Source: Halorubrum lacusprofundi ATCC 49239
GTDB taxonomy: Archaea; Halobacteriota; Halobacteria; Halobacteriales; Haloferacaceae
Direction of reading: 5' to 3'
Assembly (NCBI RefSeq): GCF_000022205.1
Contig: NC_012029.1
Span: 1,488,001 to 1,552,000, forward strand
DNA length: 64,000 bases
How positions within the stretch are numbered: the first letter of the stretch is position 1; each line of letters opens with the position of its first letter. Positions 1 to 64,000 of this stretch are shown piece after piece. The notes under the pieces are model-generated. The model was not told the DNA's origin. It saw only the letters and a list, made by a program, of their open reading frames with translations, and made no database searches. Position numbers and translations under genes: made by a program.

Positions 1-506
1 ACGTCGAGGGGGTTGAGCCGCGAAGCGGGGTACTCGTATTGCGCGCCGGGCGCGACCGTCCGGGACTTGAGCCGGACGGTCTGGAGCGACCCGACGACCT
101 CTCCGGTCTCGTCGAGCGCGGCGACGTTCCCCTGTCCGAACAGCTCGGCGACGAGCGTCGTGTTCTCGTCCTCGCGCTCGAACTCGAACGTGAGGATCCG
201 GTCGAATTCGTACTGCTCGACGCCCGCGAAGTCGGCGCCGGACATCCGATTTCGCAGCATCTTCGCGAAGTTCGGCGGCCGACCGGGGGCGTCGGCGACG
301 TTCTCGGGATCCGCGACGTGGGCGCGTTTGATGTCTCCCACCTCGATCATGAGTTCGACCCGCCCGCGGTCGAAGTCGCGGAGCTTCAGCCGGAGCAGGT
401 CGTCGTCGTAGAGGTACGCCTTGTCGACCTTCGCGCCCTCGTACCGATTGAGCTCGGTAACGAGGGCCGCGAGGTCGATGCTCGACAGCTCCCGCTTCTG
501 GTCCAT
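1..506 (-). CDS. rqcH: RqcH-type NFACT protein (N-terminal part only)
   Basis: The minus strand opens with ATG at 506 and reads off the window edge, giving about 168 residues. The start MDQKRELSSIDLAALVTEL and the following segments LLRLKLRDFDRGRVELMIEV, PPNFAKMLRNRM and FDRILTFEFE match the N-terminal NFACT-N domain of the archaeal Rqc2/RqcH family (older name: fibronectin-binding A N-terminal domain). Known family members bind the 50S subunit-peptidyl-tRNA complex and act in ribosome-associated quality control; some add C-terminal alanine tails. The NFACT-R domain and C-terminus lie outside the window. A gap of about 80 bp separates it from the elp3 stop on the same strand. The family call is firm; tailing activity in this organism is inference. 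Confidence 0.85.
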   Translation of the reverse strand, partial: MDQKRELSSIDLAALVTELNRYEGAKVDKAYLYDDDLLRLKLRDFDRGRVELMIEVGDIKRAHVADPENVADAPGRPPNFAKMLRNRMSGADFAGVEQYEFDRILTFEFEREDENTTLVAELFGQGNVAALDETGEVVGSLQTVRLKSRTVAPGAQYEYPASRLNPLD

Positions 507-588
507 ACTCAAAGGAGACAGCCGGCCCGGAAAAAGGCGTGTCGTTGTGTGGACGGGCCGCCGAGAGAGCGACCGCGTCCGGAGTCGG

Positions 589-2346
589 CTACAGCCGCTT
601 CGAGACGTACGGCCCGTCCTGGTGGTAGCCGAGCTTGTTTCGGTAGTACTCCCGGGCCCCGATCCCGGAGATGATCGCCAGCTTGCGGTAGCCGGCGTCG
701 CGGGCCAGTTCCTCGGCGCGTTCGAGGAGCTTCGTCCCGTACCCCTGATGCTGCCAGTCGCCGGCGCCGCCGATGGCGACCTCGCTGCCGTACACGTGGA
801 GTTCGCGGATCAGCGCGGCGTCCTCAAGCTCGCGGCGGATCGGGTCGTCCTCGGTGCCGGGCGCGCCGGGCTGGTCGGGCGCGAAGGAGGGGAACCGCAG
901 GCGACAGAACCCGACGAGCAGGTCGCGGACGGGGTCTTCGAAGGAGATGAAGTGTTCCGTCCCGCCGCCGGCCTCGTAGGTGAGCACGTCGAGTTCCACG
1001 TCGTCGGGGTCCGGGTCGGCGTCGTTGTGGCCCACCTCGCGGGCACGGATATCGCGCTGGACGATCCCTTTCTCCTCGGCCCGCTGGTCGGCGAGCTGTC
1101 GGAGGTTCGACTTCCAGACGCCGCCCTCGATGAAGTCGGCCGGAATGTCGCGCTGGACGCGCTGGAGCCGGGTGTACTTCGGGATCTGGTCCATCGCGTC
1201 GGCGACCACATCGGCCGCCTCCTCGTTCGAGAGCGGCTCGAACGAGTCCTGGCGCCACCGGTCGTACACGCGGGTCCCCTCGACGACGAGGGTTGGATAG
1301 ATCTTCAGGTAGTCTGGCCGCCAGTCGGGGTTCTCGAAGATCTGGCGGAAGTCCTCGACGCACATCTCTCGGGTCATCCCCGGCTGGCCCGGCATCATGT
1401 GGAACCCGACCTTGAACGCGGCGTCGCGTAGGTGGCGGTTGGCGTTGCGGGAAGCCTCATTGCCGTGCCCGCGGTGCATCTCGCGGTTGATCCGCTCGTA
1501 GGTGGTCTGGACGCCGACCTCCACCTTGGTCCCCCCCAGATCGAGCATGCGGTCGATCTGTTCCGGATCGCACCAGTCCGGCTTCGTCTCGAACGTCGTG
1601 CCGATGTTGCGGATCTCGTTGGTCTCGTTTTCGGCGATCACGTCTTCGAGGTACTCGAACTCGGTCTCTTCGGGGGCGGGCGCGAACGACTCGCCCTCGG
1701 CGGGCTCGGGCTCTTTGTCGAGGTCGTAGTCGTTCATCGCCTGTAAGGCGCGCTTCACGAACCACTCCTGGTAGTCGTGTGAGCGCGCGGTCATCGTCCC
1801 GCCCATCAGGATGAGCTCCACCTTGTCGACCGGGTGACCGATCTTGCGGAGCTGTTCGAGCCGGAGCGTGACCTGTCCGTACGGGTCGTAGTCGTTCTGC
1901 TCGCCCCGGGCCGCGGCGGGCTCGTGGCCCGTGTACGACTGCGCCGAGGAGAACTCCGAGGCCGGCCCGCCGGGACAGTACAGGCACTTCCCGTGCGGGC
2001 ACAGCTTCGGCGAGGTCATGATCGCGACCGGCGAGACGCCGGAGGCGGTCCGAACCGGCTTCCGCTGGACCACCTCGATCACGTCGTCGCGCGCCTCGGT
2101 GGGGGCATGGTCCAAGATTTCGGTGTTCTTCGGGACCTTCGGCGAGGAGAATTTCGAGCAGGCGTCGAGCTTGGCGGACTCGAGGTCGTCGCGATCGATC
2201 TCGCCCGCGAGGATCCGGTCGACGAGGTACTCGCAGGCCCGGACGAACGCCTCGGGCTCGTCGCCGGTCGCCTCGCTGCCGGATCCCCCTCCGGCGTCGC
2301 CGCCCTCGCTTCCGGCGTCGCCGTCACTCGCCGCGTCGGTACTCAT
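589..2346 (-). CDS. elp3: tRNA U34 carboxymethyltransferase Elp3 (radical SAM / GNAT)
   Basis: 585 residues. It has an acidic low-complexity N-terminus (about residues 1-30), a radical SAM domain with the cluster cysteines C116, C121 and C124 (CPHGKCLYCPGG, spacing CX4CX2C as in archaeal Elp3), and a C-terminal GNAT acetyltransferase domain (AIGGAGDWQHQGYGTKLLE, about residues 525-545). Elp3 uses acetyl-CoA and SAM to add a carboxymethyl group to uridine 34 of certain tRNAs. In archaea it works without the other Elongator subunits, and none is visible here. The length is normal for the family. The ATG at 2346 precedes the acidic leader and no better internal start is evident. The divergent DUF790 gene starts 88 bp away. 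Confidence 0.95.
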   Translation of the reverse strand: MSTDAASDGDAGSEGGDAGGGSGSEATGDEPEAFVRACEYLVDRILAGEIDRDDLESAKLDACSKFSSPKVPKNTEILDHAPTEARDDVIEVVQRKPVRTASGVSPVAIMTSPKLCPHGKCLYCPGGPASEFSSAQSYTGHEPAAARGEQNDYDPYGQVTLRLEQLRKIGHPVDKVELILMGGTMTARSHDYQEWFVKRALQAMNDYDLDKEPEPAEGESFAPAPEETEFEYLEDVIAENETNEIRNIGTTFETKPDWCDPEQIDRMLDLGGTKVEVGVQTTYERINREMHRGHGNEASRNANRHLRDAAFKVGFHMMPGQPGMTREMCVEDFRQIFENPDWRPDYLKIYPTLVVEGTRVYDRWRQDSFEPLSNEEAADVVADAMDQIPKYTRLQRVQRDIPADFIEGGVWKSNLRQLADQRAEEKGIVQRDIRAREVGHNDADPDPDDVELDVLTYEAGGGTEHFISFEDPVRDLLVGFCRLRFPSFAPDQPGAPGTEDDPIRRELEDAALIRELHVYGSEVAIGGAGDWQHQGYGTKLLERAEELARDAGYRKLAIISGIGAREYYRNKLGYHQDGPYVSKRL

Positions 2347-2433
2347 TACCCTCCGATCGACGGGTTTCGGAGTTAAGCGTGTCGCACCGAGAGAATCGGC
2401 CGGTTTTAGGTCGGCGATCGCGTAGCCGCGGCC

Positions 2434-3951
2434 GTGTTACGCAAAGACCTCCTGCGCGTCTCGCGGGCCGGCGGCGGGTACCGGCCGCGCTTTGCGACCC
2501 GCGAGCACCGTCCGCTCGCGGCGCGGGTGCTCGGGACCTTCGAGTCCCACGTCGGGGAGCGGCGCGGTGACCTCGACGACGCGCTGGCGGCGCTGGAGGC
2601 CGACGCCGCCGAGTCCGGCGGCGACTTCAAGCTCGTCCGCGGGCTCGCGGCCTTGATCGAGCGCGAGTGCGTCTTCGAGACGCGCGCGCCGGTCCCGCCC
2701 CAGCGCGTTCGGCGCGCGGCGTTCGAGGCCGCGGAGGCCGTCGGCGTCGCGAGCGAGACCGAGCGCGAAACCGCGATCGACCGCGCCGCCGACGCGCTCG
2801 GGATCGAGCCCGGGGACGTGGAGGCGTCGCTGTACGCCGACCGCGACGTCAACGAGATCCTCGTCGACGCCGACGTGCGGTGGGACCCGGACTCCCTCCT
2901 CGAACAGTACGACCTCTCGCTCGCACAGACCGCGCTGTTCGACGCCACCGAGGTCCGGATCCGATCGAACGACCCGAAACGGCTCGTCTCGGCGGTCAAG
3001 CGGCTCCGGCTGATGTACGAGGTGGAGACAACCCCCGAGGGCCGAGAACTGGTCGTCACCGGGCCGGACGCGCTGTTCTCGCGCACCCGGCGCTACGGGA
3101 CCGCGTTCGCGCGACTGCTCCGGACCGTCGCGAAGTCCGCGGAGTGGGAGCTGTCGGCGACGATCGACGACCGCGGCCGCGAGCGCACCATGCGCCTCTC
3201 CGACGGCGACGTGACGGTTCCGGGCGTCGAACCGGTCGCGGAGCCGGACTTCGACAGCGGCGTCGAGGCCGACTTCGCCGGGCGGTTTCGCGGGCTCGAC
3301 CTCGACTGGACCTTGGTGCGCGAGCCGGAAACCCTCGAAACCGGAAACCGGGTGATGATCCCCGACTTCGCGTTCGACTACGACCACGCCGACTTCCGGC
3401 TGTTCTTCGAGGTGATGGGGTTTTGGACCCCCGAGTACGTCGCGAAGAAACTCGGCCAACTCGCTGACGTGGAAGATGTGGATCTGCTGGTCGCCGTCGA
3501 CGAGAGCCTCGGCGTCGGTGAGGAGATCGCCGCGCGGGACCACCGCGTGGTGAGCTACTCGGGGACCGTCCGCGTGAAAGCGATCGTCGACGTGCTCCGC
3601 GAGTACGAGGCCGAGTTCGTCGCCGATGCGGCCGCCGACCTCCCCGAGTCGCTCTCGCCGGACGCGGACGCGATCGGGCTCGACGAACTCGCGGACGAGC
3701 ACGGCGTGAGCGTCGAGGCGATCGAGGACAAGTCGTTTCCGGACCACGAACTGGTGGGGCGGACCCTCGTGCGGCCTGCGGTACTGGAGGCGGCGGGCGA
3801 GAAGCTTGAAGCCGGAATGGCGTTCTCGGAGGTTGAGTCAATACTCGACGACTATGCGATCGACGACGCGAGCGCCGCCCTCTCGCGGCTCGGGTTCCGG
3901 GTCGAGTGGGAGGGGCTCGGCGGCGGGACGGTCCGAGAAAAAGGCGAGTAG
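2434..3951 (+). CDS. DUF790 / Bax1-like nuclease
   Basis: 505 residues from a GTG start (GTG TTA CGC AAA), giving MLRKDLLRVSRAGGGYRPRF, the typical N-terminus of the DUF790 family. A C-terminal restriction-endonuclease-like fold is suggested by the segment MIPDFAFDYD (about residue 308) followed by LFFEVMGFWTPEYVAKKLGQL and VDLLVAVDE: a D...E...K-type arrangement as in PD-(D/E)XK nucleases. Characterised members (Bax1) bind the XPB helicase and cut bubble DNA in archaeal excision repair. In many archaea the gene is next to xpb; no xpb lies within this window on either side, so partnership here is inference. A short hairpin follows the stop codon. Confidence 0.85.
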   Translation: MLRKDLLRVSRAGGGYRPRFATREHRPLAARVLGTFESHVGERRGDLDDALAALEADAAESGGDFKLVRGLAALIERECVFETRAPVPPQRVRRAAFEAAEAVGVASETERETAIDRAADALGIEPGDVEASLYADRDVNEILVDADVRWDPDSLLEQYDLSLAQTALFDATEVRIRSNDPKRLVSAVKRLRLMYEVETTPEGRELVVTGPDALFSRTRRYGTAFARLLRTVAKSAEWELSATIDDRGRERTMRLSDGDVTVPGVEPVAEPDFDSGVEADFAGRFRGLDLDWTLVREPETLETGNRVMIPDFAFDYDHADFRLFFEVMGFWTPEYVAKKLGQLADVEDVDLLVAVDESLGVGEEIAARDHRVVSYSGTVRVKAIVDVLREYEAEFVADAAADLPESLSPDADAIGLDELADEHGVSVEAIEDKSFPDHELVGRTLVRPAVLEAAGEKLEAGMAFSEVESILDDYAIDDASAALSRLGFRVEWEGLGGGTVREKGE

Positions 3952-3970
3952 CCGACGGCAGAGCCGTCGG
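3952..3970 (+). terminator. Hairpin just after the DUF790 gene
   Basis: CCGACGGC and GCCGTCGG form a perfect 8-bp stem with a 3-nt loop directly after the stop codon. There is no T-tract behind it, so a role in transcript 3' end formation is only possible. The gene-poor stretch that follows (to 4261) holds this hairpin, a protein-like relic on the minus strand, and the cupin promoter. Confidence 0.35.
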
Positions 3971-4031
3971 TGGCGAGTACTGAACCACGGAGGGGGGGAT
4001 CCAACTCTTTGGTAGGTGCCGTCCCTCCCGC

Positions 4032-4185
4032 TTAGTCAGCGGCCTGCCGCTCCTGAAGGAACGTCTCGGTCTGGTGCACTTCAGAGTCGCCGCGACGGCA
4101 GTTCGATGCGCTCACGATACTTCGGCGGAATGTCGCTCTCACCGAGGATGTACTGCTTGAGCACTGGCCATCCGTGGACGCCCAT
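4032..4185 (-). pseudogene. Possible relic of a protein gene (C-terminal fragment, frameshifted)
   Basis: On the minus strand a 34-codon frame starting at 4185 ends in KYRERIELPSRRL and stop at 4081. The next frame then reads DSEVHQTETFLQERQAAD to a stop at 4032-4034. Both halves look protein-like (charged, no rare residues), and a single frameshift near 4085 would join them into one C-terminus. I do not recognise the family. The lower GC of this stretch and the absence of an upstream start region suggest decay debris near the cupin gene, but this could be chance coding-like sequence. Confidence 0.3.
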
Positions 4186-4261
4186 ATACGAAAGAGATAT
4201 GTGATTTGGTAACATACCAGTATCGCTTATTGAGGACACACATTCAGTAGGCGGAGATAAC

Positions 4262-4846
4262 ATGACATCGAACGAGACCGGAGCAGGGAACGGGATATTT
4301 CGTCGAACGGTATTGAAGGCCGGTACAGCCACACTAGGCGCGCTCGGACTCGGTATGATTACCCCCGTAACCGCCAGCGGCCAAGAGAGCACGCATTCAA
4401 GCGAAACCGAAGAGGTTGACAGCCCCGTCGGGTTCGGTGTCGAAGTTCTTGCAGGGCACGCAAACTTCCCAGATGAGGTGGCCGCGGAGTTTCGGACAAC
4501 GTACGACGAGGGTGACAGTGAGGCCATCGTCTCGAACCTCCCCAGCGACGCGTCGAGCGTCATCGTCGCCAAAGTGACCTGGGAGCCGGAGGGGACATCC
4601 GGCTGGCACACTCACCCGGGCCCAGTTATCGTCAGCGTTGCGGAGGGAGAACTTCAACTGATAAACGAGCGCGACTGCGTCGAGCGCACCTACGGAGCGG
4701 GCGAGGCGTTTATCGATCCTGGGCAGGGAAACATCCACGTCGCCTCAAATCCCAGCACGACCGACACCGCCGTGGCCTACGCGACGTTCCTCGGCGTGCC
4801 CGACGGTGAGCCAGCGACGGTGTGGGTCGCACCAGCGGATTGCTGA
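4262..4846 (+). CDS. Tat-exported cupin-domain protein
   Basis: 194 residues. The N-terminus carries a twin-arginine signal (RRTVLKAGTATLGALGLGM, residues 15-33) followed by a Thr/Ser-rich stretch, so the protein is probably exported folded. The body is a cupin-2 beta-barrel: GWHTHPGPVIVSVAEGELQL (about residues 116-135) supplies the first metal-binding motif (two His), and the second motif is GEAFIDPGQGNIHVASNP. Related haloarchaeal proteins have no fixed function; enzyme or binding roles are both possible. Upstream is AT-rich DNA with a TATA-like element near 4195-4215. The stretch from 4847 to 4948 holds no gene. Confidence 0.8.
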   Translation: MTSNETGAGNGIFRRTVLKAGTATLGALGLGMITPVTASGQESTHSSETEEVDSPVGFGVEVLAGHANFPDEVAAEFRTTYDEGDSEAIVSNLPSDASSVIVAKVTWEPEGTSGWHTHPGPVIVSVAEGELQLINERDCVERTYGAGEAFIDPGQGNIHVASNPSTTDTAVAYATFLGVPDGEPATVWVAPADC

Positions 4847-4948
4847 CAGCCCGATACTCGGATGGCGTCGCCATCCGAACAGATTTAGGATGCGATTTGT
4901 CGCTAGCGAGGACTGATCTGCCACCGATCGCTCACGGTGGGAAAGATG

Positions 4949-5479
4949 TCATTCGACGACCGGTAGGTCCGCACGGCTGCCCTTCGGCACCACCGAGCGA
5001 AGTTCGTCGTAGAGGTACAGCCCCACGCCGATCGGCGCCTGCTCCCCGGCGACCTCGTGGGTCGCTATCAGGTATCCCCAGTCGCCATCCCACTCGGGGA
5101 GATCCTGGTCCTCGCCGGCGGCGAAGGTGACGGCCTGCTCGGGATCGAGTTCGATCACGTTCTTCGTCGCGTGGGCGCCGAACCGAGAGACGGCCCGCCC
5201 CGTCGGCTTCCAGTGGTCCTGTCGCGTCCGGAGGAAGGTCATCCCGATCGCCTCCACCTCGCTGGGGTCGGTCGCCTCGCCGTTGAAGATCCAGACTTTC
5301 CCCGCCCCCTTCTCCCAGAAGCTGTACTCCTCGAAGACGGTCGGCTCGATCCCGAACCGTTCGTCCCACCAGTCGAGCACCTCCCGTCTGCTCGCGCGCC
5401 CGTCCACCTCGCGGTCATCAGGGGTCTCCGGGAGGCGGTCGAACTGCTGACCGTCGTTGGTGGGGGCGGCGTCGGTCAC
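4949..5479 (-). CDS. Conserved partner of RNA m5C methyltransferase (DUF7122-type)
   Basis: 176 residues. The GTG start at 5479 overlaps the TGA stop of the upstream methyltransferase gene in the sequence GTGA, a strong sign of translational coupling. The region VLDWWDERFGIEPTVFEEYSF near the start, with EKGAGKVWIF and later GDWGYLIATHEVAGEQAPIG, resembles the pre-PUA/PUA-like accessory halves of archaeal NOP2/Sun methyltransferases. In Halobacteria these are often encoded by a separate gene next to the catalytic one. Binding RNA to position the methyltransferase is inference from this gene order. No membrane segments or signal peptide are visible. Confidence 0.65.
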   Translation of the reverse strand: MTDAAPTNDGQQFDRLPETPDDREVDGRASRREVLDWWDERFGIEPTVFEEYSFWEKGAGKVWIFNGEATDPSEVEAIGMTFLRTRQDHWKPTGRAVSRFGAHATKNVIELDPEQAVTFAAGEDQDLPEWDGDWGYLIATHEVAGEQAPIGVGLYLYDELRSVVPKGSRADLPVVE

Positions 5480-6420
5480 GCGGCCACCTCCTCGTCTCCG
5501 GTCTCGTCGTCCTCTCCGCCCACCCGAAGTTTCGCGCAGAAGAACCCGCCCGTGTCGTTGTGGTGCGGGTAGACGCGGTGCGCGCGCGTCACCGATTCGT
5601 CGTAGGTCTCGCCGTCCCACTCCGTCACTCCCGGAACCGTGTCGAGCGGGAGGTCGAACGCGACGATCTCGCAGTCCTCCTCGCCGAGGACGTGATCGAG
5701 CACCGCCTCGTTCTCCTCGGGCGCAAACGTGCAGGTGGAGTAGACGACGGTGCCGCCCGAGCGAGTCGCCTGCACGGCGCGGGCCAGAATTCCTTTCTGG
5801 ATCCCGGCGACCGCGTGGACGTGATCGAGGGTCCACTGGTCGACGACGTCCAGGTTCTTGCGGCAGGTCCCCTCACAGGAGCAGGGGGCGTCGACGAGCG
5901 CGCGATCGAACTCGTCGAACGCGAGCGGCTTCGTCGAGAAGTTGCGCGCGTCCTGATTCGTGACGATCGCGTTCGTTATCCCGAGCCGCTCGGCGTTATG
6001 CCGGAGCGCGGAGAGCCGACCGAGGTTGTTGTCGTTGGCGACGACCGTCCCCTCGTCGTTCATCGCGTCGGCGATCTGGGTGGTCTTGCTGCCGGGAGCC
6101 GCGCAGGCGTCCCAGACGTGCTCGCCGGGCTGCGGGTCGAGCGCGAGCCCCGGAAGCACGGACACCTCCTCCTGCCCGTGAGTCCAGCCGTGGACGTACG
6201 GCCAGTTCCCGCCGGGGTTGCCGTCCGGGAGCCGAAAGAGGCCGTCGTGCCAGTCGACGGGCTCGTAGGCCACGCCCTCCTCGTCGAAGGCCTCACGGAC
6301 GCGGGCCGGCGAGGCCGCCATCTCGTTCACGCGGACGACCGACGGCAGCGGCCGGTCGCAGGCCGCACGGAACGCTGCCGCGTCGTCGACGAGCGGCTCG
6401 TACCGCTCTAACGGATTCAT
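5476..6420 (-). CDS. RsmB/NOP2-family RNA (cytosine-5) methyltransferase
   Basis: 314 residues from ATG at 6420 (MNPLERYEPLVDD); a longer frame exists upstream but is low-complexity and unlike the family. The SAM-binding motif I is VWDACAAPGSKTTQIADAM. The two active-site cysteines of the NOP2/Sun family are visible in DAPCSCEGTCRKN (motif IV, PC) and YSTCTFAPEENEAVL (motif VI, TC). The enzyme methylates C5 of cytosines in rRNA or tRNA through a covalent Cys adduct; which RNA cannot be told from sequence. The catalytic domain lacks a fused PUA region, which may be supplied by the overlapping downstream gene. Confidence 0.9.
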   Translation of the reverse strand: MNPLERYEPLVDDAAAFRAACDRPLPSVVRVNEMAASPARVREAFDEEGVAYEPVDWHDGLFRLPDGNPGGNWPYVHGWTHGQEEVSVLPGLALDPQPGEHVWDACAAPGSKTTQIADAMNDEGTVVANDNNLGRLSALRHNAERLGITNAIVTNQDARNFSTKPLAFDEFDRALVDAPCSCEGTCRKNLDVVDQWTLDHVHAVAGIQKGILARAVQATRSGGTVVYSTCTFAPEENEAVLDHVLGEEDCEIVAFDLPLDTVPGVTEWDGETYDESVTRAHRVYPHHNDTGGFFCAKLRVGGEDDETGDEEVAA

Positions 6421-6533
6421 GGCCACCCTTGCGCGCCGGGCGGTTAGTCGGTTTCGGGATGGGGCGGGCGGAGGCCCCACGCCACCGCCCCTCGCGCCCT
6501 ACCTTTAGGTCGACAGCGGGAGTATGCGAACGT

Positions 6534-7274
6534 ATGGCGCGCATATCCGTCATCGACGACGAAATCTCGCTGGACGAGCCGACGCTGGTGGAGGGGTTCC
6601 CGGGCGTCGGGCTCGTCGGCAAGATCGCGACCGACCACATGATCGAGGCCCACGAGATGGTCCACTACGCGAACGTCCACTGCGACGGGCTCCCGCGGGT
6701 GACCGTCTACCGCGAGGGCAACCGAGCGCTGACGACGCCCGTGCGGCTGTACGTCGACGAGGAGCGCGACCTCGTCGCGCTCCGCAGCGACGTGCCGGTC
6801 AATCCCGGCGCCGCGACCGAGGTCGCCGGCTGTCTGGAGAGCTGGTTCACGGAGACGGCGACGTTCCCGATCTTCCTCTCCGGGCTCGGCCGCGAGAAGG
6901 ACGAGGCGCCGCCCGACCTGTACGGTGTCGCGACCGGGAGCGGCGGCGATGCGCTCTCGCGCGCCGACATCGAGGACCCGCCGGAGTCGGGACTCATCTC
7001 CGGGCCGACCGGCGCGATGCTCGCGGAGTCGCTGGAGCGCGGCCGCGACGCGGTCGGGCTCGTCGTCGAGTCGGACCCGCAGTTCCCCGACCCGGAGGCG
7101 GCGCGGGTCCTCATCCGAAAGGGGATCGACCCGATCGCCGGGACGGAGACGACAACCGAGGGGCTCGTCGATCAGGCGACCGAGATCCGGGACGCGAAGC
7201 AGGCGTTCGCGAAGCAGATGCAGGAGGCGACGGAGGAGAGCTCGCAGGCGGAGCCGCTGAAGATGTTCCAGTGA
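6534..7274 (+). CDS. PAC2-family (proteasome assembly chaperone-like) protein
   Basis: 246 residues from ATG at 6534 (MARISVIDDEISLDEPTLVE). The hallmark FPGVGLVGKIATDHMIE near residue 24 and the later SGPTGAMLAESLERG belong to the PAC2 superfamily. Eukaryotic relatives chaperone 20S proteasome assembly, and archaeal homologues are presumed to do likewise. The C-terminal 40 residues are predicted helical/coiled-coil (TEIRDAKQAFAKQMQEATEE). A TATA-like CCTTTAGGTC lies about 30 bp upstream, consistent with a near-leaderless transcript. A second PAC2 member is at the far end of the window (63403). Confidence 0.85.
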   Translation: MARISVIDDEISLDEPTLVEGFPGVGLVGKIATDHMIEAHEMVHYANVHCDGLPRVTVYREGNRALTTPVRLYVDEERDLVALRSDVPVNPGAATEVAGCLESWFTETATFPIFLSGLGREKDEAPPDLYGVATGSGGDALSRADIEDPPESGLISGPTGAMLAESLERGRDAVGLVVESDPQFPDPEAARVLIRKGIDPIAGTETTTEGLVDQATEIRDAKQAFAKQMQEATEESSQAEPLKMFQ

Positions 7275-7308
7275 GACTCAAGCGGACCCCTTGACTCGAA
7301 ACGACCCG

Positions 7309-8646
7309 TCAGTTCCCGTCCTCAAGCTCGTCGAGTATCGGTCTGTACTTGAGTTGGACCTCGTCCCACTCCCGGTCGGGGTCGGAGTCGGCGACCAGAC
7401 CGACGCCGGCGAAGAGCGTGGCGCGACGGGGGGTCGCCACCGCGGACCGGATCGCGACCGCGAACGCGCCGTTGCCGGCGGCGTCGATCCAGCCGACCGG
7501 CGCGGCGTACCACCCGCGGTCGAACGGCTCCGTGTCGTGGATCGTTTCGAGCGCGCGGTCCGGCGGGAGCCCGCCGACCGCGGGGGTCGGGTGGAGCGCC
7601 TCGACGAGGTCGAGGACGTGGCGGTCTGCGTTCAACTCGGCCGTGATCGGGGTGTGAAGGTGTTGGACCGTGGCGAGCCGGCGGACCCGACGCTCGCCAG
7701 CGGAGATGGAGGCCGCGAACGGCTCCAGCTGCTCGCGGACGGTGTCGGCGACGAGCTCGTGTTCGTGGACGTTCTTGGCGTCGTCGAGCAGCTCGCGCGC
7801 GAGCCACTCGTCCTCGGCCGGCGTCTCCCCGCGGCCGGTCGTCCCCGCGAGCGCGTCGGTCTCGACGGTCCGGCCGCGCAGCGCGACCAGCCGCTCGGGG
7901 GTCGCGCCGAAGAAGGCGCTCCCGCCGGCGTCGGGCTCGAAGTAGTAGCGGTGGCAGTCCGGGTACTTCTCCGCGAGCCGGTCCAGCGTCGCCGCCCGCG
8001 GGAACGGCGCGGCGAGGTCGGCCTCCAGCGCCTGCGCCAGCACGACCTTCTGCAGGTCGCCGCCGCGGATCCGGTCGACCGCGGCCTCGACGCTCCGGCG
8101 CCACGCCTCGCGGCTCGTCGTCCGGCGAGTCGCCGCGATCCCGGGTCGCGGCGGGCGGTCGACCGTCGTCGCGAGCCCCGCAAGCCGGTCGCGCTCGGTG
8201 GCCAGTCGAGCCTCGACCGCGTCCGGGTCGGCGTCGTCGCCGACCGCGTTCACCGTGAGCCACGTGCCGTTGTCCGCGAACGTGACCTGCACGCGCGGAA
8301 GGACGAACCGCGCCTCCGGGAACGGCCCCCACGGGTCGCCGTCGCACCCTCCGTCGTGGAAGGCGAACCCGCCGAACAGGCGCGGGCGGGCGGCCTCGGT
8401 CCCGGCGTGGACGTCGCCGGAGTCGAACAGATCGTCGGCGCCGGCCCGGATCTCGGCGAACCGATCCGGGCCGCTGGCGGTCAGCGTCGCGGCCGCGCCG
8501 CTGGCGAGCACGAGCGCGTCGTCGGGGGCGTTCCACGTCGTTCGCGGCGCCGGGAGGGCGTCGAACGCGGCCGCAAACGCGGGCGCATCGATCCCGGTCG
8601 TGCGGCTAACGAGGGTCGACGCCGGGGACGAACGCGCCCGTTTCAT
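7309..8646 (-). CDS. menF: Isochorismate synthase MenF
   Basis: 445 residues of the chorismate-binding (ADC synthase/MenF/EntC) family. Diagnostic segments are RIRGGDLQKVVLAQALEA (catalytic lysine region), FFGATPERLV, TDALAGTTGRG, KNVHEHELVADTVREQL, LHPTPAVGGLP and FAGVGLVADSDPDREWDEV (C-terminal metal-binding glutamates). It converts chorismate to isochorismate, the first committed step to menaquinone, the usual haloarchaeal quinone. In many haloarchaea menF is followed by menD, menB and menA; here it stands alone, and the ligase MenE lies 7 kb away (15776). The divergent start at 8646 follows a short promoter region. Confidence 0.9.
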   Translation of the reverse strand: MKRARSSPASTLVSRTTGIDAPAFAAAFDALPAPRTTWNAPDDALVLASGAAATLTASGPDRFAEIRAGADDLFDSGDVHAGTEAARPRLFGGFAFHDGGCDGDPWGPFPEARFVLPRVQVTFADNGTWLTVNAVGDDADPDAVEARLATERDRLAGLATTVDRPPRPGIAATRRTTSREAWRRSVEAAVDRIRGGDLQKVVLAQALEADLAAPFPRAATLDRLAEKYPDCHRYYFEPDAGGSAFFGATPERLVALRGRTVETDALAGTTGRGETPAEDEWLARELLDDAKNVHEHELVADTVREQLEPFAASISAGERRVRRLATVQHLHTPITAELNADRHVLDLVEALHPTPAVGGLPPDRALETIHDTEPFDRGWYAAPVGWIDAAGNGAFAVAIRSAVATPRRATLFAGVGLVADSDPDREWDEVQLKYRPILDELEDGN

Positions 8647-8729
8647 TGGCTTCGGGTCAGGACCGGGGAACCTTTATGTTGACTATCGCGGGGACCGGTA
8701 GGAGAGCGGTCGGATGAGCGCTCGGAGGG

Positions 8730-9386
8730 TTAGCTGTAGCGCTCCTCGTTCCACGGGTTCGCGGTGTCGCTGTAGCCGCGCTTCTCCCAGTAGCCGAGTT
8801 CCTTCTCCGTGAGGAACTCGACGCCCGAGACCCATTTGGCCCCCTTATACGCGTACTTGTGCGGCGTGACGACCCGAATTGGCCCACCGTGGTCCGCTGG
8901 GAGGTCGTCGCCGTCGAATCCGTACGCGAACAGCACGCCCTTGCGGGCGCACTCCTCCAGCGAGAGGTTCGTCGTGTAGCCATCGAGCGCGTGGAACAGG
9001 ACGTGCTCGGCGTCATCGTGTACGCCCGCGCGGTCGACGATCTCCTCGAACTCAACTCCGGTGAACGCGCAGTCGAACTTGCTCCAGCCGGTCACGCAGT
9101 GGAAGTCCTGCCGCTGGGTCACCGAGGGGAGATCGCGGAACGCGGACAGCGAGTACGAGAGCGGCTCCTCGATCGCGCCCCAGACCTCGAACTCGAACGT
9201 CTCGGGGTCCCACGAGGGCGTCCCGCTCTTCGAGAGCACCGGAAACCGGTCGGTCTCGCGCTGTCCCGGCGGGAGTCGCTCGTTCCCGTACTCGCGGTAG
9301 AGATCCGTGAGATCCTCGATTGCGTCGGCATCGGTGGCGCCCGTGTCCCCGCGGGCGTCGGCGTCGGATGCGCCGGCATCGGTCAT
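8730..9386 (-). CDS. Sulfite-oxidase-like molybdopterin oxidoreductase
   Basis: 218 residues. The acidic first 25 residues are likely a disordered leader with no Tat signal. The oxidoreductase molybdopterin-binding domain is clear: FEVWGAIEEPLSYSLSAF, then DFHCVTGWSKFDCAFTGV with C97 as the expected Mo ligand, and ADHGGPIRVVTPHKYAYKGA, KWVSGVEFL. This is the short YuiH/YedY-like single-domain form, lacking the dimerisation domain of true sulfite oxidases. The substrate is unknown. Absence of an export signal suggests a cytoplasmic role. Confidence 0.85.
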   Translation of the reverse strand: MTDAGASDADARGDTGATDADAIEDLTDLYREYGNERLPPGQRETDRFPVLSKSGTPSWDPETFEFEVWGAIEEPLSYSLSAFRDLPSVTQRQDFHCVTGWSKFDCAFTGVEFEEIVDRAGVHDDAEHVLFHALDGYTTNLSLEECARKGVLFAYGFDGDDLPADHGGPIRVVTPHKYAYKGAKWVSGVEFLTEKELGYWEKRGYSDTANPWNEERYS

Positions 9387-9494
9387 GACACCCAGTACGC
9401 CCCGGCGTCACCTATGAATGTCGTTCTCGTGACGGCGACCGACGGGTACGATCTGGAGAACGATCGTAGACATATTGGAGAGTATTCACGAGTT

Positions 9495-9592
9495 GCAGTA
9501 TATAAAAGAGTTATTTGAAACTCTGGAACTTAGCTTTCAATATTGCCCGAAATCGGTTTCTAATAGCCGTAGCATCGACGCCACATTTATAT
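9495..9592 (+). promoter_or_regulatory. Two strong TATA elements upstream of the small RHH gene
   Basis: An AT-rich zone holds a TATA box at about 9499-9507 (TATATAAAAG) followed by the perfect 6-bp inverted repeat AGAGTT...AACTCT (9507-9524), and a second TATA box (ATTTATATACC) at about 9583-9592. The second is about 30-38 bp before ATG 9621 and predicts a leader of about 10 nt. The first would start a longer leader or a small RNA near 9530. The inverted repeat overlaps the end of the first TATA box and could be an operator for the RHH protein encoded downstream; that link is inference. Confidence 0.5.
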
Positions 9593-9620
9593 ACCCATTC
9601 CCATTACTCCCGGACAGGAA

Positions 9621-9836
9621 ATGCCACAAGTAGAGATAACCGTGCCGGAGCATCTGGAAATGCAGATCGCTCAGATGGTCGAGCAGGGGGAGTTCCTCAA
9701 CCGCGAGGAGGCGGTCGAAGAGCTTCTGTCGACGGGGATAAAGGCGTTCAAGACGAGCGGTCCGCGAGACGAGGAGGACTCCGGTGGGTTCGAAGACGAG
9801 GGGATGATGGGCCACGAGGACGAGTACGTCTTCTGA
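9621..9836 (+). CDS. Small ribbon-helix-helix (CopG-like) regulator
   Basis: 71 residues. MPQVEITVPEHLEMQIAQMV, then GEFLNREEAVEELLSTGIKA, fits a ribbon-helix-helix DNA-binding fold: one beta-strand followed by two helices. The C-terminal third is a strongly acidic tail (PRDEEDSGGFEDEGMMGHED). Such short proteins dimerise and bind inverted or direct repeats; autoregulation is common. It has its own promoter region with an inverted repeat at 9507-9524. No toxin or partner gene is adjacent, so an antitoxin role is not supported. Confidence 0.75.
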   Translation: MPQVEITVPEHLEMQIAQMVEQGEFLNREEAVEELLSTGIKAFKTSGPRDEEDSGGFEDEGMMGHEDEYVF

Positions 9837-10026
9837 GACGTCGCGTCTCGCTGACGTCATGCCGTCGCGTTCGGGCCTGATTTCGGCGGTCCGTTCCGAT
9901 CCCTTCGTCGTCTCCGCGATTCCCTCCATCCCCGCGCTGTTTTCGCATCCCGGAGTCGAAATGCAATAGAAGCGTGCGTATACCCCTCAACAACGCTTAA
10001 AGGGTGTACGCCCCCTATCAAAGGGT

Positions 10027-10305
10027 ATGCACAAAGACGAGCTCCTCGAACTCCACGAACAGATGGTGACGATCATGGAGCACTTCCGCAACCACGAGAC
10101 TGTGGACGGCTCGCTTTTCGACCCCTACGACGAACTCGACGTCGACCCCTCCCACGTCCACAAATCGAAGAGCGAACACAAACACGCCGTGTTCGTCCTT
10201 GGCAACGCCCTCGCGAACGTGATGAGCGAAGATGAGTTCTCTCCCGCCGGCCGCGTCGGCAAGCGGATGAAGGAACTCGCCGACGACGCCGAAAGCAAGA
10301 TCTGA
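10027..10305 (+). CDS. UPF0058 family protein
   Basis: 92 residues. MHKDELLELHEQMVTIMEHF and the conserved DPSHVHKSKSEHKHAVFVLG identify UPF0058, a small archaeal family rich in His and Lys with a presumed helical, possibly metal-binding fold and unknown function. A TATA-like GCTTAAAGG at about 9995 is 30 bp from the ATG, suggesting a leaderless mRNA. A shorter paralogue is at 40239, sharing the signature IHKSKTDHKAAVFKL. Confidence 0.85.
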   Translation: MHKDELLELHEQMVTIMEHFRNHETVDGSLFDPYDELDVDPSHVHKSKSEHKHAVFVLGNALANVMSEDEFSPAGRVGKRMKELADDAESKI

Positions 10306-10418
10306 GCCGACAGTAGCCGGATTGGAGACCGTCTCGCGGCCGACGCAACCGCGAGAGCCAACTGTCGACGAAATCGTGACCCGCGAACGCTTAAGCGCTC
10401 GGCTGCTCCCTCATCAAC

Positions 10419-12278
10419 ATGGTCGCGGAGGCGCTTTCGTCGAACACCGTCCACCTCGTCGCTGGCGGCGCCCTTGTTGCTGTCGCGCTTGCCGTCGTGT
10501 ATCAGGCTGACCGACCGAGAGGAGCGTGGACGCGAGCGCTTCGCTCCCGCTTTCTCCTCGGCGTCCCGTGGGGGACGCTCGTCGCGATCGCCGCGGTCGT
10601 CGCGGTCTACCTGTTCGTGCAAAGCGGGCTGGAGAACCCGAACCGGCCAGTCGTGATCCCGTTCCGCTCGTGGTCGTACTTCTACCCGGAAGGAATGCTC
10701 TGGTCCGGGCTCGCGCACTCCGGGCGGAGCCACATCACCGGAAACCTCCTGTCGACGCTCGTTGCCGGCGCGCTCGCCGAGTATGCCTACGGGCACTTCC
10801 CGGACAGCCGTGAGATCGACGACGAACCCGGACCCGTGCGGTCGGCGCTGTCGTCGGCCGGTTCATCGTCTGCCACCGTCTCTCTCACGTCGCTCCCCTC
10901 CCGCGCGTCGCTCCCCTCCCGCGCATCGATCCGGAAATCGCTCGCGGTCGGGTCGGTCTCCCGCGAATCGCTCGCCACGAACCCCTACGTCCGGGCGTTC
11001 GTTGTCGTTCCGGGGGCGATGTTGTCGTTCGGCGTCCTGGCGTCGCTGTTCGCGCTCGGGCCGGTGATCGGTTTCTCGGGCGTGGTGTTCGCGCTGTGGG
11101 GGTTCGCGCTCGTCTTCTACCCGGTCACAACGATCGCCGCGCTCACGGGGGCGACGCTGGTGAACGTGACCTACGAGACGCTCCGGAACCCGGTCGTCGT
11201 CTCGGAGGCGAGCGGATCGTACGGCGCACCGAGCTGGGCGAACATCGCGATACAGGGACACGCGATCGGGCTGATCGCGGGGATCCTCGCCGCGGTGTGG
11301 CTCGTCCGGCGGAGACGCCGACGGGAGACGACCGAGTGGATCGATCCGGAATCGCGGACGAGCGCGCTCGTCGCGTTCGGCGCAATCCTGCTGTTTGGGG
11401 GGTCACGCCGGCTCTGGGCAATCTACTGGTACCTCGGGAGTGAGCGATACGAACTGTACCGCGCGATCGGGCTCGGCCTGCTCACGGTCCTCGCAGCGAT
11501 CGTCGCGCTCGCGATCGCCGGGCGCGACGAGCCGATCCGGCCGGATCTGGCGGTTCCGGAGCCGGAGACGATCAGAGACGGTGTCCGGTCTGCGACGCCC
11601 GCGGCAATTGGCCTCCTGCTGCTCGTTTCGGCACTAGCGATCGTGGCCGGGCCGGGAATCGCCCCGAATCTGGTCGCCGTCGACGACGACGAACTCCCGG
11701 GCGATCCGATCGAAGTTTCGGGGTATCAGGTGACGTACGCCGAGAACGTCGAAGACCGTGTGGTGAGCGTCGTCGAGATGGAGGCGTTCGGTCGATCGAC
11801 GAGCGTCAACACCTCCGGGGTGATCGTAGCGAACGCCGACCGGGAGATATGGACCACGGCGGTCTCGAAGGGGAACCTCGCCTTCTGGGGGTACCGCGCG
11901 GTCGACGTGGGCGGGACGGGCTGGCGCGAGACCGTCTGGGTCCAGCGCACCGGCTGGGTAGCGGCGAACGGTGGGCCGACCTACCGGGTCGATGCGGTGC
12001 GCAACGAGACGCGCTCGACGCTGTTCACGAGCGAGCCGGCGCGGGCCGAGCCACGGATAGACGGTCGGAACGTCACGGTCGCGGCCGTCGAGGGCGGGTT
12101 CGAACTGCGCGTCGAGGGCGACGGCGGAGAGACCGAGATCGCCCCACTCCCGGCGGTGAACGAGTCGGTGACACTTCGGGAAGTCACGTTCGTTCGGGAG
12201 AATAACGCGGTGTTCGCGGAGCGCAGGGAGACCCGGGTGCGGATCGCTCAGCGAGAGCGGTACGAGGGGCGGCAGTAA
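10419..12278 (+). CDS. Rhomboid-family intramembrane serine protease with C-terminal extension
   Basis: 619 residues. The rhomboid core spans roughly residues 50-300: HITGN (H105, N109) for the oxyanion region, the nucleophile in GFSG (S220), and the catalytic His in the last helix (QGHAIGLIAG, H281). Between residues 128 and 188 is an unusual soluble Ser/Arg-rich insert with a tandem SLPSRA pair. Further membrane helices follow to about residue 400, then a soluble domain of about 220 residues (ISGYQVTYAENVEDRVVSVV..., written loosely) likely facing outside. The catalytic dyad is complete, so activity is likely; the substrate is unknown. The start is supported by a TATA-like GCTTAAGCG 30 bp upstream. 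Confidence 0.85.
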   Translation: MVAEALSSNTVHLVAGGALVAVALAVVYQADRPRGAWTRALRSRFLLGVPWGTLVAIAAVVAVYLFVQSGLENPNRPVVIPFRSWSYFYPEGMLWSGLAHSGRSHITGNLLSTLVAGALAEYAYGHFPDSREIDDEPGPVRSALSSAGSSSATVSLTSLPSRASLPSRASIRKSLAVGSVSRESLATNPYVRAFVVVPGAMLSFGVLASLFALGPVIGFSGVVFALWGFALVFYPVTTIAALTGATLVNVTYETLRNPVVVSEASGSYGAPSWANIAIQGHAIGLIAGILAAVWLVRRRRRRETTEWIDPESRTSALVAFGAILLFGGSRRLWAIYWYLGSERYELYRAIGLGLLTVLAAIVALAIAGRDEPIRPDLAVPEPETIRDGVRSATPAAIGLLLLVSALAIVAGPGIAPNLVAVDDDELPGDPIEVSGYQVTYAENVEDRVVSVVEMEAFGRSTSVNTSGVIVANADREIWTTAVSKGNLAFWGYRAVDVGGTGWRETVWVQRTGWVAANGGPTYRVDAVRNETRSTLFTSEPARAEPRIDGRNVTVAAVEGGFELRVEGDGGETEIAPLPAVNESVTLREVTFVRENNAVFAERRETRVRIAQRERYEGRQ

Positions 12279-12282
12279 GAGG

Positions 12283-12906
12283 TCACGCCCACTCGATCCG
12301 GTACACTTCGGCGTCGATATCGCGGGAGGCGTCGGTGTGATGGTCGAACTGCGCCTCGATCGCGAAGTCGGCGGCGAACGCGTGGGTGACCTCACCACCG
12401 TTGTCGGCCGCGAACGCTTCGACGAACTCGCGGCTGCCGGCGTTGTGAACCGAGTAGGAGACGGCCGCAACGCGGCTCGCAGTCGCGAGGAACCCGCGAT
12501 CGGCGTTCCGGTTCCCGTTCTGTGCGCCGAACGGCGGGTTCATCAGGACGGTCACGGGGTCGGGCACGTCGAGCGGGAGCCGCGTCGCATCGCCTTGAAT
12601 CCAGTGGACGGACGCGCTCGCGGCGACCCGTCGCTCGTTTTCGATCGCGGTCGAGAGCGCGCCGCGATCAAGTTCGATCCCGAACACGCGCGCGGGACCA
12701 CGGAGGGCGGCCGCCAGCGCGAGCATTCCCGTCCCGGTGCCGAGGTCGAGAACGGTTCGGCCGTCGATGTCGCCGTGGAGATCCGCGAGATGAACGACGT
12801 GAGCCGCCAGATCCGGCGGCGTCGGGTACTGTTCGAGCGCGGCGCTAGGGGCTTCGAAACCGGCGACCACGCCAAGCTTGGTCGCGAGCGAGCGCTTCGA
12901 CGCCAT
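12283..12906 (-). CDS. METTL5-like N6-adenine RNA/DNA methyltransferase
   Basis: 207 residues from ATG 12906 (MASKRSLATKLGVVAGFEAP). SAM-binding motif I is VLDLGTGTGMLALAAAL (residues 52-68), the catalytic motif is NPPFGAQN (residues 123-130), and LEQYPTPPDLAAHV near residue 24 is typical of archaeal METTL5 homologues. The eukaryotic relative makes m6A in 18S rRNA with TRMT112; the archaeal target is presumed to be rRNA. Only 4 bp separate it from the upstream small gene, so the two are co-transcribed. Confidence 0.8.
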   Translation of the reverse strand: MASKRSLATKLGVVAGFEAPSAALEQYPTPPDLAAHVVHLADLHGDIDGRTVLDLGTGTGMLALAAALRGPARVFGIELDRGALSTAIENERRVAASASVHWIQGDATRLPLDVPDPVTVLMNPPFGAQNGNRNADRGFLATASRVAAVSYSVHNAGSREFVEAFAADNGGEVTHAFAADFAIEAQFDHHTDASRDIDAEVYRIEWA

Positions 12907-12910
12907 TCGA

Positions 12911-13312
12911 TCAGGCGGCAGACGACCCGTCGTCGACGCGAACGAGTTCGACGCCTTCGCGGCGCGCGCGCTCGGCGAGCGCCGACAACGCCGGCTCGGC
13001 CGCGTTCCGATCGGGGACTTCGTCGAGCCGGACCTCGATCCGACCGGCACCGAGGAAGGACGCGGCGCGGACAAGTTCCCGGAGCCGGTCGGCCTCGCGC
13101 TGAGTGGCAAGCGTGTCGCCGCCGTCGAACCGGGCCGCGACAGAGAGGGTTGCGGGCTGGTAGCCGCGGGCGGAGAACTCGGCTTTGAGGTCTCGGAGGT
13201 GTTCTGGCGCGGTGCTTTCGAGGTCGGCGGCGTCGACGACGATCGGTTCGATCTCGGCCGGGCGACAGCCGCGGAGCGCCGCTTTGATCCCATCGGACTG
13301 CGTCGTGCTCAT
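12911..13312 (-). CDS. Conserved haloarchaeal protein in operon with METTL5-like gene
   Basis: 133 residues, no membrane segment, no signal. The sequence alternates hydrophobic strands and charged helices (IEPIVVDAADL, YQPATLSVAARFD, AGRIEVRLDEVP, GVELVRVD), suggesting a small alpha/beta fold. I do not recognise a named family. The stop lies 4 bp before the methyltransferase start, so it may assist that enzyme or simply share its promoter. Upstream DNA carries a palindrome over the likely core promoter. Confidence 0.65.
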   Translation of the reverse strand: MSTTQSDGIKAALRGCRPAEIEPIVVDAADLESTAPEHLRDLKAEFSARGYQPATLSVAARFDGGDTLATQREADRLRELVRAASFLGAGRIEVRLDEVPDRNAAEPALSALAERARREGVELVRVDDGSSAA

Positions 13313-13324
13313 GTTTCGCTATAT

Positions 13325-13370
13325 GTATTAGTAATACAAAAGCTTTGTTGAATGTTTAGTAGTAATACAT
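13325..13370 (-). promoter_or_regulatory. Palindromic operator-like site over the operon promoter
   Basis: GTATTAGTAATAC (13325-13337) is a perfect 6+1+6 palindrome. The half AGTAATACA recurs at 13361-13370, 31 bp away or about three helical turns. The first copy is 13-25 bp upstream of the ATG at 13312 and overlaps the AT-rich DNA where a TATA box would be expected, so a repressor binding both sites would block transcription. No regulator is assigned. The remaining stretch to the IS element (13371-13517) holds nothing I can support. Confidence 0.4.
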
Positions 13371-13525
13371 CAGTGGTCATATTTCGTGTTCGCCCCAAGG
13401 GGGCTCCGGGCCTCATTCTGCAGAGCAATGAAAGAACAAAAGAATGTAGACGTACCGTACAGCGCTTGAAGAGCTGTTTTGACCGCATCTAGAGGGATCA
13501 CCGTGAGGAGTCGGACGGACTGATT

Positions 13526-14216
13526 GGTCGCGTTAAGTTTGGCGTGAATTGTGGTAGACGGCGAAGGCTTCGAGCCAATTTTGAGCTGTCTCAAGCGCGA
13601 CATTGCTGAAACTATTCGCAAACGATGATGTTCGACGTTCTATTTCCCAAAAGACACGTTCGATAGCATTCCGATTTCCATGCCGAATCACTCGGAATCG
13701 ATAGCCATCTTCAGCGAGGACTGGTCCAAGATAGTCTGCGTCATCGACGAGAAATTCCACGTCATTGAGCCTGTATCGCTGGTGTAGATCGGTCAGAAAC
13801 CATCGCGTCGTCTGTTTCGTTGTGGTCGGATAGAGGCTCACATGAAGGATTTCGTTGGTATATGGATCAACCGCGCCGTACAGCCAGAACTGCTGGCCGT
13901 GGAGGCGGATCATCTTTTCATCAACCGCGAGTTGATCCGCAGAAACCGTCGAGATCGGTTGTAGATCGGCTTTATGAACCCAGTTGTGAATAGCGACATG
14001 ACTCCGATCAACCCCAAATCTTTCGAGATGCTTACTTACCTCTCTCAGTGACATACCGGCTAAGTGACAGCGGATCCCTACTTCAATCGCCCAGCGCGGC
14101 GTTCGATCTCGCTCCACAAACGACAAGTCAATCCACGCGATACCTTCGCTGAGGCGGTCGAATTCTGCCATAGACACTCAGAACTCGTCCGCCCCATCCT
14201 CTAACTTAACGCGACC
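13526..14216 (-). mobile_element. IS6-family insertion sequence, copy 1 (691 bp)
   Basis: The ends are 14-bp perfect terminal inverted repeats (GGTCGCGTTAAGTT at each end). The element is flanked by the 8-bp direct repeat GACTGATT at 13518-13525 and 14217-14224, the duplication size expected of IS6. It contains one transposase gene whose stop codon lies in the left repeat and whose TATA-like TTAAGTTA lies in the right repeat. It looks nucleotide-identical to the copy at 37922-38612. The element sits immediately upstream of the TFB core promoter; the sequence left of the element would originally have been the upstream part of that promoter. Confidence 0.95.
13533..14177 (-). CDS. IS6-family DDE transposase
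   Basis: 214 residues, full length for the short archaeal IS6 type. An N-terminal helix-turn-helix region ([20 protein letters not shown]) precedes the DDE catalytic core: AVDEKMI (first Asp), LVDDADY (second Asp) and [11 protein letters not shown] (Glu), with about 34 residues between the last two. The frame is intact, so it may be active. The start is 39 bp from the element end and the TAA stop is inside the left repeat, an extremely compact design. Transcription runs away from the adjacent TFB gene. Confidence 0.95.
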
Positions 14217-14224
14217 GACTGATT

Positions 14225-14265
14225 CGGACAAAGGTTTAAATGCGGCAATAACCAGAAACCTTATA
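14225..14265 (+). promoter_or_regulatory. Core promoter of the first TFB gene, truncated by the IS
   Basis: ACAAAGGTTTAAAT at 14228-14241 forms a purine-rich BRE plus TATA box. The TATA centre is about 27 bp before ATG 14266, predicting a leaderless mRNA. The IS end is 12 nt from the first A. The same sequence with one change (TTTATAT) precedes the other TFB gene at the same distance from the second IS copy. Confidence 0.7.
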
Positions 14266-15219
14266 ATGGAACGTCCGAGCCGCCAACGCCAACAAGAGCG
14301 GGAGACCGAGCGAGAGTCGGACGAAGAAACGCTCTCCTGTCCGGAGTGCGATTCGACCGAGATTGTCACCGACGCCGACCAAGAACTCGTCTGCGAGGAC
14401 TGCGGCCTGGTGCTGGACGAACGGAACATCGACCGCGGGCCGGAGTGGCGCGCGTTCAACCACTCGGAGCGGCAGTCGAAGTCGCGCGTCGGCGCCCCGA
14501 TTACCGAGACGATGCACGACAAGGGGCTGACGACGACGATCGACTGGAAGGACAAGGACGCATACGGGCGGTCACTCTCCTCGGAGAAGCGGTCGCAGAT
14601 GCACCGGCTGCGCAAGTGGCAGGAGCGCATCCGGACGAAGGACGCGGGCGAACGCAATCTCCAGTTCGCGCTCTCTGAGATCGACCGGATGGCCAGCGCG
14701 CTGGGCGTCCCGCGATCGGTACGCGAAGTCGCCTCCGTCATTTATCGACGCGCGCTGAACGAGGACCTGATCCGCGGGCGGTCGATCGAGGGCGTCTCCA
14801 CCGCTGCCCTCTACGCCGCCTGCCGGCAGGAGGGGATCCCGCGGTCGCTCGACGAGGTCGCCGACGTGTCGCGTGTCCCGCAAAAGGAGATCGGGCGCAC
14901 GTACCGCTATATCTCACAGGAACTCGGCTTAGAGCTGAAGCCGGTCGACCCGAAACAGTTCGTTCCGCGGTTCGCGTCGGCGCTCCAGCTCAGCGAGGAG
15001 GTCCAGTCGAAGGCGACGGAGATCATCGATGTCTCCGCCGAGCAGGGGCTTCTCTCCGGGAAGTCACCCACGGGATTCGCCGCGGCCGCCATCTACGCCG
15101 CCTCCCTCCTCTGTAACGAGAAGAAGACCCAGCGCGAGGTCGCCGACGTCGCGCAGGTCACCGAGGTCACCATCCGCAACCGGTATCAGGAGCAGATCGA
15201 AGCGATGGGATTCCGCTAG
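14266..15219 (+). CDS. tfb: Transcription initiation factor IIB (TFB), copy 1
   Basis: 317 residues. A charged N-terminal tail is followed by a zinc ribbon with C25, C28, C43 and C46 ([10 protein letters not shown]...CEDCG), the B-finger/linker ([20 protein letters not shown]), and two cyclin repeats ([20 protein letters not shown] and [20 protein letters not shown]). TFB binds the TBP-TATA complex and BRE and recruits RNA polymerase. Haloarchaea carry several TFBs that act as alternative general factors with overlapping regulons. This one is adjacent to an IS in its promoter, with the gene itself intact. Confidence 0.97.
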
Positions 15220-15313
15220 GGCCGCGATCGAGTCCGTCGATCGGAGGAACAGCGCGTCTGACGCCCCGCCGTGATCGGGTTTTTAATTGGTACCGGGCGT
15301 ACCCTGCGACGAG

Positions 15314-15748
15314 ATGTACTCCCAGATCCTCGTGCCGACCGACGGCAGTCCGGCCTCGGACGCCGCGATCGAGCACGCGATCGACCTCGCCCGGCACTAC
15401 GACGCCCGCCTTCACGCCCTCTACGTCGTCGACGGCGCGGCGTACTCGACGCTCGAAGCGGGCGCCGACATCGTCGTCGAGGCGCTCGAGTCCGAAGGGA
15501 AAGAGGCCACCCGTCGCGTCGCCGACGCCGCCGCGGACGCGGGCGTCGACTCCGAGACGACGGTCGCCACGGGCACCGCCTACCGGTCAATCCGCGACTA
15601 CGTCGACGAGAACGACATCGACGTGATCGTGATGGGGACGCACGGCCGGAAGGGGCTCGACCGCTACCTGCTCGGCAGCGTCACGGAGCGGGTCGTCCGG
15701 ACCTCCGACGTGCCGGTACTGACGGTGCGCCAACCCGCCGATGAGTAG
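15314..15748 (+). CDS. Universal stress protein (UspA family)
   Basis: 144 residues from ATG 15314 (MYSQILVPTDGSPASDAAIE). The ATP-binding pattern near the C-terminus is visible as GTHGRKGLDRYLLGSVTERV followed by VPVLTV. It is a single Usp domain of normal length, presumably a cytoplasmic dimer. A TATA-like GTTTTTAATT lies about 30 bp upstream. The next gene, menE, begins 18-27 bp after the stop and may be co-transcribed. Confidence 0.9.
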   Translation: MYSQILVPTDGSPASDAAIEHAIDLARHYDARLHALYVVDGAAYSTLEAGADIVVEALESEGKEATRRVADAAADAGVDSETTVATGTAYRSIRDYVDENDIDVIVMGTHGRKGLDRYLLGSVTERVVRTSDVPVLTVRQPADE

Positions 15749-15775
15749 ACGACGCTCGCGACCACGGTGACGACG

Positions 15776-17848
15776 ATGCGCGACTGGCTGTCACACCGCG
15801 TCGTCTCCTCGCCGGACGACACCGCACTGATACGGGCCGAAGACGGGGAGGCGTGGACCTACACGGACCTCGACCGGCTCGTCTCCGAGACCGCCGACCG
15901 GCTCGTCGCGCACGGCATCGAGGCGGACGACAGGCTCGGCGTGCTCACGCCGCCGTACGTCGGCACCGTCGGGCTCGTCCACGCCGCGATGCGGATCGGG
16001 GCAACATTCGTTCCGCTAGGGCAGGAGCTCACCGAGCGGGAGCTCACCGAACGCGTCGAACGGGCCGACCTCGACGCGGTGGTGTGCGCGGAGCCGACGG
16101 AAGGGGCCGCGCTCGGCGCGGTCGAGGAGTGTGAGGGGGGCGACGAGATCCCGGTTCTCTCCGTCGACGATCCGGCCGCCGAGGCCGTCACAGCGGTACA
16201 CAGCGTCGATCCCGGCCCGGTCGAGCCGCCGGAGTGGGCGACCACTGATTACCTCTGTATCCTGTTCACCTCCGGGACGACGGGCGATCCAAAACCGGTA
16301 CCGCTCACCGCGGGCAACGTGTACAGCTCGGCCGTCGCCTCCGCGTTCCGACTCGGCGTCGACCACGAGGACCGGTGGCTCGTGTCGCTGTCGCTCCATC
16401 ACATGGGCGGGCTCGCCCCGGTGTATCGGTCCGCGCTGTACGGGACGACCCTGGTACTTCAAGAGGGGTTCAGCCCGGGCGGCACCGCCGACGACATCGA
16501 CACCTACGACGTGACCGGAATCTCGCTGGTTCCGACGATGCTACAACAGATGCTCGATCGGCGAGGAACCCTCTCGGACACGCTCCGGGTGGCGTTGCTG
16601 GGTGGAGCGCCCGCACCGGACGAGCTGATCGAGCGCTGTCGCGACTACTCGATCCCGGTGTACCCGACCTACGGGATGACCGAGTCGGCCTCACAGATCA
16701 CGACCGCGACGCCCCGACAGACGAAAGGACGGCTCGGCACCGTCGGTCGACCCATCTTCGGCACCGACGTGACGGTCGTCGACGAGAACGGGACACCGGT
16801 CGAACCCGGAGAGACCGGCGAGATCGTCGTCGACGGCCCGACGATAACGCCCGGATACATCGACGGGGCGGGAGCGCAACGGGGGTCCGACAACACACGC
16901 ACCGGGGGTGGCAAAAACGGCGCAGATGGATCGAACACCGCCGCGCTCGATCGATCGTCGTTCGGCTCGCACGGCCTTCACACCGGTGACGTGGGGTGCT
17001 TCGACGACGAGGGGTACCTTTACGTACTCAACCGCCTCGACGACCGGATCATCACCGGCGGAGAGAACGTCGAACCCGGTGAGGTGATCGACGTGCTCCG
17101 AGAGTTCCCGTCGGCCGAGGACGCCGCCGTGGTCGGGCTCGACGACGACGTGTGGGGCGAGCGCGTCTCCGCGCTGCTCGCGGTCGGCGACCGGCTGCGA
17201 GATACCGAGGTGACCGCGGAAGGACCGACTGGAGTCGACGGACTAGATGAGTCTGACGAGCCTGACGGAGGAGACGACGACGACAGGGAGCCAACTGATC
17301 CGGACGGAGGAGACGAGAGCCGACCGGACGAGAACGGATCGGACAAGGAGGGACCGGACGAGAGCGACGCGGCGCCGCTCGTGGACGACGAGCAGCTCGT
17401 CTCGTTCGTCCGGGACCGGCTCGCGGGGTTCAAGATCCCGAAGACCGTCGCGTACGTCGACGAACTCCCCCGAACCGTGTCGGGAACCGTCGATCGGGAA
17501 GCGGTGCGCCGAATCCTCCGCGATCGCGGATACGATCCGCGGAGGGACGCCGATCTGGAGACGGCGGGATTCGAGCCGGCCGAACCGACCGAACCGGCCG
17601 GCCCAGACGACCCAGACGATCCGGCGACAGCGCCGGCGACATCGAACGATCGGGAGGAAACAGGGGACGGTGAACGCGTCGACGACGGTGGTACCGACGA
17701 CGACGATGAAACCGACGACCAAAGCGTCGGTGATGATAGTCGCGATGGCGAGGGGAGCGGTGACGATGGTAGCGGCGACGACGGTGGCGATGGCGACGAA
17801 GACGCGGCCGAACGCAGCGAAGCGATAGACGACCGTGTCGGCGGATAA
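15776..17848 (+). CDS. menE: o-Succinylbenzoate-CoA ligase MenE-like, with acidic insert and tail
   Basis: 690 residues from ATG 15776 (a GTG three codons earlier is also possible). It is an ANL-superfamily adenylating enzyme: P-loop LFTSGTTGDPKPVPL (about residue 163), YPTYGMTESASQ and LHTGDVGCFDDEGYLY. It would activate o-succinylbenzoate in menaquinone synthesis, fitting menF at 7309. Oddities: an acidic linker of about 60 residues (about 476-538) splits the C-terminal subdomain, an acidic tail of about 100 residues ends the protein, and the usual PRTxxGK lysine is Thr (LPRTVSGTVDREAV). Homologues are nearer 480-550 residues. The stop overlaps the frame upstream of the next gene. Confidence 0.8.
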   Translation: MRDWLSHRVVSSPDDTALIRAEDGEAWTYTDLDRLVSETADRLVAHGIEADDRLGVLTPPYVGTVGLVHAAMRIGATFVPLGQELTERELTERVERADLDAVVCAEPTEGAALGAVEECEGGDEIPVLSVDDPAAEAVTAVHSVDPGPVEPPEWATTDYLCILFTSGTTGDPKPVPLTAGNVYSSAVASAFRLGVDHEDRWLVSLSLHHMGGLAPVYRSALYGTTLVLQEGFSPGGTADDIDTYDVTGISLVPTMLQQMLDRRGTLSDTLRVALLGGAPAPDELIERCRDYSIPVYPTYGMTESASQITTATPRQTKGRLGTVGRPIFGTDVTVVDENGTPVEPGETGEIVVDGPTITPGYIDGAGAQRGSDNTRTGGGKNGADGSNTAALDRSSFGSHGLHTGDVGCFDDEGYLYVLNRLDDRIITGGENVEPGEVIDVLREFPSAEDAAVVGLDDDVWGERVSALLAVGDRLRDTEVTAEGPTGVDGLDESDEPDGGDDDDREPTDPDGGDESRPDENGSDKEGPDESDAAPLVDDEQLVSFVRDRLAGFKIPKTVAYVDELPRTVSGTVDREAVRRILRDRGYDPRRDADLETAGFEPAEPTEPAGPDDPDDPATAPATSNDREETGDGERVDDGGTDDDDETDDQSVGDDSRDGEGSGDDGSGDDGGDGDEDAAERSEAIDDRVGG

Positions 17849-17909
17849 ACTGTCCCGAAGTTCTCCGTTGTTCCACGAACGTTTTGACCACGGGGTCCAC
17901 AGACGAGAC

Positions 17910-19058
17910 ATGGATCTGCTCGACGACAGCATCGTTCCGGAGCGCGCGAGAGACGTGAAGAGGGAGGCCCGCGAGTTCGCCGACGAGTACATCGCCCCGA
18001 ACGCCGAGGCGTACTACGACTCGGGCGAGTACCCGTGGGAGGTACTGGAGGCGGGGATGGACGCCGGGCTCATCGCCCAGGACATCGGCGAGGAATACGG
18101 TGGGAAGGGGTTCGACCTCGCACAGGTGCTCGCGATCGCGGAGGAGTTCTACCGCGCCGACGCCGGCATCGCGCTCACGCTCCAGTTGGCGAGCTTCGGC
18201 TGCGAGATGGTCGAGCAGTACGGCACCGACGAACAGAAGGAAGAGTACCTCCGACCGGTCGCGGAGAACGACCAGATTTCGGGGCTCGCCGTCTCTGAGC
18301 CGGAGACCGGCTCCGACCTCGCGGGGATGACGACGAAAGCCGAGAAGGTCGACGGCGGCTACGAGCTCACCGGCGAGAAGTACTGGGTCGGCAACGCGGT
18401 CGAGGCCGACTGGCTCACCGTCTACGCCAAGACCGGCGACAGCGAGGACCGCTACTCCAACTACACGCTGTTCATCGTCGAAACCGATTCGGACGGCTAC
18501 GAGGCGGAGCATATCCCGGAGAAGATGGGGATGCGCGCCTCCAAACAGGGCCACATCGTCTTCGAGGACTGCTTCGTCCCCGAGGAGAACGTCGTCGGCA
18601 GCGAGGGCGGCGGCTTCTACGTCCTCGCCGACTTCTTCAATCACGGCCGCGTCATCGTCGGCGGCCACGGGCTCGGGCTCGCCGCGGCCGCCATCGAGGA
18701 GGCCGAGGAATTCGTCCACGGGCGCAACGCCTTCGGCCGCACCGTCAACGAGTTCCAGGCGGTCCAACACACCCTCTCGGACATGCGAATCGGCTTCGAG
18801 TCGGCTCGCGCGCTCAACTGGCGCGCCTGCGAGAAGGTCGCGGACAACGACAACGCGGGCTACTGGGCCGCGCTGGCGAAGACCAAGTCGACCGAGGTCG
18901 CCACCGACTGCGCCGAGAAGGGGATGAAACTCCACGGCGGGCGCTCGATCCTCACCGACCGCCGGATCGCCCGCGTCTACCGCGACGTGCGCATCCCGGT
19001 GATCTACGAGGGCGCGAACGACATCCAGCGGAACCTCATCTATCGCCAGTCGCGGTAA
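17910..19058 (+). CDS. Acyl-CoA dehydrogenase
   Basis: 382 residues from ATG 17910 (MDLLDDSIVPERARDVKREA). Family signatures are GLAVSEPETGSDLAGM (FAD/substrate region), NAFGRTVNEFQAVQHTLSDM, GGRSILTDRRIARVYRDVRI and the catalytic Glu in IYEGANDIQRN. It oxidises an acyl-CoA to the enoyl-CoA with FAD and passes electrons to an ETF. Substrate chain length is not readable; the location of the catalytic Glu before the C-terminal helix matches short/medium-chain types. It starts 61 bp after menE on the same strand. Confidence 0.92.
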   Translation: MDLLDDSIVPERARDVKREAREFADEYIAPNAEAYYDSGEYPWEVLEAGMDAGLIAQDIGEEYGGKGFDLAQVLAIAEEFYRADAGIALTLQLASFGCEMVEQYGTDEQKEEYLRPVAENDQISGLAVSEPETGSDLAGMTTKAEKVDGGYELTGEKYWVGNAVEADWLTVYAKTGDSEDRYSNYTLFIVETDSDGYEAEHIPEKMGMRASKQGHIVFEDCFVPEENVVGSEGGGFYVLADFFNHGRVIVGGHGLGLAAAAIEEAEEFVHGRNAFGRTVNEFQAVQHTLSDMRIGFESARALNWRACEKVADNDNAGYWAALAKTKSTEVATDCAEKGMKLHGGRSILTDRRIARVYRDVRIPVIYEGANDIQRNLIYRQSR

Positions 19059-19141
19059 CGACTGCGAACGTCCGAATCCCCAAGGCCGCAAGATGAGGAG
19101 GGGGGCGTAGAAATTACCCGTCTCGGGCGCGCACGAAGGGT

Positions 19142-19630
19142 ATGAACGAAGCGCTACCGCTCATTGAGACCCTGTTCCCGCGAGGGATCGCGCAGTACCT
19201 GATCGGGGGGATCCTCATCGGGCTCGGGACAGTAATCATCTACGTCGGCACCGGAATCCACGCCGGGGCGAGCACGTTCCTCGAATCGACGCTCTCGTAT
19301 GGCTCGAAGCTCCGCCACTTTCAGCAGCCGAAGTTCGTGGCGTCCCGCGATTGGCGAGTGGTGTTCACCCTGGGCATCGTCGCCGGCGCGGCCGGCTACT
19401 CGCTGGCGACCGGCGAGTTCGGCTGGACCACCGAGGTGCAGCCCTGGCGGCTGTTCGTCGGCGGGGCCCTCGTCGGCGTCGGCACGCGACTCGGGAAAGG
19501 ATGTACCTCCGGACACGGCGTCTGCGGAGTCGGCTCGGGCTCGCGGACCTCGATCGTCAACGTCGCTATCTTCGTGCTCGTCGCCGTCGGCGTCGCACAG
19601 CTCGTCATGGCGCTGGGGGTGACGCCATGA
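19142..19630 (+). CDS. YeeE/YedE-family membrane protein, first half
   Basis: 162 residues, four to five hydrophobic segments. The diagnostic motif is RLGKGCTSGHGVCGVG, with the two conserved cysteines of the YeeE/YedE (DUF395) family. Known members import thiosulfate (TsuA/YeeE) or are proposed for sulfur or selenium compounds. This haloarchaeal form is split: the stop overlaps the ATG of the next gene in ATGA, so the two halves are translationally coupled and probably form one transporter. Confidence 0.88.
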   Translation: MNEALPLIETLFPRGIAQYLIGGILIGLGTVIIYVGTGIHAGASTFLESTLSYGSKLRHFQQPKFVASRDWRVVFTLGIVAGAAGYSLATGEFGWTTEVQPWRLFVGGALVGVGTRLGKGCTSGHGVCGVGSGSRTSIVNVAIFVLVAVGVAQLVMALGVTP

Positions 19631-20106
19631 GCGGCGTCGGCGTGATCGCCGACCACGAGAGCCACCCGCTGTTTCTGCCGCTCGTCTTCGTCGGCGGCGC
19701 GGTGTTCGGCGTCGGGCTCGCGGTCAGCCAGATGGCCCGTCCCGAGATCGTCTTGGAGTTCCTCCAGTTTCGGGACTTCGGGCTGGTGTTCGTGATGGGC
19801 GGCGCGAGCGCCGTTGCCGGCGTCACGTTCTGGGCGCTCTCGCGGTCGGGCCGGAGCGCGCCGCTCACCGGGAAGCGGTTCGGGCGACGGCTCAAGTCGA
19901 TGGACCGAGACGTGATAGTCGGCGGCGGGATCTTCGGCGTGGGATGGGGGCTCTCGGGGATCTGCCCGGGTGCTGCGTACGCGAGTCTCGGCATCGGGAA
20001 CGCCGTAATCCTCTACGGCGTCGCCGGGATGTTCCTCGGCGCCTATCTCCAGGGCTACCTGCGAGAGGCGCGGTCGGACGCCGAGTCGCCGGCGTCCGCC
20101 GACTGA
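19627..20106 (+). CDS. YeeE/YedE-family membrane protein, second half
   Basis: 159 residues with about four membrane helices. GGAVFGVGLAVSQMARPEIV and GWGLSGICPGAAYASLGIG (one conserved Cys) are typical of the second repeat of YeeE/YedE transporters. The ATGA overlap with the first half indicates a two-subunit transporter. No rhodanese, persulfide dioxygenase or sulfurtransferase gene is adjacent, although such genes commonly accompany this pair, so the substrate remains open. Confidence 0.88.
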   Translation: MSGVGVIADHESHPLFLPLVFVGGAVFGVGLAVSQMARPEIVLEFLQFRDFGLVFVMGGASAVAGVTFWALSRSGRSAPLTGKRFGRRLKSMDRDVIVGGGIFGVGWGLSGICPGAAYASLGIGNAVILYGVAGMFLGAYLQGYLREARSDAESPASAD

Positions 20107-20220
20107 GGAGCCGTCACGCATCGGGACGACCGAGTGCGAGACCGTCGGGGCGAGTGGAGCCCGTCGAGACGTCGCCGAGAGGGACGAAAACGCCAAGACG
20201 CCGGAGGGACAGTACCCCGT

Positions 20221-22077
20221 ATGCGACTGGAGGACTACTGGGGGATCGGCCCGAAGACGAGCGAGCGGCTCACGGAGTCGCTCGGGACCGAGCGGGCGAT
20301 CGAGGCGATCGAGGCGGCCGACGTCCGGGCGCTCGTCGACGCCGGGCTCCACCGCGGGCGAGCCACCCGGATCCTCCGCCGCGCGAACGGCGAGGCCGGC
20401 ATGGGTGTCCTCGCGACTGGCGACGCACGCTCGGTGTACGACGACCTCCTCACGGTAGCGGCCGGCCACGCGCTGACGGACCACGCCGCCGACCGAATCC
20501 GGGTGTTGACGCCCCTCACCGAGCGGAGCGCGATTGAGTCGCGGCTCGATGAGGTGGTCGCCGCTCGCGACGCGTGGGCAGCACTCGACGACGGCGAGCG
20601 CGACCGCGTCGTCGCCGCGTTCGACGACTACGACGCGGCCGAGGGCTCCGATCTGGCGGCCGTCGAGACCGCGGTCGCGCTGCGCGATGTGGGTCTCACG
20701 GAGACGCCCTTCGAGGATATCGGGGCGCTGGATGGCGACAGCCTGCGCGACGCCGCCGACGCCCTCGCCGACGTGCGGGGTGCGATCGACCCGACGGGCG
20801 TCGACGGCGACGGCGAGATCGAGGTCGCGCGCGGTGCGGACGACGAGCTTGACCGCCTGCGTGAGCAGTTCGACGCGGCGGAGGAGCTGGCGAACTCCGC
20901 GTTCGACGTGCTTGATACGGTTCGGGACGGCTCCCTGCGCGACTTCGAGGCGCTGGAGGCAGCGACGATCGACCACGTCGCTCGCGAGACCGGCGTCGAT
21001 CCGGCGACGGTGCGCTCGGTCGCGCCGGACGACGCGATCGACGCCGCCGACTTCGTCTCCGCCACGCTCCGCGATCTGGTGACGGAACTGGAGGCGGCGG
21101 TCGCGGAGCGCGAGGAGACCGTCGCGGCCGACATCCGCGAGCGGATCGGCGGGATGCGAGTTGGGGATGAGGGAGACAAAGGTGAGAAAGATGACGAAGC
21201 TGACGAAGCGGCGACCGGAACCGTCGCCGGCGCGGTCGCGGCCGTCTCCGACGCCGCGTTCCTGCTGTCGCTCGCGCGGTTCGCGGTCGCGTACGATCTG
21301 ACTCGACCGACCCTCGTCGACGACGGCGTCGCGGTGCGAAACGCTCGCAACCTCTTCATCGACGGCGAGGTCCAGCCGGTGTCGTACGCGATCGGCTCAC
21401 ACTCGCTTGCGGGCGAACCCGGCGTCGCGAGCGTCGACGCGCCGCCGACCGGCGACCGCGTGAGCGTCCTCACGGGGGCGAACTCGGGCGGGAAAACCAC
21501 CCTGTTGGAGACGCTGTGTGCGGTGGCACTGCTGGCGTCGATGGGGCTTCCGGTGCCGGCCGAGGAGGCGGAGGTCGGTGCGTTCGATCGGATCGTGTTC
21601 CACCGACGGCACGCCTCCTTCAACGCCGGTGTGTTGGAGTCGACGCTGAAGTCGGTCGTCCCGCCGCTGGTCGAGGACGGGCGGACGCTGATGCTCGTCG
21701 ACGAGTTCGAGGCGATCACGGAGCCGGGCCGAGCCGCCAACCTGCTGAACGGGCTCGTGACGCTCACCGTGGACCGCGGCGCCCTCGGCGTGTACGTCAC
21801 GCACCTCGCGGAGGACTTGAGCCCGCTGCCCGAGGCCGCCCGGATCGACGGTATCTTCGCCGAGGGACTCACGAACGACTTGGACCTCCGCGTCGACTAC
21901 CAGCCGCGGTTCGGTACCGTCGGGAAGTCGACGCCGGAGTTCATCGTCTCGCGGCTCGTGGCGAACGCGAAAGACCGCGGCGTCCGCGCCGGGTTCGAGC
22001 ACCTCGCCGGCGCGGTCGGCGAAGAGGCGGTCCAGCGCACCCTCTCGGACGTGGAGTGGTCGGAAGGCGATGACTGA
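20221..22077 (+). CDS. MutS-family ATPase with N-terminal helix-hairpin-helix (MutS5-like)
   Basis: 618 residues from ATG 20221. The N-terminus (YWGIGPKTSERLTESLG, then VRALVDAGLHRGRATRILRR) looks like helix-hairpin-helix DNA-binding repeats. The central third is a long acidic helical region (MutS core/clamp-like). The C-terminal ATPase shows Walker A TGANSGGKTTLLETL (about residue 420), LESTLKSVV, Walker B TLMLVDEFEAITEPGRAA and the ABC-type His in YVTHLAED. It lacks the MutS1 mismatch-recognition domain, so it is not a canonical mismatch sensor. Halobacteria have several such MutS5-type proteins of unknown role. An acidic spacer at about residues 317-335 differs from homologues I know only generally. 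Confidence 0.8.
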   Translation: MRLEDYWGIGPKTSERLTESLGTERAIEAIEAADVRALVDAGLHRGRATRILRRANGEAGMGVLATGDARSVYDDLLTVAAGHALTDHAADRIRVLTPLTERSAIESRLDEVVAARDAWAALDDGERDRVVAAFDDYDAAEGSDLAAVETAVALRDVGLTETPFEDIGALDGDSLRDAADALADVRGAIDPTGVDGDGEIEVARGADDELDRLREQFDAAEELANSAFDVLDTVRDGSLRDFEALEAATIDHVARETGVDPATVRSVAPDDAIDAADFVSATLRDLVTELEAAVAEREETVAADIRERIGGMRVGDEGDKGEKDDEADEAATGTVAGAVAAVSDAAFLLSLARFAVAYDLTRPTLVDDGVAVRNARNLFIDGEVQPVSYAIGSHSLAGEPGVASVDAPPTGDRVSVLTGANSGGKTTLLETLCAVALLASMGLPVPAEEAEVGAFDRIVFHRRHASFNAGVLESTLKSVVPPLVEDGRTLMLVDEFEAITEPGRAANLLNGLVTLTVDRGALGVYVTHLAEDLSPLPEAARIDGIFAEGLTNDLDLRVDYQPRFGTVGKSTPEFIVSRLVANAKDRGVRAGFEHLAGAVGEEAVQRTLSDVEWSEGDD

Positions 22078-22549
22078 CGACGACTCGGCCGCGTCCGACG
22101 ATCCGGGCCGGATCCGGTCGATCGCGGTCCACCGCGACGACGTGTCGACCGCGCTGGAGGCGACCCTCCGAAGCGATCGCGAGGTCGTGCTCCGCGTGAC
22201 CCCGCCCTTTTCGGGGCGGATGCGCGCCCGCCTGCACAACCTCGGGCCAGGCGGATCGGGTTCGTCTCCGGAAGCAGTCACGAATGCGGACGACGAGGAA
22301 GGCTCCGACGGCGATCCAGCCCCGATACACGTCGATCCGCGAGATCTCGTTGTCGATGTCCCACCATACCCGGAGGTCGACGAGACGATGGCGAACGACC
22401 CGGACGCCGACCTAGAAGCTCGTCGGAAGCAACACACCGAAGCCGTCGAATCGTGGCGCGAGGCGGTTCGAGAGTCGGTGGTCGACGCCGTCGAACTCGA
22501 CGCCGGCGACCGGTCGACCGTCGAGGTTGACGTGGTTGCGCTCGGGTGA
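22070..22549 (+). CDS. Conserved haloarchaeal protein coupled to the MutS-like gene
   Basis: 159 residues. The ATG at 22070 overlaps the last 8 bp of the MutS-like gene (ATGACTGA), indicating coupling. The pattern RIRSIAVHRDDVSTALEATL, then REVVLRVTPPFSGRMRARLH and DPRDLVVDVPPYPEVDET, is conserved in form in Halobacteria, but I cannot assign a fold or function. An acidic, Gly/Ser-rich loop lies in the middle. A role with the ATPase is inference from overlap alone. It converges on the GH15 gene; the 39-bp gap holds an AT-rich TTTTAAAAG. Confidence 0.6.
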   Translation: MTDDDSAASDDPGRIRSIAVHRDDVSTALEATLRSDREVVLRVTPPFSGRMRARLHNLGPGGSGSSPEAVTNADDEEGSDGDPAPIHVDPRDLVVDVPPYPEVDETMANDPDADLEARRKQHTEAVESWREAVRESVVDAVELDAGDRSTVEVDVVALG

Positions 22550-22588
22550 CTGCTCTCTCGGATCGTTTTAAAAGAAACCCGCTCTCAG

Positions 22589-25500
22589 CTACACCCGAAG
22601 CCGCTTAACAGCCGTGCCGGCACCTGAGAACTCGTCGAGGATCGCGTCGGTATCGGTCGCCTCATCGCCCGCGTCGGCCGCCGTATCGTCCGCGCCGCCG
22701 TCGGTGTTCGCGGCGGCGACGACGACCGTCTTCGCATCGAGCGCCGCGTCGAGGCGGAACTCGTACTCCCCGTCCTCGACCGTCACGAGCGCAGATTCGT
22801 CCGGCGTGTACACCGCGACCACGTCGGCGGTGGTCTCGCCGGCGACGACGAGATGGTTGTTGACGTACTCCGCGGTCGCGTCGAGGTCGGGCGTCGCCGA
22901 GCGGTCGCGCTCGACGTAGCGGTCGCGGACGACCGTCGGCGTCTCGACGGGTTCGCCGGCCTCGACCCCGTGAGCGAGCCGGATGAACCCCGCCATCGAC
23001 CACGCGAGCGGGGTGGCCCCCCCGGTTCCCTCGCCGAACTCCCAGCCGTAGTTGGTCGGATGCTCACGGTCCCACACCTGCTCGGGGAGCATCCGTCCGG
23101 AGTTGCCGAACCCGGCCATCGTCTCCAAGAGAGCGTCGGGTTCGAGGGCGTCCTCGTCGGTACCGCCAAAGGCGTCTGGGCCGTCGGCGCGAGCGCGTAG
23201 TTCGTACTCGCCGCGCTCGCCGGTGAAGATCGGCCACAGCCGACCGCGGCCGTCACCGGTGCCGGCCCACGGGCCGCCCGGATCGCTGCGCGCCAGTTCG
23301 CCGTACGCGTCGCCGACGTACCGGTACCACGCGGGACCGTACGGGGTGTCGACGCGGATCGAATCGTCGACGACCGACACGGAGTTGCGGACCACGTCGT
23401 CGTCGGCGGGCTTCACGCCGAGTCGGACCAGTTCGAGGAAGCCGCCGTCAACGATCTCCCGCTCGTCGTAGGTGGGGCCGTCGTTGGCGATCGTCCGGGG
23501 GCGCCCGGACTCGGGGTCGCCGTCGGCGGTGACCCGGAGGTAGTACGGCGTCTCGGCGTGCCGCTCGGTACCTGTGGCCGTCGCGCACCATTCCTCGACG
23601 CGGGTCGTCCAGTCGTCCGCGAGCGCGAGCCACGCGAGGGCGTCGGCACGGAGTGAGTCGGAGTCAGCGTCCGGTCCGGATCCGGAACCGGCGTTTCCGG
23701 CCTCGATCCGATCGGCCTCGGCGACCGCAAGCGCGGCGCCACAACAGAGCCCCGCGATCTCGGCGGCGATGCTCGACGGCGAAAAGCCGGCCTCCTCCTC
23801 CCAGCGCTCCTGAGCCGTCTCCGGGCCGTTGGCGGCGATATAGCCGAGCGAGCGACGGACCTGATCGTAGGTGTAGTCGGTGTCGCCGGGCGAGATCCCG
23901 TGTTCGTACAGTTGCCACGCCATCACCGACGGGAACGCGATGTTGTCCATCTGCTCGCCGCCCCACCGAGTACGACCGTCGATGTAGGTGTTCTGCGGGA
24001 GGAACCCGTCGTCGTCCTGCTGGGTGTTGTACAGGTACGCGAGCGCGTCGGCACCGCGTTCGACCTCGCCAACCTCGATCAGCGCGGTGAACACCTGATA
24101 GAGGTCGCGCGACCAGACGAAGTTGTAGCCGTAGCCTCGGTCTTCGGCGGCGTACTCGGTCTCGCCCCACGGTACCGACGGGCTGGCGATCCCGGCGCCG
24201 TCGTGCCGTTTGTCCTCGACGGCCGCAAGCGTCATCAGCGCGAACCGGTACTGCGTCTCTAGGTCTGCGTCGCCGGTCACGGAAGCGGGGAACTTCCGGT
24301 CGGCGAGCCACTCGCGCCACGTCTCGACGTACGACTCGGAGATGTCCGCGAAGCCGCGGGAGATGGCGCCGCGAGCCTCTCCGAGGGCGGCGGCGGTGTC
24401 GGCGTTCTCGGCGAACCCGAGCGCGACCGCGTCCGACACCTCGGTACCGCTCCCCACGAGTCCGGCGAGTACGACGTTGCCGGTGGCCGTCTCGGTCCCC
24501 TCGCCCCGGTCGCCGTCGGCGAACAGTGCACCCGCCTTGTCGCTGCCCGCCGCGAGCACGCTCGCCCACTCGAAACCGTCGTCGCTGTCAATCGCGAGCG
24601 CGACCTCGAAGGAGTCGCCGTCGTCGTCGACGAGCTTCCCCGTGCTGCGCTCGGCGGCGTCGTTGTTGCGCGCGAGGAGGTGGTAGCCGTCCGAGTCATC
24701 GACGCGGTCGCCGCGGTCGTTCGATCCGACGTTCGTGATCGTCGTGTCGACTAAGGCGTACACGTCGTACTCGCGGCTCCCCTCGAACGCCACGTCGGCG
24801 AGGATCGCGTCGCCGTCGGTATCGACCGCGTACTCGACGGTGAGCGTCCAGCTGTGGCCGTGGCCATCGCCAGTCTCGCAGATCGTCTGCGTGTACGCGA
24901 GGGCGTCGTCGACGGTGGGCTCCGTGGTCCGCTCGACCGTCTCCGTCGCCGTCACGTGGCTCGTCTCGTCGAAGGTCCGGACCGTGTACCCCGTCTCCGG
25001 GTCGGCGACGAGGAAGTCGAACGTCCGGACGTTCATCACGTCGATCCGGGGGAACCGCGCCTCGGTGAGCGCACCCTCGGTCAGCGTGAACCAGACCGGG
25101 ACCGGGTCGGCGGCCTTGTGGTCGGCCGGCGTCCCGACGCCGAACTTCCGGCCGGTCGTCCAGTGGGGTGCCTCGTCCGGCCCCCGCGGCTCGTCGTGCG
25201 GGACCGGGAGCGCCCCGTGTCTCGCGAGGGTCACCGTCGCGTCGATCCGGAGGGCGTGCGACCACGCGATCGGGGTCGCACCGTCGAGGTCGCCGTCGTC
25301 GAACGCCTGTTCGGCGATGAGCCCGGCGTCGTTGACGAACGGCCCGTCGGGCTCACACAGCGCGTAGAGGTCGCGCGCGGCGCTGAAGAGGTCGGCTGCG
25401 TCCCCGTCTCGCTCGCGGATGAGCCCGCCCAGTTCGGCGGCGGCCGTCGCTCCCCACAGCGTCGCGATCGACCACACCTTCGCGGCGCCCTGCTCCGCGG

Positions 25501-27367
25501 TGCGCCAGTCGTCGCCCCAGAACCGAACGAGCCCCTCCACGTCGGCCGTCTCGCGGCGTAGCTCGCCGATCGTCGTCAACACGTGCGTCGTCACACGGTC
25601 GAGGAACGCGTCGAAGTCGACGTCGGCCGCAGCCGGTGTGGTGTCGATCTCGGGAGTCGAACCGCCGTCGGCACCGATCTCGTTGCGCTCGTCGCGCAAC
25701 GCGGCGTACTCGGTCGCGGCGCTCGCAAGCGCGAACGTGCTCGCGTCCGAGCGGTCATCGCGGCTCTCAGCGCTCGCCCGCTGGGGGAATCGCTCCGTGT
25801 CCGGGTTCCACCGACCGTTTAGGCCCGCAAGGGCGGCGTCGGCCGCGTCGGCGGCGTCGGCCCGCACATCATCGGGGAGCGGCGCGCGCGCCACGGCAGC
25901 GAACGCGCGGAGGTAGGTCGCGCCGGTGTGAGTAAACCGGCCGAGCGCGTTCTCCCAGCAGTTCTGACACCGGCGGGGGAGCCCGTCCGGCTCGGTCGTC
26001 TCGCGGAGGAAATCGATAGCGTCCGCGATTGTGTCGTCGACACGATCGCGCCACTCAGGGGGGAGGTCCGTGGTTCGGCGGAGTCGGGCGAGGAAGGCGA
26101 CGACGGACGCGGGCTGATCCAGCTGATCGTTCGGGCCGGCGGTGGCGTTCGCACCCTCGATTCGGGCGTTCGCCCAGCCGGGCGCGACCTTGCCGGAGTC
26201 GGCCCACACCCGGTGGGGCCACGAGCCGTCCGCGTCCTGCGTGCGACAGAAGAAGGAGGCCGTCGCGAGCAGCTCCTCGTCGGCGTCCAAGCCGAGCTCG
26301 TCGCTCGCGCCGAGCAGGGCCAGCGACGTCTCCGCCTCGTCGCGGAACCACGTGTAGCCGTAGCCGCCGGACGTGGAGTAGAAGGGGTCGAACTCCGGGG
26401 CGGCGATCCGCGCACCGGACTCGGCAGTGAGTAGGTCGAGCGCGCGGAGGTCACCCGCGACCACCGACCGCCGCGGCACGTCGTCGGGGACGGTCGGACC
26501 ACGACCCTCGGCGGCCTCGCGGAGGTCGTCGGCGTCGGGGTACGCGGTCGCGATCCGCGACAGCTCTTCAATGCGGCGCTGACGGTCCGGACCGTCCGAA
26601 ATCGCGTCCTTGGCGTCATCGACTGTCTCTCGGGTCTCCCGCCTGTCGAGGACGGCGCGGCTCGCAAGCGTGACGCGCTCGGTCCGGCCGTCGCGCTCGA
26701 ACGGCGCGCGGACGACCACGTCGGGGGTGAGCCGAGAATCCTCGCGTTGGTCGATCTCGCCGCGGTGCGGGAACCCCTCGCCGCTCTCGCCGAGCAGTTC
26801 GGAGACAGTGCGGAGCCGCTGACCGTGGGCGGCCGACAGTCCCGTAGAGGCCGTGAGAAAGTCGTGTTCGGTCCGATGGTACACCTCGACGACGCTTCCG
26901 GACTGGGGGCCGGCCTCCTCGTGGACGAGGTTACCGACGCGGCCCTCGACCATGTCCGGCGAGAACGCGCAGGCCGCGACGAGTTCCGCGTCCGCTGGCG
27001 GGGCACCGCGCAGCTCGACGTGGGTGAGGTGGGTGTCGCTCACGACCAGGTCGAACTGGTGGACGGTGTAGCGGCCGGCGTCATACTCCGTTTCGACGAG
27101 CGGCGTATCGCCGTCGTAGTGCTGGCGGGTCGTGGTCAGGTCGTCGAGCCAGCGGACCCCCCGCCCGGCCGTGATCCCCATGCGGAGTCGGTCGGCGCCA
27201 CCGACCCCAGACAGGGAGTACGAACAGTCGTGGACGGTCCCGTTCGGTCCGACGTGGACCAGCCGACCGTCGTCGCCCGTGAACGCGCCGGCGGTCGTCG
27301 GGCGCTCCGCCGGGTAGCGCTCGCCGCGCCGACGTTCGTGTTCCGTGAGAGCGGTTCGCAGTCGCAT
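22589..27367 (-). CDS. Giant double-domain GH15 glucoamylase-like protein
   Basis: 1592 residues without signal peptide or membrane helix, so cytoplasmic. It is a head-to-tail fusion of two GH15-type units. Unit 1 (about 1-725) has the beta-sandwich, GYTWFRDEAET, and the general base region AGLIAEQAFDD (E686), but at the general acid position reads NDQLDQPAS with D414 instead of Glu. Unit 2 (about 730-1592) starts HWTTGRKFGVGTPADHK, has YNFVWSRDLYQVF, the acid Glu in GGEQMDNIAFPS (E1138) and the base Glu in RMLPEQVWD (E1429), all as in prokaryotic glucoamylases. GH15 enzymes release glucose from alpha-glucans. Gene order with GH13 and MalQ points to intracellular glycogen or maltodextrin breakdown. 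Confidence 0.88.
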   Translation of the reverse strand: MRLRTALTEHERRRGERYPAERPTTAGAFTGDDGRLVHVGPNGTVHDCSYSLSGVGGADRLRMGITAGRGVRWLDDLTTTRQHYDGDTPLVETEYDAGRYTVHQFDLVVSDTHLTHVELRGAPPADAELVAACAFSPDMVEGRVGNLVHEEAGPQSGSVVEVYHRTEHDFLTASTGLSAAHGQRLRTVSELLGESGEGFPHRGEIDQREDSRLTPDVVVRAPFERDGRTERVTLASRAVLDRRETRETVDDAKDAISDGPDRQRRIEELSRIATAYPDADDLREAAEGRGPTVPDDVPRRSVVAGDLRALDLLTAESGARIAAPEFDPFYSTSGGYGYTWFRDEAETSLALLGASDELGLDADEELLATASFFCRTQDADGSWPHRVWADSGKVAPGWANARIEGANATAGPNDQLDQPASVVAFLARLRRTTDLPPEWRDRVDDTIADAIDFLRETTEPDGLPRRCQNCWENALGRFTHTGATYLRAFAAVARAPLPDDVRADAADAADAALAGLNGRWNPDTERFPQRASAESRDDRSDASTFALASAATEYAALRDERNEIGADGGSTPEIDTTPAAADVDFDAFLDRVTTHVLTTIGELRRETADVEGLVRFWGDDWRTAEQGAAKVWSIATLWGATAAAELGGLIRERDGDAADLFSAARDLYALCEPDGPFVNDAGLIAEQAFDDGDLDGATPIAWSHALRIDATVTLARHGALPVPHDEPRGPDEAPHWTTGRKFGVGTPADHKAADPVPVWFTLTEGALTEARFPRIDVMNVRTFDFLVADPETGYTVRTFDETSHVTATETVERTTEPTVDDALAYTQTICETGDGHGHSWTLTVEYAVDTDGDAILADVAFEGSREYDVYALVDTTITNVGSNDRGDRVDDSDGYHLLARNNDAAERSTGKLVDDDGDSFEVALAIDSDDGFEWASVLAAGSDKAGALFADGDRGEGTETATGNVVLAGLVGSGTEVSDAVALGFAENADTAAALGEARGAISRGFADISESYVETWREWLADRKFPASVTGDADLETQYRFALMTLAAVEDKRHDGAGIASPSVPWGETEYAAEDRGYGYNFVWSRDLYQVFTALIEVGEVERGADALAYLYNTQQDDDGFLPQNTYIDGRTRWGGEQMDNIAFPSVMAWQLYEHGISPGDTDYTYDQVRRSLGYIAANGPETAQERWEEEAGFSPSSIAAEIAGLCCGAALAVAEADRIEAGNAGSGSGPDADSDSLRADALAWLALADDWTTRVEEWCATATGTERHAETPYYLRVTADGDPESGRPRTIANDGPTYDEREIVDGGFLELVRLGVKPADDDVVRNSVSVVDDSIRVDTPYGPAWYRYVGDAYGELARSDPGGPWAGTGDGRGRLWPIFTGERGEYELRARADGPDAFGGTDEDALEPDALLETMAGFGNSGRMLPEQVWDREHPTNYGWEFGEGTGGATPLAWSMAGFIRLAHGVEAGEPVETPTVVRDRYVERDRSATPDLDATAEYVNNHLVVAGETTADVVAVYTPDESALVTVEDGEYEFRLDAALDAKTVVVAAANTDGGADDTAADAGDEATDTDAILDEFSGAGTAVKRLRV

Positions 27368-27521
27368 GGGTTCCCTGCGATTCCCGAGGTGAAAGCCTTG
27401 ACGAACGAGGCGGTCTGTGGACTACTGCGCGAAGCCGCTGAGAACGGCCCACGAGTGCGAGCGATCGGTGACCGTCCACAGAGGAGCAACAACGAAGACC
27501 CCGGGTGCCGATGGGGCAGAC

Positions 27522-29708
27522 ATGCATCATCCCGGACCCCCGCGATTCCTCGCGACCGGCGAGACCACGGAGCTTGCACCGCGAGATCCGGACCCGAACG
27601 GATCCTACGAGTGGCGCGTTGTCGACGCGCCGCCAGACAGTGAAGCGACGGTCGGAACCGACCCGGTGACCGAGTTCACCCCAGACGTACCCGGACGCTA
27701 CTGGATCGGGCTCGACGCCCCCGACGGTGATCACCGGCTGACGGTCCACGCGTTCCCGTCGAGCTACGAGGGTGTCGACGTCGAGGGCGGAAGCGGGACG
27801 GAGATCCGCGACCGCACCGCTGGCAACGCCCCGGTCGACTACGCCGAGCCCCGCGGCGATGGGGGCGTGGGGCGGCCGCGAATGCGTCTGGACGCGAGCG
27901 TGGAGTTAGGGGAGACCGACGGGGACGAGGAGGGCGGTGACGAGAAGGGCAGCGACGAGAAGAGCAGCGACGAGAAGAGCAGCGACGGGACTGGCAAGCC
28001 CGAAATCGTCGTCCGAGCGACACCGACACCGAATCCCCATTCCTCGCTCGGCGCGGGCGACCTACGAGTGACGTTCATCGTCGACGACCGCGACGTCGAG
28101 AGCGCGGTCGCAGAGGGGCGGAGGAACCCACGTGACGCGCTCCGGACGAGCGACGACGGGCGGGAGCTTCGCGTGCCCGCGGCCGCGGTCGCGGATCGAC
28201 TTCGGGTCCACGGGGTCGCGGTCGCGGCGGAGCCGGGGCAGGAGCCGCGGGTTAGCGTCGCCGACGCGGTCGCGGTCGATCGAAGCGACGGCGGCGTGGG
28301 CAGGCACGACGAGGGCGACAAAACGAGCGATCGGAACAACGGCGATGACGGACGCATCGGCGGCCCGACACGCCCCGCCTTCGAGACGGTTCGGCTTAAC
28401 GACCCGCCGACGTGGACGCACGACGCAACCGTCTACGAGGTGTACGTCCGGACGTTCGCCGACGAGGGGAAAGGGGAGACGTTCGGCTCGATCGCCGACC
28501 GGATCCCGGCGATTGCGGAACTCGGCGTCGACACGCTGTGGCTCACGCCGGTCCTCCAGCACGACGGGAAGCCGCACGGCTACAACATCACCGACTTCTT
28601 CGACGTGGCCGAGGACCTCGGCGAGCGCGACGACTACGAGGCGCTGGTCGAGACGGCCCACGACCACGGGATGCGGGTGCTGTTCGACTTCGTCGCCAAT
28701 CACACCGCGCGCGACCACGAGTGGTTCGAGGACGCCTACCAGAATCCGGACTCCCCGTACCGCGACCGCTACGAGTGGCAAGAGTCGGGCGAGCCGGGGA
28801 CGTACTTCGACTGGGAGCTGATCGCGAACCTGAACCACTCGAACCTCGAGGTTCGGCGATTCCTCCTCGACGTGGTCGACGAGTGGGCCCCGCTCGTGGA
28901 CGGATTCCGGTGCGACATGGCGTGGGCCGTGCCGGACTCCTTCTGGCGCGAGCTTCGCGACCGGGTGAAGGACATCGACCGGGAGTTCCTGTTGATGGAC
29001 GAGACGATTCCGTACATCCCCGGCTTCCACGAGGGGATGTTCGACGTTCACTTCGACGCGACGCTGTACTTCCAGCTCCGCCAGATCGGCCGGGGCGTCG
29101 ACCCCGCCATGTCGCTTTTGGACGCGATCGACCAGCGCGCCGAGATCGGCTTCCCGGACCACGCCGAGTTCCTCCAGTACATTGAGAATCACGACGAGAC
29201 GCGCTACCGCGTCGAGTGCGGCGACGCCGCCGCGGCCGCGGCGGGGGCGGCGATATTCACGTTGCCCGGCGTGCCGATGATCTACGCCGGTCAGGAGATC
29301 GGCCAGCGCGGCCGGCGCGACGCGATCGCGTGGGATCACGCCCGCGAAGGAGTCCGCGACCGCTACGAGCGGCTGATCGCGGTTCGCGAGGCTCACCCGG
29401 CGCTCGGACCCGAGGGCGACCTCGACCGAGTAGGGTACCACGTCGCCAGCGGTGACGTCTCGGAGCGACCGATCGTCGCCAGCGGCGACGTTCACCCCGA
29501 CGACGTGGTGGCGTTCCGTCGGAGCGACGAGGACGAAGAGCTCGTCGTCGTCCTCAACTTCGCACCCGAACCCGCGAGCGTCTCGGTCGGCGTCGACCAC
29601 GCCGATCGGGACCTCGTGTCGGGCGATCCCTGCGTGGTTGTCGACGGCGATGGGACCGAACGAATTCGCGTCGACGACGTGGCGGTCGCCCGGGTCGAGG
29701 GGCGCTGA
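27522..29708 (+). CDS. GH13 alpha-amylase family enzyme (maltogenic/cyclomaltodextrinase type)
   Basis: 728 residues from ATG 27522 (MHHPGPPRFLATGETTEL). An N-terminal beta-sandwich (about 1-120) is followed by a long acidic Ser/Lys repeat (EKSSDEKSS type, about 140-165), another beta module, then the GH13 barrel from about residue 295. Catalytic residues are visible: nucleophile D465 (GFRCDMAW), acid/base E494 (LLMDETIP), third carboxylate D558 (ENHDETRY). VDTLWLTPVLQHDGKPHGYN is the GH13 region near the barrel start. It hydrolyses alpha-1,4 glucans or maltodextrins. No export signal is seen, consistent with the cytosolic GH15 and MalQ neighbours. The start is divergent from the GH15 gene with 154 bp between. 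Confidence 0.88.
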   Translation: MHHPGPPRFLATGETTELAPRDPDPNGSYEWRVVDAPPDSEATVGTDPVTEFTPDVPGRYWIGLDAPDGDHRLTVHAFPSSYEGVDVEGGSGTEIRDRTAGNAPVDYAEPRGDGGVGRPRMRLDASVELGETDGDEEGGDEKGSDEKSSDEKSSDGTGKPEIVVRATPTPNPHSSLGAGDLRVTFIVDDRDVESAVAEGRRNPRDALRTSDDGRELRVPAAAVADRLRVHGVAVAAEPGQEPRVSVADAVAVDRSDGGVGRHDEGDKTSDRNNGDDGRIGGPTRPAFETVRLNDPPTWTHDATVYEVYVRTFADEGKGETFGSIADRIPAIAELGVDTLWLTPVLQHDGKPHGYNITDFFDVAEDLGERDDYEALVETAHDHGMRVLFDFVANHTARDHEWFEDAYQNPDSPYRDRYEWQESGEPGTYFDWELIANLNHSNLEVRRFLLDVVDEWAPLVDGFRCDMAWAVPDSFWRELRDRVKDIDREFLLMDETIPYIPGFHEGMFDVHFDATLYFQLRQIGRGVDPAMSLLDAIDQRAEIGFPDHAEFLQYIENHDETRYRVECGDAAAAAAGAAIFTLPGVPMIYAGQEIGQRGRRDAIAWDHAREGVRDRYERLIAVREAHPALGPEGDLDRVGYHVASGDVSERPIVASGDVHPDDVVAFRRSDEDEELVVVLNFAPEPASVSVGVDHADRDLVSGDPCVVVDGDGTERIRVDDVAVARVEGR

Positions 29709-29792
29709 GCCGGTCGACCAGACGATCGATGACCCGTTCCTCGAGAGTTCGTGGACACAACGCTTGAGTCGCTGGGGGTTGCAGGGGGACGC

Positions 29793-31283
29793 ATGCGACT
29801 CGATCGCTCCAGCGGCGTGTTCTGTCACGTCACCTCGCTCCCGGGGAGACACGGTATCGGCGACCTCGGCGACGGGGCGAAGGCGTTCCTCTCGTTTCTC
29901 GGCGACGCCGACATCGGCCACTGGCAGGTCTGCCCGCTCGGGCCGACAATGGGCGCCGCCGGGGAGTCCCCGTACCAATCGCCCTCCGCGTTCGCCGGCA
30001 ATCCTCTCCTGATCGACCTCGACGGGCTCGTCGATGACGGCTGGCTTGACGAGTCGGACCTCGAACCGATTCCCGACTTTCCAGAGGATCGGGTCGACTA
30101 CGACGCGGTCCGCGAGTACAAACAGCCGCTGTTGCGGACCGCCTTCGAGCGGTTCGATGAGGCCGAGGCCGGGAAGGCTCACTCCGAGTTCGACGCATTC
30201 CGCGAGCGCGAGCCGTGGCTCGACGACTACGCGCTGTTCCGGGCGATGTCTGGCGAGAGAGACGATGACACGTGGGTCGAGTGGCCCGACCCGCTCCGGA
30301 CCCGAGAGCCCGAGGCGCTCGACGAAGCCCGCGAGCGCCACGCGACCGAGGTTCGGTTCGGAGAGTTCCTCCAGTGGATGTTCGACCGGCAGTGGCGCGA
30401 CCTTCGGGCGGTCGCCGCCGACGAGGGCGTGTCGATCGTCGGCGACGTGCCCATCTACGTCGCGCTCGACTCCGCGGACGTGTGGGCGAACCCCGAGGCG
30501 TTCCGGCTCGACGAGGGGAACCGCCCCGCGGTCGTCGCGGGCGTCCCGCCGAACCCGGGCGACGACGGGCAGCGCTGGGGGAACCCCGTCTACGACTGGG
30601 ATCGGCTTGCCGAGCGCGACTACGACTGGTGGATCGCCCGGTTCCGGCGACTGTTCGAACTCGCCGACGTGGCCCGACTCGACCACTTCCTCGGGTTCGT
30701 GAAGTACTGGGCGATCCCCGCCGACGCCGACGACCCGGCCGCCGGTGAGTGGTGTGAGGGGCCGGGACGCGACCTGTTTGAGACTGTAGAGCGCGAGCTG
30801 GGGCAGGCGCCCTTCATCGCCGAGGACCTCGGGTTCGAGGAGCCGGCGATGGACGAGCTGATGGTGGAGTTCGGCTTCCCCGGGATGCGCGTTCCGCAGT
30901 ACGCCGACTGGTGTGCGGAGGGGAACCAGTACCAGCCGATGCACTACCCCGAGGGGGTCGTCGGCTACACGTCGACCCACGACACGGACACGTGGGTCGG
31001 CTACTTCGAGGGTCTGCCAGAGCGCCAGCGCGACTGCTTCCGGTACAACGTCGGCGCCGACGGCGACCGCCCACCGGAGTGGGAGATCATCGACGAGGTG
31101 TGGGCCTCGGAGGCGGTGCTGGCGATGACGACGGTCCAAGATCTGCTCGGGCTCGGGAGCGAATCGCGGTTCAACGAGCCGGGAACCCTCAATGGCAACT
31201 GGGAGTGGCGCGTCCGTCGCGACGCGCTCGACGACGCGATCGCCGACCGGCTGTGGGATCTCGCCGGTCGACACGTGCGGTAG
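29793..31283 (+). CDS. malQ: 4-alpha-glucanotransferase MalQ (GH77)
   Basis: 496 residues from ATG 29793 (MRLDRSSGVFCHVTSLPGRH). GH77 signatures are SPYQSPSAFAGNPLLIDLD, VGDVPIYVALDSADVWANPE, nucleophile D297 (ARLDHFLGF), acid/base E344 (IAEDLGFEEP) and D397 (STHDTDTW). It transfers 4-alpha-glucan segments between maltodextrins and releases glucose, making chains usable by amylase/glucoamylase. It lies 84 bp behind the GH13 gene on the same strand; the three genes form a glucan-mobilisation cluster. Confidence 0.95.
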   Translation: MRLDRSSGVFCHVTSLPGRHGIGDLGDGAKAFLSFLGDADIGHWQVCPLGPTMGAAGESPYQSPSAFAGNPLLIDLDGLVDDGWLDESDLEPIPDFPEDRVDYDAVREYKQPLLRTAFERFDEAEAGKAHSEFDAFREREPWLDDYALFRAMSGERDDDTWVEWPDPLRTREPEALDEARERHATEVRFGEFLQWMFDRQWRDLRAVAADEGVSIVGDVPIYVALDSADVWANPEAFRLDEGNRPAVVAGVPPNPGDDGQRWGNPVYDWDRLAERDYDWWIARFRRLFELADVARLDHFLGFVKYWAIPADADDPAAGEWCEGPGRDLFETVERELGQAPFIAEDLGFEEPAMDELMVEFGFPGMRVPQYADWCAEGNQYQPMHYPEGVVGYTSTHDTDTWVGYFEGLPERQRDCFRYNVGADGDRPPEWEIIDEVWASEAVLAMTTVQDLLGLGSESRFNEPGTLNGNWEWRVRRDALDDAIADRLWDLAGRHVR

Positions 31284-31340
31284 GCCGGCTGGCGACGGCT
31301 TTCACCCACTCGGGTTCAGCATTTTCAAGTGAGCGGCTGC

Positions 31341-31544
31341 CTATCGGCGGCCGATGATGAGGTACAACACGAGCCCCAGAAGCGGTGCGAGAAAGGCGAC
31401 GATCGCCCACAGAAATGCGGGCTGGTCGCTCCGCTGTTGGGCGTCGGAGTAGATCCAGACGATGATGGCGAGCTGCACGAGCAGTGTGAGGAGGCCGAAC
31501 AGGAGGACGAGCGCGCCGCCTCCTCCTTGTAGTATCGGGGACAT
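31341..31544 (-). CDS. Small two-helix membrane protein (PLDc_N type)
   Basis: 67 residues with two hydrophobic helices (ALVLLFGLLTLLVQLAIIVW and FLWAIVAFLAPLLGLVLYLI) separated by SDAQQRSDQPA, ending IGRR. This matches the phospholipase D-nuclease N-terminal (PLDc_N) family: a short membrane anchor found alone in many archaea, without any nuclease activity of its own. Function unknown. It converges on malQ. Confidence 0.8.
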   Translation of the reverse strand: MSPILQGGGGALVLLFGLLTLLVQLAIIVWIYSDAQQRSDQPAFLWAIVAFLAPLLGLVLYLIIGRR

Positions 31545-31599
31545 CGTCCCCGACGACTCGGCGGAAAAATAGGTGTCTTTGGTTACGGAGAATCAAGGA

Positions 31600-31930
31600 G
31601 AAAGCCTCGCGCTTCAGCGCGGGGATGAATCCGACATTGCAAGGATTTAATTAGCCGCTTGTTGTCTTAACGATAAACCGAGGCGGCCTGCCCGCCCAAT
31701 CAATCGGACAATATCGGGATTCGACGGTTCCAAGCAGAAGGCACCCCTTCTGTGTCGGAATCGGGTGCAGTCAACAAAAGTATCTCCGAATCCCATGCCG
31801 GGATAGGAGTAACGGCTGATTGGCACAGCCAGTAGCCGCCCAATGTGGTCGCTACAAACCGTAACCATCCCAACCCAGCGGTGCGGTGCCGTGGGAATCC
31901 TCGCGCTTCAGCGCGGGGAGGATGTCAATC
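31600..31930 (+). mobile_element. Remnant of an IS200/IS605 (IS1341-type) TnpB element with two end hairpins
   Basis: The 20-nt hairpin CCTCGCGCTTCAGCGCGGGG occurs twice, at 31605-31624 and 31899-31918, same strand, 294 bp apart. The context (AATCCTCGCGC... and GGGGAGGATGTCAA) is what I know from the right ends of haloarchaeal TnpB-encoding elements. Between them no open TnpB frame survives on the plus strand; a 73-codon minus-strand frame there is not protein-like. This is either a decayed element or a miniature derivative. It fills most of the 445-bp gap between genes at 31545 and 31989. Confidence 0.55.
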
Positions 31931-31989
31931 CGGGAGCGTCGGGCGACTTGACCGCGAACCGTTTTGAGCTGTGGCCTCTCTATCCGTAC

Positions 31990-33252
31990 ATGGACCTCTC
32001 AGTCGACGCCGACCGCCTCCGGGCGAACCTGGAGGCGAACGCCGAGTTCGGACGGATCGCGTCCGACGATCCCGAGGAGCGCGGACGGACGAACCGGACC
32101 GGGACCGAAGCGAACGGGCAGGCTCGCGATCGGCTGGTCGATCGATTCGACGACGCCGGTCTCGACGTCGCCGTTGACGCCGTGGGCAACCTCGTCGGGA
32201 CGTGGACCCCCGACTCGGCCGACCCCGACGCGGCGCCCGTCGCGAGCGGCAGCCACCTTGACAGCGTCCCCGAGGGCGGGATCTTCGACGGCCCCCTGGG
32301 GGTGTACGCGGCGCTGGAAGCGGTGCGCGCGATGCAGGACGCGGGCGTCGAGCCGGCGCGCCCGGTCGCGGTCGTGAGCTTCACCGAGGAGGAGGGCGCG
32401 ACGTTCGGGAACGGGCTGCTCGGGTCGAGCGTCGCGACCGGAGCGATCGACCTCGACGAGGCGCTCGCGCTCGAAAACGACGCGGGAGAGACGCTGGGCG
32501 AGGTGCTCGACCGGATCGGCTACCGCGGCGACGACGAGATCGATCCGGCGTCATGGGCGGCGTTCTACGAGATGCACATCGAGCAGGACACGGTCTTGGA
32601 GGATGTGGGCGCCGACGCCGGCGTGGTGACGACGATCACCGGGATCACCCACTGCGAGGCGACGATCGAGGGGGAGGCGAACCACGCCGGCGCGACGGCG
32701 ATGGAGGACCGGACCGACGCGCTCGCGGCCGCGAGCGAGTTCGTGCTCGACGTGGAGGCGGCCGCGAACGATGTCGTCGCGACCGACAGCGACTCCGCGG
32801 TCGGGACGGTGGGATCGCTGTCCGTCTCGCCGAACGCGACCAACGTCGTCCCCGGTCGCGTCGAGGCCGGCGTCGACGTGCGAGACGTCGAGACCGAATC
32901 GATGGAGACCATTGTCGCCGCCGCGCGCGAGTCGCTCGCCCGGCTTGAACGCGAGCGCGGCGTCGAGACTGCCTTCGAGCGACCCTTCAGCGTGACGCCG
33001 ACGCCGATGAGCGACAGGTTCCTCGACGCGGCGCACGCGGCGGCCGAGGCGGCGGGACTGACCGCGGTCGATCTCCACTCCGGCGCCGCCCACGACGCGA
33101 TGCGGGTGGCGGCGGTTGCGGACTCCGCCCTGCTGTTCGCCCCCTCGCAGGACGGGATCTCGCACAGTCCGCGCGAGTGGACCGACTGGGCGGACTGTGC
33201 CGCGGCGACGGAGGTCCTCGCGGGCGCGCTGGCGCGGGTGGCTGACGAGTAG
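31990..33252 (+). CDS. M20-family amidohydrolase (allantoate/N-carbamoyl amino acid type)
   Basis: 420 residues from ATG 31990 (MDLSVDADRLRANLEANAEF). Metal-site motifs are GSHLDSVPEGGIFDGPLGV, SFTEEEGATFGNGLLGS, FYEMHIEQ and the C-terminal LHSGAAHDAM. THCEATIEGEANHAGATAM marks the dimerisation domain of the AmaB/HyuC/AllC group. Such enzymes split N-carbamoyl or ureido bonds using two metal ions (Zn, Mn, Co); which substrate is used cannot be decided. An upstream in-frame extension exists but runs through the mobile-element remnant, so it is not the start. Confidence 0.9.
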   Translation: MDLSVDADRLRANLEANAEFGRIASDDPEERGRTNRTGTEANGQARDRLVDRFDDAGLDVAVDAVGNLVGTWTPDSADPDAAPVASGSHLDSVPEGGIFDGPLGVYAALEAVRAMQDAGVEPARPVAVVSFTEEEGATFGNGLLGSSVATGAIDLDEALALENDAGETLGEVLDRIGYRGDDEIDPASWAAFYEMHIEQDTVLEDVGADAGVVTTITGITHCEATIEGEANHAGATAMEDRTDALAAASEFVLDVEAAANDVVATDSDSAVGTVGSLSVSPNATNVVPGRVEAGVDVRDVETESMETIVAAARESLARLERERGVETAFERPFSVTPTPMSDRFLDAAHAAAEAAGLTAVDLHSGAAHDAMRVAAVADSALLFAPSQDGISHSPREWTDWADCAAATEVLAGALARVADE

Positions 33253-33367
33253 CCGGACCGCGCGAACGAGTGTAGCCGGGACGCGGTTCGAGCGCGTCCA
33301 CGAGCGTACCGGTTCCGAACCGTCCCGTCGTCACAACCGTTTTGCCGGTCGGACGCGACCGACGACC

Positions 33368-34324
33368 GTGACACGACCTCTCGGACTCGGTGCCATCGTT
33401 CTCGGCGTTGCCGCCGGCGTGGCTGGAGGGGTGGTAACGACGACCAACCCACTCGGCGCCTGGCCCGACCTACTCGGCTATCCGGCGGCCCTCGTCGTCG
33501 GGCGGGCACTGCTCGTCGTCGCCGTGTTCGGAGTGTTGTACGGATCGTACTTCCTCTCCGTCCAGTTGTTAATGCGGTCCGAGAACAAGCGACGGGCGTA
33601 CAACACGCGGAACGTGTTACGGCTCGCGTTCGGGTTCGTGGGGACGGTCGCGACGCTCGCGGTGCTGACGGAGAACTGGCTCGGGCTCCTCTTCTCGCTC
33701 GGAGTCATCGGGTTCGCGATCACCTTTGCACTCCAGCAGCCGCTGCTATCGCTCATCGCGTGGGTGTACATCACCGTTAAACAGCCGTACGGCGTCGGCG
33801 ACCGCGTCCGGATCGACGACGCGAAAGGCGACGTGATCGGCGTCGACTTCCTCGTGACGACGCTGTGGGAGATCAACGGCGAGCTGGTGACGACGAACCA
33901 GCCGTCCGGACGGGTGGTGACGGTGCCGAACAGCGTCGTGCTCTCCTCGAACGTGGTCAACTTCGGCGGAGGTGGCTCCCCGTACGTGTGGAACGAAGTC
34001 GCCGTGCAGGTCGCTTACGAGACTGATCTCGACTTCGCCCGGTCCGTGATGGCCGAAGAAGCGACCGACCTCCTTGGCGAGGACATGGCCGCGGGGATCG
34101 CGGCGTACCGCGAGGCGCTTGCCGAGACGCCGGTGGAGCTCGAAGTGCACGACGGGCCGACGGTGAACGTGACGCAGGGCGAGTCGTGGGTGGAGCTCCG
34201 CGTCCGGTACCTCACTCATCCGCGTCGGGGGCAACGCGTCAAGAATCGGCTGTACGAGCGGATCCTCGCCCGGTTCAACGAGAACCCCGACAGGGTGGCG
34301 TTCCCGGTGAGCCGGAGCCGGTAG
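33368..34324 (+). CDS. MscS-family mechanosensitive channel
   Basis: 318 residues from a GTG start at 33368 (GTG ACA CGA CCT). About four membrane helices occupy residues 1-135, the last being the pore-lining GVIGFAITFALQQPLLSLIAWVY (shortened form of the MscS TM3 motif). A beta-domain follows (PYGVGDRVRIDDAKGDVIGV, VVTVPNSVVLSSNVVNF), then the cytoplasmic alpha/beta domain. It opens under membrane tension to release solutes during osmotic downshift, a frequent need for halophiles. A second, different MscS is at 62127. Confidence 0.9.
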   Translation: MTRPLGLGAIVLGVAAGVAGGVVTTTNPLGAWPDLLGYPAALVVGRALLVVAVFGVLYGSYFLSVQLLMRSENKRRAYNTRNVLRLAFGFVGTVATLAVLTENWLGLLFSLGVIGFAITFALQQPLLSLIAWVYITVKQPYGVGDRVRIDDAKGDVIGVDFLVTTLWEINGELVTTNQPSGRVVTVPNSVVLSSNVVNFGGGGSPYVWNEVAVQVAYETDLDFARSVMAEEATDLLGEDMAAGIAAYREALAETPVELEVHDGPTVNVTQGESWVELRVRYLTHPRRGQRVKNRLYERILARFNENPDRVAFPVSRSR

Positions 34325-34391
34325 CCGTCCTCGTGTCGGGGATCCGTCCGAGAGCGGTGGAGTTAGGTGGCGTGCCGACGACTCGAATACG

Positions 34392-34673
34392 ATGGAAGCG
34401 GCACTCTGGTACGTGCTGACCGGAACGCGGGGCGGAGCGAACCGCGTCCGGCTGTTGCGGGCGCTCGACGACCGCCCGCGGAACGCGAACCAGCTCGCCG
34501 AGGACCTCGATCTGGACTACAAGACGGTCCGACACCACCTCGACGTACTGATGGACAACGACGTCGCCGAGCGCAGCGGCGACGACTACGGCGCGGTCTA
34601 CCTGCCGACGCCGCGAGCGCGCCAACACTGGGACACTATCGAAACGATCATGGAGCAAACAGATGACGACTGA
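34392..34673 (+). CDS. Small winged-helix (ArsR-like) regulator
   Basis: 93 residues, a single winged helix-turn-helix domain. GGANRVRLLRALDDRPRNAN, then QLAEDLDLDYKTVRHHLDVL is the recognition-helix region, and YGAVYLPTPRARQHWD the wing. It belongs to the ArsR/PadR-like family of haloarchaeal short regulators that sit upstream of small membrane proteins. The next gene encodes such a protein 100 bp on, so a signal-sensing pair is plausible but not shown. Confidence 0.85.
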   Translation: MEAALWYVLTGTRGGANRVRLLRALDDRPRNANQLAEDLDLDYKTVRHHLDVLMDNDVAERSGDDYGAVYLPTPRARQHWDTIETIMEQTDDD

Positions 34674-34772
34674 CGGACCAGAGGTTCGGAGCCGTAGCCA
34701 CCGCATTGCGGGTCGTATTCGGAACGAATTTGGGAAAGTGGTTATACCCGCCCCGTCGGTAGCAGGTGTACG

Positions 34773-35078
34773 ATGAGTTTCTGGTTCGACGTAGCGCGAA
34801 TCTCGGCGGGGCTGAACGTCGTCCTGCTTCTCGCGCTCGTCTGGGTGTGGGGGCGGAACTACGCGCAGTTCCGCTCGAAGCACGCTCTCGGGTTAGCGAT
34901 GTTCGGCGTGTTTCTGCTCGGAGAGAACCTGTTCGCGCTGTACATCTATCTGATCGACCCCATGCTGTCCCTGTGGTTCGCCTCCGACGTCCCCGCCATA
35001 GCGTGGCGAGGGATGATGGCGCTACACGTCCTCCAGACGCTCGGACTCCTGTTTCTCGTCTGGATCACGTGGGACTGA
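34773..35078 (+). CDS. Small membrane protein (three helices) paired with the HTH gene
   Basis: 101 residues. Three hydrophobic segments are evident: GLNVVLLLALVWVWG, LGLAMFGVFLLGENLFALYI and LHVLQTLGLLFLVWITW. It resembles the DUF7521-like group of haloarchaeal membrane proteins found next to ArsR-type regulators. A TATA-like TTATACCC at about 34741-34748 is 30 bp from the ATG, so it has its own promoter as well. Function unknown. Confidence 0.7.
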   Translation: MSFWFDVARISAGLNVVLLLALVWVWGRNYAQFRSKHALGLAMFGVFLLGENLFALYIYLIDPMLSLWFASDVPAIAWRGMMALHVLQTLGLLFLVWITWD

Positions 35079-35214
35079 ATCGATCGAGACCGCTTCTCAC
35101 TGTACTGTTACACAATTTCTGCGAGAACCGAGGTGCTATTTGATCGATGACGGGAGTATGTGTATCGATTCGGTTGATCGGGTGTTTATAAATCAAGTTC
35201 TGGTGTTGCTGGCG

Positions 35215-35530
35215 GCCGTTTATACGTGATCGACGACTCTACGGTGGCGACCTCCAAAGCCCCAGCTGTGCTCGGCTCCCACAGCTCGCTGCGGTCCTCG
35301 GTCGCTCGCGATGCTCGCTCCCTGTGGTCCTTGCGTCGCTGGGGTTCGTCGAGCACGGCTGCCCCTTTGAGTCCCATCCCGACCGCACCGCAACCGCACC
35401 TCACTCCTCCCCAACCTCGTCGCTGGCGCCGTCGGCGCCAGCGACTCCCTCGCACCGTCGGTGAGCGCCCCCTTCGGGCCGCTCACCGGGGCGCGCCACC
35501 GCACAGCCGCTTATAAGCGATCGTCGGCAT
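35215..35530 (+). repeat. Hairpin-rich noncoding repeat element (MITE-like)
   Basis: The 647-bp gap between genes (35079-35725) contains a GC-rich block with several strong hairpins. One is GTCGCTGGCGCC/GGCGCCAGCGAC (35419-35445, 12-bp perfect arms with a 3-nt loop). Another is GGTGAGCG/CGCTCACC (35460-35487). The block is bounded by similar sequences near 35219 (TTTATACGTGATCGACGA) and 35509 (CTTATAAGCGATCGTCGG), 14 of 20 matching as direct repeats. Reading frames across it are Ser/Arg-rich and not protein-like. I recall similar blocks in other Halorubrum-type genomes. The flanks (35079-35214, 35531-35690) are AT-rich and hold nothing else I can support. Confidence 0.55.
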
Positions 35531-35689
35531 AGCTCGCGATTGGTTAAATATCGGATCGCCGCCAGCGATCTGTAACACCCGCTCGCACACTCTACCACTG
35601 CGGTTCCTCAAACCGACACGTTAGCGCTTGCATATCCGTTTTGGGCGGCTTTCCGAACGAATTTGGGTGAGAAGGCGGCGGGAGTTCGG

Positions 35690-35725
35690 GAAATCTCTTT
35701 TTATATATCCTCGGTCGACTCTCTC
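35690..35725 (+). promoter_or_regulatory. Promoter of the surface-repeat protein gene
   Basis: TCTTTTTATATATCC at about 35695-35709 is a strong TATA box 20-30 bp before the ATG at 35726, consistent with a near-leaderless mRNA. Confidence 0.6.
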
Positions 35726-37756
35726 ATGCGCAACAGCGCATTCACATTGGCGATAGCGGTCGTAGTGGTCGTGTCGGCGGTCGCCGGCGCGGCTGGTGCG
35801 GTCGCGGCACAGAGCGGTACCAACGAGGCGAGCGTGAGCTTCTCCGACGGAACGTCCGGCGGGAGCACGGTCGTCGTCGACGAAGTCCACGTTCCCGACG
35901 GCGGGTTCGTGACGATTCACGACGGATCGCTGACCGACGGGAACACCCTCGGGAGCGTCGTCGGCACGAGTGCGTACCTCGAACCGGGGACGCACGCGAA
36001 CGTGACCGTCGAACTCACCGACGCGGTCGAAACGGGCACGTTCCACGCGATGGCGCACCGCGACACCGACGGTGACCGCGCGTACGCGTTCGTCTCCTCA
36101 AACGGCGGGGCAGACGGGCCGTACACGGTCGACGGCGACATCGCGATGGACGACGCGAACGTGACGGTCTCCGCGAGCGTGACCGGGACCGACCAGCCCA
36201 CCGAGGGCGAGTACGTGATCGTCGACCGCGTCGAGCTGAGCGACGGCGGGTTCGTGACGGTTCACGACTCCTCGCTCGCTGACGGCGCGGTGTTCGACTC
36301 GATCCGCGGCACGAGCGCGTACCTAGAGGCGGGCGTCCACGAAGATGTCCGTGTCCAGCTCGATGATCCCCTGCAGAACGACGATACGGTGTTCGCGATG
36401 GCGCACCGAGACACGAACGGCAACGAGGCGTACGACTTCCCCAGCAGTGACGGCAGCGAGGACGGTCCGTACCTCGACGCGAGTGACGAGATCGTGATGG
36501 CCGGTATCGACGCCGAACTCGACGACGAGGCGCGGTCGAGCTTCGACGCCCAGACGTCGGGCGGTAACGCGGTCGTCGTCGACGAGATCTACCTGCCGGA
36601 GGGCGGGTTCGTGACGATGCACGACTCCTCGCTCGCGGACGGCGCGGTGTTCGACTCCATCAGCGGCACGAGCGCGTACCTCGAACCGGGGATCCACCGC
36701 GATGTCGTCGTCCGGCTCGACGACCCGCTAACCGAAGATGACGCGCTCTTCGCGATGGCGCACCAGGACACGAACGGCAACGAGGCGTACGACTTCCCCA
36801 GCAGTGACGGCGCCGAGGACGGTCCGTACACGACCGATTCGTCCGACATCGTGATGGACGACGGGAACGTCACCGTCTCCGCGAGCGTGGCGTTCGAGAC
36901 GGACGGCTCGGACGGGACGGCGGTCACGGTCGACCGAGTGGACCTGAGCCAAGGCGGATTCGTGACGATTCACGACGCCTCGATCGGCGGAGGCGCCGTG
37001 TTCGACTCCGTTCGCGGTACCAGCGCGTACCTGGAGGCTGGCCTCCACGAGGACGTGACGATCGAACTCGACGAGCCGCTGACGGACACGGAGCAGCTGG
37101 TCGCGATGCCGCACCGTGACACCAACGACAACGAGGCGTACGACTTCGTCGACAGCGAGGGAGGGGCCGACGGTCCCTTCCTGACCGGTGAGGACGCTCC
37201 CGTGACGGCCGGAGCGACCGCGCAGGTGACTGCGTCCGTCGGCGCGATCGCGCAGGACACCGACGGCGAGACCGTCGTCGTCGACTCGGTGACGCTCCAC
37301 AACGGCGGATTCGTGACGGTTCACGACTCCTCGCTCGCGGACGGCGCGGTGTTCGACTCCATCCGCGGCACCAGCACGTACCTCGGGCCGGGAACGCACA
37401 CCGACGTCGAGATCGCGCTCGACGACCCGCTGAGCGAAGATGACACGGTGTTCGCGATGGCGCACCGCGACACCAACGCCAACCAGGCGTACGACTTCCC
37501 CGCCACAGATGGCGACGAAGACGGTCCGTACACCGCCGCGGGCGCGCCGGTGATGTCCGCCGCCGATCTGACCGTCGAAGCGGGTGGGGACGCCGGCGAT
37601 AGCATGTCGGACGGCGACGGAGCCGACAGCGGGGAGATGAGCGACGACGGTGCAAGCGACGAGGAAGGAAGCGGCGACGAGGCGCCCGGGTTCGGCGCCG
37701 TCCTCACGCTCGTCGCGCTGATCGCGGTCGCGCTCGTCGCGCGCCGTCACACCTGA
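35726..37756 (+). CDS. Secreted surface protein with five DUF7282-type repeats and PGF-CTERM
   Basis: 676 residues from ATG 35726 (MRNSAFTLAIAVVVVVSAVA, a Sec signal peptide). Five repeats of about 115 residues follow, each with GGFVT(I/V/M)HD, SLADGAVFDSI, GTSAYLE(P/A)G and a closing AHRDTNGNEAYDF. After an acidic Ser/Asp spacer (about 635-650) comes PGFGAVLTLVALIAVALVAR, a PGF-CTERM signal recognised by archaeosortase A and replaced by a lipid anchor in known cases. So the product is likely displayed on the cell surface. Near-identical DNA between repeats 2, 3 and 5 suggests recent duplication or gene conversion. Ligand unknown; the Asp/Asn-rich DTNGNEAYDF could bind divalent cations. Confidence 0.88.
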   Translation: MRNSAFTLAIAVVVVVSAVAGAAGAVAAQSGTNEASVSFSDGTSGGSTVVVDEVHVPDGGFVTIHDGSLTDGNTLGSVVGTSAYLEPGTHANVTVELTDAVETGTFHAMAHRDTDGDRAYAFVSSNGGADGPYTVDGDIAMDDANVTVSASVTGTDQPTEGEYVIVDRVELSDGGFVTVHDSSLADGAVFDSIRGTSAYLEAGVHEDVRVQLDDPLQNDDTVFAMAHRDTNGNEAYDFPSSDGSEDGPYLDASDEIVMAGIDAELDDEARSSFDAQTSGGNAVVVDEIYLPEGGFVTMHDSSLADGAVFDSISGTSAYLEPGIHRDVVVRLDDPLTEDDALFAMAHQDTNGNEAYDFPSSDGAEDGPYTTDSSDIVMDDGNVTVSASVAFETDGSDGTAVTVDRVDLSQGGFVTIHDASIGGGAVFDSVRGTSAYLEAGLHEDVTIELDEPLTDTEQLVAMPHRDTNDNEAYDFVDSEGGADGPFLTGEDAPVTAGATAQVTASVGAIAQDTDGETVVVDSVTLHNGGFVTVHDSSLADGAVFDSIRGTSTYLGPGTHTDVEIALDDPLSEDDTVFAMAHRDTNANQAYDFPATDGDEDGPYTAAGAPVMSAADLTVEAGGDAGDSMSDGDGADSGEMSDDGASDEEGSGDEAPGFGAVLTLVALIAVALVARRHT

Positions 37757-37921
37757 GATCAAGAGTCGTCGAGGACGAGCCGAAGGCAGTTTGAACCCAT
37801 TATTTATATGGCTCGAATGTTCCGACTGCGAGAAATACGGAACTCAATAGAAGGACGCTCGATCTTTACATCCGATTATACAGGCCTTACAGCCGATTTC
37901 CAATAGTATCGTTGATACGAT

Positions 37922-38612
37922 GGTCGCGTTAAGTTTGGCGTGAATTGTGGTAGACGGCGAAGGCTTCGAGCCAATTTTGAGCTGTCTCAAGCGCGACATT
38001 GCTGAAACTATTCGCAAACGATGATGTTCGACGTTCTATTTCCCAAAAGACACGTTCGATAGCATTCCGATTTCCATGCCGAATCACTCGGAATCGATAG
38101 CCATCTTCAGCGAGGACTGGTCCAAGATAGTCTGCGTCATCGACGAGAAATTCCACGTCATTGAGCCTGTATCGCTGGTGTAGATCGGTCAGAAACCATC
38201 GCGTCGTCTGTTTCGTTGTGGTCGGATAGAGGCTCACATGAAGGATTTCGTTGGTATATGGATCAACCGCGCCGTACAGCCAGAACTGCTGGCCGTGGAG
38301 GCGGATCATCTTTTCATCAACCGCGAGTTGATCCGCAGAAACCGTCGAGATCGGTTGTAGATCGGCTTTATGAACCCAGTTGTGAATAGCGACATGACTC
38401 CGATCAACCCCAAATCTTTCGAGATGCTTACTTACCTCTCTCAGTGACATACCGGCTAAGTGACAGCGGATCCCTACTTCAATCGCCCAGCGCGGCGTTC
38501 GATCTCGCTCCACAAACGACAAGTCAATCCACGCGATACCTTCGCTGAGGCGGTCGAATTCTGCCATAGACACTCAGAACTCGTCCGCCCCATCCTCTAA
38601 CTTAACGCGACC
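37922..38612 (-). mobile_element. IS6-family insertion sequence, copy 2 (691 bp)
   Basis: It appears identical in sequence and length to the copy at 13526-14216, in the same orientation, with the 14-bp terminal inverted repeats. It is flanked by a different 8-bp duplication, GATACGAT, at 37914-37921 and 38613-38620. Different, internally matched duplications show this is an independent insertion and not the other end of a composite transposon. The right end is 12 nt from the BRE/TATA of the second TFB gene. The preceding gap (37757-37913) holds AT-rich DNA with no gene. Confidence 0.95.
37929..38573 (-). CDS. IS6-family DDE transposase (second copy)
   Basis: 214 residues, identical in translation to the transposase at 13533-14177, with intact HTH and DDE residues ([25 protein letters not shown]). 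The identity of both copies implies recent transposition. The gene is read away from the TFB gene, with its own TATA-like TTAAGTTA inside the right terminal repeat about 25-33 bp from the ATG. Confidence 0.95.
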   Translation of the reverse strand: MSMAEFDRLSEGIAWIDLSFVERDRTPRWAIEVGIRCHLAGMSLREVSKHLERFGVDRSHVAIHNWVHKADLQPISTVSADQLAVDEKMIRLHGQQFWLYGAVDPYTNEILHVSLYPTTTKQTTRWFLTDLHQRYRLNDVEFLVDDADYLGPVLAEDGYRFRVIRHGNRNAIERVFWEIERRTSSFANSFSNVALETAQNWLEAFAVYHNSRQT

Positions 38613-38620
38613 GATACGAT

Positions 38621-38660
38621 AGTACAAAGGTTTATATACTCTAGTGACTTACTATTGGTT
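38621..38660 (+). promoter_or_regulatory. Core promoter of the second TFB gene, truncated by the IS
   Basis: ACAAAGGTTTATATAC at 38624-38639 is a BRE plus TATA box. The predicted start site is near 38660, giving a leader of about 60 nt to ATG 38720, in contrast to the leaderless arrangement of the first TFB. Spacing from the IS end (12 nt) equals that at the first TFB. Confidence 0.65.
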
Positions 38661-38719
38661 AACTAATCGGCGAACCCGGCTCCAGTATTTCTGTCGGGAG
38701 TTCGATCGGTGAGAACACC

Positions 38720-39721
38720 ATGACTGAGACACACATACGCGGCTACAACGGCGAGACGGAGCGAGACCGGAGCACAGAGTCGACTGAATCGACGGCTGAG
38801 GAGGCGGAATCGACGGAAGAACGGACTACGACTTGTCCGGAATGCGAGGGCAACCTCATAACCGACACGGAACACGGCGAGACGGTCTGTTCCGAGTGCG
38901 GGCTCGTCGTCGAACAGGACTCGGTCGACCGCGGGCCGGAGTGGCGCGCCTTCGACTCCAGCGAGCGCGACAGCAAGTCCCGCGTGGGGGCCCCGACGAC
39001 GAACATGATGCACGACAAGGGGCTCTCGACGAACATCGGCTGGCAGGACAAAGACGCCTACGGGAAGTCGTTGTCTAGTCGTCAGCGCCAGCGGATGCAA
39101 CGGCTGCGCACCTGGAACGAGCGGTTCCGCACTCGCGACTCCAAAGAGCGGAACCTCAAGCAGGCACTCGGCGAGATAGACCGGATGGCCAGCGCGCTCG
39201 GCCTCCCCGACAACGTCCGCGAGACCGCCTCGGTCATCTATCGTCGCGCACTGAGCGAGAATCTCCTGCCGGGGCGCTCCATTGAGGGCGTTGCAACCGC
39301 AGCGCTGTACGCCGCCGCCAGACAGGCGGGGAACCCGCGGAGTCTCGACGAGATATCGGCGGTCTCTCGGGTCGACAAGATGGAGCTCACCCGGACGTAC
39401 CGATACGTGATCCGCGAGCTCAAACTGGAGATTCAGCCCGCAGACCCCGGAAGCTACGTCCCCCGGTTCGTCTCGCGCCTCGGCCTCTCCGAGGAAACAC
39501 AGCGGGTCGCCCGCGAACTGCTCGACAGTGCCAAACGCGCCGGGATCACCAGCGGGAAATCGCCGGTCGGACTCGCAGCCTCTGCGGTGTACGCGGCTGC
39601 ACTCCTCTCGAACGAGAAGGTAACCCAGAGCCAGGTGTCGGAGGTTGCCGACATCTCCGAAGTTACCATCCGGAACCGGTACAAGGAACTCCTCGATGCG
39701 AGTGAAGGACTGACCGCCTAA
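38720..39721 (+). CDS. tfb: Transcription initiation factor IIB (TFB), copy 2
   Basis: 333 residues. The N-terminal tail is long and acidic, rich in Ser/Thr/Glu. A zinc ribbon follows with C39, C42, C57 and C60, then [20 protein letters not shown] and two cyclin repeats ([40 protein letters not shown]). It is clearly paralogous to the TFB at 14266 but diverged throughout, so the two genes are old duplicates with probably different promoter preferences. Both have an identical IS at the same place upstream. A zinc-ribbon protein gene follows. Confidence 0.97.
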   Translation: MTETHIRGYNGETERDRSTESTESTAEEAESTEERTTTCPECEGNLITDTEHGETVCSECGLVVEQDSVDRGPEWRAFDSSERDSKSRVGAPTTNMMHDKGLSTNIGWQDKDAYGKSLSSRQRQRMQRLRTWNERFRTRDSKERNLKQALGEIDRMASALGLPDNVRETASVIYRRALSENLLPGRSIEGVATAALYAAARQAGNPRSLDEISAVSRVDKMELTRTYRYVIRELKLEIQPADPGSYVPRFVSRLGLSEETQRVARELLDSAKRAGITSGKSPVGLAASAVYAAALLSNEKVTQSQVSEVADISEVTIRNRYKELLDASEGLTA

Positions 39722-39817
39722 TTCGCCCGGTCAACACTTCTTCTCAGCCCTCGTACGGGGGACGAGACGTCGGAACCGCCACGTACGTTTTTAACCTGGT
39801 AGCGTGTACCATAGACC

Positions 39818-39997
39818 ATGGTGGATGCGTTTATCAGACTCGTCTGTCCGGAGTGCAACAAGGAGTGGCAGGACAACCCCGCGGAACTACAGAGCCTCCG
39901 TTCGAACTTCAGCTGTCCCGACTGTCACGCGACACGCCGACTGACGGAGTTCATGCGGACCGAGCGTGACCTCGAAGCCGTCAAACAGTTCCAGTAG
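39818..39997 (+). CDS. Small zinc-ribbon protein (59 residues)
   Basis: The frame MVDAFIRLVCPECNKEWQDN ... FSCPDCHATRRL has two CPxC knuckles (C10, C13, C33, C36), a treble-clef or zinc-ribbon arrangement, and ends EAVKQFQ. It is preceded by a TATA-like GTTTTTAACC at about 39787-39796, 25 bp from the ATG, supporting a leaderless gene. The family is widespread in Halobacteria (DUF7836-like) without known function. Nucleic-acid binding is inference. The 241-bp gap behind it holds no gene. Confidence 0.75.
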   Translation: MVDAFIRLVCPECNKEWQDNPAELQSLRSNFSCPDCHATRRLTEFMRTERDLEAVKQFQ

Positions 39998-40238
39998 CTA
40001 GCGGTCGGTCCGTTTCTTCGTCGATCGGGCACGCGCGGCGGCGACGCAATCAGGAACACATCGACACGTGCAATTTTCCGAGTTCGACGGTCGATTGTCC
40101 GGGCGAAATTCAAGAACCTTCCCGATCGATAACGCGAAAAGACCCGTCTCCGCCCCGGAAACGGGGAACTCGGGACTATCCATGGTAACGTGACTCAGGA
40201 TAGTAATATAAGCCTCCGGTAGCAAAGGACTGGTACTC

Positions 40239-40472
40239 ATGAAGAAGCAGGAGCTTATCCACCTTCACGGCCTCCTCGCGGAAGTACGAAAGCAGTGCGA
40301 GTTCTGGGACGAGAACATTGACCTTGACGCATATGAAGAACTCGGCGTCAAACCGACATCGATTCACAAGTCGAAGACCGACCACAAAGCCGCTGTTTTT
40401 AAGCTGACTGAGGGAATCACCGAGCCGATGGACGAGTCCGAGTCGGAGCCGCTGGCCCCGACCGCAGACTGA
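40239..40472 (+). CDS. UPF0058 family protein (short paralogue)
   Basis: 77 residues. MKKQELIHLHGLLAEVRKQC and VKPTSIHKSKTDHKAAVFKL match UPF0058, as at 10027, but the protein is shorter with an acidic C-terminus. A TATA-like GTAATATAAGC lies about 30 bp upstream of the ATG. Function unknown; the conserved His/Lys cluster may bind metal or nucleic acid. Confidence 0.8.
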   Translation: MKKQELIHLHGLLAEVRKQCEFWDENIDLDAYEELGVKPTSIHKSKTDHKAAVFKLTEGITEPMDESESEPLAPTAD

Positions 40473-40642
40473 GCCTTCATCGCCGCTTGGCGACCGATCG
40501 TTACGTTCCTAGTGGCTACGTCGCCGTTCGGAGACTCTCGCATACAGGGTTTCGCATCTCAAACGCGTGAGAGATGGCCGCTGACCCGGTCGCAAGGGGC
40601 AGCCACGGGGAATCAATCGCAGGCGTCAGTTTCGGCGTCGTC

Positions 40643-41071
40643 TTACTCGTCGGAGTCGCCATCGGAGTCGATCGCGTCTCTGTGTGCCGAGTCGCCATCC
40701 TCCGCACTGTCTGTCGACGACTGCTTCGCGGAGTCGCCCTCGATCTCCTCGACGCGAAGCACCTCCAGCGGAATGTTCCGAAGCCGCTGACCGATCTCTT
40801 TGCGGGCGACGCGGCTCGCGTGTTCTTCGCGGTCGACGTTGAACACGTCCATCCGGAGCTGGAGCGCGACGAGGGCCTCGTCGGCGGCGACAAACGCCGG
40901 CAAAAGCTCCTCGCCGCCGGGCGACGTGCGGTTTCCGGTCTCGATCTCGACGTAGTTGAGGTCCGGGTTGAGCATCTCACCCGTCTTCGAGATGGCGATC
41001 CGGATCGCTTCGTCGGCGGTCTCCACGTCATACACCGGAACCGCGGCCTCGACGACGACTCGGCAGTCCAT
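40643..41071 (-). CDS. DUF555 family protein
   Basis: 142 residues from ATG 41071 (MDCRVVVEAAVPVYDVETAD); an ATG one codon earlier is equally possible. DEAIRIAISKTGEMLNPDLNYVEIE is the family core; the C-terminus is an acidic disordered tail (EGDSAKQSSTDSAEDGDS). DUF555 is a conserved euryarchaeal family of unknown function. It ends 170 bp from the UPF0058 stop in a convergent arrangement. Confidence 0.85.
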   Translation of the reverse strand: MDCRVVVEAAVPVYDVETADEAIRIAISKTGEMLNPDLNYVEIETGNRTSPGGEELLPAFVAADEALVALQLRMDVFNVDREEHASRVARKEIGQRLRNIPLEVLRVEEIEGDSAKQSSTDSAEDGDSAHRDAIDSDGDSDE

Positions 41072-41168
41072 CATGAGCCCCAGTACCACGCCAACCGGCA
41101 TGAAAGTTCGGCCGAGAGGTCGCGCTGTCGAAATGACGCTGCCCCGGGCAAAACCGACTCGCGCCGGG

Positions 41169-42095
41169 CTACTCCCCGCCCGCGCGGAGGTGGTAGAAGA
41201 CGTACGTCTGCGCGTAGCCGGCGAACTCCCCGCCGAACTGTTCCCGGATCGCACGCGACGTGTCAGTGTAGTTCCCGCGCTCGCAGTCCGGGTAGTACTC
41301 CTCGATCGTCGTCCGGATCCACGTGTCGAGCGGGACCGCCTCAAGGAAGCCGAGCGAGAACAACAGCACGCAGTCAGCAACCTTGTCGCCGACGCCGACG
41401 AACTTCGTCAGCGACTCGCGGGCCTCTTCGTACGGGAGGTTCGCCGCCTCTCGCGGATCCGCCTCACCAGATGCGATCATCTCTGCGGTCCGTTGCACGT
41501 AGGGAGCGCGGTACCCGAGCGAGAGGTCGCGAAGCTCCGACTCGGTCCGCGACGCGAGCTGGTCCGGCGTCGGAAATGCGCGGTACTCCTCACCGTCGAC
41601 CGTTACGGCGTCGCCATACGTCTCCCTCAGACGGCGCTGCATCCCGTGAATCCGCGCGACGCGCATCTGTGCCGAGCAAATAAACGATATCAGACACGGA
41701 AAGACCGGGTCGCGCGTGAGGCGCATCCCCTCGTACGCGTCGTACGCCCGCTTGAGGAGGGGAAGATCCGGGGTTGCATCGAGAATCGCATCGAGGTCGT
41801 CATCGAGCCGGAATAGGTGTTCCAAGAGGGGGACCGCGTCCACCGACGATTCCCAGTGGAGAGTCCCGTCGCGCACGCCGCCCTCCTGTCGCACCCGTAT
41901 GAGAGCCCGCTCGTCAACGACGCCCGGTATCGGATCGACGACGGTCTCGTACCACGCGTCGCCGCCGTATGCGTGGAGGTCCTCGTAGGTCCTGCCGTCG
42001 GCGCGGTTCCAGAGGTAGCTCTGTCCGCTCTCGACGGTCGCTTGAAGATCGAACGGGCCAGCCAGATTCGCGACGTCGATCGCGCCTCGTTCCAT
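41169..42095 (-). CDS. HhH-GPD DNA glycosylase (Ogg/AlkA type)
   Basis: 308 residues from ATG 42095 (MERGAIDVANLAGPFDLQAT), chosen because FDLQATVESGQSYLWNR is the family N-terminus; an upstream ATG at 42173 is possible and a TATA-like element would suit it. The helix-hairpin-helix active site is FVGVGDKVADCVLLFSLGFL with the catalytic Lys, followed by VPLDTWI with the essential Asp. FICSAQMRVARIHGM is also conserved. Such enzymes excise 8-oxoguanine (OGG) or alkylated bases (AlkA). The lysine indicates a bifunctional OGG-like glycosylase/lyase. Confidence 0.88.
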   Translation of the reverse strand: MERGAIDVANLAGPFDLQATVESGQSYLWNRADGRTYEDLHAYGGDAWYETVVDPIPGVVDERALIRVRQEGGVRDGTLHWESSVDAVPLLEHLFRLDDDLDAILDATPDLPLLKRAYDAYEGMRLTRDPVFPCLISFICSAQMRVARIHGMQRRLRETYGDAVTVDGEEYRAFPTPDQLASRTESELRDLSLGYRAPYVQRTAEMIASGEADPREAANLPYEEARESLTKFVGVGDKVADCVLLFSLGFLEAVPLDTWIRTTIEEYYPDCERGNYTDTSRAIREQFGGEFAGYAQTYVFYHLRAGGE

Positions 42096-42212
42096 TATCG
42101 ATCCGGTGGCGCCGAAGCCGTATTCGGGTTTCGGTCGGTGAGATCCGATCACGGCGAGCTCGTGGACCGCCATCGAAGACGGGTTTTTGCCCGTTCACCC
42201 CGTAAAAGCGGT

Positions 42213-42710
42213 ATGCCGACGTATCGACGGACGACCCGCGTTCCGGCCCCCATCGACGAGGTGTGGGCGTTTCACTCCACGATTGACGGGCTTCGCGAGC
42301 TCACGCCCGATTGGATGCACCTCCAAATTGCGGGCGTCGAAGGGCCAGACGGAGAGCCGGATCCGGATGTGCTCACCGAGGGCTCACAGATCCGGATGTC
42401 CATACGACCGTTTGGCGTCGGGCCGCGACAGCGGTGGACCTCCCGGATCACCGAGCGAGACCCTCACGACGAGACCGCGCTCGGCGATCGCGCGCACTTT
42501 ATCGATGAGATGGTTGGCGGCCCGTTCCGAACGTGGGAGCACACGCACGCGTTCTACGCCGACGTGGAGGAGACGCTCTTGGTCGACACCGTCGCGTACC
42601 GACTCCCATTCGGTCCGCTCGGGGACGCAGCCGGCCCGTTTGCGAAGGTCGGGTTCGAAGGGATGTTTCAGGACCGACATCGGCGGACAATCTCCCGGTT
42701 CGAGTCGTAG
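42213..42710 (+). CDS. SRPBCC-family protein
   Basis: 165 residues from ATG 42213 (MPTYRRTTRVPAPIDEVWAF). The pattern strand-helix (PIDEVWAFHSTIDGLRELTP), followed by antiparallel strands (RISIRPFGVGPRQRW-like) and a final helix (AAGPFAKVGFEGMFQDRHRR), is the START/SRPBCC ligand-binding fold. Haloarchaeal copies are cytoplasmic and of unknown ligand. It is divergent from the glycosylase and probably shares the 42180-42212 promoter region (GGTTTTTGCC at about 42182). Confidence 0.8.
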   Translation: MPTYRRTTRVPAPIDEVWAFHSTIDGLRELTPDWMHLQIAGVEGPDGEPDPDVLTEGSQIRMSIRPFGVGPRQRWTSRITERDPHDETALGDRAHFIDEMVGGPFRTWEHTHAFYADVEETLLVDTVAYRLPFGPLGDAAGPFAKVGFEGMFQDRHRRTISRFES

Positions 42711-42772
42711 ATACGGTGCCGTAGCCCCGGCGCCATAAGCCCGACGCAGGAGCCGACGGTGCCACCGCCCGT

Positions 42773-44290
42773 TCACACGGGATTCACCGCGGTCTCCGCC
42801 TCGAAGGAGACCTCGAACACTGCCCCGCTGTCGTTGTGGACATCGACCTCCCAGCCGTGTGCGTCGACGATGCGGTCGACGATGGCGAGTCCGATACCCG
42901 AACTGTCAGCGGTCGAAAACCCAGAGTCGAAAAGCGAACCGCGTACGTCGGAGGGAATGCCTGGCCCGTCGTCAGCGATATACATCCCCCCGCCGTCGGC
43001 ACCGTCGGTTCGAGGGCCGATCTCGATCGCGACGCTCGGGCCGGCGTGGTCGACGGCGTCGCCGGGCTTCGCCCGGCTGCCAGTGGAGGCGTGCTCCACG
43101 CTGTTCCGGAAGAGATTCTCGAGCATCTGCTGGAGCCGGGTGGGATCGGCACGCACCCGACCAATCTCGTCGGTAAGCGTCAGGGTCGCGTCGGGCGCGC
43201 GGACCGCCTGCCAAGCCTCCTCGACGACGCCGGCCACCGAGGTTGATTCGGTTTTTCCGATCGTGTCCCCGCGTTTCGCCAACATAAGGAGGTTGTCGAT
43301 GAGCGCTTCCATCCGCGTCACCGCCCGATCCATCGGCTCATATGTCGATAGCGAGATCTCGTTTTCGACCAGATCTAGATATCCTGAAAGCACGTTGAGT
43401 GGATTCCTAAGGTCGTGTGAAACGACCGCGCTGAACTGCTCGAGCTGTTCCGTTCGGCGACGGAGTTCCAGCCGTCGGTCGTTGCGCGCGATGGTGTGCG
43501 CGATCAGATCGGCGAACGTTCGGTAGAGATCCACCTCCTCATCGGTCCACGCACGCCACGTATCAGTTTCGAAGGACAACACGCCGACCAAATTCCAGTC
43601 GGCGACGAGCGGGACGTGGACAGTCGCCGTCGGATAGCTCTCCTCTTCGCCGGAGGCACCGCTCTCGTCCACAGAGTGGTCCGCCAGTTCCGGCGGAACC
43701 GACGGCCGGACCACATTCTCGAACATCGAAAGTCGATCGGCGTCTGGGAATCCATCGAGGGAGTGTGATTCGGTGTCGCACCTTTCGGGACACCAGACGT
43801 ACGCTGGGTCGAACGTCTCTCCCTCTCGGAGATAACAAACGATTCGGTTGAGTTCGGCGTGTTCACCGACGTTCTCCATGGTCCAACAGATCTTCGTGTC
43901 GACCTCGTCTGACCGCGTACTCATCAGCGTCGATCCCGAGTCTAACAGAACCTCGCGGAGCTGTTCGGCGTCGTCCGAGCCGAACTGAATCCGTCTCGGC
44001 TCCACCGCGTCGAGTAGTCGCTCGACGAGTGGATCCGTGTCAGAGCCCGGTTCGGTTGTCTCCGAGATCGGCTCGGTGACCACGTCGTCTGCACCGACTC
44101 GAAGCGCGATACGAAACGACTCAGCGGTCGCTGTCTCGAGAACGACGATGACGGGGACGGGGACGCTCTTAGGCGTCGCCGCGAGTCGGTCAGCGATCGA
44201 TATATCTGTTGCCGCCTCGGTAGTTGTGACGATACCACAGGCGTCAGCCAGCGGCTGCAGATCGGTGTCTTCGGTCGCCTCCAGCAGCAC
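42773..44290 (-). CDS. Sensor histidine kinase (GAF-HisKA-HATPase), N-terminus interrupted
   Basis: 505 residues from GTG 44290. Residues 1-85 resemble a degenerate receiver domain (VPVPVIVVLETATAESFRIA, then GADDVVTEPIS), 115-270 a GAF domain, then HisKA with H292 (SAVVSHDLRNPLNVLSGYL) and a HATPase domain (ENLFRNSVEHAS, YIADDGPGIP, SSGIGLAIVDRIVDAHG). It is presumably a cytoplasmic kinase. Oddity: upstream in the same frame 44395-44336 reads MYVGDDSDVQARVSRAVETA, typical of a receiver start, then TGA at 44335-44333, then continues in frame into this gene. Either the normal start is lost to a nonsense mutation, or translation begins at GTG 44290 with a shortened receiver. Confidence 0.8.
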   Translation of the reverse strand: MLLEATEDTDLQPLADACGIVTTTEAATDISIADRLAATPKSVPVPVIVVLETATAESFRIALRVGADDVVTEPISETTEPGSDTDPLVERLLDAVEPRRIQFGSDDAEQLREVLLDSGSTLMSTRSDEVDTKICWTMENVGEHAELNRIVCYLREGETFDPAYVWCPERCDTESHSLDGFPDADRLSMFENVVRPSVPPELADHSVDESGASGEEESYPTATVHVPLVADWNLVGVLSFETDTWRAWTDEEVDLYRTFADLIAHTIARNDRRLELRRRTEQLEQFSAVVSHDLRNPLNVLSGYLDLVENEISLSTYEPMDRAVTRMEALIDNLLMLAKRGDTIGKTESTSVAGVVEEAWQAVRAPDATLTLTDEIGRVRADPTRLQQMLENLFRNSVEHASTGSRAKPGDAVDHAGPSVAIEIGPRTDGADGGGMYIADDGPGIPSDVRGSLFDSGFSTADSSGIGLAIVDRIVDAHGWEVDVHNDSGAVFEVSFEAETAVNPV

Positions 44291-44511
44291 GTCCGTAGCG
44301 GTCGCGCGGTAGTCCGGAGCCCGCGAACCGCTTCACGCCGTCTCGACCGCGCGTGATACACGCGCCTGCACGTCCGAATCGTCTCCGACGTACATCACGG
44401 CTGAACGCCGGTGCATACACCGAAATTTCACCGATCGCATTTGAAGCTTAACCCAAAAATATCGGCTTCGAGAACCTCGCGTTACGGTTCAAGGAGCATC
44501 AGTCGAAGATA

Positions 44512-45399
44512 TCACGCTCTGCTTTCGGTTGCGGTGAGACCAATACCACCGAGAACGACGGCGCCACCGGCGAGCGTGAACGCCGTGGGAGCCTCCGCGA
44601 GGAACACGAACGCGAGAATCGTTGCCCCGACCGGTTCGCCGAGCAACGACACCGATACGACGCTCGATTTGAGGTGCGCGAGCGCCCAGTTGAGCACGGT
44701 GTGACCCAACAGCCCCGGTCCGACGGCGAGGCCGACAAAGATCGCCCATTCGCTCGGCGGATACCCGGTTAATGCGTGCCCCTCCGCGAGAACGATCGCG
44801 AGGAGTGAGAGGGTACAGACACCGTACACGACCACCACGTAGGGGATCAGCGCGACCCGCTGGCGAATCGATCGTCCAGCGAGCACGTATCCAGCGGCCA
44901 TGATGGCGCCGAACAGTGCCAGTCCGTTCCCGTAGATCGGTCGCGGTCCGACCAGCACGCCGCCAAGGAGATCGCCGAGCGACATCGCCATCATTCCGGC
45001 GACAGCCACCGCGATGCCCACGGTCATCCGAGACGTCACGCGCTCGCGCAACAGGAGCCACGCCCCGAGCGCCACGAACACCGGCTGCGCCTGAACAAGC
45101 GTGACGCTCGCAGCGACGCTCGTCCAGTTGAGGCTCTCGAACCACGCAGCGAAGTGCAGCGCGAGCGCGATCCCTGAGAGCGTCGCGAATATGAGGTCTT
45201 GGCGAGTGATGCCGGCGAGCTGTGTCCGATAGCGCCAGAGTGCGACGGGGACCAGCGGGAGCGTTGTAAACAGCACCCGATAGAATGCGGCGACCGAACT
45301 CGGCGCGTCACTGAGGCGGACGAGAATCGCCCCCCCGCTCACAGCGGTCACCGCAATCACAAGCCCGACCGCCGGTGAGACGCGCAGATTCGTCGACAT
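44512..45399 (-). CDS. EamA-type (DMT) transporter
   Basis: 295 residues with ten predicted membrane helices in two five-helix repeats; the second repeat ends GEPVGATILAFVFLAEAPTA. LRERVTSRMTVGIAVAVAG and NGLALFGAIMAAGYVLAGRS are typical of the drug/metabolite transporter superfamily. The substrate is unknown. It is upstream of the kinase on the same strand; 116 bp separate its stop from the interrupted receiver start. Confidence 0.9.
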   Translation of the reverse strand: MSTNLRVSPAVGLVIAVTAVSGGAILVRLSDAPSSVAAFYRVLFTTLPLVPVALWRYRTQLAGITRQDLIFATLSGIALALHFAAWFESLNWTSVAASVTLVQAQPVFVALGAWLLLRERVTSRMTVGIAVAVAGMMAMSLGDLLGGVLVGPRPIYGNGLALFGAIMAAGYVLAGRSIRQRVALIPYVVVVYGVCTLSLLAIVLAEGHALTGYPPSEWAIFVGLAVGPGLLGHTVLNWALAHLKSSVVSVSLLGEPVGATILAFVFLAEAPTAFTLAGGAVVLGGIGLTATESRA

Positions 45400-45553
45400 C
45401 CGTTCAATTCTTCAGTTCTAATCCCTCCCAGTTACCGGTTTCGGGACACTCCAGTACGAAATATTGTGAGACTCGACCGGGCAAAGGAGATGCCGACGCC
45501 TCCGCACCGATACGTCCGACGGGCCTTTAGAAACGGGAGCCGAACGACCGCGT

Positions 45554-45856
45554 ATGTGTGCAGACACGTTCGGGGTTGGTATCCGCCTCACCGAAGAGGA
45601 GTTCCAGTTCGTCGTCGGCGTTCCGTCAGATGTCGACTCCGGTTGGACCGATCCAGAGGAGTTCCAGTCGCTCGTCGCCGAGGCGGTCTGGGAACGACTC
45701 GATCGGCAGTCCGTATTCGAGGCCGTCGCCGACCGCTTCCGATCCGGTGAGACGGCGACACTCGGGACGGTAACACTCGATCCCGACGGCACCGTGATCT
45801 CATGCGATCTCAGTATTCCCGCTGGAGGAGTTGACAAGGACGATTCTGACGAGTGA
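45554..45856 (+). CDS. Conserved haloarchaeal small protein
   Basis: 100 residues. MCADTFGVGIRLTEEEFQFV, FQSLVAEAVWERLDRQSVFE and ATLGTVTLDPDGTVISCDLS form a small alpha/beta pattern with no signal peptide. The family is seen in Halobacteria (DUF8124-like, from memory) without function. A TATA-like CCTTTAGAAAC at about 45525 fits a leaderless start. It converges on the next gene on the minus strand. Confidence 0.6.
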   Translation: MCADTFGVGIRLTEEEFQFVVGVPSDVDSGWTDPEEFQSLVAEAVWERLDRQSVFEAVADRFRSGETATLGTVTLDPDGTVISCDLSIPAGGVDKDDSDE

Positions 45857-45873
45857 CGACACCTGTGCCGGTG

Positions 45874-46770
45874 TTACTCTCCGAGCGGTGCGTCAATTTC
45901 GTCGTTTTTGTCGTCCCCGTCAGTTTCAGTCGCTAGCGTCGCCCCGATCGCCCACATACGTGCCGGCTTGTACGCAGTGAGGTCGTATCGCGTCGGGCCA
46001 ACGGTCTCACTCCATGTGTCTAAGACACCAAGTGTGACCAGTCCTGACAGGGTCGCGCCAAGCGTCCGCGGCGTCGTCCCCGATTCGGAAAGTATCGCGT
46101 GAACCTGCTTCGCCTGCGGATAGTTCCGTTCACACAGTTCGACGCCAGTTCGTGCTTCCGCCCAATGATGGCGGACGTAGCCGAACGTCGTCGGATCGTC
46201 TCGCCGGAGTCCGTCGAGGGCCGCGTCAACTGAGTGATCGATCCGCTCGACATTGTCGACAGGATCGAACAGTGACGCGACTGACGGCGCCGTCCGTTCC
46301 GCGTACGAACAGCCGATCACAACACTTCCATTACAGTCTTCGAGTCGAGTACGTAACCCGTCGGTAAACTCTACCACTGCATCTCGACCACGCTCGGCTA
46401 ACAGGGGTTCGAGGTCGTCGACAATCACAGTGAATTCGAGATCACGAGCGTCCACAACGTGACCTGCAACCGCATCAAGGATGCGCTCGACGTCGACTGG
46501 TGCGCCAAGTACAGTGTAGGCGAGCCGCCGGTCTGGTACGACCTGAGTGGCCATGGCGGCACCACGCGTGAGATCGCTAGCAGAAACGATAGCCTCTCGC
46601 TTCGGGAGCGTACCCGTAATTTGCCGCCACCCTCGCCGCCACTCCTCGATTCCCGTTTCGAACAACACCGAGATCACCTGTTCCGAAGCAGCACCGTCAC
46701 GGACCGGTGGTTGTCCGCGATCGGACACACGTACCGTGAAATGGCGGCCGGACTGCGTCGGAACAGGCAT
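45874..46770 (-). CDS. DUF7504-type RecA-like protein / regulator
   Basis: 298 residues from ATG 46770 (MPVPTQSGRHFTVRVSDRGQ). The start is favoured over upstream in-frame ATGs because the TATA box (AGTTTATGC, about 46799-46806) lies just 29-36 bp before it. ISVLFETGIEEWRRGWRQ and VSASDLTRGAA resemble a degenerate P-loop ATPase core; LEFTVIVDDLEPLLAERGRD is a Walker-B-like strand; the C-terminal half (ILSESGTTPRTLGATLSGLV) looks like a winged helix. Such DUF7504/HTR-like proteins are common in Halobacteria, often near signalling genes, but have no proven role. Confidence 0.65.
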   Translation of the reverse strand: MPVPTQSGRHFTVRVSDRGQPPVRDGAASEQVISVLFETGIEEWRRGWRQITGTLPKREAIVSASDLTRGAAMATQVVPDRRLAYTVLGAPVDVERILDAVAGHVVDARDLEFTVIVDDLEPLLAERGRDAVVEFTDGLRTRLEDCNGSVVIGCSYAERTAPSVASLFDPVDNVERIDHSVDAALDGLRRDDPTTFGYVRHHWAEARTGVELCERNYPQAKQVHAILSESGTTPRTLGATLSGLVTLGVLDTWSETVGPTRYDLTAYKPARMWAIGATLATETDGDDKNDEIDAPLGE

Positions 46771-46889
46771 CGTTACATTCCCTTCATCAACAAACCGCAT
46801 AAACTTATGGGACCACATCTCAATATTGAGAGCCTCTCTGAATGAAACGCGGTTGCGTGTGAAACACAGCACCGCCGCTCTCTATACGT

Positions 46890-46921
46890 GAAAAAAGCCC
46901 ACGGACGTAGTGTCCGTGGGC
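46890..46921 (-). terminator. Intrinsic terminator of the rRNA operon
   Basis: On the minus strand GCCCACGGAC and GTCCGTGGGC form a perfect 10-bp stem with a 5-nt loop, followed by TTTTTT (46896-46891). It lies 36 bp behind the 5S gene and is the expected end of the operon transcript. No tRNA-Cys gene follows the 5S, although one often does in haloarchaea. Confidence 0.85.
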
Positions 46922-46956
46922 AAAATTACGAGTGGGAGTATACTCCCGTATGAATG

Positions 46957-47077
46957 GTAGGCGGCGAACCGCGGTTCCCAGAGGATCGCTCACTCCAGTA
47001 CTTCCCGGTACGCTGGTGGGCTTAACTTCCGTGTTCGGAATGGGTACGGGTGTTGCTCCACCGCTATGGCCGCCTTT
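46957..47077 (-). rRNA. 5S ribosomal RNA
   Basis: The minus strand reads from about 47077 (TAAAGGCGGCCATAGCGGTG) to 46957, with the hallmark CCCATTCCGAACACGGAAGT and a 3' end (GCGGTTCGCCGCCTACC) that pairs with the 5' end. It is 121 nt; ends are accurate to 1-2 nt. It is the distal gene of the operon. Confidence 0.95.
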
Positions 47078-47183
47078 ACGCCGACTCTCGGAATTGAACC
47101 GAGACTCTCTCCACGCTTTCGCGGAGAGAGACGCCTGTGTCGGTGGTTCTTCCGACCGTGTATATGTGCGATCCAGTTACCGC

Positions 47184-50236
<3,053 letters not shown>

Positions 50237-50407
50237 TGGACGTCTGGATCGCACGTATACACGGTCGTCATTGGATCACGTCCAGGCAGGAGCGTGTCCA
50301 TCGAACCCTTCCCATCCGCGGTTTCCCGGGATGGTGCATCGGTCGTCGTCTACTCGATCCGAGTCGCGTCTCCCACTTAAGGGGACGGATTCGGACCGAG
50401 GCTGACA

Positions 50408-50479
50408 TGGACTCACTGGGATTCGAACCCAGGGCATCCTCCTTGCAAAGGAGGCACTCTACCGCTGAGCTATGAGCCC
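50408..50479 (-). tRNA. tRNA-Ala (anticodon TGC)
   Basis: 72 nt on the minus strand, GGGCTCATAGCTCAGCGGTA to ...GTGAGTCCA, with all four arms. The acceptor stem pairs 7 of 7 (one G-U), the anticodon loop is CTTTGCAAG with TGC, and the T-loop is GGTTCGAATCC. It lies in the 16S-23S spacer, the normal haloarchaeal position. No intron. CCA is not encoded beyond the discriminator. Confidence 0.97.
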
Positions 50480-50638
50480 ACCTTCCCACGCGGGAAGGAT
50501 GTATCTCCGTTTGTGTGAACCGTGGTAGTTCGTCGGTGTCCAGGCCGGCGGATAGTCGGACACAGACCATGCATGAATAGTGACCGTCTGGTGACGGTCG
50601 AAAGGTGAGCTCGCCCAGAAGGCGAGTCTCGGGTCGGT

Positions 50639-52107
<1,469 letters not shown>

Positions 52108-52149
52108 GTATAACCTCCGAGCCTGATTCCCGGCTCAGAGGGGTGTTGG

Positions 52150-52180
52150 CGGGTTTTGACTTGCGATAAGTCAAAACACC
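52150..52180 (-). other. Leader hairpin before 16S
   Basis: GTTTTGACTT and AAGTCAAAAC (about 52153-52177) form a perfect 10-bp stem with a 5-nt loop in the pre-16S leader. It is separate from the main processing stem and may be a folding or processing element. Confidence 0.55.
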
Positions 52181-52388
52181 ATTGCATGGTCTATGTGGTG
52201 TCCAGTTCACCCAGCGACCTGGATGACACCGAACTACCACGGCTCACATCAGATTTCCTCTTACGCCGGAGCGCAGGGGGCGAAATCCTCATTCGGGTGA
52301 GTCGAGTAAATCGACTCTGCGAAACCGGGACGAATTGAACGTCCCGAGTCCGCGGTGCGTTCTTCGCGTTTTAACCGAACGGACTTAT

Positions 52389-52503
52389 ACACTTAAGCAC
52401 GTCGGAACGCTTCGACCGACCGCAGAGCGGTCGGCCGTTGTCCCCCACGACGAGGGACCTTCGCATTCAACACGAATGCCGGGTTGTACTTAACCCCGTC
52501 GAA
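52389..52503 (-). promoter_or_regulatory. Tandem rRNA promoters
   Basis: Two minus-strand elements share a form known from haloarchaeal rRNA promoters: TTCGACGGGGTTAAGTAC (52503-52486) and TTCCGACGTGCTTAAGTGT (52407-52389), 96 bp apart. Between them CCGACCGC/GCGGTCGG (52416-52434) makes an 8-bp hairpin. Multiple promoters of this kind drive high rRNA output. The leader from here to 52108 contains the processing arms. The stretch 52504-52782 up to the TBP promoter has no gene and nothing else I can support. Confidence 0.65.
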
Positions 52504-52782
52504 CTATCGTCTCCACGTCATGCGTTTTCATTGAGATCAGTTCGCACGAGGAGGCCGAATTTTCGACACACGAAACAGATAGAAGACCCCCCGGACGGTT
52601 TGACCGCCGATCCGAAAACCTCGAGAATTATCAAAATACTATCATAGTCTTCGGCAGGATCGCCGCGCGTATCAAACCGAGACCGTGGTCGGTTCACCGG
52701 CCCTATCTGTAGGTGATACTTCTCGATTGTCGGTTGGGTGTGCGTTTGCAGAGAGACACTGCGCGGCCAACGATCGAGAGGT

Positions 52783-52834
52783 CGTTTATACCACGGGCGT
52801 TTATAAGGGAGGGGGACACATATAAAAGCGAACG
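52783..52834 (+). promoter_or_regulatory. TBP gene promoter with three TATA-like elements
   Basis: CGTTTATA occurs at 52783-52790 and again at 52798-52805 (15-bp spacing), followed by ACATATAAAAG at 52818-52828. The second is about 30-37 bp before ATG 52835 and fits a leaderless start. The third is too close to the ATG to start a useful mRNA but lies where the start site would be. Binding of TBP there could block its own transcription; this autoregulation is inference. Confidence 0.55.
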
Positions 52835-53395
52835 ATGACGAACCCTGCAGATTCGATCGAGATCCAGAACGTAGTTGCATCGACGGGGATCGGCCAAGAG
52901 CTCGATTTGGAGGCGCTCGCCGAGGACCTTCCGGGCGCTGATTTCAACCCCGACAACTTCCCGGGGCTCGTCTACCGGACCCAGGAACCGAAGGCGGCCG
53001 CGCTCATTTTCCGGTCAGGGAAGATCGTCTGCACGGGTGCGAAAAGCATCGATGACGTTCACGAGGCGCTCGGGATCATCTTCGAGAAACTCCGCGGACT
53101 GCAGATTCCCGTCGAAGAGGACCCGGAAATCACCGTTCAGAACATCGTCTCGAGCGCCGACCTCGGGCACAACCTTAACCTCAACGCGCTCGCGATCGGG
53201 CTTGGACTCGAAGACGTCGAGTACGAGCCGGAGCAGTTCCCGGGTCTCGTGTACCGGATGGACGAACCGGAAGTCGTGATTCTCCTGTTTGGGAGTGGGA
53301 AGATCGTCATCACCGGTGGGAAGCGGACCGACGACGCGGAAGAAGCCGTAGAGGAGATCGTCGAACGGATCGAAGGGCTCGGCCTACTAGGATAG
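52835..53395 (+). CDS. tbp: TATA-box-binding protein
   Basis: 186 residues with the two-fold symmetric TBP saddle: repeat 1 IQNVVASTGIGQELDLEAL ... NFPGLVYRTQEPKAAALIF ... SGKIVCTGAK, and repeat 2 VQNIVSSADLGHNLNLNAL ... QFPGLVYRMDEPEVVILLF ... SGKIVITGGKR. Length and acidic surface are typical of haloarchaeal TBP. It binds TATA boxes and, with a TFB (two are in this window), recruits RNA polymerase. It converges with orc1; the 130-bp gap between them holds no gene. Confidence 0.98.
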   Translation: MTNPADSIEIQNVVASTGIGQELDLEALAEDLPGADFNPDNFPGLVYRTQEPKAAALIFRSGKIVCTGAKSIDDVHEALGIIFEKLRGLQIPVEEDPEITVQNIVSSADLGHNLNLNALAIGLGLEDVEYEPEQFPGLVYRMDEPEVVILLFGSGKIVITGGKRTDDAEEAVEEIVERIEGLGLLG

Positions 53396-53527
53396 CGAAG
53401 CACGATCGGATCGCGATCGAATTGTGGTTGAACGAAGGGCAAAGGGTGAAGGGCGACGGACCACAGGCGGTTGAACCGGCGATCGGGCCGAATCGATTCG
53501 ATACAGTTGCGAGTGCTTTTCAACCAG

Positions 53528-54730
53528 TTACTGGGAGGCGTCTTCTGTCAGTACTTCTTTGACAACGCTCGGGTCCTCCAACAGCTGGTGTTTTGTGTAG
53601 CTCCCTTCCGCGCTTCCCCCGCTGTGTTTCGACTGTTCGATAATGTCGAGGAAAGCGTGCTCCTTGAGAAGGTCACGGACTCGACGGAGAGAGAGGCTGT
53701 CAGAGCCCTCCTGTCGGCAGATGTTTTCGTATATTTCGTACACGCGGCTGGTTCGGAACCCATCCTGACGACCGCTCGAAAGCGAGAGCAGCGCGAGCGC
53801 CTGAAGGACGTATCGAGAGTGCGGCGTCGAGCCGCGGATGAGTTCACGGAATCGGTCGGTCTCCGCGCGCTCGCGTGCCTGTGTAACGAACTTCTCTTTA
53901 ACCGTCGGTTCGCCGTTACTCTGTGCGATCTCACCTGCGTACCGAAGGATGTCAATGGCCTTGCGCGCGTCACCGTGTTCGCGCGCGGCGAGCGCGGCAG
54001 CGCGCGGGATCGTCGACGGTTCGAGGACATCGTCGTGAAACGCGTCCGCGCGCGCCTGCATAATTTCACGGAGTTGGTTGGCATCGTACGGAGGGAACAC
54101 AAACTCGCGCTCACAGAGACTCGATTTGACTCGTTCGTCCATGCGGTCCTTGTACTGGATCTTGTTGCTGATACCCACGACTCCAAGCTTGCAGTCGGTG
54201 ATCTTGCCGGCCTCGCCGGCTCGCGAAAGCTGCATCAAGATCGCGTCGTCGTCGAGTTTGTCGATCTCGTCGAGGATAATGAGGACAACGTCGTAGCGCT
54301 GATCGAGGATCCGCCAGAGCCGCTTGTAATACGTCGAGGTGGAGAGACCCTTATCCGGGACGTTGATCCCGGTGGCGTCCGGATCGTTCACCGCGTCGGC
54401 GATTGTCTGAACGGCCTGTGTCTCGGTCGTGTCCTGTGCGCAGTCGACGTACGCGAACGTCGCGTTGACGCCTTCCTCGCCCGCGGTTGAAACGAGGCGC
54501 TTTGAGACGTACTTTGCGCAGAGCGACTTCCCGGTTCCCGTCTTTCCGTAGATCAGAACGTTACTCGGGCTCTGACCGAAAATCGCCGGATTGACCGCCG
54601 TCGCAAGGTCGGCGATCTCGTCGTCGCGGCCGACGATCCGACCCTCTCCGGGGAGATGGCTGATCTCGAGGAGTTCCTTGTTCGCGAAGATCGGGTCCTC
54701 CCTAGTGAAGAGGTCGTCCGCTGCGTCCAT
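53528..54730 (-). CDS. orc1: Orc1/Cdc6 origin-recognition protein
   Basis: 400 residues from ATG 54730 (MDAADDLFTREDPIFANKEL). AAA+ ATPase: Walker A IYGKTGTGKSLCAKY, Walker B VVLIILDEIDKLDDDA, sensor-1 LGVVGISNKIQYKD and sensor-2 EHGDARKAIDILRYAGEIA. The C-terminal winged helix (about 320-400) binds origin repeats. The gene reads away from a repeat-rich AT-rich region with ORB-like sites, the first being 6 bp from the ATG, so it is likely the cognate initiator of that origin and may repress its own promoter. Confidence 0.96.
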   Translation of the reverse strand: MDAADDLFTREDPIFANKELLEISHLPGEGRIVGRDDEIADLATAVNPAIFGQSPSNVLIYGKTGTGKSLCAKYVSKRLVSTAGEEGVNATFAYVDCAQDTTETQAVQTIADAVNDPDATGINVPDKGLSTSTYYKRLWRILDQRYDVVLIILDEIDKLDDDAILMQLSRAGEAGKITDCKLGVVGISNKIQYKDRMDERVKSSLCEREFVFPPYDANQLREIMQARADAFHDDVLEPSTIPRAAALAAREHGDARKAIDILRYAGEIAQSNGEPTVKEKFVTQARERAETDRFRELIRGSTPHSRYVLQALALLSLSSGRQDGFRTSRVYEIYENICRQEGSDSLSLRRVRDLLKEHAFLDIIEQSKHSGGSAEGSYTKHQLLEDPSVVKEVLTEDASQ

Positions 54731-55493
54731 AGGATCGACACCGGGTTTCCGGTGAAATGCGTTCCGCTTCGACCGTGACGAAACGGCGTTTGAGACACAC
54801 ACCGTGTTTCCGGTGAAATAGGGCGAATGGGGTGGGGAGGGAGGATCGATGGGAAAATATAAAACGGGCCGGGGAAGACTCGACAGCCAAATTCACCGGA
54901 AACCCGGTGTCACTGCTCCAAATCGACCACCAATAAAACGGATGGCGCAGAGAGAACAAATCGGGGGGTACAAACACCACAGTATCAGGAGACGCGTATA
55001 CGATAGAGCACAAGACGCCAATTAGCGCATAATACACGAGAAAGTGGAGAAATACAAAGGAGTGTAGAGAACGAAGAATACAGATACGAGATACGAACCC
55101 GAAACGGGAGACCGAATTTCCGGTGAAAGACTAGCCTTCGGCTCCTAATTATCTTATTTCTTGGCTTGACGGACTATACTCAAAACCTGTTTATAATTCT
55201 TTCTATGATATAACAGAGATTGAGGCGACGAGTCCGATATCTAAAATCGGAATCTACCACCACAGCCCACCACAGCCCGCCACCACTAGACGCCCACCAT
55301 CCACTAACCCCATTTCACCGGAAACATGGTGTGTCTCTCAAACAGATAACTCTCGAACAAGTCACCAACGGTCATTCACAACTGTCGCCTACAACCGTCA
55401 ACAGGCAGCTGTCGACAAACAGGCAGCTGTCGACAGATAACCGCACGAGATGCAAAAAATCGATCGACGAGCCGCGAGGTACCGTGAGTCTGT
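54731..55493. other. Chromosomal replication origin (oriC) with ORB-like repeats
   Basis: The gene-free region upstream of orc1 contains five copies of the haloarchaeal origin recognition box core TTTCCGGTGAAA or its complement: 54736-54758 and 54798-54819 (same orientation), 54891-54915 (inverted), 55111-55130 (direct), 55312-55336 (inverted). Inverted outer pairs around AT-rich DNA at 55135-55215 (OTTATCTTATTTC-like, highly A/T) fit a duplex-unwinding element. A 17-bp repeat, ACAGGCAGCTGTCGACA, occurs twice at 55401-55435. This layout matches known orc1-linked origins in haloarchaea. Activity is not provable from sequence. Confidence 0.82.
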
Positions 55494-55573
55494 TTACCCC
55501 ACCTACCCCACCTACCCCACCTACCCCACCTACCCCACCTACCCTATCCTACCTACCCTAGCCTACCCTACCT
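55494..55573 (-). repeat. G-rich 9-bp tandem repeat behind maeB
   Basis: CCTACCCCA is repeated five times, then decays (CTACCCTATC, CTACCCTAG). On the minus strand, which is the maeB mRNA strand, this is TGGGGTAGG repeated, starting 2 nt after the stop codon. Four or more G-runs of 3-4 could form a G-quadruplex in RNA or single-stranded DNA. It separates the origin from the gene. Confidence 0.7.
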
Positions 55574-55575
55574 GG

Positions 55576-57828
55576 CTACTCCTGTGCATCAACGACAGCA
55601 ACGCTGGCCAAGTTGACGATATCTTTTACCTCATCGCCTCGCTGAAGCACGTGGACGGGCTCGTCCATTCCGACCAGCATCGGACCAATGGCCTCTGCGC
55701 CACCGAGCCGCTGGAGCAGCTTGTAGCCGATGTTCCCAGCTTCGAGATTCGGGAACACGAGCACGTTCGCGGCCTCGTCGAGCTCTGAGAACTCGTAGGT
55801 GTCGTTGAGGATGTCGTCGACGACTGCGGTGTCGGCCTGCATCTCACCGTCGACGGGGAAGTCGACATCCGCGTCATTGTGAAGGATATCGACGGCTTCG
55901 CGCGGTTTTCGAGTTCCCACGTTGTCGACGCTGCCGAAGTTGGAGTACGAGAGCATCGCCGCGCGCGGCTCGACGTTAAATCGGCGGGCGAGTTCGGCCG
56001 TGTGGCGAGTAACCTCCGCGAGCGTCTCCGCGTCGGGATCCTGATTCACCGTCGTGTCGGCACAGAAAATGACCCGATTCTTGAACGTGAGCATGTAGAC
56101 ACCGGCGACGGTGTCGGTGTCAGCCGCGGAGCCAACGACCTGTAACGGCGGTCGGAGCGCCGACGGGTAGTGGTGGGTGAGTCCCGTGAGCATCGCGTCG
56201 ACGTCTCCCGACTTCACCATGACGCTCCCGAGGTAGTTCGTGTCTCTCCGGACCAGTTCGTTCGCCTCCCGGCTGGTGATACCCTTCCGTTTGCGAAGTT
56301 GGTAAAGCTGATCGCCGTACGCCGACACATCACGGTTTTCCGGGTCGACTATCTCCGGTTGGAACGAGAGCCCGAGTCGATCGGCGGTCCGGGCGATCTC
56401 ATCGGCGTCTCCGAGCAGGACCGGCTCGGCGATCCCCTGCTCGGAGAGCTGGTAGGCCGCGCGGATCATCTTCTCGTCCGTCCCCTCCGCGAGCGCGATG
56501 CGCTTCGGGTCGCTTTTCGCCTTGTTCAACACGACCCGCATCATCTCGCGGGACTTTCCGAGGCGTGCCTCCAGCCGCTCTCGGTACTGTTCGAGATCGA
56601 TCTCGGTCCGTGCCGACTCAGAATCCATCGCCGCCTTCGCGACGCTCGGAGCGACCTCGAAGAGCACGCGCGGGTCGAGGGGCTTCGGGATTACGTAGTC
56701 CGCCCCGAACTGGAGCGGATCGTCGCCGTACGCTTTCACGACAGCGTCCGGTACGTCCTTGCGAGCCAGCTCCGCGAGCGCCTCCGCGGCGGCCCGCTTC
56801 ATCTCCTCGTTAATCTCCGTCGCGCGCACGTCGAGCGCCCCGCGGAACAGGAACGGGAACCCGAGCACGTTGTTCACCATGTTCGGGTAGTCGGACCGGC
56901 CCGTCGCCATGATCACCGTGTCGTCGCGGGCGTCTTTCGCGTCCTCGTAGGTGATCTCCGGATCGGGGTTCGCCATCGCGAAGATGATCGGATCCGACGC
57001 CATCGATCGGACCATCTCCTGCGAGACGATTCCGCCGACGGAGAGCCCGACAAACACGTCTGCGTCCTCCATCGCGTCGGCGAGGTCACCCCCCTCCACG
57101 TCGCTGGCGAACTGACTCTTGTACTCGTTGACCCCACCGTTCTCGACGCGTTCCTCGGTGATGATGCCGGAGGAGTCGCACATCGTGATGTTCTCCTTCT
57201 TTGCACCGAGGGAGACGTAGAACCGGGCCGACGCGATCGCGGACGCGCCCGCACCCGAGAACACGATGTCGATCTCGGAGAGGTCCTTCCCGGAGATCTC
57301 CGTCGCGTTCATCAGCGCCGCGCCGGAGATAATTGCGGTCCCGTGCTGGTCGTCGTGGAACACGGGTACGTCCATCTCCTCGCGGAGTCGCTCCTCGATC
57401 TTGAAGCACTCGGGCGCCTTGATGTCCTCGAGGTTTACGCCGCCGAAGGTCGGTTCCATCGCCTTCACCGCCTCACAGAACGGGTCGACCTCCTCGATAT
57501 CGAGCTCGATGTCGAACACGTCGATGTCGGCGAAGCGCTTGAACAGCACACCCTTCCCCTCCATGACGGGCTTCGACGCCGACGCGCCGATGTCGCCGAG
57601 ACCGAGGACGGCAGACCCGTTCGAGACGACCGCGACGAGGTTTCCCTTCGCCGTGTACTCGAACACCGATTCTGGCTCTGCGGCGATGTCGCGACACGGC
57701 GCCGCGACCCCGGGTGAATACGCGAGCGAGAGGTCTCGCTGGGTGTTCGTCGGCTTCGTGGTCTCGATCGCGATCTTCCCCGGCGGCTCCCGTCGGTGAT
57801 ACTCTCTCGCGTCGTCGTCTAGTCCCAT
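55576..57828 (-). CDS. maeB: NADP-dependent malic enzyme with phosphotransacetylase-like domain (MaeB type)
   Basis: 750 residues from ATG 57828 (MGLDDDAREYHRREPPGKIA). The N-terminal malic enzyme (about 1-410) shows SLAYSPGVAAPCRDI, VFHDDQHGTAIISGAAL and the dinucleotide-binding GAGASAIASARFYVSLGA. The C-terminal 330 residues match phosphate acetyltransferase (ALAEGTDEKMIRAAYQL, LTHHYPSALRPPLQ), a known fusion usually regulatory rather than catalytic. It converts malate to pyruvate + CO2 with NADP+. The GCN4-like gap upstream (57829-57967) has no gene. Confidence 0.92.
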   Translation of the reverse strand: MGLDDDAREYHRREPPGKIAIETTKPTNTQRDLSLAYSPGVAAPCRDIAAEPESVFEYTAKGNLVAVVSNGSAVLGLGDIGASASKPVMEGKGVLFKRFADIDVFDIELDIEEVDPFCEAVKAMEPTFGGVNLEDIKAPECFKIEERLREEMDVPVFHDDQHGTAIISGAALMNATEISGKDLSEIDIVFSGAGASAIASARFYVSLGAKKENITMCDSSGIITEERVENGGVNEYKSQFASDVEGGDLADAMEDADVFVGLSVGGIVSQEMVRSMASDPIIFAMANPDPEITYEDAKDARDDTVIMATGRSDYPNMVNNVLGFPFLFRGALDVRATEINEEMKRAAAEALAELARKDVPDAVVKAYGDDPLQFGADYVIPKPLDPRVLFEVAPSVAKAAMDSESARTEIDLEQYRERLEARLGKSREMMRVVLNKAKSDPKRIALAEGTDEKMIRAAYQLSEQGIAEPVLLGDADEIARTADRLGLSFQPEIVDPENRDVSAYGDQLYQLRKRKGITSREANELVRRDTNYLGSVMVKSGDVDAMLTGLTHHYPSALRPPLQVVGSAADTDTVAGVYMLTFKNRVIFCADTTVNQDPDAETLAEVTRHTAELARRFNVEPRAAMLSYSNFGSVDNVGTRKPREAVDILHNDADVDFPVDGEMQADTAVVDDILNDTYEFSELDEAANVLVFPNLEAGNIGYKLLQRLGGAEAIGPMLVGMDEPVHVLQRGDEVKDIVNLASVAVVDAQE

Positions 57829-57967
57829 GTCTCCTCCAATTCGGTAACGGAGTAAAAAGGTATGTGAACCCGTCGAATACTGATTCGACATTCAACGATC
57901 CTAGGTAACTCCCGAGGATTCTTTCGGCGGCCGGATCTGTCGCGGCCGGATGAAATCGGAGCGAGAA

Positions 57968-59065
57968 TCAATCGCGGTCGGTGAATTTCGGATGGATATC
58001 CGGATGCAGCAGCGCTAATCCCGAATCAATCCCGCCGAGCGTGGCGACTTCGTACGAAATCAGGTACGACCTGGTAACGAGGCTGATGGGGAGCGTCACC
58101 GCCAGCAGCGTTACCACGGCGACGAGCACGACCAACACAACCGTCACAGTTCCGGCGGTCGTGCTCACTAACGCGCCGAGACCACCGAGGAGAACGGCCG
58201 CAAGTAGAAGTGCGATCCCGGCGATCCCGGCGACGGCCGAGCCGGCGATCACGAACGCGATCCCCTCGACGATCGCGGTTCCGAGACGGACGAAGAAGTG
58301 AACCGCGAGGTAGACGAGTACCTGCGGCCACTCTCCGCTCACCGCGTCCCAGGTCCGGCGCCAGCCAGCGAGCACGCCGATATCCTCGACGATCATCGCC
58401 GGGACAACGAACTCGTAGGTGAGCCGGAGCGCGAGCGTCGCGAACAGGACGACCGCGCTCCCGAGGAGCCCTACGACGATTGCGGGGCCGAGCGAAAGCG
58501 ATCCGACCGCCGCCGCCAACGAGTCGATCGGTTCCCATCCGAGCGGCGCCTCTGCCGCGACGCCGACGAGCGCGGCCAACGCGATCGGTCCGACGGCGAT
58601 CGACCAGAGGGCCGCGGAGGCGACGAACAGCCCGGCCGCCTGCCGGAGGTGACCGAGGAACGGCCGCCACAGCCGGACCTCGTTCGTCCGGAGCGCGTCG
58701 TAAAAGACCAGCCGAAGCGACAGCGAGACCACCGAGAACGCGACCGCGGCGACGACGGTCGCGATCGCGACGGCGACGATCAGCCGATCGGCCGGCATAC
58801 CGGGGACGAGGTCCGAAACGACGGCGTCGACGGCCTCAGACGGAGTCATCGCTCCCGTATCAGATTCCCAGACCTCAGAGACCCCCGCGAATCCCGCAAT
58901 TCGGGCGTCGGGAGCGGCGGGAATCGACACGCCGGCGTTCGCGCTTCCGCCCATCAGGAGGACGAGGAAAGCGAGCTTTGCCCAGCGAACCAGGCTAAAC
59001 GGGAACAGGAATCGACGAGTGGCCTCGACGGCGTCGTCTACCGCGTCGACGGCGTGCCAACTCAT
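57968..59065 (-). CDS. DUF7544-type integral membrane protein
   Basis: 365 residues from ATG 59065 (MSWHAVDAVDDAVEATRRFL), preceded by a TATA box TATATATG 25-32 bp upstream. Six or more hydrophobic helices; FPFSLVRWAKLAFLVLLMGG at the start and LRLTYEFVVPAMIVEDIGVL, AGWRRTWDAVSGEWPQVLVY in the middle are typical of this haloarchaeal family. No transport or enzyme motif. Function unknown. Confidence 0.75.
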   Translation of the reverse strand: MSWHAVDAVDDAVEATRRFLFPFSLVRWAKLAFLVLLMGGSANAGVSIPAAPDARIAGFAGVSEVWESDTGAMTPSEAVDAVVSDLVPGMPADRLIVAVAIATVVAAVAFSVVSLSLRLVFYDALRTNEVRLWRPFLGHLRQAAGLFVASAALWSIAVGPIALAALVGVAAEAPLGWEPIDSLAAAVGSLSLGPAIVVGLLGSAVVLFATLALRLTYEFVVPAMIVEDIGVLAGWRRTWDAVSGEWPQVLVYLAVHFFVRLGTAIVEGIAFVIAGSAVAGIAGIALLLAAVLLGGLGALVSTTAGTVTVVLVVLVAVVTLLAVTLPISLVTRSYLISYEVATLGGIDSGLALLHPDIHPKFTDRD

Positions 59066-59222
59066 AGCTCCCGATTCACCGCGAACCCATATATACTGTG
59101 TCAAGGTGATCGATCGGCCTACGGATCGTTCTCCCGATCGTTTTACCGATCGTTCTCCCCGACCAGATCTTCTATCCGGCACGACCCACAGCCCTTTACG
59201 CCGAACGCGACGAAGGGCTCGC

Positions 59223-60041
59223 ATGAAGGTCCGCGGCGAACGGGAGTGCCGAGAGTGCGGCGTGCGCTGGTCGTACTATAAGACGGGATCCGTCGAGTGT
59301 CCCGACTGTGGATCGCTCAGAAGTGTCGGCGTCGACGACAGGACCGCTCACACCGACGCACCGGCGACTCTCGACCTCAGCGCGCACCGCGCCCGGTTCG
59401 GCGACGCACGCGGAACGCTTCCCGAGGAGGGCGTCGACGACCTCAAGGACGACCTCCGCGAGTACGCCCGCAGGCGAGGGTTCATCCGCGGCGGCGAACT
59501 GCTTCCGCTTGACGACACATACCTCGCCGCCCGCGAGCTGCTGGAGGCGGTCGATCTGTACGACCGGCTGCGCGACCCCACTGATCGCGACCGAGAGTAC
59601 CTCCTCGCGCTGCTCGCCGGCGCCGACGACGGCGACCGTCCCGCGACCAAGGCGGTCCCCGACTCCCTCCGCGAGGCGCGCGGGATGGCGGCGGTCCGAG
59701 CGGTCGACGAGTACCGGACCGATCTCCTCGCGTTCCTCGACGAGCTTGCTGGGGTCGATACGGTCGAGGCGGTCGGCGAGAGCGAAACCGCGTCCGTCTC
59801 CGTCACCGGTGACGATCTACTCGCCCGGATCGACCCCGCTCGGGCGCTCCTCGAACGCCTTCGCGATCGGACAAAACGCGTCGAAGCGCTCACGGGTGAC
59901 GTCCCCCCGCACGATGCCGATGCCCTCGTCGACGCCGCGAACTCTCTCGGCGAGTACGTTAGAACCGGCGACAAGACCGCGCTTAACCGCGCTCGCGATC
60001 GTCTCTCAGATACCTCAGATACTGAGACTAACCATCACTGA
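59223..60041 (+). CDS. DUF7117-type protein with TFIIB-like zinc ribbon
   Basis: 272 residues from ATG 59223 (MKVRGERECRECGVRWSYYK). The first 32 residues hold a zinc ribbon (CRECG...CPDCG). The rest is charged and helical with leucine-rich repeats (LLEAVDLYDRLRDPTDRDRE, DALVDAANSLGEYVRTGDKT). Known only as a haloarchaeal family. Nucleic-acid or protein binding is inference from the zinc ribbon. The divergent DUF7544 gene shares the promoter region. Confidence 0.7.
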   Translation: MKVRGERECRECGVRWSYYKTGSVECPDCGSLRSVGVDDRTAHTDAPATLDLSAHRARFGDARGTLPEEGVDDLKDDLREYARRRGFIRGGELLPLDDTYLAARELLEAVDLYDRLRDPTDRDREYLLALLAGADDGDRPATKAVPDSLREARGMAAVRAVDEYRTDLLAFLDELAGVDTVEAVGESETASVSVTGDDLLARIDPARALLERLRDRTKRVEALTGDVPPHDADALVDAANSLGEYVRTGDKTALNRARDRLSDTSDTETNHH

Positions 60042-60109
60042 CATCTCGTCGGAATCACCGCTGATACTCGCGGAGTCACGTTCAACTGCCGGCCCGCAAA
60101 TCTCGATGC

Positions 60110-60337
60110 ATGCCCTGTTTCGACGTGCACGACCACCGCCACGCGCTGAAACAGCTCAAGGATACGGGTGCGACGAGTCTTTGGGAGAACCGAAAGGACG
60201 TGGCCTGTCCGGTGTGTGACGCCCCGTTCGACCGGCTGTTCACCACTCGAGAGACGGGAACCACGTTCCCAGAGAATGACGGCGCGCGCCTCTGTCTCCT
60301 CCGTGACGAGGGCGCAGTTCACCTGTTCCGTCACTGA
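60110..60337 (+). CDS. DUF7385-type small zinc-binding protein
   Basis: 75 residues. MPCFDVHDHRHALKQLKDTG and DVACPVCDAPFDRLFTTRET, with CPxC and several His, suggest one metal site; the end ARLCLLRDEGAVHLFRH is conserved in the family. Older annotations call relatives flagella cluster proteins, but no archaellum gene is nearby, so that name should not be trusted here. It starts 68 bp behind the preceding gene and may be co-transcribed. Confidence 0.75.
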   Translation: MPCFDVHDHRHALKQLKDTGATSLWENRKDVACPVCDAPFDRLFTTRETGTTFPENDGARLCLLRDEGAVHLFRH

Positions 60338-60375
60338 TTCTCCTGTCGATTCGTCCTCCGGGTTCCAATCCAGAT

Positions 60376-62040
60376 TCAGTCGTCGACCGCGGGATCCACG
60401 CCCGGTGCCGGATCGTCGATATATCGTTCCGTCCACGTCCCGCGCGCGAACCACGCAACGGCGACGGTCGCGCCCAAGATGTTCCCGAGTGCCATCCCCA
60501 CCCAGATCCCCGTCTCGCCCCAGCCAGCGACGAAGACGAGGTAGGCCACGCTGGCGACTCGTCCGACCCAGAGTGTAAGAATCGAGATCATCATCGCGGT
60601 CTTGGTGTTGCCGGCCCCGCGGAACGCCCCGAGGATCACCTGCGAGACCCCGATGAAGGCGAACTCGACGGACCGAATCTGCACGTACTCGACCGCGGAC
60701 GCGATGGTCGCGGGCGCGTCGGGCACGTCGCCAAGGAAGACGCCGACGATCGGCTCCGTGAACGTCACAGCGACGATCGCGACGAGGAACATCACTCCGG
60801 CTCCGGTCGACGCCGCGAGCTTGACCGAGCGCGCAGCGCGGTCTGCCCGGTTCGCACCGAGGTTCTGTCCCACCATCGTGTCGATCGCGCGTCCGAGCCC
60901 CATCGCGGGGAGGAAGACGAGCGAGATGAGCCGGTTTCCGAGGCCGTAGGCAGCTACTACCGGGGGTGAGAACGTGACCACCATCGCCGTGAGGGTGATC
61001 ATCGCGAGCGCGCTGGTCGTCTGCTCGACGCTGGAGGGAAGCCCCAGCCGGAAGATGTCCTCAATGAACCCGCGATCCGGGCGGAGATGGCTCAGGGAGA
61101 CAGCCGGCCCGAGCCCCGTGGCGAACAGCAGCCAGAGGCCGATCGCGGTGGCGACCCCCCGAGAGAATATCGTCGCCATTGCGGCACCCTCAATTCCGAA
61201 TCCGGTGAACCCGGTGGCCGCGAACAGGGCCTCCTGAAGGCCGACGGGATCGAGCGCCGCGACGAGCGGCACCGCCGCCAGCCAGCCGAACAAGGGGTTC
61301 GCCGAAAACCCGAAGATGAGGAACGGGTCGAGCAGCACGTTCAGGAACACCGAGACGACCATCACCGCCATCGGCGTTCGAGTGTCACCGTACCCGCGCA
61401 TCAGCGCGGAGAAGACGAAGAACCCGAACATCAGCGGGATGCCGGCGAAGATGACCTCCATGTAATCGGCCGCGAGCGGGATCACCGTCGCCGCCGTATC
61501 GGGGTCGCTCGGCAGGATCTCGAGCGCCGGGCGCGTGTAGAAGTATCCGCCGACCCCGATGAGTACCGAGAGTACGGCGACACTGAAGATAGTCTGGCCG
61601 GCGACGAGCCCCGCGGACCCGTCCCCGTCGGCGCCGGTGTACTGCGCGACGAGGATCGCGCCCGCGGTCGTGAAGCCACCGGCAACCGCGATGAGCAGGA
61701 AGATCAGGGGGAATGCGAGGCTGATCGCGCCGACCGCCTCGGCCGACAGTCGCCCGAGGTACAGCGTGTCGACGACGTTGTACATCACCTGTAACAGTTG
61801 GATGACGACGATCGGCCACGCGAGATGGAACAGCGGTCGGATCAGGCTGCCCTCGGTGATCGACTTGTCCGACACTCGGTCGTCGGAAGCGTCTCCGGCG
61901 ACGCCACTGTTCGTCTCGTCGATCGGTCCGCTGTCATTGTCGCCACCGCCGTCACCGGCATCATCGTCGGCGGAACCGGGGCCGGTACCGCCGAATTCCG
62001 AAGGCGACTCCGGCGGGTCCTCGGAGGGCTCGTCGCTCAC
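60376..62040 (-). CDS. MATE-family efflux transporter
   Basis: 554 residues with 12 predicted membrane helices in two halves. VMYNVVDTLYLGRLSAEAVG (helix 2) and RGYGDTRTPMAVMVVSVFLN are MATE signatures, as is SRGVATAIGLWLLFATGLG. The first 55 residues are an acidic disordered leader. A GTG at 61875 (VSDKSITEGSLIRPLFHLAW) is an alternative start because a TATA-like GCTTATAAATC lies only 2-12 bp before the ATG at 62040. MATE proteins export drugs or organic cations using Na+ or H+ gradients. Confidence 0.92.
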   Translation of the reverse strand: MSDEPSEDPPESPSEFGGTGPGSADDDAGDGGGDNDSGPIDETNSGVAGDASDDRVSDKSITEGSLIRPLFHLAWPIVVIQLLQVMYNVVDTLYLGRLSAEAVGAISLAFPLIFLLIAVAGGFTTAGAILVAQYTGADGDGSAGLVAGQTIFSVAVLSVLIGVGGYFYTRPALEILPSDPDTAATVIPLAADYMEVIFAGIPLMFGFFVFSALMRGYGDTRTPMAVMVVSVFLNVLLDPFLIFGFSANPLFGWLAAVPLVAALDPVGLQEALFAATGFTGFGIEGAAMATIFSRGVATAIGLWLLFATGLGPAVSLSHLRPDRGFIEDIFRLGLPSSVEQTTSALAMITLTAMVVTFSPPVVAAYGLGNRLISLVFLPAMGLGRAIDTMVGQNLGANRADRAARSVKLAASTGAGVMFLVAIVAVTFTEPIVGVFLGDVPDAPATIASAVEYVQIRSVEFAFIGVSQVILGAFRGAGNTKTAMMISILTLWVGRVASVAYLVFVAGWGETGIWVGMALGNILGATVAVAWFARGTWTERYIDDPAPGVDPAVDD

Positions 62041-62126
62041 TGATTTATAAGCGGGCGCCTCGGTCCATCAGGCTTCCGGTTCCTTGGAAGCGCGCGCCAC
62101 GGGGTGACACGCCCGAAGCGCCCGAG

Positions 62127-63245
62127 TCACCGATTATCGCCCGACTCGTCTCCGCCGCTAAGGTCGGTCTGGGCAGCGGCGTCCGCTCCCGTCGATGGCT
62201 CACTGTCGGTCAGTGTTGCTTCCGCGGCTCCGTCCGGAGATCCATTTCCGCCACGGCCCTCCGAGCCGGGCTTGTCGCCGGCGCGCTCGCCTGCCGGACG
62301 ACCCGATTCTGGGCCGCCCACACGCGCGATCCCGGAGGTGTCGTCGAAGACGAGGTGTCGGTGCGGATACGCCATCTCAACGTCGGCGTCCGTGACCCGC
62401 TCACGGATTCGGGTGTTCACGTCAGACTGCACCTTCGCGAGCTTGTACGGCTTCTTCACCCAGTACCGGAGGCGAAGGAGCACGCCATCGTCCCCGAACT
62501 CGTGGAGCCGGCAGTCCGGGCTGGCGACGTAGCGCGCGACCCCGACCCGGATGTCGGGCCCGCCGTCGATCACCGCGTCGCAGTCGCGGGCCGCCCGCTC
62601 GATGAGCCGTCGGGCCTCGGAGACGTCGCTCTCGTAGGTGACGAGCACCTCGATCGTCCGCCGGGTCCGCTCGTCCTCGGCGGAGTAGTTGGTCACGTCG
62701 CGCTCGCGCATCGTCCCGTTCGGCACGACGAGGAAGGTATTGTCGAGCGTGAATATCTTCGTGTACCGGATCGTGATGTCCTCGACGAACCCGGTTGTCC
62801 CGTTCTCTAACTCGATCATGTCGCCGATTTCGAACGGCTGGTCCGCGAGGATGAACACGCCGTTGATGAAGTTCCCGACGAGCGGCGCGAGGATGATCCC
62901 GATCACGGCGGAGAAGACGGCGGTCCCCACGAGGAGGTCGGTAAAGCGGAACCCGATCGCCCAGAGACCGACGAGCAGCGAGAGCGTGATCGTCCCGACG
63001 CGGACCCCCCTGACGATCGTCTGCGCGACGCTTTGTCTCGACACCCGCCGGGCGACGGGTCGGCCGATGAGCCGCACGAGGAACTTCGAGACGAGGACGC
63101 CGACCGCGACCGACAAGCCCACGAGCAGCACTCCCCCGAGGGCGGAGCCCGCGATCCCCCCGAGTACGTCTGCGAAACGCGTGAGCCGCCCCCCGATCGA
63201 GACGAGGGCCTCGGGCCGTGCCATAGCCAACCCGCTGTCCCCCAT
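62127..63245 (-). CDS. MscS-family mechanosensitive channel with acidic C-terminal tail
   Basis: 372 residues (ATG 63245, or ATG 63224 giving MARPEALVSIGGRLTRFADV). Three to four membrane helices in the first 130 residues, then the MscS beta-domain (ADQPFEIGDMIELENGTTGF, LDNTFLVVPNGTMRERDVTN) and alpha/beta domain. The C-terminal 60 residues are acidic, Gly/Ser-rich and disordered. It is distinct from the MscS at 33368 in size and sequence. It lies behind the MATE gene on the same strand with 86 bp between. Confidence 0.9.
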   Translation of the reverse strand: MGDSGLAMARPEALVSIGGRLTRFADVLGGIAGSALGGVLLVGLSVAVGVLVSKFLVRLIGRPVARRVSRQSVAQTIVRGVRVGTITLSLLVGLWAIGFRFTDLLVGTAVFSAVIGIILAPLVGNFINGVFILADQPFEIGDMIELENGTTGFVEDITIRYTKIFTLDNTFLVVPNGTMRERDVTNYSAEDERTRRTIEVLVTYESDVSEARRLIERAARDCDAVIDGGPDIRVGVARYVASPDCRLHEFGDDGVLLRLRYWVKKPYKLAKVQSDVNTRIRERVTDADVEMAYPHRHLVFDDTSGIARVGGPESGRPAGERAGDKPGSEGRGGNGSPDGAAEATLTDSEPSTGADAAAQTDLSGGDESGDNR

Positions 63246-63402
63246 CCGAAAAAACGTTTCTCCCGGCGTCCGAGAGCGCGGTGTTCGCCGGCGATCGACG
63301 CCGCGGTGTCCGGGACCGAGAGTCGAACGTTTGGCAAAGCGTTTCGGCAGGAAAGACGCATGTTGGGGTAACCACTAACACACATCCCAGCGAAGTGAGA
63401 GT

Positions 63403-64000
63403 ATGTCGGAACATCCACGCGATCGTCCGTCGTTCAGTGTCACACACGATCCCACCCCGAGTGACACGCTCGTCGCCGGGTTCTCGTCGTTCGGGCTCGC
63501 CGGACTGACCGCCGTCGACTACCTCGTCAGGAACCTCGATCTCGAACAGACGGGATTCGTCCGAGCCGAAGGACTCCCATCGATCACGCCCTTCATGAAG
63601 GGACAACCGCGGCACCCGATCCGGCTGTACTCCGCGGACGACCTCGACATCACCGTGCTCGTGGCTGAGCAGTTCGTCCCGCCCGTCCTCGGCGAGCTGC
63701 TCGCGGCGGCGATCCTCGACTGGACGGAGTCGGCGGAGGTCTCGGAGATCGCGGTGCTCTCTGGGGTTCCGATCCCGCACGGACCGGACGCCCACCGCAC
63801 CTTCTACGTCGCGACGGACGACTACCGCGAGCGACGCCTCGATGACGAGCAAGTCCCGCCGATGGAGTCGGGGTTCCTCGACGGGACGAACGCGTCGCTG
63901 CTCGAACAGGGGATCGACTCTCCGCTTGGCGTCGGCGTATTCATCACGCCGGTTCACGCACAGGCACCGGACGCCGACGCCGCGGTGCGGCTCGTAGATA
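63403..64000 (+). CDS. PAC2-family protein (C-terminus outside window)
   Basis: From ATG 63403 (MSEHPRDRPSFSVTHDPTPS) the frame is open to the window edge (199 codons). FSSFGLAGLTAVDYLVRNLD, ITPFMKGQPRHPIRLYSADD and VLVAEQFVPPVLGELLAAAI are in the pattern of PAC2 (DUF75) proteins, as in the gene at 6534, though the two are distant. Presumed proteasome-assembly chaperone-like; no activity is known. The two PAC2 genes are 57 kb apart. Confidence 0.8.
   Translation, partial: MSEHPRDRPSFSVTHDPTPSDTLVAGFSSFGLAGLTAVDYLVRNLDLEQTGFVRAEGLPSITPFMKGQPRHPIRLYSADDLDITVLVAEQFVPPVLGELLAAAILDWTESAEVSEIAVLSGVPIPHGPDAHRTFYVATDDYRERRLDDEQVPPMESGFLDGTNASLLEQGIDSPLGVGVFITPVHAQAPDADAAVRLVD

Follow-up and report, generated by a model that had tools for sequence, protein, structure and literature searches.

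Introduction

The 64,000-nt stretch of Halorubrum lacusprofundi DNA analysed here (the window) carries two copies of one insertion sequence (IS), each placed just upstream of the core promoter of a gene for the general transcription factor TFB. The locus thus raises the question of what brought the same element to the same position in front of two paralogous genes. Judging from sequence comparisons, the most likely answer is that an IS6-family element integrates in a promoter-directed manner, with docking on promoter-bound TBP/TFB as the probable means of placement.

Materials and methods

IS copies were gathered at two levels, with 52 genomes covered in the genus and about 290 in the class, and split by sequence into three clades, c1 (the window IS), c2 (query L109) and c3 (query L104). 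De-duplicated flanks were then aligned at the IS end, END1 being the transposase 5′ end and END2 the other end. Two full-length copies (L009, L012) are bordered by N and short IS ends; these are probably assembly gaps at collapsed copies, not nested insertions, and were excluded from the statistics where the flank held N. The matrix that ranks target sites in the window was trained with the copies of the own genome left out. The promoter score was applied at a threshold of >4 bits to copies with intact duplications.

Results

The two window copies are 691 bp long and 100% identical, and both end in the 14-bp terminal repeats GGTCGCGTTAAGTT, while their 8-bp target-site duplications differ (Table 1). 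Orientation is equal in both, with the 5′ end of the transposase gene (END1) toward tfb1 or tfb2. The IS end is separated from ACAAAGGTTTAWAT by 11 nt, composed of the 8-bp duplication and three further nucleotides, and the motif ACAAAGG accordingly begins at the 12th nucleotide past the IS end, at 14228 for copy 1 and at 38624 for copy 2. Both genes 3′ of the copies encode TFB (Pfam TFIIB, E=2e-52 for tfb1 and 3.9e-45 for tfb2). The preliminary description, which had noted two identical, same-oriented copies with duplications at equal spacing from two tfb promoters, is confirmed in this respect, the gap being 11 nt.

Table 1. Features of the two insertion loci (window coordinates)
Feature	Coordinates	Strand	Remarks
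Target-site duplication, left copy	13518..13525	.	GACTGATT
IS6-family element, copy 1	13526..14216	-	691 bp; TIRs 13526-13539 and 14203-14216
Transposase, copy 1	13533..14177	-	214 aa; GTG start (in-frame ATG 6 nt downstream); HTH and DDE
Target-site duplication, right copy	14217..14224	.	GACTGATT
BRE/TATA of tfb1	14228..14241	+	ACAAAGGTTTAAAT; top-scoring target site in window; conserved in genus
tfb1	14266..15219	+	317 aa; start codon at flank position 50
Target-site duplication, left copy	37914..37921	.	GATACGAT
IS6-family element, copy 2	37922..38612	-	identical to copy 1
Transposase, copy 2	37929..38573	-
Target-site duplication, right copy	38613..38620	.	GATACGAT
BRE/TATA of tfb2	38624..38637	+	ACAAAGGTTTATAT; third-best target site in window
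tfb2	38720..39721	+	333 aa; start codon at flank position 108

By its sequence the element is a member of the IS6 family and not of the TnGBS/ISLre2/ISKra4 group. The transposase matches the IS6 transposase model NF033587 with 151.3 bits (cutoff 125), and the 8-bp duplication and the short terminal repeats with GG tips are features of that family. The Pfam model DDE_Tnp_IS240 reaches 20.9 bits and so misses its cutoff of 27, and the p-MULT models remain far below theirs (ISH6, 17.6 bits with a cutoff of 240; IS256, 15.4 bits with a cutoff of 150). The DDE triad D86, D145 and E173 is nearly invariant among 40 transposase sequences. In the predicted structure (mean pLDDT 78) the protein has an RNase-H-like core that matches retroviral integrases and IstA with Z scores of about 13; a sequence search of the transposase profile against solved structures gave no match.

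The own genome (3.69 Mb) holds one more intact copy (L003), on a different replicon, where the duplication ATACGATT is followed by TGGACGGTGTTTTAATA and then by the ATG of a zinc-type oxidoreductase gene at flank position 48. All three intact copies agree in spacing and orientation. Since this third copy agrees and the pattern holds across Halobacteria, the shared spacing is more than chance. Some older copies lie without any promoter; an example is a fourth copy in this genome (L004, G000:C2:921581-922271), 89% identical, with a truncated transposase and no duplication, which has no promoter beside END1 and is either an old copy or a recombination product.

About 120 distinct sites in Halorubrum and other haloarchaea carry a BRE/TATA signature at flank positions 11-26 on the side of the transposase 5′ end, often with a start codon at 46-50, the layout of leaderless genes. 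In the 88 unique c1 END1 flanks the relative entropy at 11-26 is 6.48 (null maximum 1.37), whereas the END2 flanks of c1 show no signature and stay at background level. A+T amounts to 78, 92, 73, 98 and 86% at positions 19-23 of these 88 sites, C is favoured at 13 and A at 15-16; the signature reads C13..A15A16..TTTWW. It agrees with the Haloferax elements, BRE being CGAAA and TATA being TTWT in a genus where 72% of the transcripts are leaderless (PMC4983044). The AT maximum falls within 14-22 in 58/88 c1 END1 flanks (11 expected), and an open ATG is found at 46-50 in 19/88 c1 and 10/35 c2 END1 flanks versus 1/67 and 0/41 of the respective END2 flanks. Because the downstream start codons peak at 46-50, the 8-bp staggered cut can be placed directly upstream of the BRE, at about -47 to -40 as counted from the inferred start site, a position that leaves the core promoter intact. 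The duplicated DNA itself is not AT-rich, and the TATA box sits at a fixed distance beyond it. Clades c2 and c3 have a modal offset of exactly 11. Orientation is a matter of clade, c1 and c2 facing the host promoter with the transposase 5′ end and c3 using either end; several c3 copies (L157, L165, L170, L175, L183) illustrate equal promoter distance with either orientation.

The spacing persists in held-out material. With a matrix trained on c1, the exact offset is the best-matching position in 23/35 c2 END1 flanks versus 3/42 END2 flanks, and with one trained on c1 and c2 it is so in 19/30 c3 copies; since these last matches divide 10/9 between the ends, c3 retains the distance and not the orientation. 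The promoter score is passed by 23/23 c1 copies (leave-one-out), 20/23 c2 copies (held out) and 11/13 c3 copies (either end), against 1.4% of random window positions, 3.4% of shifted positions and 6.7% of the flanks of three unrelated DDE elements. Three unrelated IS in the same genomes have neither an AT peak nor an ATG peak. Among the negative controls is a 1069-bp DDE_Tnp_1 element that occurs nine times in near-identical form in one genome (L247-L255) and displays no promoter preference. The earlier proposal that insertion is promoter-directed is thus borne out by a sharp peak at fixed spacing across all copies in the own and related genomes.

There is a hint in the sequences that the preference may extend more widely than Halobacteria. 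Two IS6-like multi-copy elements of another class (G374, G330) have 2/11 and 2/6 copies at the offset. By eye, several G330 flanks resemble the signature. Several of the IS6-like copies L375-L386 and L387-L392, from another class of the phylum, have motifs resembling BRE/TATA at a comparable offset.

It remains to consider why tfb genes were hit. A matrix trained exclusively on other genomes ranks the tfb1 site first and the tfb2 site third among about 128,000 window positions, and for this reason both genes were probably hit owing to the strength of their core promoters, not to the TFB product. The tfb1 core promoter is conserved in 29 relatives that lack the IS, while the region further upstream is not; because these relatives keep it, the promoter must predate the IS. 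We also observed that CCAGAAACCTTATAATGG at 14252-14268, before the tfb1 start codon, is conserved strongly throughout the genus, more than BRE/TATA requires. In another species, a separate insertion of the same IS (L051, END1 flank; G042:C1:1314454-1315742) lies at the uspA promoter directly after the tfb1 orthologue; this promoter is uninterrupted at window position 15273, and the target ranks 26th in the window.

The targets as a whole are diverse, with 64 Pfam families matched in total by 62 downstream proteins, TFIIB in three and Usp in three. Among about 155 flanks, tfb genes were found beyond the window copies at L011, a clean hit at another tfb paralogue, and at L176, a looser one whose promoter-like site lies 5′ of the tfb core promoter. 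As roughly 0.3-0.5 such hits are expected by a rough estimate, this is a weak excess at most. TFB genes as a specific target were therefore dropped as unnecessary, and the special role once suggested for them finds no support, the site not being tfb-specific and the downstream genes being varied.

Discussion

Several explanations other than guidance by bound factors have to be weighed. Two identical copies 24 kb apart might suggest coincidence at two paralogous loci or a duplication made by the assembly, a possibility raised in the preliminary description; but the differing flanks and duplications, together with the uninterrupted tfb1 site of relatives, make the assembly explanation unlikely. 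Furthermore, the third copy is on a separate replicon, about 120 sites from different genera are in agreement, and the held-out tests refute this reading, so that its probability is negligible. Selection without targeting would mean random insertion followed by survival upstream of core promoters or by an advantage in front of tfb genes. Intragenic insertions are indeed costly and both window copies lie upstream of regulators. However, selection cannot yield single-nucleotide spacing or a fixed orientation at diverse genes, and unrelated IS under the same selection in the same genomes are without a peak, which makes this explanation very improbable. Selection for severing TFB genes from upstream control, as had been considered before, is not needed either because equal spacing is found at unrelated genes.

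A transposase that reads the sequence or shape of BRE/TATA, an AT-rich, bendable segment at a fixed distance, without any host protein is a more serious competitor, although we regard it as unlikely. The signal is after all a motif in the DNA sequence, and among the duplication-bearing sites a minority (L008, L021, L077, L090) are AT-rich with no obvious leaderless gene. On the other hand, the motif is the very recognition sequence of TFB and TBP, in equal register. TATA-bearing IS sites are followed by a leaderless ATG in 23/47 cases (49%) versus 10/70 (14%) for TATA-like window sites (p=6e-5), true leaderless promoters thus being 3.4 times as frequent among the IS sites as in this background, and sites without a strict TATA are still aligned with start codons (ATG at 46-52 in 15/76 versus 2/108 at END2). 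Because the leaderless ATG is enriched at TATA sites and the ATG peak persists without a strict TATA, we favour a bound TBP/TFB complex over naked DNA as what the element appears to recognize. We infer this preference rather than observe it, since selection against intragenic insertions contributes too: natural insertions have passed a selection able to remove intragenic hits but unable to create exact spacing.

With recognition of the bound complex, the transposase or transpososome would dock on promoter-bound TBP/TFB, possibly through contact with TFB at the BRE's upstream edge, and this docking would set the distance of insertion. The likely benefit would be a safe landing that leaves the host gene unbroken, though all sequence upstream of -47 is displaced by 0.7 kb.

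Comparable behaviour has been described for TnGBS, ISLre2 and ISKra4, prokaryotic Mutator-like DDE transposases (p-MULT 3 and 4) which insert 15-17 bp upstream of bacterial sigma-A promoters, contact with the initiation complex having been proposed; insertion is mostly oriented, with a few members going both ways, and orientation follows the asymmetry of the terminal repeats (PMC3942029). The window IS is likewise a DDE element inserting in oriented fashion at a fixed distance upstream of promoters. It differs in that the promoters are archaeal BRE/TATA and not sigma-A promoters, and in that an IS6 transposase is not a p-MULT transposase. Repeat asymmetry, moreover, does not track orientation here: as a cause it was rejected since it fails to separate oriented c1 from bidirectional c3, their 14-bp repeats being equally perfect.

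TFIIIB includes TBP and the TFIIB relative Brf1. The integrase of Ty3 is guided by TFIIIB/TFIIIC according to work cited in PMC3942029, whose authors likewise drew on this parallel. Placement by a TBP/TFIIB-type complex would be common to both, the contact being presumed for the window IS. Ty3, however, is a eukaryotic LTR retrotransposon that integrates near the start site of Pol III genes, whereas the window IS is a DNA element found about 40-47 bp upstream at ordinary archaeal promoters.

The archaeal IS6 clades (PMC7986276, PMC6807381) resemble the window IS in transposase family, length (~0.7 kb), 8-bp duplications and GG tips; where these papers treat archaeal members and target choice, they state no preference tied to TATA or BRE, and the word TATA occurs in neither. 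ISH6 (archaeal p-MULT 2) prefers AT-rich target DNA too and duplicates the AT-rich motif AANATNTT (PMC3942029), while the window IS duplicates DNA that is not AT-rich, with the TATA placed outside the duplication. We found no report of promoter targeting in archaea or in the IS6 family, although older or subscription literature may hold hints.

Promoter-guided transposition, known from a few bacterial elements and from yeast Ty3, is met here in archaea, and if our reading is correct it would be the parallel, for a DNA transposon in archaea, to the TFIIIB-guided integration of Ty3. The archaeal TBP/TFB machinery is minimal and easy to rebuild in vitro, which would offer a simple model for the steering of an integrase by TFIIB-type factors, and the existence of oriented (c1, c2) and non-oriented (c3) clades makes the cause of orientation testable. 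Every insertion would then mark a promoter occupied in the living cell, and given its near-absolute preference the element is a possible tool to map or tag active archaeal promoters. For tfb1 and tfb2, upstream control has been moved about 0.7 kb away and their regulation may change. More generally, such insertions would leave the core promoter in place but replace the regulatory sequence upstream of about -47, and thus provide a general route to the loss or swap of upstream control in haloarchaeal genes. We consider it fairly likely that a widespread archaeal group of IS6-type elements has evolved direct recognition of promoter-bound TBP/TFB and systematically rewires upstream regulation in haloarchaea.
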